The notes beneath the pieces are model-generated. The model did not search any database. It was given only the letters and a program-made list of their open reading frames with translations, and was not told where the DNA came from. This document shows, piece by piece, positions 1 to 64,000 of a DNA stretch of 64,000 nt. The position numbers and the translations under genes are program-made. Numbering within the stretch: the first letter of the stretch is position 1; the number at the start of each line of letters is the position of its first letter. Origin of the DNA: Fasciolopsis buskii (Eukaryota > Platyhelminthes > Trematoda > Plagiorchiida > Fasciolidae); NCBI GenBank assembly GCA_008360955.1, contig LUCM01000704.1, forward strand, positions 263,626 through 327,625, written 5' to 3'.

Positions 1-3000
1 TTGGCCTTCGTGCCCCGCAGATGCCTGGAAGAAGAGCTTTATGCATTGGAGATGCCTAAATCGTTTAAAACGAGTCAAAATAATCATTCGCATCATGCTG
101 AAACTAGGTTAACATTAACGAAACCAACTTGACGAGACAACTGAGGTGATTTAATTCTCGAATATCTACCTTGCAGTGGAAAGTTTGAAGTTTGATTGCT
201 CCTATTTGAACGATTATGTGGATGCTATGAATAAACGAGATCACTGCAGTCTGGCTTTATTCAGATAATTATTCATATTCGGTAAGACCATTTCGAAACC
301 CGTGAGATGTACCATCAATTTGTATCCATTCCGCTTAATTGTCCACTTCCTGTTCGTTCTGTCTCTCTGTCTCTCTCTCTCCCTCTCCAGAAAGCACAAC
401 GCCTAATCCGCTGGCAGTTCCGACAGTTTGAAGTCATCATATTTATGGGTTTGCATTCCAGTATGCAACAGTGAAGGAGCCATACACAATGAAAAATTGT
501 GGCAAACAACAAGTCAATAATTACCCCGGGAATTTTCTTTGTACCTCAGTTTTTTATTTCCTAAATGTCAATGGAAACGCCAAGGGGCGGTAATGTGAAA
601 CATAAAGCGACCATTGTTTGAACGTGTACGGAAGCACCAAATCAAATCATGCAATTCGTAACGGTTTCTAAATCCGGCATGTTTAGCAGTCCACCTTAAT
701 GGTTTCCCGTTAATTGCAACCATCAAAATGGGCGTTTTGATTGCACTTTCCAAGTCATAGCTCGAGACTATCATAACTGCCATTCTAACATCACTGGAGA
801 TGAACACTTTTCGATCTAAAAGCCCACATCTGTGATGGTAAGATTAGAGAAACCGTCAAAGGGGGATACAAAAAATACCATTTTCGAAAATCGCTGAGAA
901 CAAATATGCAAACGAGACAATCAAAACGGCCAAATACTAAGATCGATTTGCGTGCCGACAAACTTCCATCCGAGTGCAATTATTTTTCTACAAAAAAAGA
1001 TATTCTAAACAGAATATTTTGCCCTAGAATGCAAACCTTAATCCCTAACTAAATAGCCCACATGCACGGATACAATGACAGAGAATAACAGGCTTGTGGT
1101 ATGCAAGTTTAGTCCAAATAAATACAATTATATAACCATGTTTTTGGATGCGCTGAAAAAGCCGTTGTTTGGATAAATGACATTAGATGAAGCTACCCCA
1201 TAAATTCATTCTGAATGCCACCGCACTGTGTATTCAGTGTACAGTTTGCGGCTCCAAAACGTGGACACTACAACTGGCGCATGGTTGTAATTCCATTCAC
1301 TTCACTTTGAACCCAGAAAGTAAACTCTTTGAATCTTTATTGGAAAAGCAACCAACAACTTTGCTATATCATTTTTCTGTTTCATTTACTTGAGGATAGA
1401 TTATGCAAAAAAATTTGTCGATATGCTTCTGTAAGCGATCGAATCACCATACTTGTACTAAAAGTCAAACTGTTAATGCGACTGATTGGCAACCATTTAG
1501 GAGGATACAAACGCATATAAACGAATAATCAATCTGTTTTATCTGGAGTACACACAAATATTATACTTATGTTCTAAAGAAGAGAGTCAGTAAAAATTGG
1601 GATACTAATTCTACCAGGCAACCATTGAAATAAGAAGGGACGAAGAGAGTAAAACGTGACAAATGTTGGGAGACATTATTCACCAAAACTGAAAGTCACT
1701 GGTGTCCACAACATCCGACTGGCACATCCTTATCCAAAGCAAGGTCACCTAGTTATGTGCTGCGCTGTTTTGCCAGTGATTTCCCAGAGAGCTATGTGAT
1801 TGATTGTGGCTTGAGCAAGCCAAACTCTTTAATTACATCCCCTGGCGCTTACTCTATTAATCCCTTTGCAGACAAGTCAAAACCCGACAAAAGACTTCCA
1901 CCAAGAGCTCAGAAACGGTTCCAGAACTCTAGCATTATGTCACTCACAAGTTCTCTCTAGATCCATTTTCAGTCATTTACTGAATTGCGAAATTCACGTC
2001 AACTCGAATCTAGTGTTTTGAATAAGGAAATGCTAGAAGATTTTTCCGATTCACCGAGGATGTGTAAAATAGATGTAACGAGGTCGTCTTCTATGAATAA
2101 CCGGATTTTTTCTCCAGCTTAATTTTACCGTAGTCTGTATCCATAAGTGTAACATTTGGTTGTTACCTTTGCCAAGTCCGGGCGTAACGGGAAGCCTTAG
2201 GTATATTCCATAATTCTTCCTGAATTTTGATGCAACTGATGGTACGAAACAAACAAGATTAGCTCATGATTGCAACTGTCTTGTGCTGGCCTGCAGCACT
2301 CATTTATTTTGTAATGCAAACTATGATAAACATTATACCATTGTTCCCCCAAATACAGCAATAGAACATTTCGAGCCATTTGACAATTCAAACTGCCACG
2401 TTTCATCAACGCAAGTACAACCACCCTGAAAAATCAAGATAGTTACAACAACTTTTATACGGACGCGCCGGCATGATTAGTCTTCCTTTAGCCAAACCAT
2501 ATATTGCATGCATGCACACCCAACTCTCAGTTTTACACACGCCTACAATTTAAAGTTGTACGGCAAACTTTGTGTTCCTGAAAGCGGATTTACACTTAAA
2601 ATCAAGATATTATCTTCTGCATCAACTGCAACGAGGCAAACGACCACCGGAACTATCGATTGCTTCTGTTCTTCTCGCACAAAATCCTTTGCTTACCGGA
2701 AATATCTAGTAGTAGGAAAAAACTTGCCATGCGAAATGTTCCTTGTCCAAATGGTACTATAATGTGAAGCGAGAGAACTCGTTTCATTTCACTTGATTTC
2801 GGTAAAAAGAAAATGACTGGGACATTAGAAAATGGATTTATTCTTATTTAAGAAAAAACATCATTTGGCCAAAAGGTTTGATAAATTTCTTCATGAAAAC
2901 CTTTGTACTGGAACCGTGTTAGCAGAACCATTTGTTCTAAATTCATTTCTACTCAGCCCAACTTTCGAATTAGCGTCTTGAAACGGAAATGAGGAGTCGG

Positions 3001-6000
3001 CTTTTGGTGGAGTACGCGGCGTCAAAAATTGACGGTACTTGGAGGAAAATTGAGTAAGAACTATTAAGTCTACTGAATTGATGCGACTCGCAACTTCATT
3101 CCGTCCAAGCAGGATTTTTAATTGTATTTGCTTGTTAGGTGCACCGTAATGCCGCATTTTGTTGTCAATTGTTAGGGCAAGATGGCAAACAGTTGTTGAT
3201 TACAGCGAGTACCAAATGTTTTCTGTTGGCTGGCCCAAATCAGCTTCGGATTTGGCGTTAAACTGAGACCTTAAACGATGGTGACAAACGTTGCCATAGA
3301 TACGATTCTGCTTTAACTAACTAGACTTTTGTATATGCTCACAAATTGCGAGTGCGTTTAGAAACATTCAAGCCTTCCGAAATTAATGAGAACAGTGGGA
3401 TTACCTTTATTTACTTATTTACTCGGCCGGGTGGCGTTATTGTTATTGGGTTTGCTTTAGAAGCCATGTTCATTTGCAGCCTACCGAGAGTTGAAGTTAC
3501 CAACAACGAGAGGACTAAGACATAATACACCAACTCAGGTCAGTTTCACTTTGTTTATTGTGACAATTAATTGAGTCATTGTCCACAATCAGACCAGTTA
3601 TTCACGAGACAATAGGCTTCGTTCCTTTCTAAACTGAACACAGCAGTGAACGTTCGGAATAATTGTGCCGATTCGGTGATAGCCTCAATTTTAAAACCAC
3701 GAAAAGTTTAGGCGCATCGGTGTACAGAACATGTTGGTATATAGCTAACGAGTGTCCGAAAGTGATGTTCACTTCTTAAGAAAGCTGACAAAACGAGAAT
3801 ATTAACAGACGGGCAAGTCTGTTACGACTGAATTCGATCGACGAGATGAACTTTCACAACCATACAGTCCAACAGAACATCATATCAGAGAAAAATGGTT
3901 GGAACTCTGCTAATAGTCAAAAGAGAAACACGTAGTTTCCTTCAAACGGGTACTAGGAATGGGTTTCCCGGGCGCTTCTCTCATATGCACTGAAGTTATC
4001 AAATTGATGCGTTTTCTAATGGTCACTTTCAACAAACACTGCTTTCGGTATCGCAGTACTGATGCTCTCCCACATCTCATTTGATTACCGTTGCAGTGTG
4101 AAATCGTCCGAATAAACCAAACACAAACTTTCTTTGGATTTAAGCATCTAATTGACATATGTTTCATCTAGGCACTCACGGTTACGTCATCGTTATTAGG
4201 AAGCAGAAAAATGTGTTCGTTTTAGACCGCCTTCAAAATGCAATGTACGGAAAATGACTGTCATTTAGTGTTCGAAGATTTTACAAACATATTCCTTAAC
4301 GAATCTAATCTGTATGAGTTATGGAAGTCCCTCTGTGCGGGAGTGATGAATAGTAGAAATTTGAAATTAAAAATATCAACTATTTACTGGTTTGAATGTT
4401 GTTCATCCCCTCAATAGTTACAGCACAATCCCCAGCTTTCGTCGGGACGATTGTGTGAGAACTTACTAGGATGTTATTTGATGAAATTATTAATGATAAT
4501 GGTGCTCACTTTCTTATTCACTCCTAGCACCAACAGATTTGGGAATAAAACTGTCAGATAACTTATTCGACAAATTTTTTGCAAGGAGAAATCTATTCAC
4601 ACATGAGGTGATTTGTTTTTTGGGATCCTTGGCTAGACAAGCCCCTTAAAATGTGCCTACAGACTATGAGTATCATACGACACAAACATAATCTGACTAC
4701 TCATGTGGCTGACTATTCAAACTCGATTTCTTTTATCTTTTAACGAATGTCGATTGCACTGGGATAGTGACTCTTTTTTGGGATACTGGTGATGAATAAG
4801 TGCTTTATCCGATGATGCAACTTCAGGGAAAGGAACTCTAATTTGAGGATGCAAGCTTGATTGGGTGTCGCTCTAGAAAACATGAAATGATATGAATTTC
4901 GTACAGGACCACATATTTTAGATGGTGCTTAATATGGCGAGATAGTTCACATAAGACAGCCTTCAAAACTGATCACCAAGTCGAACCGGTTTCTACTTTT
5001 TTCCAAAACATGTAGCTAGATGTATTGCAATCTTTCTACCAGGTCTGATGAACTTCCGCATTTCCGAATTGGAAGCGACACCATACATATTCAAACTCAT
5101 ATTTCACCCACTAAGACTGAAGTGTTTCTGCTCTATTTTCCGAATGCTTTTTGGGTCGGCAAGCCATACATCAGGAAATGCCGAAATTCATCTGTTCCAA
5201 CAAATGATCGCATTAGAAGCGTTGAATTGTGCAGCCTATTTACGCTGGTCCGCTAGAGACCAAACAATGCGGGCTAAATGGTTTGATAGACTTTTACCAA
5301 CTTGAACCTACTCAGTTTTAAATTTCTAATCCTAAACACTTGGTTAGTCATTATGGTTGATATTTTATATTTCACACCTCTTTAGGTCCATGGTTGTAGG
5401 GTCATTTTACAGTTTAGTGGATTTCAAGTCAAGAGAAATTTGGTGGCGATTCGCCCAATTGTGTGATTCGGTTGTTTTGAAAATATTTTTTACCCATTTG
5501 CGTTTTCCGTTACTCTTTTCGAGCACACAGTTTTTAACGAGTCATTATTTTCGGAATTGAAACAGTAATTCAGTTTTTCCTGTTATTTAACAACTTTTTA
5601 ATCGAAAAATTTTGTCAGTAGTCAAGATAAAAAGTTTTATTCGAAAGAATTTCTTGTTTTATGCATGGCGTGACGCATCCACTAAATTGTTGGGTCGACG
5701 TGGCATCTATGTCTGCATAATCCGATTCCAATAACGGTCGGCAAAGACGTTTTGCATTAATTGCCTTCAGGTGAATCCGATTCTCAAATGCATATGAAAA
5801 TGACATTTTTTGCATGCTTGATTTATTCGGTGTTACCGTCCCTCTCCGACAGTTGGCGTATACACCAAAAGAACTTGAGTTGTGCCCTGGACCACTCAGT
5901 AGAAGTATCCGTAATTACCCTTGGAGTAGGAAGAAATAAGGGCTTATGCGCATAGGATCCGGATAACAGAAATTTCACAAGATTTGCCTGTATGAATACA

Positions 6001-7804
6001 CGAACATAAGTTCACCGCACAGTTTCCTATTCTTGATAGAACCGCAGACAACACATGGGAAACTTTTGGAAGTTGGATATAATTTCCCTTTCAGAAGATT
6101 ATCATCAATTGTGCTGCATTTGTCCTTGTGATACTCAAAGTTCCCATGAAACTTTTCAGATGAAATTCCCAATTTGTTATTCATAAACTAGTGTGCGAGG
6201 GCGAAGCTCACTCTAAATAACCTTGAGATCCCAATCAGGACCGGATCGTGATCACATTCTGACTGAAACTTCATGACAGTTATGTCCCCTCACAGCAACA
6301 CTTGTGGAGCTTTGACAATCTCGAAATTGAGGTCGGTTGGCGTTGTGTATTTCGTCTTTGCTATTCGCCCCTGTTTGGGTAAGGAACTGATTTGGCATAC
6401 GCGATATTTGGGTTGCGTATTAGCACACTGACGGGTTGTGGACAGTATGGGCTGCTATTTCAAGCTGGATATGCCAAGCAGATCGAAGGCGGTAACCAAT
6501 TAGTGGTTGGCGGCAAATCGTGTTTAAATGCTAATTAGATGAACACGATACCGCCGTTTTGTTGGTCCTAGGAGTGCACAGGATAAAACGGGGGATCGTG
6601 CTGAGTGGGGAGAAGGAATTTCAGCAGGCGCGCAGGGGGACGGGGGAAATTTGTTCTTATAATTGCCCAGACGAATGTGAAAAGCTGAGAACGGAATTGA
6701 TTCACACTGGTGATGATTACGAGCAGTGAAGCAAAGAAAAGCAGCAATTTATCACTCGGACGGGTGATTGTCTGTGGGTGTGCCTGTGCGTATTTTTGAA
6801 TAGACATTGTGCGTGAAAGTAGGATCACTCAAGATGAGATGTCAAAAATCCAATTTTTGGTTATCAAAACATACTCAAAACGTAGACAAAATCACACCAC
6901 GCGCTTTTGTCTAAGTACATACATACGCACACATAACTAAGATGTGTTTGTGTAACCACGGTTACAGGAACAAGTGGGTCATTAGCCAAAAGTGAGATGT
7001 TTAGACTGACCACAAAACGGGCTGACAACCTAGCATGGGGGCATGTAAATCTGACAGTTCGTTGAAATCCACAAAATCCCTTCTCTAATCCGAGAGATGC
7101 TGTTTTCAGACAACTATGGCCGGAATTGCTGTGATCTAATTTGAATCGATTGTGTGGGTAGCACTTGTGAGTATTGAAAAATATAACTCGTGCTTTATCT
7201 TCGCTTTCAGTGAGCGGATGATCCTGGCTTCTGCCTGAAAGTACGTGAACATCGAAGCCCCAAAAGTCAAATAATTGGCTCGGGCCCTGAAAACACTTAG
7301 ACGGATCCAATAGGCTGTCCGAAAGTTGTGTGAATTTCAAATAAGCTGAACAATATTCCAGACTCATTGTAAGGACGGCTCCCGATGCGCGAAGTAATAC
7401 TGCTCATCGACAGCTTAGCTTGCAGCTTCCGTTAAACCTTACACAACTTTCTGTCTTCTTGTGCACTCAACTAGCGTGGCACATGTTTTAAATGGATTGT
7501 TTCTGTTGCTATATTTGTTTAAGTGCACCCATTTACACGACCGACCTGAGGTACATCACAATGCGGCGACCGGTACATGCGATTCGCTGTCTTGGATTTG
7601 ACAATTCGTTTGAAAGAGGTTTAGCGGAAGTGAAAAAAATCTGCATATTTCCCTTCCTATGAAACAACGAATCCAGTGAAAATATGTTGTTATCGGCTGC
7701 TTACATACCTGGATGACAGCTGCACTCAATTCTGATTAACTCGAGTCAAATTTGTTTTATTTTCGCAGTTCTGTTTAGAGCAACTTTTGTTCAATATATG
7801 TACA
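1..7804. other. Region with no recognised gene
   Basis: No domain, tRNA or transposon signature was recognised on either strand. The only simple sequence is a CT-rich tract at about 357-388. The longest open frame is minus-strand 6864-7367 (167 codons). It has no recognisable domain, biased low-complexity composition, and no splice or start context, and such a length is not surprising by chance in 64 kb. Treat the region as intergenic or intronic. Confidence 0.6.
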
Positions 7805-8206
7805 TTTCATGAAATAATTCACCGTGTGATATCACCGTTCAACTGATCATAAAGAAACTATGGAAGCACTGTACAACTGTTTCATCTAACTTGTTAGGAA
7901 TCATGAACAGTGCATATCCACCCCGGACGAACGATTCTGAGTTGAACGACCTAGCCATTACGCTACCGGGCAGGCTCTGAACGGTTTGTTCATCTCCACC
8001 ACATGATGTTGCACTTATCCGTCACTGATTTGCACGGTTACTGTCCGTTAGCTTGCAGAGATCGACCCCTACTGATAGATGACTTCTCTGCAGGTAGCCT
8101 AAGTACATCGAAGGCTTTTGGATATGACTTACACAGTAACCGTTTAAAATCAGTGACGGATAGGTGCAACATCATGTGGTGAAGTTGAAAAAACCGTTCA
8201 GAGCCT

Positions 8207-8281
8207 GCCCGGTAGCGTAATGTCTAAGGCGTTCGACTCACAATCGTTCGTCCTTGTTCGGGTTCGCGTCCCAGTTCGGGC
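8207..8281 (+). ncRNA. tRNA-Val-like pol III promoter module in FB copy 1
   Basis: A 75-nt segment folds as a degenerate tRNA. The acceptor 5' strand GCCCGG faces a 3' TTCGGGC. The D-arm region is TAGCGTAATGTCTAAGGCG (A box). The anticodon loop reads CTCACAA, giving anticodon CAC (valine type). The T arm holds the B box GGTTCGCGTCC. The variable region is longer than in a normal tRNA and pairing in the anticodon stem is imperfect, so this is a tRNA-derived SINE head and not a working tRNA gene. Confidence 0.7.
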
Positions 8282-8292
8282 GCGGTAGGTAT

Positions 8293-8340
8293 GCACTGCT
8301 CATGATTCCTAACAAGCTGGATGAAACAGCTGTACAGTGC
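8293..8340 (+). ncRNA. Hammerhead-ribozyme-like motif, core-mutated
   Basis: Stem I strands GCACTG (8293-8298) and CAGTGC (8335-8340) are fully complementary. GAAAC follows the stem II region. Stem III is the self-complementary ACAG/CTGT, leaving GTA as the expected cleavage triplet. The conserved box reads CTCATGA where an active hammerhead needs CTGATGA, so the essential G5 is C. The stem II loop also has extra bases. The fold is preserved but activity is unlikely in this copy. Compare the intact version at 40431-40479 on the minus strand. Confidence 0.6.
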
Positions 8341-9469
8341 CTGCATGGTTTTTTATGGTGAGTTGGGCGATGATATCATATGATGAATTATTTGATGAAA
8401 ACATTCAATCCGCTACTACTAAAATTATGTAAAGTTAACAGTACACGTTTTAAAATAGATTAATCTAGAGGCACTGGCTGAAGCAAAATAGCAAGAGATC
8501 GTTTGTGTTCAAATGCATCTGTGTACTTGTGATCTTTGGTGCCATGATGAATCCTCTTTTAAAAGTTGTAACCATTTTCTTATCTTTTGGTTATCTGGTC
8601 GAACTGATACAATACTTAATTATGCCTTCGTTTGTAACTTCACTTCATGGATTGTCTTTTCAATCCCTGATGTTTTGCTATTTGCCGTCTGCTTTTGGTT
8701 CCATGTCATCTATTCCTAATAACCGGTCATATCGTACTAAATCGAGAAATCATTTTTGACTCCTGTTTGTTTTCTTCCGTGCAGATTTCAGTCGACTGAA
8801 ATTTAATTCATGCTAGTTGGAGTTTGAAGTAGTTTACAGGCAAAAGCATTTGAAATGATTTCCCGGTCAGGAGTAGAACAATGATAACCCAGATAAGGTT
8901 TATTGCGACGACCATGAAATCAGGTGTTAACAACCAAATGTTGTGTGAATCTTAAGAAGGTCGTCGACAGACTGTTGTGGACAAATTAGCGCATTCGATT
9001 TTTCTTCCAGTTGCTTCTGCATAGTTATTCAGTGAATCCTTGCCTCATACTGTTAGTAACAGTACATAACAAATTCGGCATGTTTGTGCGGTACCGTTTG
9101 GTTGCAATCTCCCATACACAAATCCGGGGAGTCATAATTGCACTTTTATAAATAATTTGACAGATTTTATTCACTTGACTGCCTCGATATAGTTTGTACA
9201 TGCGTAATTAGATCCACGTCTGATACGACGACAAATTTGTCCATGATTGGGAAGGTATATTTACACACAGAGGCCCAATGAAGCGAAAAATTCTTTGTAG
9301 TCAGTTCGTGACAACTGACTGTCCAGCGTAGATGATATTTGCTTATTTAGACAATTATCTGCGCCCAGCATCCATTGACCACTGTTTACCGCGGAGGTTT
9401 CGGTAGGATGCGGGAAATCGACAGGCGTGACCAGTGCATGAGCTGCTGGATCCGTCATCATTGTTTTCA

Positions 9470-9490
9470 ATCTCTCTCTCTCTCTCTCTT
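9470..9490. repeat. (TC)n microsatellite
   Basis: About ten tandem TC units. Confidence 0.9.
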
Positions 9491-12400
9491 CTGTATGGGC
9501 TGCAAAAGACCGCATGTGTGCGCACGTACACATGTGTATTTACGCATGCGTGTAGGGACTTTACTCCCATAATTTTCCCACAGGCGCCAAGCCTGTGAAC
9601 TGTTCAGGTCAATAGAGAAACTTTGCACTAAGCGTAGATGATGACGTTTTTCACCCTCTACTGCAGACTAATGTTCGGTAATTGGTTCCCTAATGTACAC
9701 CAGAAAATCTTCACTGCACAAGTGGACATTTTAATTTCGCGATCAAATTAAGCTTCAGCAGCCGGAATCTAATTGATTATCGTTTACTGATGAGGTGGAT
9801 ACCGATCTCGAATGTAGACTATATACACACACAAACTACGATTGCACTGGGACAATATGTATCTCGCTCTCAGTCACTAGATTAATCGCATCGATTGCTC
9901 TCGAATGGAGGCAAACTGCGTAGCATATCAACAGCAAGTTCAAGCAGATATTGTGGATGAAATACAAAATCAGTTTGCGCTTTGCGCACCTGGCTCGTGG
10001 CTTTGAATTTCGGGAACTTAGTACTCGAATGGGTCTACTGTTCAAATCCGTTCGGGCTCCACACGCCACCTAAATGATTAACAATTAATAGTAATAATTA
10101 ACGGTAGAATTTTCAAAAGACATGTGAAAAAAAACCAGACCAAACGCTGGTGCTTGACTAAAGGAAGTAGTCCCGTTTAAATACTAATATATACGTGCCG
10201 CCTATTATGATGCATTCAGAAATTTCCGATGCTAATATCCTTGCGACTCTACTATTTGCTAGTTTTAAAGAGCCACCGGCAAATAACAAGTCCTTTGTTA
10301 GATCTGATGGTTGACTGGAATTTGACCAGTCAAGTATTGGGTAACCTTGGATGTCCAAGTAAACACAGATAAACACGAAAAATGAAATGCTCCTGGAGCA
10401 TGAAATTTCCGTGAACCTTTATTGGGTTTACCCTAGTATGCCTTCATAAATGACAACAACCTCGCATGTCTAACAAACGCATTTAGTTTATCAAGTATTC
10501 TACCCACGATTACGCACCTATTTATAGGCTGAAGATAATTAATGGTTAACTGCGGCATTTTACACTAACCGGGGTCTAATAATCATGGCTGATCACGGGT
10601 AGAAACATTTTCGTTTAGGGAGGAGTTTGGTCTATGTCAAATTGACCTTGTGCCAAGGTCATCCGAGCGTGCTGCGGTAATCATTTGCATCGTTACCGCG
10701 ACAGTGAAACAGTGAGCGAGAAACAGCAAAATTTTTTGGTGTTCCAATATAGCGGATAAAGAACTGGTCTCAAAGCACGAGTCGACTTAAAATCTTGTTT
10801 AAATTCTTGTTACAGCTAAATGAGGTCACTAGCTGTATGATATTAAACAAATAAACTAAGCCGGGAACATAATTTTCAAAGATGAAATCAATTATATCCG
10901 AAATTGACTGGAAAGATGCTTTCAGTCATATTAATATTTCATGACAGAAGTTCTTTTCGGTAGTATGGTTGCAGCTTACCGCACGTGCTTCATGTGTCAT
11001 TGTCTAGTCTTGAATATCATTTGAACGCTCCAAGTTTCACCAGGCAGGTTGCATGAATTAATCGGATGACTGATTGTGATTATACTTCTTATACTCAACG
11101 TTGAAAAATTCGGACCATTTCAGTCTAAGAAAATAGCAATTTCTTTGATGAATAAATGTCATATGGTGACTCGAAAACCTTTTACAAAATGGCTATCTTC
11201 ACAGGGAATTTTTCCGATATTATTTTCCCGCCGAAATCGTTCGTTCTCACGGGGAAAAATAGAAAATCTTTATCAGCAGATCAAAAGGGAATGCCCTCCA
11301 GATAAGGGGAATTTAGTGTTTGAGGCACCGGGGATATCACTTTTATTCCAAGAAGTATCCAGTATAAAATGTGGCCGCATGCGGCTCCGTGGTTCACAGT
11401 ATCAGAATTTATTTAATATGCTGTCCTGAGCAGAGTATTGGTCTTTTAATTTGAAGTAAATTGGGTAAAAACACATTTAGGTGGACGGTATGCTTCATCT
11501 GGAATCATATCCTGACTCGAATCACCAGTCTTTCCAAAATGTTTCTTTTTTTGTAGTGATAATTAGAAGAGACATTTTAATCTACGGATATTGATTTCGC
11601 AGTTCTAAATCTTCTTGAAGTACGAAGCAAATGCAATTTAACCTCCGAAGTGCTGAATGCTTCAGCAGGATTACCGAAATATTGCTGAAGGACAGTGGGG
11701 GGTCCATGGAATTCTTTCGTTCATGGATAATGAATTTTTAGCAAAACAAGCGTTAAATTGTTCTTAATTGAAGTCACTTCGTTCTTCTCATCGAGCTCGT
11801 GATGCGTCATGATCAAAATATACTTAGGCTGGCTGAAATCGGACAGTGAATAAATTCCTAACTTATTTGCTTACTGAGTGACTCTAAAGCGTGCGGCTTA
11901 CTATCAAACAGATCCCCTAGTTCTAGCCGAATAGAAAGAACATAAGGTCACATATTTGTTTATTTGTGATGTTGCCTGAGGAGACGAAGCATCATATTGC
12001 GCTTGTTGCATGAGTTCCTTCACGGCCTGTACGTTGATTGATCGGAGAGAGGAGCACTTGACACAATAAATTCCATCGGATAGCTACGTTCAACTGATCA
12101 GTGTCAATCGTCTCACTATTGTTTTGATTAAACATGTTTGTCGAGACACAAGAAGAAGGCGAACTCCAGATGGTCGATTCCCAATCCCACATCTCATCTG
12201 CCAAGATAGTTGAGATAGTAGGCAAGTGCTAGCTGAATATCGAGGTTGTTTAAAACAAACTACTAACCGCAAAACAGTCATCATTTTCTACCTGCCTTGT
12301 CTCCTTTGACAAATTGTTTAAATTACTTAATATTTTGAAGGAAGAAAATAGCATAGTTTCTGTGATCCATTTCTCGAATGATCCCACAATGACTGGGAAC

Positions 12401-13222
12401 ATCATGCTTGACACGATGGTGTACCGTTTGAGGATGTTTTTACGTGATCAATCTCCGACCAAAAGTAGTTACTTGCGCCGGCGCACAAGTTTACTTAGTG
12501 TCTAACTTACACATCACAAAACAGAACATTATATATCAAAGGACACAGAGGGACGAATGAACTGTGTCCAGTAATCGTGCGCCTTAACACTTCCTTCACG
12601 TAGTGTGTAGTTTGTCCGTTAATTGCATGTGACATGTTTGTCACGGTTGAACGAAGTATCCATTGACTCGCGAGACAAACAAGCGCTAACTTATTGCCAG
12701 CATGGGGATTCGTCTAAGCTCACCGCTTTGCTGTCAAGCGCGTTAGGACATTCACTTAGCGCCTGAGAATATTAGTTTCATTGTAATGGAGGCCCTATTA
12801 TGACAACAAGATTTTTAATTTGTTTTAGTGGTACTTAATAATGTATCTGATATTCAAACATCCAAACTGTTTAACTAGTGGAAATAGGTCACAAATTAAG
12901 CTGAAAAAGAATACGGGGAGTCAAAAAAGCCGGATTATCTTTTAATGTCACGTTTTTATCATGATTTGCGTTCCAAGAGACACGGTAAACTTTTGTTCTA
13001 ACAGTCGGTAGCGAAATTTAACTCTGAAAATTCCGCGACGTATTTCAAGTCAGTCTTTCACCTCCATCTCTCACAATCCACGTTGATCAACTTCAAGCCC
13101 GTTTTCGCCTCACTTGGCAGACGAAAAATTCCTAGCATTCACAGTTTTCTGTCAAATTGCGTACCCGTTTCAAACAATATTAACTTTTCGATCCCTGTGA
13201 CACATCACCCGAAATTCAGTCA

Positions 13223-13290
13223 CTCATTTGTTTATTCAAAAAAGCACTTATCTATTCACTCATTCATTCAATCGTTCATTCACTTATCCA
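13223..13290. repeat. Imperfect TTCA/TCAT tetranucleotide tract
   Basis: Repeated CATTCATT/CACTCATT units with interruptions. Confidence 0.7.
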
Positions 13291-14308
13291 CGCTTCAAAA
13301 TTCTGCCTGATTTCACGTTTTCCAAAGCCCCGCCGCTGAGACAAAGGGAAATGCAATATGAACTGTTTCGATAACCCTCCACCCGTAATTCCCACGCGTG
13401 AGTGTATCCGTAGGAAATGTGTATTGGATGAGGGGTTGCCAAAATTTGAATGGGCTCGCATTTTCCGTGACATCGTTTGTGACTGTTTTTTTTTGTTTTT
13501 CTTTCTATTGCTGACACATGGGGATGACGGTGACGCGATATCACAATTGACACATGCCTTACCTTGCCCATGAAAATCTCTGCTTTATCCTCTAGTCGTC
13601 CTCATATTCACTCGTATGTACATGAAGAAAGCTATGACCTAATATTCGCCTGTCTTTTCTATGATATTGTGCGATACAATGAGCATGAAGAAATCTTTTG
13701 AGTGAGAGTGAATAGTGGAATTTTACTGAGAAGCATTCTGACTTCTGGGTACCCCATCGATTCTTGTTGGTCATTCACATTCTCCTGTGCTTTCCAAAGA
13801 CATACGAGTAGCAAACGTATTTTCATGGGTTAGAACAAACGGAATACGGTGCACTTATTTCTACTGTCAAATATGATCCAAACTGGCAAATTACCGGCAA
13901 ATTTATAGCAGAAGTTTGCACTTCCTATCGTGTGAAAGCACCAAAATATTTTTGCACCGCTCAAACAACCATCGCAAATGGATTTCCCGTAGACCGGAAT
14001 CGTGTCCAACTTTGAGCTCATCACCAGCCATCGTGCGCGGTCAGCAATGAGCCCTGATATTCATAAGGCTTACTTATCCATCCTCCAACGGATAATACAT
14101 GCAATGAAAATAAATCAGGTAAACCGGCTATGCAAATCTTAGTTTGTTACGAACATGCACATCTGAATTATCCGGTAAGATTTTTTGGGTTACGACAAAT
14201 AACGGACGGTTTCTGTAACAGATCACACAGATTCATATTTGTTACTTGTTTAGACAAAACAAACTTTCATCAACCTATGCTAGAAGTCACGTACTGTTTA
14301 TTTCCAAG

Positions 14309-14448
14309 CACTGGAAAAATCGTCTGCAAGCTAGCCACAATTATTCGGATTGGAAGTTATTAACAACGCAAGAAAAATTCGACGAACTATCCGATAAATA
14401 TGGGGTAACATGCCAAAGCAACTCACTGAAATCTTTGGCTCCTTTGAA
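14309..14448 (+). CDS. Candidate internal exon (weak)
   Basis: An open stretch of 46 codons starts after a pyrimidine-rich acceptor ending TTTCCAAG and ends at a strong donor, GTAAGTGATAG. The frame enters at phase 0 and leaves at phase 2. The peptide reads plausibly (for example KLLTTQEKFDELSDKYG), but it matches no family I recognise and no partner exon was found nearby. The donor is good and the acceptor only fair. With about 30 chance GTAAGT sites expected in 128 kb of strand, coincidence is a real alternative. Confidence 0.2.
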
Positions 14449-17400
14449 GTAAGTGATAGTCAAACTAGTCGAAAAGGAAACTTTCCAAAATCAAAAGCCA
14501 AAGCACATTATTGTACTCCGTTAGTGTCCATTGTCAAAGATACTTCATATCGGTATGCATCATTAATTCGGATTGAGAAGCACTGTCTTCTGGAGAATGA
14601 ATACTTTCTACCAGTGACAAATGTCCAATGAGCGCCGGTCGATATCGCCTTGAAATTGATTTAAATTTACCGTGATTTATCGGGACAGCAATGTCTATAC
14701 AAACTTTAAATATACAACCCTAAATATGTTGAATTTTTTGCCAAAAAAGCGCTAGATTTAGCGAGAGTCTCCTTAGGTTGAGTTGACTATATTAGTTTCC
14801 AAGACTTTCCTTCGTTTTTAGTTATCAAAAGTAGAAAGAAAATTTTCTCTCTGCCATTTCAAAGTGTGCAAATTTTGGCATGAAACTGCCATAAAATAAA
14901 TATTGACACTTGATACTTTCATTACTTCTCTTTTCTGGTTGCCCAGAGCTGCCTTGCTCGCACGCGCGCATGAGAGCTTGCCTGCTCGGTTTGGATAGCA
15001 AACTGACTGTGCAGGGAGATGAGTGTGAACTGATTGGATTCCGTTATTCTGATCAGCGCGTGAATTTTATGACCGAAATGCCCAGTTGACCGACCAGTAT
15101 AGGCATATTCTCAACAATGATGAGACGAAGATGCAGACAATTTGAGAGCTACGGAAGCGATTCCGTGAATTGCCTGTGGATATGGTGATATGGAACCTTG
15201 TTAATGGACATGTGTTCGATTGTTTTATTGTTCGTTAAATTAGAATCTGAAGTGAAGACCCAAAGTGATGGCGAAGATTAGCCCAGATATCTTCAGATAT
15301 CCAAACCGGGATTTACGGATCAAGTACCTCTGCAGCTTGACTTAAGTTTAAGAATTTCTTGACGTGATAAATATTTCGGATTTTCGTTATAGAAATTAGT
15401 TCGTGACTAATACGCTTGACACTGTAGTAGTTGGTTGTAAATGATCTGGGTTCATATTCACCCACGGATCAGCCAGTTGTTTATTCGACTGTGTACAGGC
15501 CCATTCACTAACAATGATATACGAAATATCATCACGGCCAAGTAAGCAGCAAAACTTTAAAATTATTGGAGGGAAAGCCAATTAGCAAAAATCATCGTTT
15601 TGCTTTCCAATATTAGAAAGTGATTTCATGTTAAACGTGAATGTGCCAACGAGGTTTTTCTTGATGCTAATTTCACAGAGATCATCACCGTTATCAACGT
15701 GCTATATGTAAGACCTATGTACGTATCTCCAGTTAATTTCACATTCTAGTAACCTGTTAGTGAAAGCACTCAGCAAGCATAAAATATTTTACGATTTCGA
15801 TTTTTTAAGCATCCTTTGGCCAGCGTTTACCAACCTCGGACTGTTTATGGCAGCCGTGAACTGGGCTGGAATAAAGTCTCTTTTTCATTGGAAAACCCAT
15901 AGCCCAAATGGACTAATCACATGCGAGCAGGATGAACTAGTCAGGTGGTCTAATATCCTAGTGTGAACATTTCCAAAAGCTGCAATGTCTTTGGGAGGAT
16001 AAGTGTTTATTTCAATTCTGCCATGGATGTTAAATTCGACTTATGATCACTAAAAACCAACACAATTTGTCTAACTAGGATAGAAGTATGAAGCTGAAAT
16101 CCGGTAGTGGTATTATACTGGGAACCAACTTAAGGTGCTTCACAACTTCCGGTACAATTCTTGTACTGTACTTGTATTTTGGCGGTTTTCAATAGTTTTT
16201 TGCTTACATATCCGAACAACACATTGAAACTCTAGCAACAGTGTCATTTCCCATGCCATTTTCCATGCACTAATTCTGCTGATTTTGATTTTTTTTAGAG
16301 TATCGATTGACATTGTGGATACGAAAGAGGTAACAGCAATATTATTACGGTTGAGCTGTTCACCGAAAATAGATAACCTATTAATTTGGGTTTGCTGAAC
16401 TGATTTTATTTGAAATTATATGACAGTATAATAGGCGAATTAGAAAATATGATTCTGCATGATTTTCCCTGCAAGAAGTAGAAATGTTGTTAGTAATTGG
16501 TGCATATCAAACCAGTCATTAGCTGTGAGGGTAAGATTGCACGAATGCCACGTGATACTTAAAGCTCTCTGTGCTACCTATGCAATGCACTCACCCATAG
16601 CACTATACTGCAACCCTATCGCCCAAATTGTGCATCTGATCGCCGGCTTATTGACTGTCTGGTGGCATTCTCGCCTAACACTTTCACCTTTACAGCTATG
16701 GTATCTAAGTAGGGTCGCGTTGAGTGTGAATGATATCAGTACAGCAAACATGTATACTTCGACCATCGGAACCGATGGACGTTGATGTAAGCATCAGACT
16801 ATTTTGTTACCACGATTGTGGTTATTTATCTTCACGCTTCAAAAGGAACAGCGAACATCATTCGCAGAACTAAAAGCCTATCCAAAAACACCCAACACAC
16901 CCACCTAGCTCGGGCCAAGACAGAAGCAGTAACTTCAGTTACTGAGCATTTCTTCCAACCTGAGCCCAGGTAAAAACACGGTGAACGTTACTTTTATTGA
17001 TTCCAATATAGGTTGGTATGAACATTTATGGGCTGTATTGGAAGCATTCTAGATTTGCTCCCAAGACCCTGTCTAAGTGGCTGAGACATACATACACTCC
17101 GTTTGTCCGGCCCTGTCCACTGGAATATCTTTTGTTAATTAGTACCCCAATTACTATGCCAATGCTTTGATGATGCTTCTATATATAATCTCCGGATAAA
17201 TTTATTTCACAACGGATAAAAAACCATCTAATTTGCATCAATTAGATTTACACATAGCCATAAATGTTATATTTATTGTTAGTTTGAATGCGGATGACTG
17301 TTGAGTTTTATAAACTGTCTGTCATTGCTTCCGGGTACAAAACACGATTATCTGTAGAAAATGATGCGCCAAATTGATATTTCAGTTATATTCATTGAAA

Positions 17401-20400
17401 TTACTCTTTTACTGTCTACTTTTATCCTTCACAATAATTGTGCATGGTTCACTAAACAGTTGATATCCAATAAATGTTCTGATTGGGATAACGGCGTCAT
17501 AATTTTTGAGTGCATTGGGCAGTATTCTCACGAACATCCCAAACCAGTTGGATCGCATCTGGTGGTAACCGATCCTGTTAGTGGACATGCAAATTTTCAT
17601 TGTAGTTGGTGAAGGATTCTTCACCAAACGCGAATTGCGCGGATGTTTCGAACTTTTTAGAACCTGTTCTGAACCAGCGGATAAAGTCTACAGCGGACCG
17701 TGCATGTCAGGTTGTTCGTGTTTGATTCTGGTTCTCAGTCACTATACTAATATCAAACAATAGTTTTCCAGTTCGAGCTACGCAGCGCTCCCTGTACACC
17801 TTGTTGGCTAGCGGATGTAGGTATTTTGCTAAATCTCTACAAAAGTTCCCCTAAACCCTATTTTTTCGCGCCAGTGTGCAGAATGTTCCAAGTCCTGAGA
17901 GTTTACAGGCAAATTCGGTTGCGTTTCACCTTATGCTTAAAAATAAGCCATATATTTACACACACTGGAGTGAACTATGGCAACATCTACTTCAGAAGGA
18001 TGGCGAAGTGGCAGAAAAGTGGCTCGTAACTCAAATGTCAACAAGTGCCATATAAGGAGTGAAACAGTTTTATCATCCATTATCCGAAATGGAAGATCAA
18101 ACCTTGTTACTGTAGTCCCGATTTATTGCTGTGCAGATCTTGAATTGCTTTGTAATAAAGTTTTGAACTAATTCCTACAACTTTGATTTCAGTCAGTAGA
18201 TAATTCAGTGGAGTCCACTTTTCTATGTTCTGGATCGCTGTGGGGTCTGGTGAATAAAATGTAGATTACTACGTAAACCGAGGCTTTGCAATCAATAAAA
18301 GTGTAAGGTGGTTCCTGCTGACCACTATATTGGTCTCGCTGTGTAAGTGTTGATCCTGATTGATATGCTTACTGCAGTTCGGCTCGCATTGGTTTCTCTG
18401 TTTTTGTACCTCATAGATCGGTCAACTGATCCCGTGTTTAGCTCACTTTTCTCCACCTCGGGTCTGGGAACATCAGATGCAAGCTGCTGATTTTTGCTAA
18501 CAAGATTAAAACAAAGTTACACTATTGTTACACTCCCCTCGTACACAAAGATCGCCTGAACAACTATATCGCATAATCACTGATGCCACCATCTAACAAT
18601 GTGGAACAATACTTTATCTACTGTGCTATTGTGAGTTGTGTTTCCTTTACAATGGCTGGGTGAATAACGACGACATTCTATATCGACTGACCGTAAACAC
18701 GAATCCGTGAAACCATTCTGTGGTTCAAGTGCATCTTCTGTGTTTGGACCACCGACGGGGTGTTTGGGATTTTTTTGTGGAGTGCAACACAAATATTATC
18801 GGTGCCTGATAAATTGTCTATTTTTTCTATTCGGAACCACCATTGCTTTTAATTGTGTTTATACCAAAAATGTCTAGCATCTTTGTTCGTAGTACGTTGT
18901 TCACATATGACGACGACGCCAGTATGGTTGCTTTTGCAGACCACTAGGCAGGAATTCAGTTGCTGTTCGTCTGGCCTGAATAATTGATGTTTCGAGTTCC
19001 CTCGACTCTTGACTAACCACCCTGCCCCCAGCTTTGTCTGCCGAAAGACACAAACTGAGCGTATATGGTCTGTGTTCTCTCCTGTTCTGTTTTATTGTGG
19101 AAATCTACGGAAATAAAAATGGATGAGAATGCGATAAACGGTAAACTGGTAGGTACATCGATGCTTTCTTTTTCTATTGTTACTGTTGTTCTGTGCGCGT
19201 GTTAATGCATCTACACCTGCCAAACTCGGCCCCCACATGGTCGCCATACATAGAATCGATGCACAATGACAGATAGGCAGTGTGTTTTGACTGTACGAAC
19301 TTACTTTCCAAGGCCAAAGGCGAGTTGTGGATAAGAGTTGCAAAACTAAACCGACGAGCGTTGCGAAATGGGGATCGAATTTGAACAGTCCTATTTCTAG
19401 TTTTTACGGCCTAGAGGACAAGGGGATGTTCGAATTAGGTCGCCCTTCGAATTTTACGGTACCTACAAAATAGGTGGGCCTCTTGCTAGGGATACGAGGG
19501 GCTTTTCCGTTTTGTTTAGCAGAAATGGCGCGCATTCGCTTGTATCGGTTGTGGATTGTCTGCAATACGTCCAATCATCACTGGGTGTATTTTCACGTCG
19601 GTCAACTGCCGTCGCTTTATTCACTGGCAGATTCTACTAAAGATAAAGGGAGTTCAGTCTGAATCATGTAATCATACGTGTATATGCATATATACATTGC
19701 ATTTTATTTCCTTACATTATATATAAAGTCAAAAATGAGTTGTCGTGTTGGTCAATTTGTTATATTACTTTGCGCCAATTGGAGAAATTTCGTAAAAGGA
19801 GAACTTACCCCGCGATGATAACTGAATTTCCACACTAGCAAGAAATTTTGGAATTTATCGACCTTGACAATTTTCTGAGGGCTGCTTCATTGCTTCTGCC
19901 ATGCATTCACATTTCTTGGACGGGTGTGCAGCGATTCTGATGTCTGAACACTCCTCGAGACGACATCAAATCTCAGCTGGTGAAATGGACCAGGTAGAAA
20001 GCATGGGTGACGTCCATTTGAGGACTAAAGGTTCATAACAGTCAACGAGATTCCCTACCGAGGACCGTTGTTAAAATCTGCTAACCCATTATCCCAAGTT
20101 TCTCACGATTCACAAGATTCCCACGAAAAACCTGAAGATATTTTTTTGTTTTTCAACACCAAAGTTTTACGAAAGAAATATTGCATGTCATGATGAACAG
20201 TCATCGAGATGATGCTATGATGAGCAGTGAACTATGTAACCTGTTGGTAGGTGACAAACAGTTAAAACCGGTTAAAACAAGCACAATCATTTGCAGCCAT
20301 AGTCGGTACTTAGTGCGTAGTACTTTATGCGAAACGCAGCATCAGAACAGAATCCGGAAGAAACACTCCTATCGGAATGGCTCGTTGAGTGGTACTTTAC

Positions 20401-22109
20401 ACTGAGAACACTAACTTTCATTGATAAACCGTTCATAAACCGAGTATAGATGTCCGTTCTAGGTTTAGAATGTAGAGGTCATTGGAAGATCGATGCTTAT
20501 GCAAGGTACATCCAAAAATTAGAAAACTGACCAGATGCCTTGTTTTAAGGAATAGCCTTCTCTTCCAGAATAAAATAGTGTGAAAATCGTTGTTCTGATT
20601 CCTAAGTAAACACGGGTGTGCTTCTTGTCAAATCAGAGCAGGATTGCACCAGCAAAGGTACAATTGAGCAAGATAACACCGGTTGAGCTTACCTAATGTG
20701 TGGCATTAATTACGAATTAGGATTTGGTACTCCAACGTCATTTCGCTACTCCGTTGTTGTCCACAGTGACAATGAAATGAACAAGCAACGGTGTTCAAAG
20801 TCATAATAGGAGATACACATTTCAACTACCAGAGTACAGAATATATAGAAATGTCGTCCACTAACGATGCCGAATCATTTGCAGAATGAGTCACCAGGGC
20901 ATTCGGAAGGTGTGCCAATTCCTTTTTTTAGCCAGAAGCATCAGCAATATTTTACAGTCGAGACATTGCTTCCTTGCCTAAACGTTTACTATGCTTGTAA
21001 CACATAACAGGCAAGTGATCTCCGTTTTCTGGGGCCTTTCATTTGTCAATCATTTACTATTATCAGACAAATAATTCTGATAGATGCATATATTTTACTT
21101 TACGTAAACTTAATAGTATTGATGTTCGGTCAGTTCAGAAACGAATTATGGGAGACTGTTGTATTTTGCCCCGTACTACCATCAGGATACACGATGGCAG
21201 AAAAACAAGGCAGGAAGGGAAGCAACGGTCTACGTGATTTACAGTTACACTACGGGAGCGATAATCGGTAGCGAGACTCATAATACGTATCAAACTTCCT
21301 GTTTTGTCTGAGATGAACGCGGAATGAACTAAAATCATAATGAGAAATTCTATCCCTCCCAGACATACGCGGATACGGATTACCAAAACGTACTTGATTG
21401 ACTTTGACATTAAATACGCAGCTGAAAACAATGAGATGCCCAAAAACACTGAGAAACATTCGGGGCTTACTTAAAAATCATGTGTTTATGGACAAAATAG
21501 AAGGAACCTTGAATAGTAGAGTGCATTCGGCTCGTTCAAGCCGGAAGCGTGTTTGAACTTTGCAGTCGCCTGTCGCCTAGGTTCTCATTGAATAGCAGTC
21601 TGTTAGGCTGTAGTGAAGCTTCCCCGGACTGCACATGGACGCACTCCTTCAAATAGCTCCAAAACTAATCTTGTGCATGAACTTCGCGCTCTGGAAAATC
21701 ATTTGGAATATTTTGAAGTGATCGGAGAACAGAGCACAATATGATTGTTTCCGGACCATGCGTGAAAGATGGCTTGGCAACAAAACCACCTGGTTTCACA
21801 ATGACCTACAAATAAAACGTCGGAGCTTTTCTTAGAGTACTCTTAAGATCAGTGTTCTTCTTGCGTGCCATTGTTGTGTTGCCACCCGGCCGGCTACCAC
21901 TACCTATTTTGATTGTGTATTCCCGTAAACGATTCCAAGGTTTAGGGTCAACGGTCCTGGTTCACCATACCACGTGTTGGGACTCCAGCTGCCAAAGATC
22001 ACATTTCATCCACTAGATCTATGAACCTAGAATGGTATAAAAAGCCTACCGTAGGAACCTTACTGAGCTGCTCTGTGAACTCATCCCCATGGTTTCCGAA
22101 TATTACTGT
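14449..22109. other. Region with no recognised gene
   Basis: Both strands were read and no transposon domain, tRNA-like head, tandem array or convincing exon was seen. The open frames are short and do not resemble known protein families. Probably intergenic or intronic. Confidence 0.5.
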
Positions 22110-22236
22110 CACGGATGTTGATCGCAATCGTAGTCATTCGTCCCGGTTTCTCGTCCCATTTCGCTCGCTATGGATAAACACTGCTGATTTCTAACAGAGT
22201 TGAAACAACTGTATATGGCTTTCACACTTTGTATTG
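22110..22236 (+). mobile_element. Fragment of the FB/tRNA-hammerhead family
   Basis: This segment aligns to the right half of FB copy 1, from the anticodon region through the hammerhead tail. It carries CGCAATCG, then a decayed B box at about 22142-22157, then the tail with ACTGCTGAT, TTCTAACAGAG, GTTGAAACAACTGTAT. The hammerhead box retains CTGAT but has lost the following GA, while GAAAC and the stem III palindrome are recognisable. Only the 3' half is present, with no inverted partner arm, so this looks like an ordinary single-unit SINE remnant. It supports G at the position that is C in most arms of copies 1 and 2. Confidence 0.6.
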
Positions 22237-22247
22237 GCTCTTTGAGC

Positions 22248-22410
22248 GGCGATGGTCAAGTGGATAAGGCTCTGGGGTTTGAGCTCGAAGGTCACGGATT
22301 GGAACCCTGTCACCGCCAATCAGCATCCCCATTTGCAGTCCTCTGTTGTCGAAGGCCTTTTTCCTGAACTTGATGCACTTGTTGCTTTCTACTAATAAAA
22401 GAAGTAAATT
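22248..22410 (+). mobile_element. tRNA-headed SINE
   Basis: The first 70 nt (22248-22317) form a tRNA-like head. The 5' GGCGATG pairs with the 3' CACCGCC across most of the acceptor stem. The A-box region is GGTCAAGTGGATAAGGC and the B box is GGATTGGAACCC. A unique body follows and ends near an AATAAA at 22394-22399. The isotype is not clear, because the anticodon stem is imperfect. The head and body differ from the FB family, so this is a separate SINE that sits directly downstream of the FB fragment. Confidence 0.6.
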
Positions 22411-25400
22411 CCATAGTATAGGATCAAAAGTAAGTTTGTGTAACTTTCCTTTACTATAAATTAGAAGCGCATTTGTCTGTTCCTATAGTGCGGACCACTT
22501 TTTGACGTTAAAAACAGTACTAACAAGAAAATGCTTTTATTCCTACTCTCAGTTCAGATCACACAAAACCAAAATTCCTATGGTCAAAATGACAAGCAAA
22601 GAAGAGCTACCCACGACTTTTCCGTCGACCGAAACTCTTCACGATAGATTAAATTCTAGTCTGCCTGAGACCATCAGAACAAGGACTAGGACGCCTTCAA
22701 ACAACTCAGTGTATCATCGCGGAACGGCATAACAGATAATCACAATCTGTCATTAGTTCATATTTATCTGTCCAGTCGTTTCTGGCATGAGTCTAAGCCC
22801 AGTCAGTTATCGCTCGACGGTTTTATTAGACCGACTCACTGGAAGTTCCAACATTGCGGTGCTGGACATCAATGCGCTGAAAATCCGTCGGTCATCAGGT
22901 TGGATTCTGGATATGAATACCCTCGTACTTCATAGTTGGTGAACCAACTAATCCACCCCAAATAAGCATACTAGAAATATCTGAACTTGAAAACGAACGG
23001 CTGTCTCACCTCACCTGACTCCTGTTTTATGTAGCACTGATCACTGAACGAGAATGGACTAGGAAACCTCGCGACAATGTTCCTTAGGTGAATACCAACT
23101 CTCTCCGGAGCCGCTTATTTTGGGGGTGACTTACCATCTTTATTCACCAGACAATTTCATTTTCACAGTTTGATCATGTCTACCGTTATTCTTTCGAATT
23201 ATGCCTTGTGAGTGAGAAACACTCTTAGGTTCGGTTATCTAAGTTTCTAATTGAGAACATTGTTTCTAGTTACCGTTACATCTACAAATGCATTAGGTGC
23301 TGAGTACTTTCTGTGAGTAGAGATACTTGAATTCAAGCTCCCACAGGACTTATTTTCTGAGACTTCTGATTCGCTTCTGTAGCACTCCCGAACTTATGTA
23401 TTTTTCGCAACCATTCAAGGTTTTCCGGTAAAAGCAGGCCGGCAGAGTACTTTACGAGGCCGTACGGTATGAATACTCATCAAAGCCGTGTCTCATTCGC
23501 ATTTGTAACAGACGAATTCCGACGGGATTGTTCAAATGCGAATCTTCTTTGTCAGCTGTGTCTCGTTCAAGTTGGTTCAATCAGCATTTCTGGTATGGGA
23601 CTGTATTTCATTTTTGAATATGTATTGGCCTAAATCCAATTTAATTTAATAAAACTATACAAAAAGTAACAGAAGTTCTTCAACAGAGGAGAATGCCGGA
23701 ACTCGTCGTCTAACGCGGAGTAATTCATCTTGATTAAACAGATAGGATTCAACAAGAACCGGGCCCTTAGCACGTGTTAACAGTCAGAGCAGCTGGTCTA
23801 TGATAAGCTGACTCTTCGTGCATGTTGCATTGCTTACAGTAAATCAGCGACATAGAAGAACAAACAGGAACAAAGAAAAAAACAGTGGACGCTGAACGCG
23901 TTGTCTCATTCCCCAACTCCCCGGGGAAATCAAGGGTGTTATGATAGCAGACGAATGTTGACAAGAAACCCGGTTGGAAAAGCGGGATGCTGCCCAGTTG
24001 AAGACCTCGGTGCTTTGAAAACCATACCTGACATGGGCAATTTATTTCTAATTCTTATTTTTCTCGCACTGTTTCGCATTGTTGGAAAAAGATGGATAAA
24101 GCAGCATTGTTGGGCTTTCTTCTGACCTTATGTTAATATAGAATAAAGAATTCAAACAAAAATTGCTTTGTTGGTGACATTCCAAAGTGTTGGTTAGCCT
24201 GATGGGTACAGTTGTTGATATACAACAGATCTTATTTCCTCCGTTATTGATCCAACTGTGCATGTCACATAGAACTACAAAATTCGGATATTAGCGTGTC
24301 TGACGAATAGTGGAAAAGCCGGTTAGAGCTAACATTTGTTTGTTATCGCGACCAAAATCGACAATACCGTACGACTGCATGGACGAAATATATTTTCCAA
24401 TTTTCTTCGAACGCGCTGAGACAACACAAAAATGGGAATCAGTGTTTTTGAAAACTTGTGTTGGTCTTAGCTCAGATTGTTGGTCTTCACTATGCTCCGA
24501 CAGATGACGCTGGCTCATAGAACGCGATCTAAAAGACAAACTCAGTAACCGAATGCCTCACATGAAAAGAAGTGAGAATTTAAAGCAGTAGTTGTAATTT
24601 GTGTCATTCGGAGAAATGGATGTTGTAAAATTGCGCAATATCTGATTACATCAGTTACCTTTTCTGCTTGTGCATTTTGAAGGCTTATCCGGGAATTATC
24701 GATAGTACAAACAAATGGGTAGAATGGATTAGAAATTTTCGATCAATTTAGATTACGAGCACAACGGAGTGTCACCGACATTTCCAAGGTCACCACTGGG
24801 AACAAGTAACATCGCCGCTGCTAGTTTTGATGACCAGAAACGTGTCAAGGGCGAAGGACGAAGGGATGATCCCTAATGAAGACTACTTATCTTAAACCCA
24901 CAGTCAAATGGCAGGTGCTTAGTGATGAGTCTTCAACAGTACGGATGGTTGAAGAAAAGCTCAGTTTGCGACGAGAATCCGTGGGGTTTACAACGACGCA
25001 CAACCTGAGAATCACGAAAGACAAACATTAAGATGGGAAGCACAACTGAACTGAACAATCCGAAGAAGGGCCGGGTTTTTCGATCATCGGAAAACTCTCA
25101 TAGTACAATAAATTCCACATGTACTTCTAGAGATTTGAGCTGTCCAGTGCTTCCTGTTCGATCTCTTTTGGGTTTAAGCACTGGTTTCAACAGTTATCTG
25201 CACAATTACCAGTTTACTACATGAATGCTGCGGTCATTCCCTTTGCGCTAAAGAGGTCGTTTTGCGGTCAATGATCTACCAATTGCCACAAAATAGTATG
25301 TTAGTTATTTTTCTAAAAATTTTCGCATTCTGACACACTTAGGGCCCAAGTGGTGAGCAAATAACTCAACCCATTTGGGTGATAGACAATGCACCCAATC

Positions 25401-25636
25401 CAAATCCACGGAACACGATTTTAAGTAGATGCAAGAGTTGCGATGGTGCATAACCCGAAAGAGTACCCTCTGATAACACAAAATACAATATGATATCCAT
25501 GGTGCAAGTCACGGGACTTGTTCATACTGATCGATCTGAATGCAGCACAAAGCTTGGGGTTCACCAAAACGAACCAGCTTACGAGGAAAAGCTAATCCTT
25601 TGAACAGTATCTGGTGCCGAAGTGAACATTTCTTAC
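22411..25636. other. Region with no recognised gene
   Basis: No transposon domain or RNA gene was recognised. The frame at 22502-22732 on the plus strand is rich in Ser, Thr and Arg and matches nothing known. A GTAAGT-type donor on the minus strand near 23125 has no open exon behind it. Confidence 0.5.
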
Positions 25637-25672
25637 CTGATTTTGCTCGTGAGCTTCGGAGGCTTGGTGGTA
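25637..25672 (-). CDS. Candidate 36-nt micro-exon (minus strand)
   Basis: On the minus strand a 36-nt segment sits between an acceptor ending AAACAAATTTCAG and a donor reading CAG|GTAAGAAATG, both close to consensus. The length is a multiple of three, and at least two phases are open (phase 0 gives YHQASEAHEQNQ). Trematodes are known for genes built from symmetrical micro-exons, which makes the pattern worth recording. No neighbouring exon could be linked to it, and the host gene and function are unknown. Confidence 0.25.
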
Positions 25673-28600
25673 CTGAAATTTGTTTTGGATTGGTTAATAA
25701 TAACAAATGAGCAAAATAGTTTGGCTACCTAAATTTCCTATACCTCATTGCAATGATTACAAATGAGTGCTACTAAGATGATAACCCCAAACGCAGAAAT
25801 GTCTGCTTCGTGTATTGTAAATGATCAACTTACAATGTGTTTACTAGGCTGCAACTCTGATTAATGTCTGTATCGTCAGTTTGAAGTAGCAGCTGTTACA
25901 GTTGACTCAAATGACTCACCAAGCATTATCAATCCTCAGCTCACCACTGATAATCGCAAGACTACAATTAGACTAACCCTTCTACCAGGATTACTAGGAG
26001 GCTGAAGCCGACGTAATTATCATAGCTGAACCGCGCCAAAAATTAGGTGGCATAGTGGCCGCGATATTCGACTTACCGTCTTCCTGTATCCTATTTTAAG
26101 TTTGCGCACGACTAGCGTTTCTGATAGCTGACAACACATTTCGTTCTACGGTGAGGCATACGACTGGTTAGGCTTTGATGCTAGTAGATGAATCGTTTTA
26201 AAGTACTTCGTATTTCTCCATAGTTATCAAAAAATCGAGGAATTTGTGTACTTACACTCAACAAAATTAAATGAATTGATTAAATCAACACCAGATTGTT
26301 GCTGTTTTTGTCGACATCCGAGTTGTTTTTTGCATTCGTTTTTTGAACTTAAGCGCGGAAAAACAACATTAGTTTTGTTGTGACTAGGAGGTTAGATTCG
26401 TTAATCTTATTAATACCTTGCTATGATTGTTCACACAACAGTGAAAACTTCCCGGAACAGACGTTCCCGCGCCAGTTGTAGAGGTTACACCTAGGAATTC
26501 CCTGTACCACGTGACCATTGTCCAACTACGTATCGGGATAAAAACAATCCTCTGCTAACGAAACGCTTTCTCATTTTAGGAATCTGAATTCCCCTAGAAG
26601 TTGTCAAACCGCAAAACTCGAATGTGGGCTTATCACTTCACTGGAAACTGTAAAAACATGTCCTTGAATCCAGAAACGTTGTTTGATTTGTGGGATTCAT
26701 TTTCGTCACTTTCATTTTTACCGTAACTTGATGTATGAAGATGATATTGATGATGCGGTTGATGAGTCACCCGAAGGTAAACACGTTGGGTCTTTTCGAC
26801 ATGACCGAAAGACCTCGAGTAGTGAAAAGGAACCACAGAACTGTATTATGATTTACTTATTTCGACCGTTTAGAGAAAATGTTTTATTCGCAGAATAATC
26901 TAGTCAGCAAACTTTAAAAGGTTAACTGCCACAGTTTTCCTGGCCGCAGCTAAAAGACGTATTAGTGCGCCGGTCTCCTCCCGATCGATAATTTCCTCCG
27001 TAACTGTTTAACGGAAACGAGTGCGTGAACATTGGGGACTGATGTTATCATGTTGTGTATTCATTGTGTATTCATTTTTCATCGCACACATTGCATCCTA
27101 TTTGTCCTCAGTTTAGATCTGTCAGACGTTGGCTTCGGTAAAAACATTGCTGAAGAACGTGACAAGCTTGGAACTTGTTATTCACCGGAACCAGATAAGG
27201 ATAGCAACAAAAAAGCAACATCTTTTGGAGGCTAATTGATGAGTTACGTGACTTAGCATATCATTTTACACTTTATCTCTGCACTGCTGAATTGTTTATT
27301 TATAGCAGCACTTTGTTCCAATCATTCGTAAAGTTAGTGTTTTACAGTAAACTTCGAAATACTTTGTCATACTTCGGCATCCAAAAGCAGGAAATGTAGG
27401 CAATTGTAAAAATTCGAACAAGTAGATGGCGGAGACCGACTGAATTGGGCCAGAAATATTCTTATTAGTTGTTTGGTTATTCAGTGGTTAGTTTGATCGA
27501 ACAGTTTGATTTTATTGAGTAATATCTAGAAAAATCTAATCAGATTTTTCTGATACTGCTTCCCTCAACTTTGTTTTCTGGGTGGGAAATTAAAAAATTA
27601 CTCGGGAGAATAAATTTCCGGAAGAGTCTCATTGAAGCTTAGAAGTTTGATGTATTTATGGTGAAATTATTTTTTTATTCTCGTGCCAAGTATTTGAACT
27701 TAGACGTCCCAACTTGAAGGTATGTGTTTCCACCGCGCCATCGAGGCGCTATCCCAGGTGGAGAGAAATTACTATTTTTCAGTTAACGGGCCGATTACCA
27801 AGCCGCGGGCTTGAAATTGGATGCACACTACTGACCAGCTCTAATAATATCGAAACTCGAATTTTGTCTTTCACGAGGCTTTGGTTGATCAGATCCTCTT
27901 ACATGCCATCCGAAAGGAAATCAGTATGCAAAGGGCCGTATGTTCCACACACAACTGGGAGGTAACTGCAGCTTATATATATATATATATATATACTTAT
28001 ATATACATATATGCAAACTCTGAAGTCTTATCTATTTATTATAAATGGTTAATAACGATGCCATCCAAACTGTTTAGGTTATTGTGCGCTCGTCGGAAAT
28101 GCCTCCATTGATTCAGTAGGTCGAGGAACCTACCCGATATTCTAAAGTTAGCTGATAATGCTTGGTGGAGTTTATCAACATTTTTGTAGATTTGATATGT
28201 GACATTCGATCGACCCGTAAAATATCACTTAATCCAGCTGGACCCAAAACAAGCTCTGGATGCAACCAATCAAGTGCCGCATTTGGTCTATAAGAAAGCC
28301 TTGATACCAAGCCGGTTGGCGGTCAGTCGCTTTAATTGAATACTGTTTGTCAACTACCCAAGCTAAGCAGTCGTTTGGTTTCCAACACTAGGACAGTTTT
28401 GAATTCTGGGTGCTGTGTCCGAGTTCCCTGACAATTGGTCGGTATCCGACATTTAAACTTCAAAGGCCTTAGTGATTACGCAATTCAGTTTGGTGAGCAA
28501 TGATATCTAAGTGAAAAATCGAAATACCATTTGACACCATTTCATCGCCCATGTTGCAGCATTTATAGTCGCGAAGTTCATTTCAAAACCGCCAATCGGT

Positions 28601-29400
28601 TTAGCCCCATTAGTGTCAACGAGTTTTCACATCTGAGCAAAGATCACTTGGTAAAATCTATTTAACCACGATATTCGCATTGTCAAACCGGGTACTATGA
28701 GAATTCTGCCAGTGATGCTCTGGAAGAAATGTTTGATTCATATTTTACGATTCAGTTCACCTGATTAACGCGCTTTTTATCATTATGGGTGCCTCCGTGG
28801 GAATCTGAAAATAGAAAGTGCACCAAATAGATGAACGTGCCAGTCTCAAGTTTTCAGATCCACTTGCTGATTGCTATTCAATAACTGGTTACAAAAGAGA
28901 AAATGAAGCTTATAACGAAACAGGCGGCAAATGGGATTGATCAAGAATGAGATTGTATTACAATGCGTTCGAACAGTTGGATGTGACTTTTTTCTCGGCA
29001 GTTATTGTTACTTGTTTATATCAAAAATCTAATTGCAGTTAGTTAGTGTACACCGATAAATGGGTAGGTCAGGCGTAGACCGTCAAGAGGGTTGCTGGTT
29101 TAATTTTTCATGGACAAAATTAGTTGAATAAACATGAATATATAGTTTCATAACATGCGGCAGTGGACTGTGATGAAAAAAGGGATTATGAATGCTAAAG
29201 TTAAGTAGAGAGAAAAAGCGCTAATCGGAAAGCGATGATTCGTATGAGGAAACCTAAGTGGATAATATTTCTCACCACTGAGCCTAGAGATTTTTAATGT
29301 TTTGTTTGCCTGAGACGAGGAGAAAGATCATGGTCGTTGTCTGCTATCAGTGAAAATTGAGTTGAAGTAAATGCACAAATTATGAAGAACTGACGCTGCG
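25673..29400. other. Region with no recognised gene
   Basis: Nothing was recognised apart from an AT dinucleotide tract at about 27972-28012. The open frames are short and have no family resemblance. Confidence 0.5.
27972..28012. repeat. (TA)n microsatellite, interrupted
   Basis: TATATA runs with single-base interruptions. Confidence 0.9.
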
Positions 29401-29450
29401 GTGATCTTGAGCTGCTCACTGGTACGTCATACACAAGCCGGCAGTGTTCA

Positions 29451-29506
29451 GGTGGTCAACATCTCAGCGTTTCACTCTGAAGCCCTCCGGTTCGAACCTT
29501 ACCACC
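29451..29506 (+). mobile_element. Short tRNA-like SINE head
   Basis: The 5' GGTGGT and the 3' ACCACC form an acceptor-like stem around a B box, GGTTCGAACC. At 56 nt it is shorter than a tRNA, with the D-arm region truncated. It faces a second tRNA-headed SINE on the opposite strand (29560-29745). It is a decayed SINE head and unlikely to be a tRNA gene. Confidence 0.4.
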
Positions 29507-29559
29507 GTTGGCCAACCTCCCTAAATGACATTTCTTTTTTGGCCGTGTCGTCCATTTTA

Positions 29560-29745
29560 TGTTTAAAAAACCTTTTATGTTGTTTTGGCTTTCTTTATTA
29601 ATGAAATAACAGTGTATATCATTCTTCAGGAAGAGGACCGAGGTCAACAAAGGTCTGCCAAGTAGGGAAGTCGACCGTAGGTAGGAGGATTCGAACCCGT
29701 GACCTTCACATCCAAACACCAAGACCTCATCCCCCTGGCCACTCC
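29560..29745 (-). mobile_element. tRNA-headed SINE (minus strand)
   Basis: Reading the minus strand from 29745, an A-box-like TGGCCAGGGGG is followed about 35 nt later by a strong B box, GGGTTCGAATCC. A unique body comes next, with AATAAAG near its 3' end (about 29590-29599). The spacing of the two boxes is right for an internal pol III promoter. The acceptor stem does not close well, so this is a SINE head and not a tRNA. Confidence 0.55.
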
Positions 29746-30977
29746 TTTTTCAATGATTCTGAAAGCGTTAGTTAATTTTTCGGTGTTGTCATGTTCGTTA
29801 AGGGATGATTCAGCATCAACGTTGAGAGTAATTGATAAATGATGTGTTGCAATTCGAGTACGACCAAGTTCGGAATTCCAGCGCTTGGAAGATTTGAGCA
29901 TAACAAGAAGACTTGAGTGGGTGGCGATTGAGTAGTATCAGATAAGATTGTACAAGGAATTTATTTGGCAATATAGGGCTTACCCATCGTGTGAATTTTC
30001 AAGGCAGATCTTGGATTTCCGCCTCATCTTCATATGACTGCATTGGTAACTCAGATGTGAAGCATCGTCTCGGAAAAAGGATGTTGATCGTTTCGGCTTC
30101 GGATCCTGGCGGCCACAGAGATTGGAGATGGCCAAGTTGCACCAGGCACCAGTCATCCCTAAATGGTCAGGGCTTTGAATTCCAAGCCAACCGATCTCTG
30201 TCGTGGTGTGCAACAATTCTTTGACGTCCGTCTCGTTCGTACATTTGACCTGCTCGGAATGTATTGGCTTGTCGTATGCTATCCTGAGTTTTAAAGTCAC
30301 GTTTTTGGTCCATCACCATCTCGTTTACTTGGCTGTGACAGCCGTGTGTATGCTGCTTACATGTCAGATGGAAAATATAGTCATTGTGCTGGGAAAATAT
30401 GAGTGTCTCTGAAAAATTTGCCTTATTTTCCAAAAGCTTTAGCTTGATAGGATAGCCCATAAAATTTAAAAATGGTTTCAGCATAGATGGCAAAATCCAA
30501 CTGACCACAGACAGATCAGAGCACACGAGATGAGGTAAGCTGAGTGGGGTACGATAAAGTGCACAGAAAAGTCAGTAATCACCAAAAAGCAGCAATATTT
30601 AAAGCGCCGGTGTTGTCGAACAGGTGTTCATAGATAGCAGCTGACGCATAATCTATTGGCTTCGGGAGTATTAAAACCGCAGTTTACAAAAGGATTCACA
30701 ATATCGCGTAATCCTTGAAGTTCTGGGTCTTTTTACTTACCGATAATGATTAGTGTCATATAGTCTTGAACTGTTTTGGGCCAGGTTTGACAAATGACAA
30801 GTATCGTCATTTAGAATGTTAGCTCCAAAATCAAACCATCGCTGATTAGACCTCACCTCGTCGAGAGGCTATTCAACGTACTTAAGTTTCATTGACTTTT
30901 AATCTGTGTTAATCTCAGTATTCATCGCGGCAAACGATCATGTAGAAATATGGTAAATCTCCATTCCTTCCTCTTAC

Positions 30978-31095
30978 CTCAGTAACTATTTCACCTAGGT
31001 TTATTCTTTCCATTTGCTTCAATAAGCTTCCAATTTTCCTATTTTCATTGAGTGAAAATATGATAATTGCATTGATTTTGGCCGACCTTACAATG
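30978..31095 (-). CDS. Candidate internal exon (minus strand)
   Basis: The minus-strand acceptor ACTGGTTTCAG and donor CTGAG|GTAAGAGG bracket 118 nt. One base completes an incoming codon and 39 open codons follow, so the exon leaves at phase 0. The peptide contains IIIFSLNENRKIGSLLKQME. It faintly resembles the ACT regulatory fold of aromatic amino acid hydroxylases (IFSLKNE...G.L.K...), but the resemblance is weak and no catalytic exon was found. A host-gene exon is possible and chance is also possible. Confidence 0.25.
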
Positions 31096-32609
31096 CTGAA
31101 ACCAGTCGTAATGGTCTGGAGCATGATTTGAATGAACTCAGTGCTGTTTCTGTCATTCCAAACCACTGAATGTTCATAAATGTGTTGATATCACCTCTAA
31201 TCTCCCGCATGTTTCCCGATATTCTACCGTCTTCATTAACTTCCCATTTCAAGGAAGTACAAGTACATGCGAAAAGATTCTTCTTTCCGATAGTCACTAC
31301 TGAATATGACCCATAATCTTTATTGGACGAAGCAAGTCGACCCTGTGTTCCCCAAGTTTCGCGGGGTCTCCCAGTTGCCTTCTAGACTGATAAAGCGTAG
31401 AGTATATCGCAAGCTTGTTTCTGAATTTGTTGTTTCATACGTTCTTAGGCTGTGGCTCTACTGCTCTCAGTATTCTTTCCTGACTTGGAATAGAAGAATT
31501 TTATCCGAACGTCGAACTCCCAAAATTGTATGTATGTTGTGGTGGAACCAAAATAAATGCATTTGCTGGTTTAGTTACTCAGAATCATCTCCACACTTGT
31601 GCCAGATTTTCAATCAGTGCCATATGCAACATAAATCAGTTTCGCCACACAGCATTGTCCAATGCTTCCCTAATTTGCCGACCCATTCTGCTTTTAGGTC
31701 CCTCCAATTTCGTAACTCCATTTAGGGGAACAGTCTTATTCCTTTGCTTGTTCGTTTACGTGTAAGTCGCGAATTGGTAGTTAGTGTTCGACGAGCCCAC
31801 CTTCACATGCCATGTTCGTGAACTTCTATTCTCCTTCACCGTGGTATTCTCGAGCCGTTCATTTTAACAAATGCCGTAATGGCGTATTTGAATCCCGTCG
31901 AGCATTCGGCATACGGTTTTTTGTTCCGACTGCATAAGAGCATTGTTTGACGTGGTTTAACTCGATCTTTATAAATAAAGTTGCTTGAGCTTACCGGTGA
32001 TCGCTAAGTTGTGCCTTGTCTTATCGTTTTTCGATGTGTACGTTAGAAACAATTCATATTCGTGCCATGACAGAAAGTTTGACAACTGTGAACCGTGTGG
32101 TTCGGATCATCGGATGTGAACTCATTGAATAAAATCAATTAGCATGGATTCATGGGCACAAAAGTCCAACAGGACTATTCCCCATTGCTTTCGGATACGT
32201 TCTTTCGTATTATGGATAGTATTCTTATGAACTGAGGCATTTTTTGAGGACAGTTTTAATCTCATGTCCGTCTAACACGTAAGAATTACTTTATTGCTCA
32301 CCAGTTTCAGGGACATATTTTAATAGATTAACCTTATGCATAAATGGTTCGTCAACACCAGCATTATTGTACTTGTCGCTAATTGACATAAGTGTCAATG
32401 TGTATTAGCATCATTCTTCGCAGTTTTGTTTACGATCGTTCATAATTCTCAACAGGTACTCTAGTGTTCATTAAAGTTTTTATTAGCTTGCATGAGAGCA
32501 ATAACTAAGAAGAAATAGTGGAATGGAAAAACCCAATCAGAATTGCCGAAGACGGATCGGTATAGTTCCAAATAAAGCGAGATTGGTGACACGAAAAGTG
32601 TATTCCATA
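31096..32609. other. Region with no recognised gene
   Basis: The overlapping plus-strand frames at 31306-31765 have no recognisable domain. A B-box-like TTTGAATCCCG near 31890 lacks an A box. Nothing else was seen. Confidence 0.5.
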
Positions 32610-32632
32610 ATATATATATATATATATATATG
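32610..32632. repeat. (AT)n microsatellite
   Basis: About eleven AT units at the outer edge of the left arm of the adjacent inverted repeat. It probably grew at, or replaced, the truncation point. Confidence 0.9.
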
Positions 32633-32637
32633 TATTT

Positions 32638-32940
32638 CGGCAGAGTGCTTAAGCAGGATTAAATCCAACCGGAACTAACGACGACCAATTGTCATTATTG
32701 AAAACAAATCCATTAAACTGATGGGGTGACGGCAACCGGAGCGGAAAACTAGCACAGCCAGCCAAAGGGCCCACGTGTGGTGGGGTTTTTGAAAGAAATA
32801 AGTATATATATATATATGTGCTGTGCTACATTTCCACTCCAGCTGCTGTCACCCCATCAGTTTAGAGTATTTGTTCTCCATTATGACCATTGTTCGTCGT
32901 TAGTCTCGGTTGGATTTAATCCCACTTAATCACCCTGCCG
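32638..32940. repeat. Large inverted repeat at the 5' end of the CR1-like element
   Basis: The left arm (about 32638-32757) and right arm (about 32822-32940) are reverse complements over about 119 nt with few mismatches. They are separated by about 64 nt that includes a second AT tract. The right arm runs straight into the endonuclease reading frame of the CR1-like element, so the arm sequence is probably that element's 5' region. The left arm is then a second, inverted copy of the same 5' region, truncated at the outer AT tract. Confidence 0.8.
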
Positions 32941-35045
32941 AAATTTCTCCTCCTTTAGACTTAGCTACGCATGTACATCACAGATTTTACACTAAACCGA
33001 AAACACGCATTCGTGCCAGTTTGCAAGCTGCACTTAACTGTACCCCATCAGCCAAAATCCCAGTTCCGTCTCTACTAAGTACTAGCATACGTTCGCTTCT
33101 CGTGAAATTATCGTATCTATCTCATTCTTCGCTCTCGGATACATGTTCTTGCATGTATGATTTGCATTCAGGAGCCATGGCTCAACTCACATGTTGCGGA
33201 TGGCCTAATATCTATCCACACATCCCCTTACGTCCTTTGATTTGACTGATCTGTCAACCTTCCAAATCAGAGACGTCTCCAACTTAGATGAAATTATTAT
33301 CCTGCTCTCAAGTACTTGTCCCTTTTCAACCAGTAATCTTTGTCTTTTACTATCAAACCTCAAAGTTTACTCCCGGACAGCTTTCTAATCTTTCGAGGAA
33401 TCTAACCAGCTCAAACGTCGACTACGTAATTTTCCTCGGGAAAATATTCTTCTTCAAGGATCCACTTTTCATGTAAATTGGTGGCTTTCTTTTGAATTTC
33501 TAAATAGTAAAGTCGACTTTTCTACACACACTCAGCCTAATGTTTGATACATATTGCCCCTCAGGAACACTTTCTCTGTAATTGCCGTAATTCTTCCCCC
33601 CCACTGAAGGCCTTGCGAGACGGAAGTTACACTTCTAGAAATTACGGGATTCCCAGAAAGTCAAAATCCTTTCATCCTTATTATCGAAGGAATTAAAGCG
33701 AATCGACTCGTCGTGTGCTAGCCAACTCCTGACCGGCTGCAACAGCAGACGCCTCCGGCAAGGAAGTTGGCTTTTGTGTGGAAAGAAAACGATGCCAATC
33801 AGCACAAATTATCAACTAAGCGTTTATTTATCTATTTAATGGCAGTGTATTTTCATGGTGCCCAACTCAATGCGCTGACACTAAACCGTTTTCTAATGAA
33901 TTGTTCAAACTCCGCCGCTCGACCAAAATAACTGCAAGTATAAGTCCCGATAGTTTATCTCAACTTCTAGTGTATGCTGCGGTTTCAATCACTGATGTAC
34001 TTATTTCTTTTCTTAACACCTCTTAAAGCAAACATTCCGTTCCCAATTGTTTGAAACCAGTTAGTATTGTGGCCATCTACAAGTCTAGCAATTCCAGCTA
34101 TCCATTTTCTTTCCATCACTCTTACATCATGCTCTGTTAGACTAACAGAACGCGATGTCCTGAGTCGGCTAACTTCTGTCGGTGTGCCCGATGTCCCGCT
34201 TCAATTTGCGTGCAAACCAAACAAGCCCGCTTAGTATCCCGTGCCTTTCCTGGTTCATAATATCCCCAAATCCTTGAATGCATCCGCCAGAGCTGTCCTA
34301 TGTGCTTTCATAGATTTTTCATCTGCTTTCGACTCCGTTTCACGGTCTTTACGTCTTCGCAAACTTGAACAGTTCAGCTGTTCTAAGTGCTTCTTGTCAT
34401 ACCTATTTAGATTATTTTACCAACAGAATTCGTTGTACCTGACTGGGAAGAAATAAATCTACTTCTTCGTTAATTGATTCTAGAGTCTCTCAATGAGCCA
34501 TTCTTCCTCCTTACTTGTTTTCAACATACATCATCCACGTACATATCAGTTCCTAAATTATTCCAAATATGAGGATGACGCTACTTCTGTCCGTCTATAT
34601 CTGGAACTGACGTTCTGAACTTGTCCAGCAACTTGTCCCTCATTCATGATTTTTCTCTGGCTTAACTCGTAATTTGCTAAAATGTGTCGAATGTTCGTTT
34701 ACTTATTCTCGGCTCGCTTATCCGACTATCCCTTCTTTAATCAACACAGAATCACTCACTAGGGTAGATTCTCGGCTCGCATCTGGTTTAGTTAGGAAAG
34801 ACGTGGTACGTCAGTCATCATTGTTATATCTTACATGCCACTGAAAGAACTCTGTACCAAACTATTGTGCGAAAGATTTACACTTAAAATTCTCTCGGAT
34901 CCGTTCCATCCCTTACTTAATGACCTTTCTAAATGCCATTCTTACTACAGGTCACGTCCAACCTTCTGCTCAATAACCTATCTCAGAAATACCTATAACA
35001 ACCCAAGTGTTCTCTACTTAGTCCGAATTCTTCCCAATTGAAAAC
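32941..35045 (+). mobile_element. Decayed CR1/Jockey-type non-LTR retrotransposon
   Basis: Fragments of one ORF2 appear in order across shifted frames. An endonuclease start (SIRSLLVKLSYLS, about 33090) is followed after a frameshift by a CMICIQEPWLN-type segment, as in the 63.2 kb copy. The reverse transcriptase follows: a fingers segment (KPVSIVAIYKSSN, about 34055), motif A (CAFIDFSSAFDSVSR, about 34300), motif B and the YEDD box (about 34567), and a C-terminal tail (ILSDPFHPLLNDLSKC, about 34895-35040). Many stops and frameshifts and a short middle mark it as dead. The catalytic F/YADD is YEDD here. It belongs to the same family, or a sister family, as the copies at 48.3-49.6 kb and 62.5-63.9 kb. 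Confidence 0.75.
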
Positions 35046-36260
35046 AGTTCATGACTGATTTTCTACACACTCTTTCATGAATTTCAAATGTTTATTATTC
35101 GTTGCACTTTTTTCCACCTGCGTATTCTGATGAGGTGGCGAACGCATCCTTTCTTGACTGACGTGCGGACATAAACGATAAAAACATGCGAAACAAACAG
35201 CTTGAAAATAACGTGAAATGTGACTGCCTACCCTCGTGTAGCCAATGAGGCTCACAAGCCCGGAAATCACGTTGCCCGACTTGTCACCTAATGGAAAACA
35301 CTCTGCGATCCCATGGCAATTTCATAGCAGGTTTCGGACGTGACTTCGGGAATTTTTGGGAACACCAACTCTTCGTCACTAATTCAAATAAAGTATTTCA
35401 AAACTGTTGCCCTGCGCAATACAAACTGGACCATCTCGAAATTTTCATGCATGAGCTTCTTACATTCATTATGGTCATTCTATAATATCTCAAATACTTT
35501 TAATGCTGTACAATTCAGCTACAGCAAATCACAATTTTACTAGTCCAGCTACTTCTGTACAGTAAAAGTCCGGCAGTCACGAAGGCTTGAGTTGTATTGA
35601 CCACGTAAGACACTGATTCAGGGGGCAACATACCACGGGATTTTTATTGTTCTAAAAGCAAGCTTGCAAATGAATACAAAATCAGCTTAACCCATTACTA
35701 CTGGAGGCTTTTTTTTGCGACCCTTATTACTCTTTATAGTCAATAAGGAACTGAGACATATTGAATCATAAGCGGTTTTGAAGGGCTGTTCAAGGAACTG
35801 TCTTATCTAATACCACGATCTAATCAAATTTCGCAAAGAAGGTGTCATAGCAACACTAAATAATAACGTGGTTATTAGACAGCAGTGTATATAATTAGTG
35901 GATAGCCAATCGCCAAAGGTGGAATCTTTAGTTAAAAATCAATTATACATGTCAAGTTCATAGAATGGTAAAAGAACTAACTTAATGGGCAATAGAATTT
36001 TTACCGTGGGTTCAAGAATCCTGTTCATCAAAATTCTTTAGCATGAAACTCAGAATAGTAGTAAAGTTATCGAGAAAAACAAGTTGGAAATCGGAGTGTT
36101 GTTGGGGAAACTAGGGTGTTTTTAACTCTTCGCACGTCGAACGTCCCTTCTTCAATATTGATGAGTTACTATGGAAGACAGTTTGGGTAATCTTGTGTTC
36201 TGTGTGATCTATTATTAAAATTATTTTCATTCATCATCTAGAGAAATTTTAAAAACTTAC
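35046..36260. other. Region with no recognised gene
   Basis: The first ~60 bases may be 3' flank of the CR1-like element. Nothing else was recognised. Confidence 0.5.
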
Positions 36261-36350
36261 CTCCACTGCAGATGGCATAATTTCATGGTCATTATTAATG
36301 GAAACAGTGACAGCAGAGACGAATTGTTTGAGGTCTTCAGTTGTGTGTAC
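36261..36350 (-). CDS. Candidate internal exon, 90 nt (minus strand)
   Basis: The minus-strand acceptor TTCATATTTAG and the consensus donor GTGGAG|GTAAGTTTT bracket exactly 30 open codons, with phase 0 at both ends. The peptide (VHTTEDLKQFVSAVTVSI, then NNDHEIMPSAVE) has ordinary soluble-protein composition. I do not recognise the family. Both splice sites are good, the length is symmetrical and the frame is clean, making this one of the better host-exon candidates. No linked exon was identified. Confidence 0.35.
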
Positions 36351-39300
36351 CTAAATATGAAGCTGACTCAATCCACAGTAGAATATAACCACATCGTTTT
36401 TCGGTGACTACATTTAGGTCTCCCGAGAGAGTTGTCTATGAAAAAACAGTTCTGAAAATCACCAGTACTCCGTGCATTTTTCCCTCATAAAAATAAGCTA
36501 CAACTTTGTTTCAGTAGACACGTGAAATATGCACAGAAGACTAATCGAGTAAGAAAGGTATTCCTGAAACTAAAGATCAAAAGATACTCAAAGAAAATCA
36601 TTCTGAAACTTTCCGTAGGCATATCTGATGTCCAAATGCCAAAAGACAAGGAGAAACTAGAATCTCTCGTGAAAATTTCTTTTAAAGGTGATTACCGAAA
36701 TTCGACAATCGTCCATCAAATTCAGGTACTGGGCAGTTTATCTACTCATTATATTTTCAATAAGACCAATGAAACAATAAAGCAGTGAAAGAAGTGATAC
36801 GCCGTGGGCCAAACCAAACTGTCTACGGATTCGCATGTACCTTTCTAATTGGTCATACATGCAGAACAGAGACGCAATAGCGCCATCGAGTAACTGAGCC
36901 TGTTCCAGCATGGATACCGGTTATTCACGAACGGTGACATCACCATAGCGATATCACCCAAGCCACTGATTACGGAACACTAAGGTGAGCAAAAGCGTTG
37001 TGTGATTACACATACCCAGTTTAAATACTTTAATACTTTTGGCTAGCCTCAAAGTTTTGTCCCAACCGTGCATGAAGCTTGAACAGACAGTTCCTTTGTT
37101 CCTGTTATCATGACCATATCATCTGATCCGCTCTTTCGCTTTGTACGACTGCGTTATATAAAACATTTCCAACCGTCTGGTTTCAGTTTTCATGTGGTCA
37201 TTTTCGCCACATACTAAAATGTCACCATGACTCTTTTATGCACAAGTACAGATCCAGCGACGTGGTGAGTTCAAAAAATAAATGACTGATTAAAATCAGT
37301 ATACCCTAGACAGTGTTTTGCTGAGCCCCATGTCAAAAATTCTTACCTCAATATCTCAGATGAAAAGTGGATCCATAAATTATCAACCGAGTGAAAAGTG
37401 AACCAAATAGATTTTGAAAAGCTCCTAGATGTTGCTTTTTTTAGTATCGCATACAACATTATGAACGAATCGTTTACACACACTAGCTGATGAAATGGTG
37501 TACTGCGTATTGAGATTATTCGTCATAAACCATGTGCAGGTGGACAGCTGGAGTTCGATAAACGGGAATACAAAGTGGTTGGGCGCAGAGAAAAATAGAA
37601 TTCAAACATTTGATACTGTTTGGTTTGGTCATCAGGCAATAAATTATAATTTCTAGATTTATAGGCAAGGCATATTTGTCTTCAAGAACAAGCCATGGGA
37701 AGCGTACAAAGTAAATTGCATTTAGGTCGATGATGCAAATGTTTTGCAGTCTACTACTTCTTCATAATGCTCTTTCCCGTAATGACACAAACAGCCACGC
37801 GATGCAGATTTCTGGCAAATTGTTTGTCATCAGGTATTTGCTGTTAGGAAGATTGTAAGCTTCACATATCTGGACACAAATCTAATTTAATTTCAATTCG
37901 GGGATTTGGAAAGTCCGCGTGAATCTCAGCCTGATGAGATCCGCGGACAAAATGTCATACCCGAAAATAAGTGTTCAAGAATTCGTTTCTGGTATACAAG
38001 GCATTAAATCTCACGTAAAGCGATGAATGGCACATTTCTCTGGGCAACTTCTGATTTGGTTGACAATTATTTACACTGGGACTTCATTATGTTTGCCACT
38101 ATTTGAAGAATTTTGTTATCAGTAGTAAGTTTTGTATACGGACGGGTGGTCGAAATTTTCCCTTAAGTACTCATCGGTTTCGCTGCGGTTTCCACTTGCC
38201 AATTATGCGTACCCGATATTCTTCATTTTAGCAATCCTGGTAGTTTGTTTAGTTGACACTACTCTCATCAGAACCATTAAAAGTGTACATGGATTCCCCA
38301 TCCAAGCACACTCCTAGCAATCCAAGTTAGATTGTAGTACTTGAGGTATCTTTGAAATAATCCAATCAACATTCCTACCCCTACCCAATTGCGGTACAGA
38401 TTACTATGCGAGAATGAAGAAGTGTTTTGGATATCGGGAGAGATGATTAAACAGAATTCTTGTAATTCCACCGCTAGTCTCAGCACGACTAATCATACAC
38501 AAAGCACTCAAAAGCCCAATAAACCGATTACAAGAATGAAGTGCCTGCGAATTCTAAAATGCAAATAAAGTCGGTTTGTGCATCTTTCCGTCGTCTGTTG
38601 GTTAAGGCCTTACTCTTAGTGGAAAATTGTATTATTTGACATTTATTGTTTAGTTTCAAAAACGGTTCACCATACACTCCCGTTGAGTTAAGGACAAATA
38701 GTTGATGTGGTACATTCGAAGAACAGAGTCTGTGAGCTCGGCAGCTGGTTTTGATGTTTTAGTTTTTGATTTTCACAAAATAAGCCGACCGAAAACTTTT
38801 TATACCTTACTCTATGAATGACGTTTGCATTTTAATCAAGCGTCTAACGAAGTTTGGTTTAAAAATTAAGCCTTCCAAACCGTTCTAAACGAAAATTAAT
38901 TTTCTTCTGCAAATTATAGATAAACTTGATTTTTATTCAACTACGTTTCAGTGTCACGAAAATCACGTACTGCAGGTCGCCAAGAGACCTACCACAAGCA
39001 TATGTGACAGCAAAAAGTAACGCTGGAGCTACGGTATGTCGGCGGATTGCGGGCGTACATAAGGGCGCATGTGTGAAAGAACAATCGATAATGAATGCAT
39101 CAGCAAATCGAAATTGGCGTTTATTGTCCGGTTGGAGGTTGCCAAAATGGAGGACGAATGAGAAGACTGGTCTGCTGAGTAGTTCATGAAGCTAACAAAA
39201 ATCTTGAAGTATATGAACATAACGCATGAATCATTCATCTTCTTTGGATAGTGAGCAGATGGGTGCTTTTTTTCTTGAAAACAAACCGAAGTTTCGGTCG

Positions 39301-39470
39301 AAAGGTGCCACAATTAAAAAATACTTTGCATAAATGGGACGCACATCCAGCTGATCTTGTTTTTGGCGAAGATAACGAAATGTTGGTTAGGACAAACCAA
39401 AGTTCCCAAAAAGGCTCAGTGAGCCCCCGTTCAGCTTCTACTTAGACGCAAATAACGGAGAGGTAAAGGA
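36351..39470. other. Region with no recognised gene
   Basis: The lysine-rich plus-strand frame at 36522-36788 has no recognisable domain. Open frames at 38926-39445 lie just upstream of PLE-2 and may include its poorly conserved N-terminal part, but no PLE motif could be placed before about 39480. Confidence 0.45.
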
Positions 39471-40430
39471 TCCAGGAACAACGAGAGCATCACCGTCCTC
39501 CTGGTGGAAGAAAGGCGAATGAAGATTGTTGCAAACCAGAAAAAATCATACTGAGAAAGCAAACCGCCTTTTAGGCGACAAGAATATCTATCGCTTAGTG
39601 AAAGACGATTAGACCAAAAACTGGAAACGGAGCACGGTAGTAGACTGAAGGTGTTAAAAAGAGTGTATGGGGCTACTAAAGAGAAACAAGGGAAAATGAA
39701 ATCTGCGGATTCATGTAGTGCACAATTCTACGAACCACTGAATGCCCACAAGGATGGGTAGTCAGGCAGATCCATGGTTTTCCTGTCTGCAAATACAACG
39801 CACAACTTGTCTACAACACGAAGGATGCGCCTGAAGTTACTTACCAGTGGATCAACCAAATCCATAATCAAAACTCAGGAAGGCTTTACAAAACCTAAAC
39901 ACAGCTTCACCATAAGGGAAGACACAACCGGTGATCCGATTCATAGTCATGGCAACTGACCTTATGACTGGATTGAATTTACCTAAGTGCGTAACGGTGA
40001 ATTTCTTCGATACATCCACTAAGACGAGCCACCAGGTTTATAAACAGACCAAGAACTACGGCATTTAATTATACAAGTGCATCAGCTTAATCGATGTGCA
40101 TGACGAAATCATTAAAATTTCTATGGGTTCCACTGTATACAGATTTTTCACTCATATGGTGATGCATGCGCCGGAAAATGTCGCACTACGACAGATTCGA
40201 CCAGGTGTTGGAATCCGGTACGTGGATTTCGCTTTTGTTGTTAACAAAGGCTGAGATAATGAAAAAACTTACACGACAGTCAACCTTATTCTCAAAGTTA
40301 TCGGTTCACAGAGAAATTGGAGACAGATGGCAAGCTGATATTTCTAGATTTTTAGTGGTAGGAGATTGAATGTTTACATGAAATAATTCACCATGTGATA
40401 CCATCGCTCAACTCACCATAAAGAAACCAT

Positions 40431-40479
40431 GGAAGCACTGTACAGCTGTTTCATCCTTGTTAGGAATCATCAGCAGTGC
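40431..40479 (-). ncRNA. Hammerhead ribozyme with intact catalytic core (FB copy 2, left arm)
   Basis: On the minus strand every element of a type I hammerhead is present in order. Stem I is GCACTG (40479-40474) with CAGTGC (40440-40435), 6 of 6 pairs. The box CTGATGA lies at 40473-40467. Stem II is TTCCT with AGGAT, four pairs and one T-T mismatch, with the loop AACA. GAAA is at 40452-40449. Stem III is the palindromic ACAG/CTGT with no loop. The cleavage triplet is GTA, ending at 40441. A minimal stem III like this usually cleaves poorly as a monomer and better as a dimer. Hammerheads in trematode SINE-like repeats and in PLEs are established; activity here is untested. Confidence 0.6.
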
Positions 40480-40672
40480 ATATCCACCGTCACTGATTTT
40501 AAACGGTTACTGTGTAAGTCATATCCAAAGCCTTCGTAGTACTTAGGCTACCTGCAGAGAAGTCATCTATCAGTAGGAGTCGATCGCTTGAGCTAACGGA
40601 CAGTTTGCGAGCAAATCAGTGACGGATAGGTGCAACATCATGTGGTGGAGATGAACAAACCGTTCAGAGCCT

Positions 40673-40747
40673 GCCCGGTAGCGTAATGGCTAAGGCGTTT
40701 GACTCACAATCGATCGTCATTGTTCGGGTTCGCGTCCCAGTTCGGGC
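40673..40747 (+). ncRNA. tRNA-Val-like pol III promoter module in FB copy 2
   Basis: A 75-nt tRNA-like fold with an acceptor of GCCCGG against TTCGGGC, the A-box region TAGCGTAATGGCTAAGGCG, the anticodon loop CTCACAA (CAC), and the B box GGTTCGCGTCC. It is better preserved than in copy 1. It should be read as the internal promoter of the SINE and not as a functional tRNA. Confidence 0.7.
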
Positions 40748-40753
40748 GCGGTG

Positions 40754-40804
40754 GATATGCACTGCTCATGATTCCTAACAAGGGTGAAACAGCTGTACAG
40801 TACT
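40754..40804 (+). ncRNA. Hammerhead-like motif, core-mutated (FB copy 2, right arm)
   Basis: This is the mirror of the intact ribozyme at 40431-40479. The box reads CTCATGA (G5 to C), stem I has one mismatch (CAGTAC against GCACTG), and stem II reads AGGGT. GAAAC and the stem III palindrome are intact. Probably inactive. Confidence 0.5.
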
Positions 40805-41665
40805 TCGATGGTTTCTTTATTGTGAGTCGAGCGATGATATCACATGGCGAATTATTTCTAGATTTATCAACAAGACTAATTATGAAATTAACATTATAGA
40901 AAACTACCTAGTGGGAACGAATACATGCAGACTAAGTATTAAATTTTCGCAGCAGTCACTCCAATAAATACAAACAATCAAGAAGCTGAACAGTTCTTAG
41001 CGGGGCTGGAACCCACGGCAGCACAACAGAATTGAGGGCGCAAAACAAAAGCTGTTTCTTTAAGATGCTCCAGAAAAACGGATAGCCGAAAAACTTCGTA
41101 AGGAGAACGGTGTACGGAATGATCAGAGGAAAACATCGTAATGAACAGTAAAACAGAAGGTAGACAAAATAACTGCAGGGTGGTTTCAACCGCAAGGCAT
41201 AGCAGTAAATCACGGATTGACAGAAACTGTGAAAATATTCGAATCCATGCCAAAATTTGAAAGGACCGAAAATGGGAAACATGTCCTGTACAGGGTCAGT
41301 TATCTGGACTGCAATAACGTCTACATTGATCCAATTGGGAGAAAAAAGGTCAGCCGAGTATATGAAACATCTCTTTGCAAGATGTGACCCGTTATCTAGT
41401 GCAAACATCCACTAAGACCCCAAAATAGGCAATGTTCACTGTAGATAAAGTCAGCATACTGGATCGATCTATCAGAAGACATAAAACAGGTTCCTAATCT
41501 CCAAGTAATGCAGCATTGAAAACTGGCAGCGACTGAAAAACAAAGCTGATGATGCGTAATAGCACTATACTCAAAAATCAAAATTCCTTGAATTCACTCA
41601 TTAGCGAAACAGAATCGTTGTATGTCGACCCGTTGAAGCAGAGGGAGAAACGATCTGAAATTTAA

Positions 41666-44600
41666 TGCTCAGATATCTAAGGTCAAATGCCCATTTGGCG
41701 GAGGTCGAGGCGAATTAGTTGGTGGAACCTGTAACCAAAACCTCGCTAAGCAGATTTAAGCAATGTATAGCTAGGGTTTTTGCGATACAAATTCGAGTAA
41801 GTGGATCTGAAGTTTTTCTCACTCCTGTAAATTTGCCTTCCGTGTGCGTATCACGTTACTTATGGAGACCAAGATTTCGCGTAAACCTGTCACTAAACGC
41901 AATGAGACACGGTCCTAATCGCTTCCTGCAGTTTATAGAGGACAGCCTTCCCGAGTTGGGACTTGTGATAAATTGACGTGCTACATTTTGGATCTGCCTT
42001 AGTAAGGACCCAGATTTCATAAATGCATACATTTACATATGCAAATTTACCGCAGAAATTTGATCGCACATCTAGTACGATTATAGTTCGGTCGAAAAAA
42101 GGAAACAACTTGAGTGCAGCTGGAGAAATAGACTTTGGTGAGGAATTCGCCAAACACGCAAGACCTCCCAGAATCCACCTTTATGTCACGGAATGGCCGT
42201 CGCAATCCACTACTCCAGTCCAGGTATTGTACTAATAAGACTCTTAGTTCAAAGCAGCGCATCCTAGGACGCGCTACCCAAAGCCTGCCATTAAAAACCT
42301 CATCGGCCAGCCAGCGAAATGCCAGTGGTTGGTTAGCGTGCATCATGGTGAATTCAGATCAAAAGTCCCAAGCTTTTTAGGGTTTAGCACTGCTGGGCCG
42401 GTGATCATAAGAAAATAAACAATGATTCCCTGGCTTCCTGAGGTACAAGAGCTGCCAAAACATTTCTAGGTTTATTGCAATCCGAGGGCAGAATAAGTTG
42501 AACGCATAGGTGCACAGCATATGAAGGGGTCCTGAGGCACCGTTAGGCTGTAAAGAGGGGATAAAACAGCACTCAGCTGGGTCAGTTGATACTGAACATT
42601 CAGAAAGCATGCTCGGAAACGAGCTAAACACGTGAAGACCTGGTGAACAGACAGGCACACTACGTTTTGTTTACATGTGCATGCATGAATCCTGGGAAAG
42701 GCATCTGAAAATGAAAGAAGTCCTTACAAGAGCCAGGCAACCGTCGGGTGCCTAGGAAAATGTGTGATGAGTGAGTGTATTGTTAAGTTTTATGATCACA
42801 TTGAGAGCCAGCTTGGGTAGCCTAGCGGCTACGATGCTCATCTCACGACTACCCATTACTGGTTTCCTCCTGATTCGGATGAATTAGCTGAACAGCACTT
42901 CCATATTTTTCACTGGTAAGTTTCTCTCTGGTAAAGTAGGCTACATCATCTCACAAAAATCACTGGCCGAAGCATGGTCAAGCTGGCGATTTTGATGTGT
43001 CGTACGAGTAGGACGACAAAATGGTTCAGTGATTGATAAACTAACCACCCTGTTGGAACTCTGAAACCGGCCAATGCTAAGACAAAATAAGGGGAGTAAT
43101 AAAAAGAGAAGGGAACTAGAAGAATACGTAAGGCGTTGGACACGTAAATGAATGAATGCAACTCTTGCACCAATCTCCTATAAATCCATGAGAGCATGAG
43201 TGTGAAAAACTAGTCGGTTTAAATTTCCCCAGTGGAAATTTATTAGAGGTTTTTGTCGACCACTCAAGGCTTAGCTCCAAAAACGGATAAGTGTTCCCAG
43301 AATTTGAGTTGTCGGTATTAGTGCCACGTTTTATCTATGGACGAGGTACTCAAACCTAAGTAGCGGTAATAATGACGAAATTCATTCTTTCCTCTGCTAA
43401 CCCAAGTATCCGTATAATAATATTTGAACAAATAGATAAACGTGAAATAAAAGCTGCATCATACTTATTCTCCGTATAGCTAGAAATTGATTACCCCAAC
43501 GATCTTGGTGGTTTTAACTAAAATAGAAAAGATCCACAATTGTTACATTGGACGCTATTAAATTAAAGAGGCCAACTGGATGTGTGATTCTGTTCAAGGG
43601 ACACATGTTTCTGCTGAAACGAATATGCAGCTTGAGACTTCACTTTGAAAACCATTTAAAAGATATGTTTAAAAATCTTACTAAATTATTTCCTTGTACA
43701 GTGTCTACACGTATTTGGGCAGCTGTATGATCCTTGTTAGAGGTCGTTAAAGGTACAGTGTTTTTGTGACCTCCAATGGCCGACAAAATGCACGTATTGC
43801 ATTGCGAAACACTTCAATTCAACAAATACTACAGAAAAATTAACAAAATCTGATGATCAAATAAACTCTATAAAAGTCAATAAAACAGACACCACCATGC
43901 GCCGAGATCGCTACAGTCAGTATGATCCGCTTAAACGTAATACTGGTGTCTAGTCAAGTAAGATCGGATTCTATTATCACTAAGTTTGCAAATGCAACAA
44001 GGATTTGCGTGGAGTGATCAAACCAGGCACCATCATACCAAGTGGATGAAAGCAATGGGAGAATAAAATCACCCAAAAGCCTAAATGCAAGTTCAGTATT
44101 TATGCAGCTGTTTTAAGTGATGAAGTTAGAACAATTTTAATCACAAAAATATCTTGGCAACCCGCACAACAATCGACTCTACTCAAATCTCCTTTGAAGC
44201 CGGGATGCAGTCCACGTGTATGCTCCTTTGTCTCCGAACGAAATTCCATTTATTCCGATGTCAAGATCCACTTGAACTGAGTGAAAATCACAGACAAATC
44301 AAAGGCATTTCAATCTCTGAATTTATGTTGTTGAGGACTGCCGGCTAAGTACGATTGACTCCACCAATATTCTACGAATAACGTCTAGATATTTTCCCTG
44401 AACATTATGAACACAAACTCCTCCTGGACAACCACGACCAGAACACTTACATGTAATAAATTTTTCTACACCTCTTCCGTGCTCGACTCTTGTTCTTATG
44501 ACCACCACGGCTTTCTCCACAGTGATCATGGAGATTGTACAACCTGTGCCGTAGTGTGAATAATTCTGAGGTTCTCGTCACCAATTTATCGTGTTTTAAC

Positions 44601-44955
44601 CCGAAATCGATAATGGTTCCGATACTTCTTTGTAAGCCACCTGTAAATCGAGGAACTCAAGTTATTGGCATTTTGTCCCAAGTCATTGGCATGCCAACCA
44701 GACTCGCTTAAGTATGTCTTGGATGCAATGAGATAGTTCCGAATTCCGAATCAAAGTCGAAATTCGGGGAGATAATGTTCTATCAGAACTCATTAAGCCA
44801 TTAGGTGTCAGATCGTCTTGGTGTAGGAAGATTCCCGTGAAGGTATAGAAACCCCATTCTCTATATCCATTCCACTTAATAACGAAGTCAATGGGCGCAA
44901 ATTCTATCCCATTTTCTCGACTTGTATCCCAGCCGACTGACTCACCTTGGCGTGA
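41666..44955. other. Region with no recognised gene
   Basis: No domain was recognised. A possible tRNA-like head at about 42814-42865 (A-box-like TAGCCTAGCGGCTACGATGC) lacks a good B box. The open frames at 41719-42380 on both strands are mutually overlapping and match nothing known. Confidence 0.5.
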
Positions 44956-44994
44956 CAATGACAGAACACGAACTAAATCTTCCTTGTGTTACAG

Positions 44995-45387
44995 GATGTA
45001 AAGGAATCGAACAACGTAACGTGTAAGCTTGTTGTGTTACTGTTTGGCAACACCAAAATCATACTTCAATCGATGATCATGTCCGTTTTGTGCGTAAAAT
45101 GTACCCGACAACGTAAAATTTTAGGAAAAATTGTATACGAAACGCAAAGTTCTGATGTTGCTCACTTGCTGAACACTCTTGCAATGAAGCAGCTCATGCG
45201 AGAGCCCAGGATCTCTAAGAATTTCTCAAAATTACAACATGAACAGACGTATTTCGATGGCATTCGAATTTCACGGGTCCCATTGAATGTTAGATTTTGT
45301 GCGTCCCATGTTTTGTGCTCCAATGTTGGACTGAAATCAGCAACTATTTCACGCCCGATTCCGCATCGAAAACTGAGCCGGAAATGA
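44995..45387 (+). CDS. Candidate terminal exon, 130 codons
   Basis: A good acceptor (CTTCCTTGTGTTACAG) opens a 130-codon frame that runs to a stop at 45385-45387. The peptide has ordinary composition (segments such as KIVYETQSSDVAHLLNTLAM and EQTYFDGIRISRVPL) and low repeat content. I do not recognise it; a vague PTB-domain-like feel cannot be supported by motifs. No upstream exon was found. It could be a real last exon or a long chance frame. Confidence 0.3.
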   Translation, partial: DVKESNNVTCKLVVLLFGNTKIILQSMIMSVLCVKCTRQRKILGKIVYETQSSDVAHLLNTLAMKQLMREPRISKNFSKLQHEQTYFDGIRISRVPLNVRFCASHVLCSNVGLKSATISRPIPHRKLSRK

Positions 45388-46020
45388 ATACTCCAGCCCG
45401 GATAAATCGCTTACCAACCACCCCGTGGGTTCATTCGCCATCAGTTGGAGGGGATAGCGTGATGAAATTCCAGTCCACTCATGGGCGGTTGTTACGACCA
45501 ATTATATCCTATGTTATCGTATTTACCTTGTTCGCCAGTATTCACCGATTCTCTCAATCATACCGCACGCCAGATATGTCCAACTTTTTGAAGCACGCCT
45601 GTGGTAACGGGAGGAGGACTTACCTAAACAGAGCGTATTTTAATAACCGGAAGTGTCTACTTAGGCGACTCACTAATTCATGTATTCTCACCCGAGGCAT
45701 TCAGCCGAACCATGGTGTTTGCATTGGGTCACGTGCGAATGACTTTATTGTGACAAACAGTTAATCTGGGCAAACGCAATATTTGACACGGGGGACGATG
45801 AGAACCTTTGATTTGCACCCTGGATAATTTGTAAAATATGGAAAATTTCTCAGTAGAATCTCATTTAAATAGTCAGGAACTTGGTTGGATGATGAATCTA
45901 TGGTGATTCGTCGGTCACCATGTGGTTCCTAAATGGACTTATCATTCATTCACGCTTCTAACGATTCAAATGAGATTCTAGTTACAAGCTAATAAAAGAG
46001 CGCACTAGTTTAGGGATGGC

Positions 46021-46132
46021 TGGACAGGAGAGTACCGGTAAGCAAACCTGAAGAGCGGCACTAACCGCGAAAATGATCATCTGCTACCAGGAAAATTTTG
46101 TTCATCCACCGGTATTCAAAGCATACTACTGA
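46021..46132 (-). mobile_element. SINE-like repeat, family with TAGCGGTTAGTGCC head (copy C)
   Basis: The minus strand reads AGTAGTATGCTTTG..., then TTTCGCGGTTAGTGCCGCTCTTCAGG. It aligns over about 105 nt with the two copies at 60539-60645 and 60875-60985. The GCGGTTAGTGCC block is a tRNA A box. The B-box position is decayed (CCGGTACTCTCC). About 60 nt upstream of the tRNA-like part is also shared, so the repeat unit is larger than the head. Confidence 0.5.
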
Positions 46133-46244
46133 GAAGAGATATTGTAAACTATCCAGCGCACGTGACATACAGATATGAATTAGAATGTTTTGCCATTCAC
46201 TTGTTTCACCACTATAAAAAGTCTTTACCGGTATACGATGAAGA

Positions 46245-46440
46245 TCCGATTTTTTTTTCTTCTCTTCGTCTTTTTTTTTCTCCATCCTTCGCTACTTATT
46301 ATTAGTTATCCGACTTTCTAACAGCTAGCAAAAAGACAGAAGTGGCCGGCAGTAAGAGGGCTGGAACCCACGATATTCGTTCTGGAGTTGTACGCAGTTG
46401 ACTACAGGATAACAGCTGATCTACGTGAGAATTTCCTGTT
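46245..46440 (-). mobile_element. Candidate tRNA-headed SINE with A-rich tail (minus strand)
   Basis: Reading the minus strand, TGTAGTCAACTGCGTA fits an A box. GGGTTCCAGCCC about 35 nt on fits a B box. A body of about 60 nt ends in two runs of nine or ten A within an A/G-rich stretch (46245-46283). Head, spacing and A tail together suggest a retroposed SINE. It lies just upstream of the copy C repeat on the same strand. Confidence 0.45.
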
Positions 46441-47348
46441 CGATGTTTTCTGCTTGCTGGAGAAATTACACATACCGGTATATAACGAAAATCTCCCAGT
46501 TTTGAAGAAATTTGCTCTAATTTCAAATCAGAAAAAAATTGATCAGAGTCATTACGCAAGCACCCTTTCCGATCACAGCAAAACAGTTCATATGATTTCT
46601 CCTATCAAACATATTTTAACTGGTCACTCTGTTATGCCTTGCATTGACCGTGTATTCTATATTTCTACAAAATAACTGACTATTTCTGAAGGCTATAGGA
46701 TGGGTTAAATGAAACCAGTTGGACGATAAATTTGATGGCGCCTGGAAAGAGACGAATCTGGCAGAAGTTCAGACCCCGTTGCTTGGAAACGGACTATTTC
46801 TTGCCTAGTGGCTTACGCGTTTGATCCCCATCAGTTACAGTTGGAGAAGTATTATCTGTCAAAAGATTTAAGGCAAAACTGCCAGTAGAAAATCGATTTG
46901 GGGACAATTTGCTGAACACCAACTCTGGAAGAACATTTTCACGATCAGAATAGCACAATTAACACTGTGATACAGGGGGAATCATTTTAACAGTGACTTA
47001 GGTAACAAGTCTTACGTGAACACCAAAGCAATCTAATCTCTCGATAAATCTTGATGACTTCAGCGTAAAAATGTAATTACCGGCTCCGATTATCCTTAAA
47101 GTTCGCATTGCAAACACGGGTTCAAAAATGAGGTCGTTTGCAAATAAATAGCGTGTGGTGCGCTTATTCGATAGACGTGAACCATGTCATTTTCAAACAG
47201 GTTTTACAGCAGTTTCGCTCGTGAACACGACAAGATCATGTCAGATTTGGAAACAAACACACGCGTATAGTTCACCTAGTATTTTGTGTCAGGACCAAAT
47301 GATATAAGGAGTGTATCAAAAAATCGATGCACGATGTGTTGGTTGTAA

Positions 47349-47702
47349 TTGCGAATGATTTAGTGTTAATAACACAGCTTTGTTGGTAGATGTAATGTGC
47401 CTACGTTTCGACTACCGTGGGTAGTCTTTCTCAAGACAAGTTTTACAATCAAATAGCTGAGAGAACGTTCACATGCCAAATGATGTTTTATTGTCTGTTT
47501 GTGAATGTGTGTGTGTGTGCGTGAACTTTGGGTCGAATGAGAGATTAGTTGTCCTTCACGTTATGGTGGTGGGGTCAATAGACATGGTGACCTTCGGAAT
47601 TGGTTGTAAAATTTGTCTTGAGAAAGACTAGCCAAGTTAGTCGAAATGTTGGCACACTACATCTACCAACAACGATGTTATTAACATTATATCATTCACA
47701 AT
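47349..47702. repeat. Inverted repeat with ~102-bp arms carrying a PLE/hammerhead-like motif
   Basis: Arms 47349-47450 and 47601-47702 are reverse complements at roughly 85%, around a 150-nt loop that contains a short GT tract. Each arm contains TCTTGAGAAAGACTA, a 6-8 nt loop, TAGTCGAAA(C/T)GT, and then ...GGCACA(T/C)TACATCTACCAAC. A stem followed directly by CGAAA resembles stem II and the GAAA box of hammerheads found in PLE terminal repeats, but the CUGAUGA box is not canonical. No protein is encoded. It may be a solo terminal-repeat remnant of a PLE or a foldback element. Confidence 0.65.
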
Positions 47703-48339
47703 TAATATTTGTACGTTCGAAATTCAGTTGGACAAAATATCCCTTAGAAGGATAGTGCAAGCTTCTGGCTATGATATACCACGTTGCCAATGAAAGTGAC
47801 CTTTCAGCGACTCTTGATAACCTGCGCGTCAAAAACTAACCGTCGCAACTGTGTTCGGACAAGCTGACGGTACACCAACTGATTAAGTTTGAGGAGAAAC
47901 CGTATTTACCCGATTTTGAGTTTGGTGGTTCATTTCATATACTTTCGTGTGAATGTACCCATATACTCAGCCGATTTGTAGATTTCACTGTACAGTCTAC
48001 GGTGTGAATAGGTTGAATAAATTGTGCTCTTGGAAGTATTCTGACCAAATGTACGAGGGTAAGAATTACCTGTGACATCTCCTAAAATGAATCAAACATG
48101 AATTCCTTTTTGGATGCGACCAAATGAAAGTAACTTCGGGAATCCTAACTTCCGTTAAGATAATAGGCCAGCCGATGAATCATTAAATCAGGGCCACGCC
48201 TGAGCTGGGCTATAATTCCTTACCAAACACCGAGTGATTTGGCTGAATAGAAAGTGCTTTAGATGTCGATCAATATGTGGGCACTAGTAGGCACGCAAAA
48301 ATAGAAAAAAGCGGTATTAGGTTTGAAATCTTCAAGATT

Positions 48340-48969
48340 TATATTGCAGTTGCATCACCGTTTTTGGACTCTTCAGATATATGTTGTTCTTCATGAGGAT
48401 AGTCTGCATATTATTGCAGGCCATTTCAATCATGCATCTACCCTAACAATGACTGTGTTTGATTTGACTGATCTCTGCGGTTTTCACCACCGAGGCGGCT
48501 CCGTTTAAGATAGAGTTATCACAAACCACCCCGATCTATTTTCCCTGAAACTGCGTGCTCCAATTTCAAGTAGAGATCACTGTCTGTTTTTGTTAAGGTG
48601 CATGATGTACGCTAGGCAGCCTTCCATTCCCTTCAGGCCGAAAATCAATCCCAACGTTCGCGTCCATAACTTTTTTCAAAACACAACTGTGGTATTTTTC
48701 TTCAGAAATCCCTTCCACCCGATTCCGTACATTTCTCTTTTGAACCCCTTCTCATGGTGCTGCTCTTTCACCGTATCTTTTCTCTACTTACATAAACAAC
48801 ACATCAACTACAACCCATGTCATCTGTTTAGCTATGCTCTCCCTCAAGCCATTTATCGAACAACGGTGATTTCCAAAGTTTCGCAACAACCTACCTTCCG
48901 TTTACGATTTATCTGCATGAGCTGGTTTAAATCTCAACGCATCTAAATTTCTCGGATGTCTGTTCCCTT

Positions 48970-49004
<35 letters not shown>

Positions 49005-49560
49005 CAGCCTACCTGTCCGAACCGTCTTCTATCAAGTCAAAATCCATTACCAGGGTTGATTCTGTGAAAAATCTAGCAGTTACTATTGATGAAAATCTGA
49101 AGTGGACTTCTCACATTTCTACCTGTGCAAAACGAATTTCCGGCGATCGTCCTTTCAGATCAGGAAGCTTCGACACTGCAAGGTGAAACAATGCACTATC
49201 TCCCGATTTGTATATCGATGTTTTTCCATTCCTTCTTCACTATTCACCTGTTATTTTTCCAGGTTTACTTAGAAAAGACTAAAATTCCATTATTAGTTGT
49301 GTCTTTCGTACCACTAACTGAGTTGTCCTTCAATCTATGTGATCAGCACTTATCAGCATGTGAAAAATTTGCTTACAATATTCTTTCACATCTCAGCATG
49401 CTCTGCACAACGATCTTTCAAAATGCCGTTCTCGTATTTCTACGCGAACCGCTTTTTGTTCCATATCCGCTAGAATCAATATTTTTAGGAACTCCACTGC
49501 CCCATATTTTGTTCGAATTTTGACAGATCGCGACCGGGTTTCAGCTGAATTCCTGAGCAC
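48340..49560 (+). mobile_element. Internally deleted CR1-like non-LTR element
   Basis: The 5' part is the C-terminal half of an EEP endonuclease (GHFNHAS at about 48420, DRVITNHPDLFSLKL, SSRDHCLFLLRCMMYA at about 48570), near-identical in DNA to the minus-strand copy at 62.5-62.85 kb. The sequence then passes to the C-terminal end of a reverse transcriptase: LAVTIDENLKWTSHIS (about 49075), and after frameshifts CEKFAxNILS...HA and FRNS.APYFVRILTDRDRV (about 49360-49545). The RT palm, including the catalytic box, is missing. A (TC)n tract lies in the middle. Dead copy. Confidence 0.75.
48970..49001. repeat. (TC)n microsatellite inside the CR1-like copy
   Basis: About sixteen CT units near the boundary between the endonuclease and RT C-terminal parts. 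Confidence 0.95.
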
Positions 49561-52500
49561 CTTATCATAATATCCTCTGATCATTCTTAGATGAGTTGTT
49601 TCCACATCTTTACAAGTTGATTTGTGTAATTGTGTTCATATTTTATTTTTTACCCTCGCTTTTTTGACTGAAATTCAAGATTATATTTTCCGCGCAAAAT
49701 TCCATCCAATACTGTTCAAAACCTGCGCTTAATAATGGGAAGGAATAGGTGCGGGAATACATACTGTGAATATAATGGCTTCAATTGCGCAAACCAATCA
49801 GAATGAACGATCCATATCTGTCAGGTGAAAATCGTGTATTTTTTCATCAGTAATATGCTGCGTATAATCCAGTTTAACATTGCCTTACCGACGAATCGCC
49901 ACGATATTCACCAACGAAGATGGACCTATCAGTGTGTGAGTCGCAAAACTAAGGTAATAATAAGAATTATACATGCGCAAATATGCAAGTATTATAGGCC
50001 ATAAATACGCGGTATTTTAATCCAATGAAGCGAAAGTTGGTGCTAGCTCAGCCTGCATGTTCTCGCTTGCGGTTGAGGGAACAGATGATGCCAATCTAGA
50101 AAAAATATTGCCTGAGTGAAAAGCAGACTTTGAAACAGCAACTGAACGTCACTCAACACCGCCAAACTCCGATTCCGTATCACCTTCTGGCACAAGGTCT
50201 AGTGAGAAAGCACGATTCAAACATACATCGAAGGTTGTTAAATAAACCAGATGGAATCACTTATGTCAGTTTTCGCCGGTCAGCCCTCGGTGAACGACTT
50301 GTTTGCTTGCTAATTCGTTCTAACTGACCTTAGCATGCAGATGAATTCGCTTAGTTTATCGCTTGGCCTAGCCAATGCTACTTTCCCGTAGTTGTGACAA
50401 GGACAATAGATTTGACGATTCACTGTCCACTATCTCACAAAAAGCACCCAATCATCGCATCTAGTTCAACAACGCAGCATACAAACGAATGCGATTAAAT
50501 TTGGGTAATTTAACTGATTCTGTATGCTGTGTGTAGAGCCTTATTGTGGACGAGACTGACAATGATAACGGGTTTGCCAAGAATGAAAGCCTGAGTTTTT
50601 GCTTGGGCGCATGAAAACATGGACGATCATGTCGCATTGGTAGGACTTTTGATTCACGATTGTGTGAATTGATATTTCTCCGTCCGACGATACATGGTGT
50701 CTTCAAGCGGAATGGACGGACACGAAAAGACTAAACTGAGTCATGCGATGACGGAATAGCGTACTTGGCGGCGCCAACTGTGACGTGATTCTGTACGACT
50801 CTTAATCATTCCGCCAAATTAAAGGTGAAACATTCGTGCCGGCATTGGAAACAGATGCACCCATACAAGATTTCACGCAGTTCACTAGTAGTTGATTATC
50901 GTTAATTTAATCAGCAAACATTCTTCCCTTTTTTCATCTGTGCTAGTGATTTTTGCAGTACATTGGAAATGCACACTTACTGTGAAAAAGCTCAAGTCGA
51001 TCTCACAGCCATGTTAGAAAAGTGGTCAGTAAATTTGTCACTGCCCCTCAGTAACAGGGCAGTTATTTTATGAATTCAGTTATGTCGTGGCAAGCAAAGG
51101 ATTTACGAATTGATTTCCATTCCAATCTAAGTTAGTTTTAATTGAGCACCTATTAATGAATGACTGTTAAACTGCTGCTTTCATCAGATAAATAGTACGA
51201 AAAATTGTGTGCGACTAAAATCATCACCTGCGTGTGCATCAAGAAGTATTCAGAATCAGATACCAATGGCCATTCGGTCTCGAGTGAAACTTTGTCATCG
51301 CACGAAACAATCAAATCTTTTCGCACCCCTCAAGTCCACTGGAACATCACGTGGTAGTAGATAGGAAAAAAGCCATTATACTAGGACAAGAAATCAAAAG
51401 TATTGGTCCTATGCTACGGCAATCCATATTTTCATACATATGGCATCAACCATTGGTAAACCCTTTGTTACTGTCAATCTTATGTGCGAAATTATTTTCT
51501 AGTGATGCAGTCCAACTTAGCTCTATACCAAAAACCATGGGATAGTTAAATTATCCAAGCTACCCGTATTCTATGGCCCATGGCTCTCGAACTGAGGCCT
51601 ATGGTTTTTAAACTGTAGCACAGGACTCTTCCAGTTAGATGGATAGTTTTGTAACTAGCCAAAATAATGACCAGCTCGTGTACATGTAGCCAACATGCAA
51701 GAGGTGGACGTTAGAAACCTGATGCTTAACCAAAAGTGTTCGGCCAAATCCATTTTATAAACCAATCATAATGTAAAAAATTGACTGTCGAACGTGAGTG
51801 GCAAACATTTATGGTTGCCTGTCCTGTACGTTTGAAAGAAGGAGAAATAAATCGACCTATAGTCACAAGCAAAGTAAGCATTTGCCTTCGAGTTGAATTT
51901 GAGTTTCATAATGTGAAGTTGCAATCGCGAAATCATTTATGCACTTCCTCTCCTCGGCATACAACCCAGCTTATTTCATCCGTCTAATTTGTTCAAATCC
52001 GATACGATATAAATAAGAGCTTCTCCTTCATCTGACCTCATGTTTACTTCTCAAGTCAGTTTTCAGATGTAGTATTGTGCATGCGTTACTTAGACGATTG
52101 TATACGATTACGAGATCAGAATTTTGCAAATTTCACGGCAATGTATGGTGAGCGATGCCGATTAACCGAAAGCGCTGTGGAATAGGAACTAAGTTGGAAT
52201 TTTATTCCGATGACTTTGTTCAAGGGAACAGCTTAGGTACGGAAAATGTTAAGGTAATTAGCAAAACGACAGCTAATAATACTGATGGAAAAAAGTTCCG
52301 TGTGCAGATTCCGGGAAGCTTATAAGGACCAGCGTGAGGAGGACAACTTTACCATAGTTCACCTATGACTACAAATGCTCTAGAGTTAGGGGAAATCTTA
52401 TATGTATGACGATAAATTCTGCTTCCGGAGTTTGATCAGCTGTCCCGTGTGCACTTGATGAAACGGGTTTTAATAAAACGTGTTTTCACCTTCATTTGCA

Positions 52501-54351
52501 TGGAACGATCGATTTCTTTTATAACTGACCTAAACAAATAACCGACAGGTTTTCATGGGACGTTGCGATTATTCTTCTGGAAAACGGGTTCGGAAAGACA
52601 CAGTCGGGGTAAAATGTATCGAGTTTGCCCTTGGATGGAAAGTCATTGGTTGTGAAACTCTCCGATTACGCGATGAAAGCAAGCGGAATGTGAACAAATC
52701 AAATCGGAAAACAAACGAAGAATTTCGAACGACACACTGCACTCAGCATTTGATTTTGTTGTCTTAACAATAAATTAGATTGATTCTCAGGTTCTGGTGT
52801 GAAAGGCAGTAATTGTTTCGGATCAACGGCTTTGTTTGTGGAGATATGGTAAGGAAGTCAATCAGATGTTTCAACCGGTATCTGGTAACACGGGAAGATC
52901 AGCAGAAATTCCGCGTGCACAGCATAGACAAACGACACTAGTTCGGAATAATTTCGGAACAAAACAAACATATAACTGCATCGAATTTATTCCTCTTCAT
53001 TCCTTCGAAATATACAATCGGATACCAAGCCAAACACTGACCGTGTAGGACTCAACTCTAAGCAACCCTCTATCCTTATATCGGGGAACTAAAAACCGTT
53101 GCCTGTTTAACCAAATCCGGTCCTTTTAAGTCTACTCGACGGCGAAGCTCTGTAACCTTCCCTGAAAATTCCCGCTAAATAACACATGGTTCGGAGTGTC
53201 CGTCACCACGGTGCCATCCATGGTTAGTTGAGTTTCAAATTTAATAACAGGAATTTCAGGAAACAAATATTTTCAAGCCTTTTTACCGGATCATCCAAAC
53301 ATTTGTTCAGTTTATTCAATAACAGGAGAAATAATGCGTGCAACCTGATGGACTATGGGTTATCGCAGTCGATGTTTGAAAGACGAAATACAGGTCATTC
53401 TGGTGCGAATCGAATGAGGTCATTTGTTGATTGGCACATGTATCGCTGGACCTTAGCAGGTTACTAATGATAAATACCCAGTTTGCCTGCAATTCACAAA
53501 CCGCATTATTTCCGAAGCTCTTCTGATCCACAGAATTCTCTACTTCGTTCCTTTCATACAATTTTTTATTTTTGTCTATTAGCCAACAGAATACAATATG
53601 TCAGAACAAATACCGTGACCAGTTAGAGACGGTCGAATGGGACCATGATCGATGACGGCATGTCCAAATTTCTACACCCCAATCTCAACCACTACAGTAT
53701 CGCCGGACATGAAAAAAGTGAGTAGAAGTACCTACGTAGTCTAGACACACAGCTCAGTGGACGTAAATGCAACGCGCGAGGGAGTCTCATTGCATGAGAA
53801 ATGATTATCGGGCCGGTTTATTCCATGCATAAAAAAGCTCGGCAGGAATATGTTGAGACGGATGATAATATTACGGTGACATATACGGACAGAATCTATT
53901 TATCACGGGCGAATTTTGTAAGTTACCAAATATATTCTTGCTTACTCCGATGAGTGGTACTAGCTCAGTGAATCCCCGGCGTGGTGAAAATCTCGGTCAG
54001 TCATTTGGCAGATCATTCATCAATCGAAACAAACTTGAATAATTTATCACGCACGTTACGCTGCTATTTCACCACATCGATGAGGAGATGATGAAAATTA
54101 TTTACGAATATGATACGCCAACACAAGTTTCACCATAAGTGTACATATATATATATGTGTGCATCATCACAGTATTGCAGATTCTACAGTTAGCCGAATT
54201 GTCCCTTCGTCGAATGTATTGTACTCTGATCAGACGCACAGAAACCGACAGGAACAACTCCAGACATGAATCAATGATAAGAGCAAATAAAATCAAATAA
54301 TAAGACAACTGCGCATATACTAGAGCATTCGCTGATCAAACTAAAATTAAT
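49561..54351. other. Region with no recognised gene
   Basis: No transposon domain, RNA gene or well-supported exon was seen on either strand. The open frames are at most about 80 codons and match nothing known. A short AT/GT tract lies at about 54146-54162. Confidence 0.5.
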
Positions 54352-54500
54352 GAATCACCCCACGGAGCACACTGAGAAACAACGCAGTGTGACGAATAAG
54401 CTCGTTTACAATTATTCGTAACCACGCCAGTATAGAATAACTGAAAACGAGTTTGTTCGTCATACTGTGTTATTTCTCAATGTGGTCTGTGGGATTATTC
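54352..54500. repeat. 5' terminal hairpin of PLE-1
   Basis: Arms 54352-54419 and 54433-54500 are reverse complements with about 80-85% matching and a 13-nt loop. The transcript would fold into a single long stem. The right arm (GAATAACTGAAAACGAG...) recurs at 57102-57150 downstream of the coding region. Confidence 0.8.
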
Positions 54501-55490
54501 GAAAAGCTAAAACAAGCCAAAGACCCAGATGTACTCAGTGAACTTAACAGTTACATGAAATTCCGCAGGAAGTTGGCTCTGACGTATGCTCAGATTGCGA
54601 ATCTAGATTATCCTAAGCAGTAATGGACCATTCTGAGAAGCAACCGACTTACAGTCACTCGCGTCTCTTTGCGCCGTTAGACTCTCAGTCAGCGAGACAA
54701 CTTATCCAGCCGAATAAGTCATTTGGAACGGAACTTTTTAGCTCTTCACAAGTGCTCGGCAGACTGACGAAGGAAGAGAATCGGACATTCGCATCATAGG
54801 TCGACTCGATTTTTGTAAAGCAAATTCAACGGGAGCTCTCTTCATTGAGAAAACTCACCAACTCGGAGGAATTAGCTGGTGAGTTTCCTTCTGACCTAAT
54901 TAAATGCGTCTACAATTACTCATCGCTTAACTTGGATAAAACGTTGCCTGAGGTTCTGTCGCTAGGACCAAAATTTTGTTACCCTGGTAATAAGAGTAAA
55001 CAGTTGGACATGGAAGTCGAATTTGAGAGCCTTTTCACCCAAGTCATAGATCTGGTTCCATCATCACCAAACGGGTTAGAGAAACCAAAGACTACCCTGG
55101 TTAATGCCTGCTACCATTATGGAAAAATCAAACCGTCAAACGAAGGAATAGTGACTAGATAACATCTAAAGCGCCTTGAGGAATTGCAAAGCAACAAAGA
55201 AGTTATTTTGTCAAGACCGGAAAGAGGTGCAGGACTTGCAATCCTCAACAAAAAGGACTACAAAAAGATAAGTTCTTTACTAGGCGACTTGTCGAAGATC
55301 ACGTTTAATACAACCGAGAAAGATAAAGCGATACAGATGGAAAAATAGATTTCTAGGAAAGTACGGTTATTGAAACAGAAGGGAATCATAGACTCAACTA
55401 CGTTTGAACCGAAACGATCAACCGGGAAGTCTATTCCGAGACTATAGGGGCTGCTGAAGGTACAAAAGAATGAGTGCCTTTGTGACATAT
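54501..55490 (+). pseudogene. PLE-1 N-terminal and RT fingers region (broken)
   Basis: The frame opening at 54501 (KLKQAKDPDVLSELNSYMKF) ends at a stop after LDYPKQ. A second frame, 54845-55162, continues with an acidic-basic mix and then, past stops at 55160, 55346 and 55445, reads ILSRPERGAGLAILNKKDY (about 55207). This is the PLE counterpart of the RADKGxxTVV block. It is followed by SIPRL-GLLKVQKNE (about 55430). A +/-1 shift at about 55470 and a TGA in the next codons join it to the palm. In an intact PLE this region would form the linker and RT fingers. Confidence 0.7.
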
Positions 55491-55497
55491 CCTAGAC

Positions 55498-56241
55498 ATG
55501 AGAAACTCGCCTTATCACATGACAGCAAAGTGGTTAACTGGATTGCTGAAGCCGGTGAGGCTAGCAGTCTCAAAATGCAGCTTATGGGATACCTTTGATT
55601 TCGTGGAAATCATCAGAAAGTTAGATCTTTCGGGAAAGCGAATGTTCTCACTTGATGTTACCTCACTGTTCACAAGCATACCGGTCAGTGAAACAATCGA
55701 TTATCTATGCGAATCCATTCTTGAGAACAATATCGGTGTAGGTATTCCAGTGGATGGACTGAGACAACTCCTTTTCATGTACACACAAAATGTCCAATTC
55801 AAATATAATGAGGAGGTTTATCGTCCAAAACTTGGGGTTGCAATGGGATCACCTCTGGGGCCCTTATTTGCCGACGTCTTGGTGGCAAAACTAGAAAATA
55901 CCGTATTACGGCCATTGTTCGGACAGTTCACACTCTACGTACGTTACGTAGACGATATTATTTGCGTGGTAGACGAGAATGTCGAGATCACACACACGCT
56001 GCATACATTCAACAATGTCCATCGTAATGTCCGATTCACTCTTGAAAAGGAAGAAAACGATAGAACAGCATACCTGGATGTTTGCCTAAGTCGTCGAATG
56101 GATGGCTCCGCACGGCTATCCGTACATAGGAAAGCTGCTTGGAACGGACAGTATATTCACTTCAGCAGTTTTGTACCGCTTAAAGTAAAACGAAACCGAA
56201 TACATTGCCTAGTCAATAGGGCACGGAAAATCTGTACTTAA
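55498..56241 (+). pseudogene. PLE-1 reverse transcriptase palm domain
   Basis: An open stretch of 247 codons, not a true start. It covers RT motif A MFSLDVTSLFTSIPV (residues 49-63), motif B GVAMGSPLGPLFADV (113-127), the catalytic box YVDD (residues 150-153, 55945-55956) and the motif D/E region (EKEENDRTAYLDVCLSRRMDG). The GSPLGP and YVDD forms, with the later YIHFSSFVPLKVK block (PLE counterpart of HF.S.HPLKHK), are diagnostic of PLE reverse transcriptases. The frame ends at a stop at 56239-56241, but the same frame reopens immediately after it. All catalytic residues are present. Confidence 0.85.
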
Positions 56242-56253
56242 GATACTATAGAG

Positions 56254-56930
56254 ATGGAGCTTCTTTTCTACGGAATGTGTTTCAGCAGAAAGGTTATCCT
56301 GAATGTTTCATTGGGAAACCCATGGAACAGTCTGAAGAAAGACAACGGAAATCAACTGTGGAAAAAAACCCTATATATAAGTTTGTCCTTACAAGGTGAC
56401 ACTCCAGCGGACGTCACCTATCACAGATTGTCCGGAGCTGTCAATAAAACGTTCCTTGCAGTAAAACTGCAAACCCTGTTTACATTAAAGTCACTTGTGC
56501 AGTCATGCCTAAAAGATAATGTGCCGGATTCTATGGCCTCATTCTGTGTAGACTCATTCGACAGTTCTTGCAGGGCAGCATACGTTGGCCGTACATCCAG
56601 ACGTCTATCCGAAAGGGTTCGTGAACACCACCTGGCCTGGTTAAACATAGGAATGATTAAAATCATTATCAGTGCTGGTGTTCACACCTGGTTGATTCCA
56701 ACCACGCAGTGAATGTTACTGAAGCGTTCAGAATAATCTACAAAGTCCGGATTACGTTATCAAAACTGGTGAAGACCGGGTGTTGTCCACAGCTGAGGCC
56801 GTGTACATTCGTTACTACGATCCCCCGTTGTGTGCCCAGGAGCATTTCGTGCAAACATTGAAACTTCCCTGGCCCACTCTGCACCCCCGAAAACCTAGCG
56901 AATCTCTTACGGACCCGGGTCTCTGGTGTG
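56254..56930 (+). pseudogene. PLE-1 C-terminal GIY-YIG endonuclease
   Basis: It continues in frame with the palm. A cysteine pair (CVDSFDSSC, residues 98-106) precedes YVGRTSRRLSERVREHH (about 56581), the PLE-type GIY-YIG core with its conserved Arg and Glu-His. A frameshift near 56690 moves the rest to another frame: HLVDSNHAVNVTEAFRI, then AEAVYIRYYDPPLCAQEHF (56792-56848), the usual PLE C-terminal block. The nuclease would nick target DNA for target-primed reverse transcription. It is broken here by the frameshift. Confidence 0.8.
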
Positions 56931-56971
56931 GATCGCATCCCCCTAACCTATAATTTCGACCACCACCTGTT

Positions 56972-57012
56972 TCACACACACACGCACACGCAGACGCCCA
57001 CGCACAAGCACA
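56972..57012. repeat. Imperfect (CA)n tract
   Basis: CACACACACACGCACACGC-type run directly after the PLE-1 coding region and before its 3' terminal repeat. Confidence 0.85.
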
Positions 57013-57099
57013 CAACAGTGGACTTAGTTTTACTGCTAGAATTAGTCGATCATCTTCTCAGTTGCAGCAAACCACATAATGTTGTGTATTGGCATGATT

Positions 57100-57150
57100 A
57101 CGAATAACTGAAAACGAGCTTATTCCTTACAATGTTTTGTTTCCCAAACT
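57100..57150 (+). repeat. 3' terminal repeat of PLE-1
   Basis: CGAATAACTGAAAACGAGCT and the following ~30 nt match 54434-54485 in direct orientation, with about ten differences. Together with the hairpin they form the pseudo-LTR pair. Confidence 0.7.
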
Positions 57151-57704
57151 GAACTTACTTTTTCTGTAGTTGAGTTTAAACCAGTTCTGTTTTGTTCATG
57201 GTACCACTAAATAAGACGGCAGACAAAAATTACAAGACACTGATTCTACACTCCCATGAGAAAATGATGTGAAAAAGCTCACAGTAGTCAGATTGCAGTT
57301 TTGCGAAAACCAGGCAAAGTAAGAGTGACCCCAAGCAGCATGGAAGAGATGGAATTAAATCTGATACAACTGCAGAGTTGCCTACAGTTTGGTCTAACCA
57401 GTCAGTACATACGAATACAAAACGTTGACGACTAAACCAAGTGATACGACAACTGGTTTTTCCCATATGTGATATTCAAACATAGCCAATATACTATTGG
57501 GAGAAAACTGTTTTGGTACACGTTTGTCTTTTGTTCCCTTCGTGATGAGAGAGGTATTCTGAAGAGAGGTATTAATCAAAGCTGGAATCATAAACGAAAG
57601 GATGTTCTAGTGTGTGTGTGTTTGTGTGTTACTTTGACTATTTGTGTGCACGAATGAATACGTGCTTGCGGATGTAGTGTTTTGGTATGCGGCGGTTAAC
57701 TAAA

Positions 57705-57986
57705 TCAGGCGTCAGTTGCAGTCTTCTGTGTTCCGAGTATCTCAATTCTTGCATGTTCAGTTGAAATCACACCGAAACTGCTTTCGTTGTGATAGTTGAC
57801 CGGTTTGAGAATTTTAGCTCTTTGTAACGAAAGCGTCAGGCAATTGCATCCTGCATGATTAGCTGCAAATTTTGACATTAAAGATATAAGATCAGAACCT
57901 TTCTCGACCGCAACAAGGTGACTGTGAACTTGTATGCAATGCCGAATTTCATCCACTGAAATCTGACTCGTAACATCAAGCCTTAG
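57705..57986 (-). CDS. Probable terminal exon of a host gene, 93 codons (minus strand)
   Basis: A strong acceptor (CATATTCATTTACAG, with a long pyrimidine-containing lead) opens a clean 93-codon frame at phase 0, ending with TGA at 57707-57705. The peptide has ordinary globular composition with scattered His and Cys (segments DEIRHCIQVHSHLVAVEKG, SLMSKFAANHAGCNCLTLSL, FGVISTEHARIEILG). I do not recognise the family. The candidate exon at 58912-58968 leaves at phase 0 and would join it in frame. No clear AATAAA was seen just downstream. Confidence 0.45.
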   Translation of the reverse strand, partial: LRLDVTSQISVDEIRHCIQVHSHLVAVEKGSDLISLMSKFAANHAGCNCLTLSLQRAKILKPVNYHNESSFGVISTEHARIEILGTQKTATDA

Positions 57987-58551
57987 CTGTAAATGAATAT
58001 GAGTTAGTTGGCATTGTTACAAAAGAGCTGGTATCCGTAGAAGTCCCATCATTGTTTGCAATGCGTCTCTCATTAACTGGGAAATGAAAATCGTTAATTC
58101 CGACAGAGCATAAACTAGGCATGAAGTTCCCCTAAAAATGTATACTCATTAGATCTGTTTCACCAGCAGCTTTCCAGTCAAGATACTGACCAGTATGTAA
58201 GTCTGCCTGCGATTTTTGTCTCTTTCTTTGTTTCTTTCTATTCCCCGCGGAGAACACCATACTACAACTTCGACTTTGTGCGAGTATCCCGATTCCATTA
58301 AGAGAATGTTTTGTTCCTATTCGTAATCAACCAATTTAAACAAGTTGTGCTTAGTATTCGTTTAACCTGGCACAAATGGCCTCATAGTATGCCCAATCTG
58401 GGTTTGTACCCATTTAACCAAGCAGGAATAGGAAGTCCAATTGGAAATCATTTGCAAAATCAAGAAATGATTCCTGCCCCAAGTTTTCTTCGATCTTTTG
58501 TTAATCAAAACTTAAACCTAAGAGATGTACACTAAAGATGATTGCGATGGG

Positions 58552-58790
58552 TCTGACACCCTTTTTTATCCGTATTTTTGTGCGCGGGTTGAGTCCATGC
58601 CTGGATTCGAATCCCGCCGATGCCAAAGAATTTTCACAGGTGGACCAATCCTGCGTATGTCAAAATCCGCCAACGAAAGTTGCTTTCTCAGTAATGCAAC
58701 GCGCAGGACCCCACAGTGTAAGACGAAATCATTGGTTGTGATCACAAAGCAATTACATCAGTACATTCAGTTTCCCTGATCCGATAATTC
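58552..58790 (+). mobile_element. Possible tRNA-headed SINE remnant
   Basis: A strong B box and 3' acceptor-like run, GGATTCGAATCCCGCCGATG (about 58603-58622), is followed by about 170 nt of unique body. The A box cannot be placed. It lies in the intron between the two minus-strand exons. Weak. Confidence 0.3.
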
Positions 58791-58911
58791 GTTTCGTGAT
58801 TACGACCCAGTAGGGGGTTTTGATGGTCTCATCTTTCAGTGTACATTCCAAGAAGCAACAACAAACATAAATGTCCACTTGAGTTAAGAATAATATGAAG
58901 TATCTTCTTAC

Positions 58912-58968
58912 TTTACGGTCGAGCCCAAAGCAGAGAAGGTGTGTGGCATTCATGCAAGCATCTTCCAG
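58912..58968 (-). CDS. Probable internal exon, 57 nt (minus strand)
   Basis: The minus-strand acceptor CATAGTATTCCAG and donor CGTAAA|GTAAGAAG bracket 19 open codons (LEDACMNATHLLCFGLDRK), with phase 0 at both ends. It joins in frame to the terminal exon at 57986 across an intron of about 925 nt, in which no better donor was seen. Function unknown. An upstream 79-nt open segment at 59098-59176 has good splice sites but the wrong phase to join directly. Confidence 0.4.
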
Positions 58969-60538
58969 CTGGAATACTATGAGTATTCATTCATTCTATA
59001 TTTAATAGCCAAAATGTGTAACGCTAATGAATTGTGTAATGGTCAGTTGACAGTAGTCAGAAGGGAAAGCAGCCGATTCAGGTGATGTCTATCTCACCAG
59101 ACCGGAATTCTCCAAACCAAATGGACAAGGCACATTTTAGGTGGCCTGATTTTCTGCCCGATGATCAGCAACAGACCTGAGAAATTCAGCTATTCGATTA
59201 AACAGTGTGCTCATCAACCAGTCACACCATAAGTGATATTCCGTTCATATTTTCTGTACCGCCAAACGACGTTTCTCAACGAAAATTAGTTGTTGAATGC
59301 AAGATGATAACAGGAGTCACAATCAATAAAACTGGTGGCTCAAAATTCTTCAAAGCGATAAATTTCAACTCAAATCGTATTCAGGTTTCTATCAGTAGAC
59401 TAGTCATCAAAAATCCCCCTTTTCCACTGTTTATCCTGTAGTAATACAACGACTTATAGGAGTTTACATTTGCAAATTTTAAAACCGGTTATCTCAGGCG
59501 ATCCACTTGTCACAGTGTTTTCCGATTCTGATAGGCCTAATTGAGGCCAGTATCTGCTGTTCATCCACTCATCGCCAGCTTTCACGTCGTTTCTTTGGTT
59601 GTGAATTTGTCCGAGCATTGGAAATTGTCAGATTTCAGGCACAGTGAAAATTACCTGCGCCATTTGACTACAACAGATCTTGGTTGACAGCTTTAAAATA
59701 AATCACCAAAATTGCAGAACGTGAATTCCCAAGTTCTCACGGATAAACATCATCAGTTTACGTTTTCTCTGGCAATCGAGTGACAACTTGAATTAAACAT
59801 AGTTGCGAAACACTGAAGGTACTCTGTTTTGGCTTTTGCCCATTGTCTATTTCGGTTGCAGTGTCGAGTGAGGCATGGAAACCTAGCACCGATCTCTGAC
59901 GAGTTTATCAGCCCACATATTCGTAAATTAGCCATCATAAACCATCACTGTTCAACGGATTGCCGAATCCGTGAAGTAACCAGGCTTTTGTCGTCAGTGG
60001 GTGACCTATGACGGGTGAGTTGTACTATGCGGCGATATATGGGCACAAGGATTTAGTGTGACGCTGACATGAAACGAAGCGACAAGTAACAGCCCGGAAA
60101 ATCGAAAGATACCGGTTCCATTGAAAACCATTTGATACTTAAATGAACGCTGATTTTGCTTTAGGAATCATCTGAATATTCATCATACTGTCGGTTAACT
60201 AAGGTTACCACAGAATTCTTCTAGATTTTATGGTCTTAAGTTCTACTGCTTCGATAACATATTGGATTCCAAAAATCACGACCCATGAGGAAAAAAAGAA
60301 AATACTTTCATCTCACTTTTATCGAAAACTTCTGGAAACCAAAGAAGAACCTTATCTTAAAATAGTAGTTTTGGACAATGCTGATTTACAACACATTGCA
60401 TTGGTCCCCTGAAAATAGCTTCAAATATTCGATCTTTTTGGACATTATTTAGCACTGATCGGACAGAGGAATGGAAAGTTGAAAAAGGTGAGGCGAAGAG
60501 AAAAGATGTTCGTAAACAAATATCTACATATACATACG
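58969..60538. other. Region with weak exon candidates only
   Basis: Three minus-strand segments have passable splice sites: 59098-59176 (79 nt, open in one phase), a 36-nt segment near 59655-59690, and one near 59740-59785. Their phases do not chain. A plus-strand frame at 59205-59441 contains FIFSVPPNDVSQRKLVVE, slightly reminiscent of a C2 domain strand, but too short to call. Confidence 0.35.
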
Positions 60539-60645
60539 TTATAAGTAGTATCTGGACCGGTGAAAAAATTTCCCCGGAAGCATGCGATCGGTTTAGCGGT
60601 TAGTGCCGCACGTCAGGTGTGCGTATAGGGGACTCTCTTGTCCAA
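60539..60645 (+). mobile_element. SINE-like repeat, TAGCGGTTAGTGCC family (copy A)
   Basis: ATAAGTAGTATCTGGACCGG opens a ~60-nt lead, followed by the A box GGTTTAGCGGTTAGTGCCG and GTCAGGTGTGCG. The B box is decayed (GGGGACTCTCTTGTCC). It aligns throughout with copies B (60875-60985, opposite strand) and C (46021-46132). Confidence 0.5.
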
Positions 60646-60874
60646 ACATCTTTATACTTATTCACTCCAAATGGGTATGACTCACCAGAAACTTGATAGT
60701 AGCGTCGGTCGTCTACATGAGAGTTTTTTTCGATGGTTCATAGGGGAACTACAACTGCACATTTTTTTGTCAGTCGGGCTGAACCAAATTTAGGAACGAG
60801 GGTAGAATGCCACCAGATTAAAATGATTTGCATTCAGCATACTGATGAGCAAACAAAATGATATATATGTGTGT

Positions 60875-60985
60875 CTTGACAGAATCGATTCTGTAGCATA
60901 CCTGACGAGCGACAATAACCGCGAAACCGGCCCCGTGCTCCCGGACAAGTTTTGTTCACTCATCCAAATACTACTTACTGCATAT
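60875..60985 (-). mobile_element. SINE-like repeat, TAGCGGTTAGTGCC family (copy B)
   Basis: The minus strand reads GTAAGTAGTATTTGGATGAG, then GGTTTCGCGGTTATTGTCGCTCGTCAGG, then GAATCGATTCT at the B-box position. It forms an inverted pair with copy A about 230 nt away. Confidence 0.5.
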
Positions 60986-62513
60986 ATGCGTACGAAGTTG
61001 GAATAATTTATTGCGTGCATTAGGTTTTAATTTGAAAACACCCTTTAGCATCCAGCCTCATATAGGTAACAACTTTATTTGTTCATTTGTTCCAATACTC
61101 TACTTCATCTTTATCTGACTGAAACGTATGATTGACAAGACCGCGGTCTGTAGGTAAAATTCTTGTAGGTCTATCGGTCTTTTATACATCTAGTTCGTTG
61201 AGTTTTAGCTGTGTTTGACACGAATCTATAAGGTAGATTTGGAAACATTCGCGATTAACTTGGGAATGATTCGATGTCTATAAACCAGAATAGTACACAA
61301 AGCAAACAAACCAAATTTCATCATTATGCCACGTGTGAATTACCGGGCAGTCAGTTTCATATTTGACATACCAGAACAGATAATTTTAATTTATTCTAAA
61401 AGTTAGGGACGCGAGAACGTGAACGTGCAAATCCGCCAACGAACTATTCGAAATGGATTATGCAAAGTTTATGAAATACGTAAATTACACGGGGACTTTT
61501 ATTTCCTTTTCACGACCAGATGCGCAAGCAGACAAAAGCTTCGGCAGAAGATTGATGCCGTGCCAGCGTGCCGCAAAAATTTACAAGATAATGAGCTGAC
61601 CGATAAGAAAATCTTGCCATTGTTCAAAATTCACAGTTTTGGCCTTGTTGTGAAGGGCATGAAACTGGTTGAGTTCTTCATCTTGTAAATGGCAGCAAAT
61701 AGTCCTTTCATCGCTATTTTCTTACGATCTCGATAGATCGACCGAAGTAGCGTTCTGAACCACTCCGAGTCTATTGATATCGGTTTAATCGACACAAACA
61801 TTCAACGTAGCTGGGTTTAATAGGACTGGGCTACAAAACCGTGGACTGTTTTTCACAAAGGGTTCGTAAATCAACCTCGTATGCAGATAGGAAAAACTGA
61901 TCTTAGGAATTAAATGCGAATGTATAATAGCATCATGTTTTAGAGAGTTTAAAGGCTTTGCACTCGAAAATAAAAAAAAACACTTCTAGGTCATACCATC
62001 AGTCGTGCAATTGAGGCATAATAAGCAATCACTGACTATCTTTTGATCAAAATCATCGAACTGCCTCACCACTTCCTAAAAACTCTCGACAGCTTATGAT
62101 CGATAAAATAGCCACCATCGGTAGCCATATTGACCTCGCTATTTGTAACCTGATTTTGAGTGGTGCAATATTTCAATCATTCTCCGACAAATCATTGTTT
62201 CACCAGATTTTCACATATCCAGTTGCTGTATCCGAAGAAATACAAAGTGTGTCCTAATTCTGCTCGGCTAAAATAGTGCACGATTATGAAATCAGCTCAA
62301 TGAACAGTTTCACAACCATCATTTTGATGCTACACAATGAACGTTCGCATGATTCTGTAGTTCTCATGGTTACTTTCTCTATTCTAAGCAGAACAAGGTG
62401 AAGGCAGCCCAAGCCGAGAGAAAAAAACTATAAATAATGATGGAAAAAAGAAACGTGATTGATTATAAATTGCTAAAAACTGACTTAGGGTCCTTTGAGG
62501 TGAACTCAGCTCT
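60986..62513. other. Region with no recognised gene
   Basis: The plus-strand frame at 61419-61688 (89 codons, Lys/Arg-rich) has no recognisable domain. Nothing else was seen. Confidence 0.5.
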
Positions 62514-63861
62514 CTAATCGGGCGGAAGGGATTTCTGAAGAAGAATACCACAGTTATGTGAAAAGTTATGGAGGCGAACTTGGATTTGATTTATCTGCCT
62601 GAAGGAATGGAAGGCTGACCTAGCGTACATCATGCACCTTAACAGAAACAGACAGTGATCTCTACTTGAAATTGGAACACGCAGTTTCAGGGAAAATAGA
62701 TCAGGGTGGTTTGTGATAACTCTATCTAAAACGGAGCCGCCTCCGGTGGGTGAAACGCAGAGATCAGTCAAGTCAGACACAGTCATTGTTAGGGTAGATG
62801 CATGATTGAAATGGCCTGCAATAATATGCAGACTATCCTCAAGAAGGGGAACATAAATACCAGAAATAGTTGAGGAAATGTGATATTGTTTCGCGCGCTG
62901 AAAGGGGCAACATATGTTCGTTATGACTGTACTGGTATGGTGAGAAAACCTCGGATGACACTGTGTTATGGACGGCCAATTCTGTTTAGGGGATACGTAT
63001 AGATAACTTCGGCATTGCCAGACCAGAACGAGTTCATGTACGCTGCCATACCTCTAGTCTTTTTCTTGTCCAAGACGTTCATCTGCCGATGGAGTCTGAA
63101 GCTGTCTATCGGCACGAGTGAATCAGCGATATCCGGATTCAGCCACGATTCATGTATGCAGATGACACACGTGTGAACAGGGATCGGTGATTGAAGTGCG
63201 AGGGAAAGAGTCGAAATTTTCACAAACAAGGAGAGGATGTTGGTACTCGGCAATGCAGTAATGGTGCGTTTAAGAGCTGTCTGGCAACCAAAACGATTGC
63301 CTCTTTTAGATGAATGAGAAGATCATTGAGGTGCAGGAATGGGTGATTCCAGTCCATGTTGCGAAACGATAAGGTTTTTAAACAGCCGTTATTCCGAGCG
63401 ATTGTAGCGGGAACGGAGAACACAATCGAACCAAATATCCAACAAGAATTCAACGGAATAACGATGATAGAATTGTAGAGCAGTTAGCCAAAGTGCGCAT
63501 ACGGCTTCTGGTACATAAGTGCAACATCACTAATGCAGAAAACACTTTGTAACTACAGCCCCCGTGTATCATCTGGAACGAAACATTTGTCTTCACGTAT
63601 GGCCTTGCCGAAATCATAGAATGTTTGAACGTAGGGTCGATTGCATCTATGGATTGTGATGAAACAGTTGGATTTTTCAAAAAGATCAGTGACTGTCTTA
63701 ATGAGAAGTTTCAAATTGACTAAAATCCAAAGTCTATTAGTCTGAAACGAAATCGATCGATTTATGAAGCCATGGACTTTTAACGATACTGTTTTAACCC
63801 GGAAGACTTGTGTGCCACTAAACGGGCACGTGCAGCAATTGATTTCAGCACTATGAGGCAC
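62514..63861 (-). mobile_element. Truncated CR1-like non-LTR element (minus strand)
   Basis: Reading the minus strand, 63253-62966 gives the N-terminal half of an EEP endonuclease: LPSTNILSLFVKIS, CVICIHESWLNPDIADSLV and DSFRLHRQ. After a frameshift and interruption, 62850-62514 gives the C-terminal half: GHFNHAS, DRVITNHPDLFSLKL and SSRDHCLFLLRCMMYA, ending at LPPD. The distal part is near-identical in DNA to 48400-48720 on the plus strand. Frames at 63861-63450 upstream (RPYVQTFYDFGKAIRED...) may be ORF1 remnant but are not recognisable with confidence. The whole RT is missing, which is unusual because non-LTR copies normally lose the 5' end. Confidence 0.7.
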
Positions 63862-64000
63862 TCCTTAGTCCGGTAGCCTGAAGGCAGTCACACCTCAAAC
63901 CAGATAGGCTGCTATCATTTTAAACCCCATTGGGAGGGTGCTTAGAATATCTAGATGCATAGGCGGAAGATAAATTTCAGATCAGTTTAGACAACCTTCA
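63862..64000. other. Window edge, nothing recognised
   Basis: May continue the 5' part of the minus-strand CR1-like element beyond the window. Confidence 0.4.

Follow-up and report, generated by a model that had tools for sequence, protein, structure and literature searches.

Frequent head-to-head copies in a family of tRNA-headed hammerhead repeats from Fasciolopsis buskii are consistent with bilateral target priming

Sm-alpha and Sj-alpha of Schistosoma are described, in the passages of the cited papers drawn on here and throughout, as tRNA-headed hammerhead SINEs (PMC2770079, PMC2576457). Animal retrozymes with circular RNA are also known; Penelope-like elements were named in 2020 as a strong candidate partner only, the argument being based on shared hammerheads, tandem copies and co-existence and not on insertion sites (PMC7229834). 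In Penelope, the pLTRs occur in direct and inverted orientation, most often head to head; one of the inverted ends may bear a 31-bp tail, the duplications measure 8-9 bp, and the full replication cycle was left to future studies (PMC3846280, published in 2013).

A family of short dispersed repeats was analysed in Fasciolopsis buskii, starting from a window (the whole stretch of DNA under analysis, 64,000 nucleotides of contig LUCM01000704.1). As judged from sequence, its members are non-autonomous hammerhead elements with a tRNA-like head, that is, Sm-alpha-like SINEs or animal retrozymes. The likeness to Sm-alpha and Sj-alpha is one of architecture: a tRNA-related head with A and B boxes (called as tRNA-Val(cac) by ARAGORN) is joined to a hammerhead and occurs in many copies in a flatworm host. 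The head is tRNA-Val-like in this family and tRNA-Gln-like in Sm-alpha (PMC2770079); the unit measures 397 nt, and head-to-head copies, which are frequent here, are not mentioned for Sm-alpha or Sj-alpha in the passages used (PMC2770079, PMC2576457). A type I hammerhead within short tandem units (150-450 bp) is shared with the animal non-LTR retrozymes (PMC7229834), and the 397-bp tandem units of loci L014, L022, L031, L080 and L093 fall within that range. By eye, helix III (2 bp with a 4-nt loop) and the U-U at the base of helix II are like those of one axolotl retrozyme class, and the palindromic copies with target duplications go beyond the retrozymes of the same paper, as far as its passages used here extend (PMC7229834). 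Head-to-head inverted repeats, a tail on one end, short duplications and partial tandems are shared with Penelope-like elements, the duplications being about 12 bp long in this family versus 8-9 bp in rotifer Penelope (PMC3846280). Penelope is autonomous, with a reverse transcriptase and a GIY-YIG domain (PMC3846280), whereas none of the 12 open frames of at least 120 aa listed for the window overlaps either family member described below, so that the family is not itself a Penelope-like element. The inverted arms, the tRNA-like head, the hammerhead and the kinship to Sm-alpha, retrozymes and Penelope elements proposed in a preliminary description of this DNA are borne out; the head-to-head arrangement itself, not among the forms it listed as known, has already been reported for Penelope pLTRs (PMC3846280).

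Positions 7805-8425 (copy A) and 40350-40858 (copy B) of the window are two members of the family. Sequence comparison showed them to be similar to each other and each to be strongly self-complementary. The nested inverted arms noted earlier are real: copy A contains inverted repeats at 7925-8031/8147-8253 (107 nt, 92% identity), 7852-7932/8274-8354 (81 nt, 84%) and 7805-7856/8349-8400 (52 nt, 81%), and copy B contains one at 40380-40489/40749-40858 (110 nt, 93%). The start of copy A at 7805 was retained; its end was moved from 8400 to approximately 8425, the right end carrying a tail that the left end lacks. In copy B, 20 nt separate the antisense arm from the sense arm. The features of both copies, and the two modules of the repeat unit to which their arms were aligned, are as follows.

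7805..8136, minus strand: antisense arm of copy A, unit 373 down to 18, short outer end TTTCATGAAATAATTC at 7805 (L001 1501-1832)
7866..7913, minus strand: left-arm hammerhead of copy A, by eye, core TTCATGA, mutated
7926..7971, minus strand: left tRNA-like head of copy A, partial (positions 1-46 only, B-box half missing)
8133..8136, no strand: head-to-head junction of copy A, overlap of 4 nt
8133..8425, plus strand: sense arm of copy A, unit 109 to 398, long outer end CTACTACTAAAA (L001 1829-2121)
8207..8283, plus strand: tRNA-like head of copy A, A and B boxes by eye (L001 1903-1979)
8293..8340, plus strand: right-arm hammerhead of copy A, by eye, core CTCATGA, mutated G5
40339..40351, plus strand: left target-site duplication of copy B, TATTTCTAGATTT
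40350..40489, minus strand: antisense arm of copy B, unit 397 down to 258, long outer end (L047 1506-1645)
40435..40479, minus strand: hammerhead of copy B, intact CTGATGA/GAAA core (RF00163, 26.7 bits, E 2.4e-4, below gathering)
40510..40858, plus strand: sense arm of copy B, unit 18 to 367, short outer end (L047 1666-2014)
40673..40749, plus strand: tRNA-Val(cac)-like head of copy B (ARAGORN; Rfam tRNA 17.1 bits, below gathering)
40759..40803, plus strand: second hammerhead of copy B, by eye, core CTCATGA, mutated
40853..40865, plus strand: right target-site duplication of copy B
Unit 182-258: tRNA-like head
Unit 268-312: hammerhead

Across the genome the family occurs in tandem, single and head-to-head form. 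The unit was taken from the tandem copies L014, L022, L031 and L038, in which it forms a plain direct repeat (397 nt in L014). It begins with TGTATCAAG and continues with a 5' core, a spacer, the tRNA-like head, the hammerhead, the arm and a tail ending in CTACTACTAAAA. The core that had been regarded as a separate module between the arms is the 5' part of this normal unit, as the tandem copies demonstrate. A third, degenerate family fragment with head and arm is located at 22118-22213 of the window. The unit of L038 is longer than 397 bp owing to a GGGTTC tandem expansion within the tRNA-like B-box region of the array (approximately 1205-1255 and 1650-1740), and one unit with this expansion also holds a run of N. 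L093, at the end of contig C434, is a direct tandem array of approximately 2.6 units that reaches the contig end and is possibly a satellite-like source locus.

The hammerhead identified earlier was confirmed, below the gathering score: RF00163 (type I hammerhead) scored 32.1 bits (E 3.3e-6) in an intact related copy, 1.9 bits short of the gathering score of 34. At that score no Rfam family was matched anywhere in the window, and no hammerhead was present among the four sub-threshold Rfam matches in 7300-8900, both arms of copy A deviating by eye from the CTGATGA core; those matches (MIR530 at the palindrome centre, SNORA16 in the left flank and two others) were taken as chance. By eye, helix I is formed by GCACUG/CAGUGC and helix II by UCC/GGA with U-U at its base, helix III consists of two pairs with a 4-nt loop, and the cut is predicted to fall after A306 (unit 306/307). 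The minimum-energy fold of the 62-nt hammerhead stretch (z -2.8) kept the outer part of helix I and helix II; since it pairs part of the catalytic core otherwise, it is on its own no proof of an active fold. All ten catalytic positions are kept in 78 of the 125 arms that cover them; in the window this holds for one arm of four. The hammerhead is located 3' of the tRNA-like head. The preliminary assignment of this head to tRNA-Val held for copy B, which carries the single tRNA called by ARAGORN in the window; in copy A none was called, and the boxes there were read by eye. The Rfam tRNA match of the intact copy was likewise below gathering (16.5 bits). Fold prediction of the head on its own gave no cloverleaf, which may be expectable for a SINE head, and the tRNA-like boxes probably represent an internal pol III promoter.

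An unusual pattern of C/G differences was also recorded. Position G5 of the hammerhead is C in 21 of 132 arms, and among the sense-strand arm changes of the 74 palindromes G-to-C (259) is nearly as frequent as G-to-A (276), versus only 134 for C-to-G. The G-to-C changes often stand in TGA or AGA contexts and recur at unit positions 262, 216, 276, 263, 333, 345 and 176, with C-to-G at 162. In three other repeat pairs of the window C/G differences are rare (2 of 18, 1 of 20 and 1 of 13). The excess could reflect old subfamilies, an editing-like process or an artefact.

For the genome-wide survey, the assembly (703 Mb, 6974 contigs) was searched with copies A and B, and the best 40 of 6120 and of 4099 first-look candidates, respectively, were scored, which gave loci L001-L087; the 6120 candidates are not a copy count. 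After removal of the duplicate loci L002-L008 and L054, 79 non-duplicate loci were retained. The two palindromes would have appeared as accidents if every other copy had been a single, direct unit; many copies with both arms were found genome-wide. Because the queries were themselves palindromes, this set is biased towards palindromes, and the frequency was therefore taken solely from a query with the core alone, which picks copies irrespective of their arms and favours young ones. Of its 40 scored places, 25 fall in the 21 regions examined and 15 lie outside the count. Head-to-head copies were present in 13 of the 21 regions (10 of 15 new ones and 3 of 6 already in the locus set) and in 7 of the 13 regions without N runs; in two of the 13 head-to-head regions (L100 and L102) N lies inside the junction. 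For comparison with this core-selected sample, 5'-inverted Alu copies were reported as 1 of 5554 (PMC2912911). Single inserts were also obtained, with duplications in L095 (391 nt) and L083 (402 nt) and with none convincing in L097 (425 nt). L049 and L058 are double palindromes with more than one inversion per cluster.

Antisense-then-sense junctions numbered 74, in 70 of the 79 non-duplicate loci. The outer ends at these junctions are of two main kinds, the short one being approximately 25 nt shorter than the long one: 51 junctions are long/short, 1 is long/long, 1 is short/short and 21 have other ends, and among the head-to-head regions newly obtained with the core query, 10 in all, 5 are long/short, 1 is short/short and 4 have another end. 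In elements with a called duplication, long ends fall at unit 393-413 (46 ends) and short ends at 364-381 (41 ends). Target duplications were tested in elements of at least 250 bp that lay close neither to N nor to a locus end. A score of at least 9 was reached by 48 of 76 elements, versus approximately 3 expected from re-paired flanks; the length was 10-14 bp in 41 of the 48 (mode 12), 32 were perfect and 16 mismatched, and 18 were not 12-13 bp long. As for the constant duplications that had been suggested as a check, 28 of 76 elements, copy A among them, have no convincing one. The 5'-truncated copy L032 also has a duplication (score 9), and the combination of variable 5' truncation, a fixed 3' zone and target duplications is that of SINEs moved by target-primed reverse transcription.

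Among 34 short ends, 59% carried microhomology of at least 3 nt, and among 37 long ends 32% did so, versus a null of 8% for each, in a test that depends partly on the duplication call by which the junctions were set. The target approximates to A-N/AA-N-T at one nick and to TT/N-T at the other (37 sites, the slash marking the nick). Of these sites, 25 have A at -2, 25 have A at 0 and 26 have it at +1; at the other nick, T occupies -2 in 22 sites, -1 in 21 and +1 in 19. When the flank columns were compared with their own reverse complement, the correlation was 0.75 (p 0.001, column shuffling, 37 sites). As the letters inside the duplication partly restate the microhomology, the weight of this symmetry rests on the columns outside the duplication, which already mirror each other.

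Each arm can be read as an antisense cDNA begun at its own outer end. Among the 51 long/short junctions the complete arm is at the long end in 18, at the short end in 26 and at neither in 7. The complete arms, 329-419 nt in length, terminate between unit -22 and +49; like the single inserts, they are about one unit long. Of the partial arms, 40 of 44 stop at unit 99-136 or 236-277, and the latter zone, which extends from the 3' portion of the tRNA-like fold into the beginning of the hammerhead, is plausibly a barrier. More than one unit is contained in 24 of 148 arms (up to 777 nt, or 1.96 units), 36 arms run across the unit boundary, and the predicted hammerhead cut site is spanned by 133 of the 148, a single arm ending within 3 nt of it. 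Crossing of both the boundary and the cut site is compatible with a template in the form of a ligated circle or of a multimer left uncut, with stops near the priming zone.

In L1 twin priming, each of two cDNAs is copied from its own part of a single RNA, and an inversion results. The best reading of the present data is a bilateral target priming that resembles it: on balance probably, a symmetric staggered break offers two 3' ends, reverse transcription of a circular or multimeric RNA is primed from each of them, and the resulting cDNAs are joined head to head. Tandem copies would first be transcribed, with the tRNA-like boxes as the probable internal pol III promoter; the RNA would be cut by the hammerhead, and monomers would be ligated into circles, although tandem linear transcripts could serve as the template instead. 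An endonuclease would cut both strands of a symmetric target approximately 12 bp apart and leave two T-rich 3' ends, each of which would anneal to an A-run of the RNA (unit 371-374 or 394-397) and prime an antisense cDNA. One cDNA would run approximately once around, the other would often halt at unit 99-136 or 236-277, and the 3' ends of the two would be joined by microhomology to give the palindrome. The enzyme responsible is likely to be a Penelope-like reverse transcriptase/endonuclease. An overlap of 1 nt or more is seen at 52 of 74 inner junctions, versus 44% for random joins. L1 inversions carry microhomology at three places, the two outer ends and the point of inversion (PMC2912911), and it occurs at the same three junctions here. 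Unlike the two cDNAs of L1, those of this family overlap, and a palindrome is formed. The 28 of 76 elements without convincing duplication, the mismatched or off-length duplications among the other 48, and the 23 of 74 junctions and 5 of 10 new core-query regions without long/short pairing run counter to the bilateral scheme, as does a spacing of 12 bp where rotifer Penelope has 8-9 bp.

Rare variants are common to both arms in 59 cases, whereas 300 permuted re-pairings gave 7.6 on average and never more than 29. The two arms of a palindrome have thus usually been copied from a single source; gene conversion from arm to arm could explain the sharing as well. Mean arm identity is only slightly higher within copies (0.915) than between copies (0.898), because most changes postdate insertion. 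One RNA is not always enough, since in L022, L023 and L044 the arms of the palindrome differ in tRNA-indel type. The shared variants and the head-to-head form would also be expected if a cDNA that had reached the 5' end of the RNA folded back and copied itself and the hairpin was then integrated, and the geometry predicted for this course is found in 18 among the 51 long/short junctions, those in which the long end bears the complete arm. Self-priming has moreover been proposed for Penelope, but on an antisense template (PMC3846280). Folding of the cDNA in cis can yield this one type only and cannot make the 26 junctions with a partial arm on the long end, for which letters absent from the first cDNA would be needed; nor could the multi-unit stretches of L015, L038 and L055 have been templated by the other arm if priming began at the long end. 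Snap-back of this kind is accordingly considered unlikely.

A palindromic master, transcribed whole and retrotransposed as such, would likewise give arms with shared variants, and the nearly fixed short outer end (unit 364-381, 41 ends) is like a start site. Against this, the 74 junctions fall into 59 classes at a tolerance of 2 nt, 51 of which have a single member, and copies with the same junction at different loci are no closer (identity 0.86-0.94) than all pairs on average (0.908). The arm that bears the tail can also differ at one junction, as in L050 and L067. A master is therefore distinctly improbable. Junction diversity, with copies of one class no more alike than others, indicates that most palindromes were made anew at insertion; as far as the copies themselves tell, they are not one amplifying foldback element and were mostly formed independently. 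The failed dimer considered in the preliminary description comes close to this result, most palindromes having the look of independent integration products.

That two unrelated adjacent insertions, or errors of replication or assembly, produced the inverted pairs is very improbable: several copies or N occur at some loci, with N in the junction at L100 and L102, but 48 of 76 elements are flanked as a whole by a single duplication pair, and the long/short pairing is far from random. The MITE-like movement of a foldback DNA transposon carrying the ribozyme, which had been envisaged at first and which the long inverted arms and the nearly constant 12-bp duplications might recall, retains next to no probability in view of unequal ends (51 of 74) in place of equal terminal inverted repeats, 59 junction classes in place of one common inner structure, same-junction copies that are no closer, target-primed motifs with microhomology, and single or 5'-truncated one-sided copies (L032, L083, L095 and L097).

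The bilateral scheme was set beside an old Penelope-like element in the window, the parts of which are the following.

54338..57157, plus strand: old Penelope-like element, reverse transcriptase frame at 55486-56241 matching RVT_1
54352..54437 (antisense) and 54435..54500 (sense): left partial pLTRs, head to head
57082..57146: right pLTR, without the last approximately 20 nt
54338..54349 and 57146..57157: candidate 12-bp duplication, 10 of 12 positions matching

A match of 10 of 12 was reached in 50 of 2000 random-window trials. The name pLTR is given by analogy with PMC3846280. The left outer end of the element extends approximately 20 nt beyond the right one. The named relatives among the 52 matches of the reverse transcriptase frame are the flatworms Sparganum, Spirometra, Calicophoron, Dicrocoelium and Trichobilharzia. 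No Pfam family was matched by the frame downstream of it, so that no partner endonuclease was seen there, and no hammerhead was found in the terminal repeat at the left end (54300-54560). L031 adjoins a Penelope-like reverse transcriptase reading frame, by eye and with N between the two. Two further inverted pairs were noted in the window. One, at 47346-47704, is head to head (107 nt, 86%), carries the motif CTTGAGAAAGACT...AGTCGAAAC known from Penelope elements, and gave no hammerhead by Rfam; the other is at 32634-32944 (125 nt, 84%). Since Penelope insertions share the fingerprint of ends and duplication, which in this family comprises the 51 of 74 long/short end pairs and the 48 of 76 elements with duplication, a Penelope-like partner is likely. 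That Penelope-type integration is normally bilateral, with tailed head-to-head palindromes on circular hammerhead RNA as its regular product and not an error, is a tentative proposal that may well prove wrong.

Palindromic retrozymes were named in no title or abstract opening among the matches listed, in a search that mostly did not extend to subscription papers. As far as the listed literature shows, a hammerhead SINE with overlapping bilateral priming as a probable main insertion mode and with a symmetric target is new. The partner of the animal retrozymes is not settled (PMC7229834), and the replication cycle of Penelope is not fully worked out (PMC3846280). The present family is short enough for both cDNAs to be read end to end and is represented by thousands of first-look candidates, and the sites of priming, the stops, the joins and the cuts in the target can be read from each insertion. 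The question of partner and cycle thereby becomes open to test through genome data and a simple assay in vitro. If true, the bilateral scheme would account for the puzzling inverted pLTRs of Penelope elements and for their optional tail, and would identify the partner of the animal retrozymes.
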